Below are positions 1-5,501 of a DNA stretch of 5,501 nt, piece after piece. Position 1 is the first letter of the stretch. Each line of letters begins with the position of its first letter. The stretch comes from Candidatus Latescibacterota bacterium (lineage in GTDB: Bacteria; JAAXHH01; JABIQT01), in assembly GCA_018667995.1 (NCBI GenBank), contig JABIQT010000221.1:1-5501 (forward strand), given 5' to 3'. The notes below the pieces were generated by a model. That model did no database searches. It saw only the letters and a list, made by a program, of their open reading frames with translations, and had not been told where the DNA came from. Made by a program: the position numbers and the translations under genes.

Positions 1-622
1 CGTAGGAATACCCGTAAACCATCACCGGGTGGCATCCATAGCTGAACAGCAGGCATCGAGCGGTACTTCCTTCTGCGCGCAATTCCAGAATACCCAGATC
101 CGGGTTGATATATCCAGTTTCGTTGGGTCGAAGCCCCATCGTCCCCGTATCATCCCGATTACGTCGATTGATGCCAATCCATGATTCCCCATTACGTGCC
201 GAGATGGTAACCGCCACGCAAGACTTCTGAGCCACAACGGCGGCACTACAGATGGTTTGCTGCAGCCAAAGGTCATATGCTGCCATAGCGGCAGTTTCAG
301 GTATCAAGGTCGCGTACTTGTCGATATTAGTCATGGGGCCACTGTGCGTATGTGAGAAATTCAATATCACCGCATCACATGGTGTGCCCGTCAAAGAAGA
401 CAGGTCGTTTCTCAGCAGTATTGAGGATCCGAGAGAGAGGCCAATGAGATCCAAGGAGACCAGAAGCAGCCGGCTGCCGGTTGCGTCCTCAATGTAAGTA
501 ACATGAGCCTCGAGGGGATCCAGAACTGATGCGCCAGGTGTGAAGCGCACTCCCCTCCCTCCCATTGGCAATCCCAACGGTGGTGTGATCTCAATCCGAG
601 ACCATCCTGCTCTGGCCGACAT
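1..622 (-). CDS. Neutral/alkaline ceramidase-family hydrolase, N-terminal part (cut by window edge)
   Basis: The frame is open from ATG at 622 to the left edge, giving 207 residues without a stop; the C-terminal part lies outside. The protein resembles the N-terminal domain of neutral/alkaline non-lysosomal ceramidases, zinc amidases that release a fatty acid from an N-acyl group. Visible marks are the opening 'EITPPLGLPMGG' (residues 11-22), 'LVSLDLIGL' (54-62), the zinc-site motif 'SHTHSGP' (90-96), 'INRR' (151-154) and 'YGCHPV' (195-200), whose His198 fits the second metal histidine. The remaining metal ligands expected further on cannot be checked. There is no signal peptide, since the family domain starts within about ten residues of Met1, so the enzyme is probably cytoplasmic, unlike classical secreted ceramidases. 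Many bacterial members of this family have unknown substrates, so ceramide is not assured. The start lies 23 bases after the dehydrogenase stop, which suggests co-transcription. Family assignment is fairly sure; substrate is unknown. Confidence 0.85.
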   Translation of the reverse strand, partial: MSARAGWSRIEITPPLGLPMGGRGVRFTPGASVLDPLEAHVTYIEDATGSRLLLVSLDLIGLSLGSSILLRNDLSSLTGTPCDAVILNFSHTHSGPMTNIDKYATLIPETAAMAAYDLWLQQTICSAAVVAQKSCVAVTISARNGESWIGINRRNRDDTGTMGLRPNETGYINPDLGILELRAEGSTARCLLFSYGCHPVMVYGYSY

Positions 623-628
623 ACCTTT

Positions 629-634
629 CCCCCT
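629..634 (-). promoter_or_regulatory. Ribosome binding site of the ceramidase-like gene
   Basis: On the minus strand AGGGGG lies 6 bases before the ATG at 622, inside the short gap after the dehydrogenase stop codon. It supports this start for a gene whose end is not in the window. Confidence 0.55.
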
Positions 635-645
635 GGTGCCTTCTG

Positions 646-1713
646 TCATGGCGCCACCGCTACACCGCAGAACTTCTGCGTCCTGGCCAAGGCGACAGCC
701 TCGTCGATGCGGGAAAGTGGTATTGGAGGACTGACCAGTCGATCGTAAGGGAAATGACCTCGCGTCTTCTCAAGGAATTCAATCCCTTGCTGGAGATGTA
801 CAGGGCTGTAGTTGTGGATGCCCTGAATAGTAACACACTTCCTGATGATCTGCTCGCCCGTCACCGGCAATGGGGAGTTCGGATGTACCATCCCCACAAA
901 GCTGTAGTATCCGCCTGTCCTCATCAGTTCCAGGCCCTGTGCGACCAGCTGAGAAGCGCCTGCCATCTCCAAAACCACGTCCACTCCGTCGGGAGCACAC
1001 CGAAAGACATTGGCCCGGTTGACGGGCCATGATTCTTCTCGGATATCCAACGGAATTCCACCAAAGTCAGCTACCAGACTCAGGCGTTCGATATTGATGT
1101 CGGAGCAGAAGACATGTTCAACGCCCATTTCCTTAAGGTAGGCGCAGGCATAGAGTCCCAGCATCCCGGCGCCCTGTACCATTGCAGAGCGAATGGTTGA
1201 TGGCATCCTTGATACGGCATTACAGACCGTGGAGAGTGCACAGTTCGCTGGCGCGGCAACGGCGTCTGGCATCCCTACCGGTATCTTTACAACAGTGGTG
1301 CCCGGCCTAAGGATGATATGTGAAGCGTAGCAACCATTGAGCCCCGTGCCATCCGTGACAGGGGCGTGGCCATATTTGAACACGCGCTCACACTTTTCGG
1401 GAAGCGCATACTCTTTGCAGTAGCTACACGCACCGCAACTATCTGCAATGGTCCACGTGATCCGATCGTCGACGGCTAATCCATCAATTGTACCGCCTAT
1501 AGCGACTACTCTCCCAACCGCTTCATGACCTAATACAAGTGGCGTTGGTTCGCTTCTTTGACCGCTGATGGTGTGCATGTCCGACCCGCAGATAGTAGCC
1601 AGGAGGATTTCAACAAGCACAGCTCCGGTCTCCAGTTGATGAGGAAGTTCGATGGTGTCGGAACGCAGCGAAATATCAGGCCCATCAAAGATCTGGACTT
1701 GGGCGCTACTCAT
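646..1713 (-). CDS. Zinc-dependent alcohol dehydrogenase, phosphonate-catabolism-associated type
   Basis: This is a medium-chain NAD(P)-dependent alcohol dehydrogenase of 355 residues from the chosen start. Catalytic zinc ligands are Cys42 in 'CGSDMH', His63-Glu64 in 'GHEAVG', and probably Cys158 in 'ANCALS'. The structural zinc site is complete with Cys93, Cys96, Cys99 and Cys108. The Rossmann motif 'GAGMLG' is at 181-186, and Asp205 at the end of the next strand favours NAD over NADP. The pattern resembles the clade described as a putative phosphonate catabolism-associated alcohol dehydrogenase (TIGR03366, from memory), and phnX lies two genes upstream. Its substrate is not established: oxidation of a hydroxyalkyl-phosphonate to phosphonoacetaldehyde, or turnover of acetaldehyde, would both fit. 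An in-frame ATG at 1740 would add nine residues, but its Shine-Dalgarno is only one base away and lies in a hairpin; similarity to the family begins just after 1713, where a weak GGGA lies six bases upstream. Enzyme class is sure, exact role less so. Confidence 0.9.
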   Translation of the reverse strand: MSSAQVQIFDGPDISLRSDTIELPHQLETGAVLVEILLATICGSDMHTISGQRSEPTPLVLGHEAVGRVVAIGGTIDGLAVDDRITWTIADSCGACSYCKEYALPEKCERVFKYGHAPVTDGTGLNGCYASHIILRPGTTVVKIPVGMPDAVAAPANCALSTVCNAVSRMPSTIRSAMVQGAGMLGLYACAYLKEMGVEHVFCSDINIERLSLVADFGGIPLDIREESWPVNRANVFRCAPDGVDVVLEMAGASQLVAQGLELMRTGGYYSFVGMVHPNSPLPVTGEQIIRKCVTIQGIHNYSPVHLQQGIEFLEKTRGHFPYDRLVSPPIPLSRIDEAVALARTQKFCGVAVAP

Positions 1714-1731
1714 AGCTTTTCCCGAGGAAAG

Positions 1732-1745
1732 AGGACGCATGTCCT
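1732..1745 (-). repeat. Small inverted repeat at the dehydrogenase start
   Basis: The minus-strand RNA reads AGGAC-AUGC-GUCCU, a perfect 5-bp stem with a 4-base loop. The loop holds the upstream candidate start codon (1740) and the stem holds most of its GAAGGA Shine-Dalgarno. It would hide that start and leave the ATG at 1713 as the likelier one, or it could modulate translation. It is short enough to be chance. Confidence 0.35.
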
Positions 1746-1832
1746 TCAGATATATTCATAGGGATGAACTTCTCTGCCGCATCTGGCTCATTGAGAAGTC
1801 TACGATCGCCATCTATCAATCTGATGTTTGAA

Positions 1833-3110
1833 TTAAAAAGGCACCCCGGATGCCTGCCAGAGGCCACACAGCATCACGGTAAGCCCGCTCAGACTGGCCA
1901 GTACAAACAGCGCCAATTTTCCCAGGTATAGCGGTGGGACCTGAAACGTGGCATATAGGAGAACTGGGTGCCGCAGGAAATTCCGCAGTCGGCGGTAGCT
2001 GAGGTTGCGTGGATATCCGAACTTGTATGCCAGGACAAGGTCGCCTCGCAGATAGCCATTGATTCGTAGTGAGAATTCCGAGGCGTCTCGCTCCCTAATC
2101 TCGCCAGCATCCGGATCATATTGCTTCACACGGCAGGTGCTTAGAAGTCCCATATCCACCAACCTCTTTATATCCAGCGTATGCAGCATTCTGCCATCGC
2201 CGCTGTACACACAGGAAACACCGGACTGCGGGTCTACGTAGGCCCAGCAACCTTGATCCTGCATCCAACACTCGCACACGTAGTGACCGGTGAGTTTGAG
2301 AGGACCGAACATCCCTGCCATGTCGACGAGACGCGTGGGTATCCCCGCGGCATTAGCGAACAGGTAAAATACCAGGGCGCTATTCTCGCAGAAACCATGG
2401 CTCCGGCCGGATGTAAGCTCCTCGTAGGTTCGCATGGGCGAGGCGTCAAGCAGTTCATCGTTGGGAAGCCCACCTGTGCCCTGCAAGTCTGCCATAACTG
2501 CGACGAAAACGGCGTTCAGTCTCTGAGAGGGTTGAGCGGTCAGATCAATGCGATCTTCAAGGATGCTTCGCGCATGTATCATGTCCAGATCATGAGACGG
2601 CAGTCCGGCCCAATCGCGAATGCTGTGAGGCATTGAAGAACTGAACTTGTAGGTACTTTTCGGGGAATAGTAATTGTCGGGCCAGGAGAGATTTGCCTCG
2701 GCGTATTTCTCCCGTGGATAGAACTGGACCGTGATTTCCATCGGTACGACCAGATCAGAATCATTGGGCACGAATCGATACGATTCCGTGAGCTCGTGAT
2801 CAGGAAAACATATTTCAGGATGCTGACTGTGGGTGACCTTACCGTCTGTCAGAGAAATGATCTGCCAGGAGTCGGTCGGAATCTCAGGCAGGAATTCAAA
2901 ACGAAGCGTCCTATGCGCCGTCAGTACCGTCGTTCGAATGATGGGGCGCTCGGCTACGTTGTATATCTCGCCCTCGGAGGCTTGACGGCTATGGTAGTCG
3001 AATTTCCGCCATCTCGGATCCGCGTATGTTCGGGTATATGTAAATCGGATCATCATGACAGATCCGAGGAACAGCAGTAAGGCGACAAAAAAGAGCATGG
3101 GGCCATCCAT
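1833..3110 (-). CDS. Membrane-anchored transglutaminase-like protein
   Basis: The protein has 425 residues. A hydrophobic segment at about 5-22 follows a very short N-terminus and acts as an uncleaved anchor; a second at about 396-417 lies near the C-terminus. The large part between them would sit on one side of the membrane, most likely outside the cytoplasm. Residues about 190-305 form a transglutaminase-like core (the fold of PF01841) with the expected order of catalytic residues: Cys241 in 'HGFCENSA', His276 in 'TGHYVCECW' and Asp293 in 'YVDPQSG'. 'AAGIPTRLV' (254-262) is a typical family stretch. Bacterial members may be proteases, amidases or cross-linkers, so the reaction is not known. 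Residues 55-160 look beta-rich, perhaps a substrate-binding region. The start is 19 bases after the phnX stop, with no clear Shine-Dalgarno, so translation may be coupled to phnX. Met5 (3098) is an alternative start. Its link to phosphonate use is unexplained. Confidence 0.85.
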   Translation of the reverse strand: MDGPMLFFVALLLFLGSVMMIRFTYTRTYADPRWRKFDYHSRQASEGEIYNVAERPIIRTTVLTAHRTLRFEFLPEIPTDSWQIISLTDGKVTHSQHPEICFPDHELTESYRFVPNDSDLVVPMEITVQFYPREKYAEANLSWPDNYYSPKSTYKFSSSMPHSIRDWAGLPSHDLDMIHARSILEDRIDLTAQPSQRLNAVFVAVMADLQGTGGLPNDELLDASPMRTYEELTSGRSHGFCENSALVFYLFANAAGIPTRLVDMAGMFGPLKLTGHYVCECWMQDQGCWAYVDPQSGVSCVYSGDGRMLHTLDIKRLVDMGLLSTCRVKQYDPDAGEIRERDASEFSLRINGYLRGDLVLAYKFGYPRNLSYRRLRNFLRHPVLLYATFQVPPLYLGKLALFVLASLSGLTVMLCGLWQASGVPF

Positions 3111-3129
3111 TGAGTTCAGAGGTGCCGAC

Positions 3130-3960
3130 TTAGGATCGCTCTCCGCGGCTTAATCTCCCATTGATCGTATCGATAATTGGTAATACGTCTGCGATACCAT
3201 CCACAACATAGTGGGCCCCTGTCTGATACATTCTTGTTCGTGCTGCATCAAGTCGTTCATCCAGCTCATCTTTTGGCAGAGCATTCACCTCGGCCTCGTT
3301 AAGCCCGATTTCGTTGCCCGTTTTAGCCAGACCGATCGTCCACATGCCTGCGTTCAATCCCTCTGCTATATCGGGAAGTGTATCACCGATTTTCACTATG
3401 GACTCCATCGGATATATTCCCAGATTCATGGCATTCTGGATGCACATCCACGGATCCGGCCGCCCCGCAGGAACATCAGTCGCGCAAACGGTAGAATCGG
3501 GTTCGTAACCCCTTTTCTTGGCCTCGCTAAGGAGTATTTCCATCATCTCACCGGTATAACCTGTTGTTGAACCGATCTTAAGGCCACGCTCACGTATTGC
3601 TGCCACCGTCTCCAATGTTCCTGGGATCAGATCACTATAGTCGGCCAGGCAATCAAGCTGCAAGGGTACGAACTCCTTAAACATGGCTTCCACATCTTCT
3701 TCGTTGGGTCTGGAGCCGTGAACACGCTCCCATTCCGCGGCTACACGCTCGATCCGCGTGATCTGTCGTATGTGGACCATCTTGTGGGCCCCCATGGGCA
3801 GTCGGGCCTCGGCAATGGAGATTGGTACTTGCCTGCGTTTAAATACTTCCATGAATACCACAGCAGGCGCATAGCACCCATAATCCATCGTGGTTCCAGC
3901 CCAATCGAGTAGGACTGCTTTCAGTTCCCCGGTGTAGCACCTGCTGTATGTGAACGACAT
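3130..3960 (-). CDS. phnX: Phosphonoacetaldehyde hydrolase (phosphonatase)
   Basis: PhnX cleaves the carbon-phosphorus bond of phosphonoacetaldehyde to give acetaldehyde and phosphate, usually as the second step of 2-aminoethylphosphonate breakdown after the transaminase PhnW. It is a cytoplasmic HAD-superfamily enzyme. The 276 residues match the usual length of about 270. Asp19 in 'LLDWAGTT' is the nucleophile, with Ala21 where most HAD phosphatases carry a second Asp, a phosphonatase hallmark. Lys60 in 'MGAHK' fits the Schiff-base lysine of the cap domain. 'STTGYT' (131-136) is motif II, 'AGRPDPWM' (165-172) holds the conserved Arg167, and 'GDTLPDI' (192-198) holds the Mg-binding acidic residues. 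The start has a good Shine-Dalgarno. The gene precedes the transglutaminase-like gene by 19 bases. No phnW is seen here, so the substrate must come from elsewhere in the genome or by another reaction. Assignment is firm. Confidence 0.96.
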   Translation of the reverse strand: MSFTYSRCYTGELKAVLLDWAGTTMDYGCYAPAVVFMEVFKRRQVPISIAEARLPMGAHKMVHIRQITRIERVAAEWERVHGSRPNEEDVEAMFKEFVPLQLDCLADYSDLIPGTLETVAAIRERGLKIGSTTGYTGEMMEILLSEAKKRGYEPDSTVCATDVPAGRPDPWMCIQNAMNLGIYPMESIVKIGDTLPDIAEGLNAGMWTIGLAKTGNEIGLNEAEVNALPKDELDERLDAARTRMYQTGAHYVVDGIADVLPIIDTINGRLSRGERS

Positions 3961-4088
3961 ATCTGTTTCCTTATAGCGAGATTGAACCTTTACGATTAAC
4001 GAGTATTCTATACCATGATTTCCAAAGGATCCGGTATTGAAATACGCTGCGACTCTTAGGGTTACATCGATCTGTTAAATCAGAAATC
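3961..4088. other. Spacer between the alpha/beta hydrolase gene and phnX
   Basis: These 128 bases carry no supported gene. They hold the phnX ribosome binding site and a few short imperfect dyads, but no stem followed by a T-tract. An AT-rich TAGAAT on the minus strand could be a -10 element for phnX, but no -35 partner stands at the right distance. The gap is long enough for phnX to have its own promoter, so co-transcription with the hydrolase gene is not certain. Confidence 0.5.
3968..3972 (-). promoter_or_regulatory. Ribosome binding site of phnX
   Basis: AAGGA lies 7 bases before the ATG at 3960. It is the best-placed Shine-Dalgarno in the window and fixes the phnX start. Confidence 0.75.
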
Positions 4089-5111
4089 TCAATATAGGTA
4101 CCTATGCAGCCACGCCTGAGTCTCTCTTGCCATATTAGCGGAATACGCGTGTTTGCCCCCAAACCACTTACAGCAATATTGACCGGCCGCACCAAGACGT
4201 TCGTAGAGATGGGATAGCTCTTCACCAACTGCCCTCGTCTGGTCCGTATTGGGAAAAAACTGATCCTCGGAGGCCCGTAAATCCAGAAAAGGACGTGGGG
4301 CAATAAGGGCGGCGACGTAATCCAAGTCAAAAGGAAGCATTTCGCCGTGGCATGATCCAGCCAGGTTCGGAAAGTTATAGGATTGTACGAGATTCTCCAC
4401 GACGCCGCCTTGCAGGCCACGCAAAGGCGACCATCCACAGACAGATACCAGCACAGAGATTCGAGTATCCAGCGCCGCGCCGAGCGACGTCATCTGTCCC
4501 CCTTGTGACCAGCCCGTGCATCCGATCCTGGCCTGATCCACTTCGGGGACCTCTATGAGAAAATCCACCGCGCGCGACACATCCCATGTCGACAGGCCCA
4601 CACGCGTCCAATCGGGATGCCTCTGATCCAGTGAGGCGGTATCATAGGGCTTAAGCCCTGGTGAGGTGCGCTCCCCGGCGCACGGATAATCGGGACAGAG
4701 GGCGATGTATCCGAGTCGTGCGAGGTCGGCACCATAGGCCTCTGGATTGCCCGGATCCCACGGCCCCGCAAGCCCTGCCGGACCGTCCTTCCCCCAATTG
4801 GGCGTCATGAACGAGCCAGGGAGACAGATGACAGCGGGCATCGGCCTCTCAACCAATTTCGGCACCAGTAGCCACGCCCAGACGAAGTCATCGGAATCGT
4901 TTCCGTACCGAACCTTACGCCTCCAGTAGCCGCCTTCATCTGTTTGATAGAGGGTAACGGCATTCAGACCAGGCTCCCTATCAAATACAGGGAACGCAAG
5001 GGTCTTCTGCAGCCAGGCCCGGACCTCTGAATTCAAATCAGACAATCTACCAAGGTCATCAGGAACCGCGAACGGTGTGCTCTTGAAGAAAGGGGTTTCG
5101 GCTGGTGACAT
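4089..5111 (-). CDS. Alpha/beta hydrolase, dienelactone hydrolase/acetylxylan-esterase-like
   Basis: The protein has 340 residues, no signal peptide and no membrane segment, so it should be cytoplasmic. It has the alpha/beta hydrolase signs: 'PAVICLPGS' (92-100) for the strand and oxyanion loop, 'GYIALCPDYPCAGER' (134-148), the nucleophile elbow 'GWSQGG' (200-205) with Ser202, Asp283 in 'RASEDQFFP' as the likely acid, and His321 in 'GGKHAYS' as the base. The overall pattern resembles the larger dienelactone hydrolase/acetylxylan-esterase-like group (Abhydrolase_7-like, from memory), often found near carbohydrate-use genes. Substrate is unknown; an ester or similar acyl bond is expected. The ATG at 5111 is the first possible ATG, since an in-frame TGA lies at 5115-5117; its Shine-Dalgarno is weak (GGATG, 4 bases away). 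It is the first gene of the minus-strand series and faces a divergent gene. Fold and triad are sure, function is not. Confidence 0.88.
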   Translation of the reverse strand: MSPAETPFFKSTPFAVPDDLGRLSDLNSEVRAWLQKTLAFPVFDREPGLNAVTLYQTDEGGYWRRKVRYGNDSDDFVWAWLLVPKLVERPMPAVICLPGSFMTPNWGKDGPAGLAGPWDPGNPEAYGADLARLGYIALCPDYPCAGERTSPGLKPYDTASLDQRHPDWTRVGLSTWDVSRAVDFLIEVPEVDQARIGCTGWSQGGQMTSLGAALDTRISVLVSVCGWSPLRGLQGGVVENLVQSYNFPNLAGSCHGEMLPFDLDYVAALIAPRPFLDLRASEDQFFPNTDQTRAVGEELSHLYERLGAAGQYCCKWFGGKHAYSANMARETQAWLHRYLY

Positions 5112-5156
5112 CGGTCATCCAAGGGATTGGAATTCATGTGTGAGAATCGGTATGCG

Positions 5157-5184
5157 AAAATAGCTTCTGCCTGCCAAAAAGCAA
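5157..5184 (-). promoter_or_regulatory. Candidate promoter for the minus-strand hydrolase gene
   Basis: On the minus strand TTGCTT (5184-5179) and TATTTT (5162-5157) are separated by 16 bases, giving a start of transcription about 40 bases before the ATG at 5111. Each hexamer matches the sigma-70 consensus at only four of six bases, so this is a weak proposal. Confidence 0.3.
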
Positions 5185-5263
5185 GTCTTTTGATCGTCGA
5201 AATGAAGGATGATTCAGCTGGTAAATAGCACACGATCTACCATCTCGAAGTCGGTAATTTAGA

Positions 5264-5293
5264 TTGACATGACTCAAGTCCCATCGATACAAT
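5264..5293 (+). promoter_or_regulatory. Near-consensus sigma-70 promoter for the right-edge gene
   Basis: A perfect TTGACA (5264-5269) is followed after 18 bases by TACAAT (5288-5293), five of six matches to the -10 consensus. Transcription would start near 5300, leaving a leader of about 90 bases before the ATG at 5391. The spacer holds a small dyad, GACT-CA-AGTC (5271-5280), where a repressor could bind between the two hexamers. The promoter is the strongest in the window. Confidence 0.65.
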
Positions 5294-5390
5294 GGCCGAA
5301 GCACTCTAGGCATCTGCACGCCATTCCAGTGTCCCCAATTTAGTACCGTTAACCCACTATTCTTATACATAAACATAATCTTGTAACCTT

Positions 5391-5501
5391 ATGGCCTTCA
5401 AAAAGATAACTGCCGTCCTGATTATAACCGCGTTGGTACTGTGGTATCTCTATCCGTCCAAAACCGTATATCAGGATTCCGATGCAAATGTGGTGGAGAT
5501 C
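5391..5501 (+). CDS. N-terminus of a membrane-anchored or exported protein, perhaps a transporter solute-binding protein (cut by window edge)
   Basis: Only 37 residues are visible. A basic start (Met-Ala-Phe-Lys-Lys) is followed by a hydrophobic stretch at about 6-21 ending 'LWYLYP', then a polar segment with 'YQDSDANVVEI'. This is a signal peptide or signal anchor. There is no lipobox cysteine and no obvious small-x-small cleavage site, so an uncleaved anchor is possible. A polar linker leading into a 'VVEI' strand is reminiscent of ABC-transporter solute-binding proteins of the sugar type, but 37 residues cannot prove this. An in-frame stop at 5376-5378 and no other ATG make 5391 the start; no Shine-Dalgarno precedes it. 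It is driven by the promoter at 5264-5293 and is divergent from the phosphonatase series. The identification as a coding start is likely, the function tentative. Confidence 0.6.
   Translation, partial: MAFKKITAVLIITALVLWYLYPSKTVYQDSDANVVEI

Follow-up and report, generated by a model that had tools for sequence, protein, structure and literature searches.

In marine high-molecular-weight dissolved polysaccharides, esters of 2-hydroxyethylphosphonate (HEP) and methylphosphonate account for approximately 20% of the phosphorus. The route documented for HEP esters in the literature consulted is that of C-P lyase, with release of ethylene (PMC5649143, PMC9381506). A 2025 paper pointed out that oxidation of HEP would lead directly into the hydrolytic phosphonate pathways; one candidate, PbfF, was tested and excluded (PMC12366243), and no HEP dehydrogenase is named in the literature searched. 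PbfF, a HAEP racemase, resembles the dehydrogenase considered here in being an accessory NAD-dependent enzyme that feeds a hydrolytic phosphonate pathway and for which HEP oxidation has been considered, but it belongs to pfam02826, whereas the present enzyme is a zinc medium-chain dehydrogenase (PMC12366243).

The closest described systems are the PhnW-PhnX (phosphonatase) pathway for 2-aminoethylphosphonate (AEP) and the PhnY-PhnA branch, composed of phosphonoacetaldehyde dehydrogenase and phosphonoacetate hydrolase. The locus described here shares with the former a PhnX that is a full family member and a genome that encodes PhnW, but its phnX lies beside an alcohol dehydrogenase gene instead of phnW, which suggests an alcohol substrate as a second entry. 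Its link to the PhnY-PhnA branch is a dehydrogenase (ADH) whose sisters are built into operons of that branch, but PhnX stands where that branch has PhnY and PhnA. The best family for the ADH is TIGR03366/HpnZ ("putative phosphonate catabolism associated alcohol dehydrogenase"), with which it shares the company of phosphonate genes and a set of basic residues; it differs in scoring just below the curated cut-off of this family, which is a hypothetical equivalog with no assigned substrate.

The window, the whole 5,501-nt stretch of DNA analysed, is the entire contig C938 of a MAG that is 85% complete (genome G000). Its five genes are co-oriented (Table 1), with spacings in transcription order of 128, 19, 92, and -4 nt, the last being a 4-nt overlap of adh and cer. 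The hairpin at the 3' end of the transglutaminase-like gene may place adh-cer on a transcript separate from phnX-transglutaminase; the total count of terminator-like sites in the window is not above that of shuffled sequences, and it is the position of the hairpin that is suggestive.

Table 1. Features of the window, in order of transcription.
Feature	Position	Strand	Description
abh	4089..5111	-	alpha/beta hydrolase, CE15/acetyl-xylan-esterase-like, 340 aa
phnX	3130..3960	-	phosphonoacetaldehyde hydrolase (assigned from sequence), 276 aa
transglutaminase-like gene	1833..3110	-	425 aa, TM-like segment at each end
terminator-like hairpin	1839..1855	-	T tail; overlaps 3' end of transglutaminase-like gene
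adh	646..1740	-	zinc-dependent medium-chain dehydrogenase, TIGR03366 (HpnZ) kind
cer	2..649	-	neutral-ceramidase-superfamily protein, N-terminal 216 aa, cut by contig end

The original prediction had listed phnX, the dehydrogenase, the hydrolase, and the ceramidase-family gene as closely spaced on one strand, which is borne out, but had omitted the transglutaminase-like gene. Its view of the window as a phosphonatase locus also stands: PhnX scores 344.6 bits against TIGR01422 (curated cut-off 220) and matches 2iof at E 9e-84, with the DWAGTT nucleophile motif and the equivalent of Lys53 conserved; the Schiff-base lysine is K60, within MGAHK. By these features the window phnX encodes a true phosphonoacetaldehyde hydrolase. 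The presence of phnW, suggested for inspection in the flanks, was found true of the genome but not of the neighbourhood, since PhnW (499 bits, cut-off 360.8) is encoded on a separate contig, C133. Only one of 15 relatives in the phylum (G001) has phnX, with 76% identity at the protein level; PhnW passes its cut-off in both genomes that contain phnX and in none of the other relatives searched, and PEP mutase was not found in either of the two.

The product of the transglutaminase-like gene scores 25.9 bits against Transglut_core (cut-off 23) and retains the motifs of the Cys/His/Asp triad (GFCEN 239, GHYV 275, YVDPQ 291), and its terminal TM-like segments were read from hydropathy. An AlphaFold model based on two sequences was poor (pLDDT 42). 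In G001 a gene of this kind (50% identity to the window copy) directly follows phnX on the 3' side, and this phnX-transglutaminase pair is all that the G001 locus keeps of the window set; the dehydrogenase, esterase-like, and ceramidase-like genes are absent there.

The ADH scores 313.4 bits against TIGR03366 (cut-off 328.1; next family 119 bits) and matches the fold of 1vj0 (TM 0.89). Together with L147, its closest relative in Hydrogenedentota, and the ADHs of four genomes from another phylum (L168, L169, L170, and L172), it forms a single split with 100% bootstrap. The four operon ADHs are likewise just under the TIGR03366 cut-off (312.9-327.4 bits) and are encoded in the order PhoD-PhnA-MFS-ADH-PhnY on a single strand. 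PhnA is above cut-off in both of the two such loci tested by HMM, TIGR03250 is the best family for PhnY in all four (604-621 bits, cut-off 635.65), and a Tat-type RRxF motif is present in each of the four PhoD proteins. Neither PhnW (TIGR03301, E<=1e-85) nor PEP mutase was detected in these four genomes, one of which is assembled as one contig of 4.9 Mb. When 387 genomes were scanned for the ADH family alone, six of nine new loci had PhnA, PhnY, or PhnX within approximately 10 kb; TIGR03366-type ADHs were seen beside PhnA alone, an MFS gene alone, or PhnX. The dehydrogenase is present in 2 of 80 phnX loci, and L198, another Hydrogenedentota relative, has no phosphonate neighbours. The earlier description of the dehydrogenase as phosphonate-type agrees with this company and with phnX in the window itself.

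Five basic residues of the ADH (R62, K116, K122, H125, and H309) occur without exception in 22 such enzymes and are absent from outgroup ADHs. R62 corresponds, gap-free in both alignments, to Leu57 of horse liver ADH, which lies in the substrate pocket; K116/K122 pair with Phe110/Leu116 and H309 with Ile318 of the same enzyme, tentatively, as these pairings depend on gap placement.

The locus probably serves the scavenging of phosphonate phosphorus, with the ADH oxidizing HEP to phosphonoacetaldehyde and PhnX splitting the product. The identity of PhnX, the presence of PhnW, and the family and operon context elsewhere of the ADH are read from sequence; the substrate and direction of the ADH and the co-regulation of the genes are inferred. 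The ADH, with NAD+, would give PhnX a supply of phosphonoacetaldehyde independent of PhnW, and PhnX would release acetaldehyde and phosphate. PhnW would produce phosphonoacetaldehyde from AEP, so that the alcohol entry and the amine entry would converge on one intermediate. Since the operon genomes lack detectable PhnW and PEP mutase, the ADH is the best candidate there for the source of phosphonoacetaldehyde, that is, for HEP oxidation; in those genomes it would feed PhnY and then PhnA, the other hydrolytic branch. The chances are about even that TIGR03366-like ADHs are the missing HEP dehydrogenase, opening a PhnW-independent alcohol entry through PhnX or through PhnY and PhnA, and that some bacteria couple it to an outside-in route for HEP esters, in which a Tat-exported PhoD-like phosphatase would free HEP from polysaccharide phosphonate esters and an MFS transporter would import it.

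Several observations count against HEP oxidation. Identity between the window ADH and the operon ADHs reaches only 50-54%, the family cut-off is narrowly missed, and L147, at 54%, has no adjoining phosphonate gene. PhnW is present in the window genome, so PhnX can work without the ADH. G001 contains phnX but lacks this ADH, and phnX-transglutaminase may be separated from adh-cer by a terminator. In the operon genomes, another aminotransferase might supply PhnW-like activity.

Other roles for the ADH have to be weighed against HEP oxidation. PhnX yields acetaldehyde (PMC10590968), and an ADH encoded in the same locus could dispose of it by reduction to ethanol. The sister ADHs, however, sit with PhnY and PhnA, in a branch that ends in acetate and makes no acetaldehyde; an ADH common to PhnX-type and PhnA-type loci excludes this PhnX-only product as the common substrate, and the place of the sisters was taken to rule out an acetaldehyde reductase. 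The clade-specific basic residues in the pocket would also be odd for acetaldehyde, and disposal is rather unlikely. The ADH could instead run in reverse and reduce phosphonoacetaldehyde to HEP for use in biosynthesis, a role put forward for phpC of certain AEP operons. phpC encodes an iron ADH and is reported from catabolic operons (PMC9381506), and PhnW of the window genome would supply the phosphonoacetaldehyde. Such a reverse role is nonetheless very unlikely, because PEP mutase is absent from the window genome and all operon genomes, the latter also lack PhnW and hence a source of phosphonoacetaldehyde to reduce, and PhnY, PhnA, and PhnX all consume this compound; the absence of PEP mutase from both G000 and G001 was taken to rule out phosphonate biosynthesis. 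The substrate could also be another hydroxylated phosphonate (e.g., hydroxypropyl- or dihydroxyethylphosphonate, or 3-phosphonolactate), given that TIGR03366 is a broad family with varied neighbours and its substrate may vary by branch. Such substrates would need extra steps that are missing from the operon, whereas PhnY, next in the sister operons, acts on phosphonoacetaldehyde, one oxidation from HEP, so this reading is unlikely.

The original prediction assigned the two hydrolases a different part: the cer amidase and abh would free the phosphonate from a conjugate that carries an acyl group, either ceramide aminoethylphosphonate or a phosphonoglycan, after which PhnX would cleave it. The shared strand, tight spacing, and adh/cer overlap fit this proposal. 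Partial parallels exist in a locus with a hydrolase resembling abh (29% identity) upstream of HpnZ-phnX (L022, 1 of 80 phnX loci), in a CE15-like hydrolase gene that adjoins phnW in G001, and in two Poribacteria loci with a ceramidase-family gene approximately 3 kb from HpnZ on the opposite strand. The predicted conservation of the set was not seen in G001 or in the 80 other phnX loci. In none of the 80 is phnX close to a gene of the ceramidase family, although one has such a gene 8 kb away on the opposite strand. abh matches GCE_fung (38.8 bits, cut-off 27) and AXE1 (37.3 bits, cut-off 21), has GWSQG as its nucleophile motif (G-x-S-x-G), and has the glucuronoyl esterase OtCE15A as its best PDB match (52 bits). 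It has five paralogues in its own genome, its best match elsewhere in the phylum is at approximately 30%, and no orthologue was found in the phylum, with no match above approximately 39%, that over partial length. Several paralogues of each hydrolase in the genome make adjacency to phnX weak evidence, and neither protein has an export signal (no signal peptide in either, no TM segment in abh).

The assignment of cer to the ceramidase family is upheld through its relatives, although the gene is truncated and the fragment has no Pfam match of its own to PF04734 even at E 10: nine of the ten members of the alignment of relatives match PF04734, and a profile built from the relatives hits 2zws with E 3e-37. 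cer resembles neutral ceramidase (PF04734; 2zws, 4wgk) in superfamily fold and in its zinc-ligand motifs HTHS and CHP, whose histidines H100, H102, and H207 are invariant and line up with 2zws in the profile of the family. It differs in length (approximately 450 aa for this kind, against approximately 650 aa), and its relatives read GNIMPR, GDIRPN, GDINPR, and GDLGPR at GDVSPN, whose serine is required for ceramidase activity (PMC5874051). The serine region of the window protein lies past the contig end, and a search of the same MAG with a C-terminal profile returned paralogues alone, none of which could be recognized as the missing part. With the set not conserved, cer truncated, and the GDVSPN serine missing from its relatives, breakdown of a ceramide-type conjugate by cer and abh is unsupported; a ceramide or phosphonolipid conjugate was ruled out on non-conservation and serine loss, and the proposal as a whole is most unlikely. 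cer and abh may be passengers, or may serve an unrelated or another step. The idea of a conjugate lives on solely in another form: the exported PhoD-like phosphatase of the related operons, rather than an amidase or carboxylesterase, is the candidate for the enzyme that frees the phosphonate.

A zinc ADH family whose genes recur next to PhnX or PhnY/PhnA, even in genomes that lack PhnW, offers a concrete candidate for the HEP dehydrogenase that would be cheap to test. If HEP oxidation is indeed its role, this route would yield phosphate from HEP and avoid the ethylene formed when C-P lyase acts on it.

The phnX gene of the window is, as judged from its sequence, genuine, and the original prediction was correct in this call: for PhnX (phosphonoacetaldehyde hydrolase), the TIGR01422 score of 344.6 bits exceeds the cut-off of 220, and the protein aligns along its length with the solved PhnX 2iof (E 9e-84), with both the nucleophile motif, DWAGTT, and the lysine that forms the Schiff base kept in that alignment. 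No phnW, the gene for 2-aminoethylphosphonate (AEP):pyruvate aminotransferase that was to be sought on the flanks, lies on the window contig, but PhnW is encoded on contig C133 of the same genome (499 bits, above cut-off); the ordinary AEP pathway is therefore present. Within the phylum, the phnX-bearing genomes are this one and a relative, G001, and the same two carry PhnW above cut-off. Phosphonate biosynthesis is unlikely in either, judging by gene content, because PEP mutase was found in neither.

The metagenome-assembled genome (MAG; 6.06 Mb, 1165 contigs, 85% complete) contains the window as the entire contig C938 (5501 bases). The four genes originally described as closely spaced on one strand are so arranged, but a transglutaminase-like gene among them had been missed; the gaps between the five, in transcriptional order, are 128, 19, 92, and -4 nt. 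A terminator-like hairpin (a consensus match only) overlaps the end of the transglutaminase-like gene, and for this reason phnX-transglutaminase and dehydrogenase-ceramidase may form two separate transcripts. A strong promoter-like site precedes a divergent gene with a short hydrophobic N-terminus.

Features of the window and of comparison loci from other genomes
Locus	Feature	Position	Strand
Window	Esterase-like alpha/beta hydrolase	5111-4089	minus
Window	phnX	3960-3130	minus
Window	Transglutaminase-like protein, TM-like segments at both ends	3110-1833	minus
Window	Terminator-like hairpin	1855-1839	minus
Window	Zinc alcohol dehydrogenase (ADH)	1740-646	minus
Window	Ceramidase-superfamily protein, incomplete at contig end	649 to 2	minus
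Window	Promoter-like site TTGACA-18-TACAAT	5264-5293	plus
Window	Divergent gene from ~5391, incomplete at contig end	~5391-5501	plus
L003	Transglutaminase-like gene	2364-3659	
L022	pfam02826 2-hydroxyacid dehydrogenase	3464-4429	
L123 (G001:C201)	Glucuronoyl-esterase-like (CE15) hydrolase	5122-7659	
L149 (Poribacteria)	MFS, HpnZ, short PhnA-like phosphodiesterase	6283-10396	
L150 (Poribacteria)	MFS, HpnZ, short PhnA-like phosphodiesterase	6975-10399	

The sole adjacency conserved in the nearest relative is that of phnX and the transglutaminase-like gene (76% and 50% identity, respectively, in G001), which follows phnX directly in both phnX-bearing genomes of the order, with gaps of 19 nt in the window and 32 nt in L003; counterparts of the dehydrogenase and the two hydrolases are not at the G001 phnX locus. 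Across 80 phnX loci from many phyla, phnW lies within 6 kb of phnX in 31, the dehydrogenase in two (L022 and L050), and an abh-like (esterase-like) hydrolase and a transglutaminase-like gene in one each (L022, and L006, which comes from the G001 genome). A gene of the ceramidase family was detected at only one locus, 8 kb from phnX on the opposite strand. L022, from a MAG labelled Lentisphaeria, is a partial exception: its hydrolase, which resembles abh only distantly (29% over 190 aa), shares a strand with an HD-domain protein, with HpnZ and phnX, and with a 2-hydroxyacid dehydrogenase that follows these two; the last is of the family of PbfF, the HAEP racemase (PMC12366243).

The ceramidase-family assignment rests on a profile of relatives, which matches neutral ceramidase structures (2zws, E 3e-37; 4wgk); the fragment has the zinc-ligand histidine motifs but no Pfam match of its own. 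The serine of the GDVSPN hexapeptide is the ceramidase nucleophile; relatives carry GNIMPR, GDIRPN, GDINPR, or GDLGPR in place of this hexapeptide. The hexapeptide has been described as crucial for activity (PMC5874051). The window copy stops short of it, and its continuation was not found elsewhere in the MAG. Several paralogues of both hydrolases are encoded in the genome, which makes chance adjacency easier. With the set not conserved and the serine missing from relatives, the proposal that these hydrolases release phosphonate from a ceramide-type or glycan conjugate is not upheld. Short (~450 aa) bacterial proteins of the superfamily (L103-L121 and other loci) keep the histidine motifs and lack the serine, which makes their annotation as ceramidases doubtful. 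In G001, a CE15 hydrolase is directly downstream of phnW.

The dehydrogenase best matches TIGR03366 (313.4 bits; next-best family 119), a hypothetical equivalog without assigned function named "putative phosphonate catabolism associated alcohol dehydrogenase", and falls just under its cut-off of 328.1. A scan for this family only, in 387 genomes of the phylum of L022's genome, probably Verrucomicrobiota, gave nine new loci; six have PhnA (phosphonoacetate hydrolase), PhnY (phosphonoacetaldehyde dehydrogenase), or PhnX within about 10 kb, the unbiased figure, as a further set of dehydrogenase loci came from genomes picked for having phnX. At a random gene probability of 1-2% the chance of this is, roughly, 1e-10 to 5e-9. 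Four loci (L168, L169, L170, and L172) share an operon of PhoD-like phosphatase, PhnA (478 and 486 bits, over cut-off, in the two HMM-scanned), MFS transporter of phosphoglycerate/glycerol-phosphate type, dehydrogenase, and PhnY-like aldehyde dehydrogenase (best family TIGR03250, 604-621 bits, slightly below the 635.65 cut-off). An RRxF motif of the twin-arginine type at the N-terminus of each of the four PhoD-like proteins marks them as probably Tat-exported. In genomes that lack PhnW, this conserved operon has the look of a full outside-in route for degrading a phosphonate ester. The window dehydrogenase is 50-54% identical to those of the operons and forms one split with them and L147 (100% bootstrap).

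Other arrangements occur: L164, L165, and L166 combine an MFS-dehydrogenase pair, a PhoD-like gene in divergent orientation, and a cytochrome-peroxidase-like gene, and have no PhnA, PhnY, or PhnX near the pair. The MFS, HpnZ, and short phosphodiesterase genes of L149 and L150 stand in a row, and the phosphodiesterase (TIGR02335, 189 bits in L150, below the 407.55 cut-off) is perhaps a C-P hydrolase of a separate kind. On the opposite strand, ~3 kb upstream, there is a gene of the ceramidase family.

The operons point to 2-hydroxyethylphosphonate (HEP) as substrate. PhnW was not found in the four operon genomes (G294, G239, G274, and G257) at E<=1e-85, a search that found it in eight others, and neither was PEP mutase; one of the four is a single 4.9 Mb contig, so missing PhnW is not just assembly loss. 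PhnY and PhnA there therefore need another phosphonoacetaldehyde source, which the adjoining dehydrogenase would provide from HEP in one step. A role as acetaldehyde reductase is ruled out in these operons, because they make no acetaldehyde.

Five basic residues (R62, K116, K122, H125, and H309) do not vary among 22 dehydrogenases of the window kind, and outgroup medium-chain dehydrogenases lack them; the closest solved structure, 1vj0, has other residues there on our reading of the alignment. The region of horse liver ADH (sequence checked against 1adb) bounded by the zinc ligands Cys46 and His67 aligns free of gaps and sets R62 opposite Leu57, a substrate-pocket residue. K116, K122, and H309 probably match pocket residues Phe110, Leu116, and Ile318, a match that depends on gap placement and is not given by automatic alignments. 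The AlphaFold model of the window dehydrogenase is good (pLDDT 86, pTM 0.87) and predicts the usual fold of the medium-chain dehydrogenases (1vj0, TM 0.89); alignment of Asp214 with Asp223 of the horse enzyme is consistent with NAD use.

A 2025 paper notes that oxidised HEP would enter the hydrolytic pathways, and it excludes PbfF as the enzyme (PMC12366243). It is established that C-P lyase uses the HEP esters of marine polysaccharides and releases ethylene (PMC5649143). The term "hydroxyethyl" does not occur in a 2023 review of phosphonate degradation, and no named HEP dehydrogenase was found in the open-access papers searched; an earlier description in subscription papers is possible.

Sequence shows the family of PhnX, the presence of PhnW, the family of the dehydrogenase, and the operon neighbours of such dehydrogenases in other genomes. 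For the window genome we infer the substrate of the dehydrogenase, its direction, and its co-regulation: it would oxidise HEP to phosphonoacetaldehyde, the same compound that PhnW would form from AEP, and PhnX would split this into acetaldehyde and phosphate. The dehydrogenase is not essential for PhnX here, because the genome has PhnW; it is the informative gene of the window.
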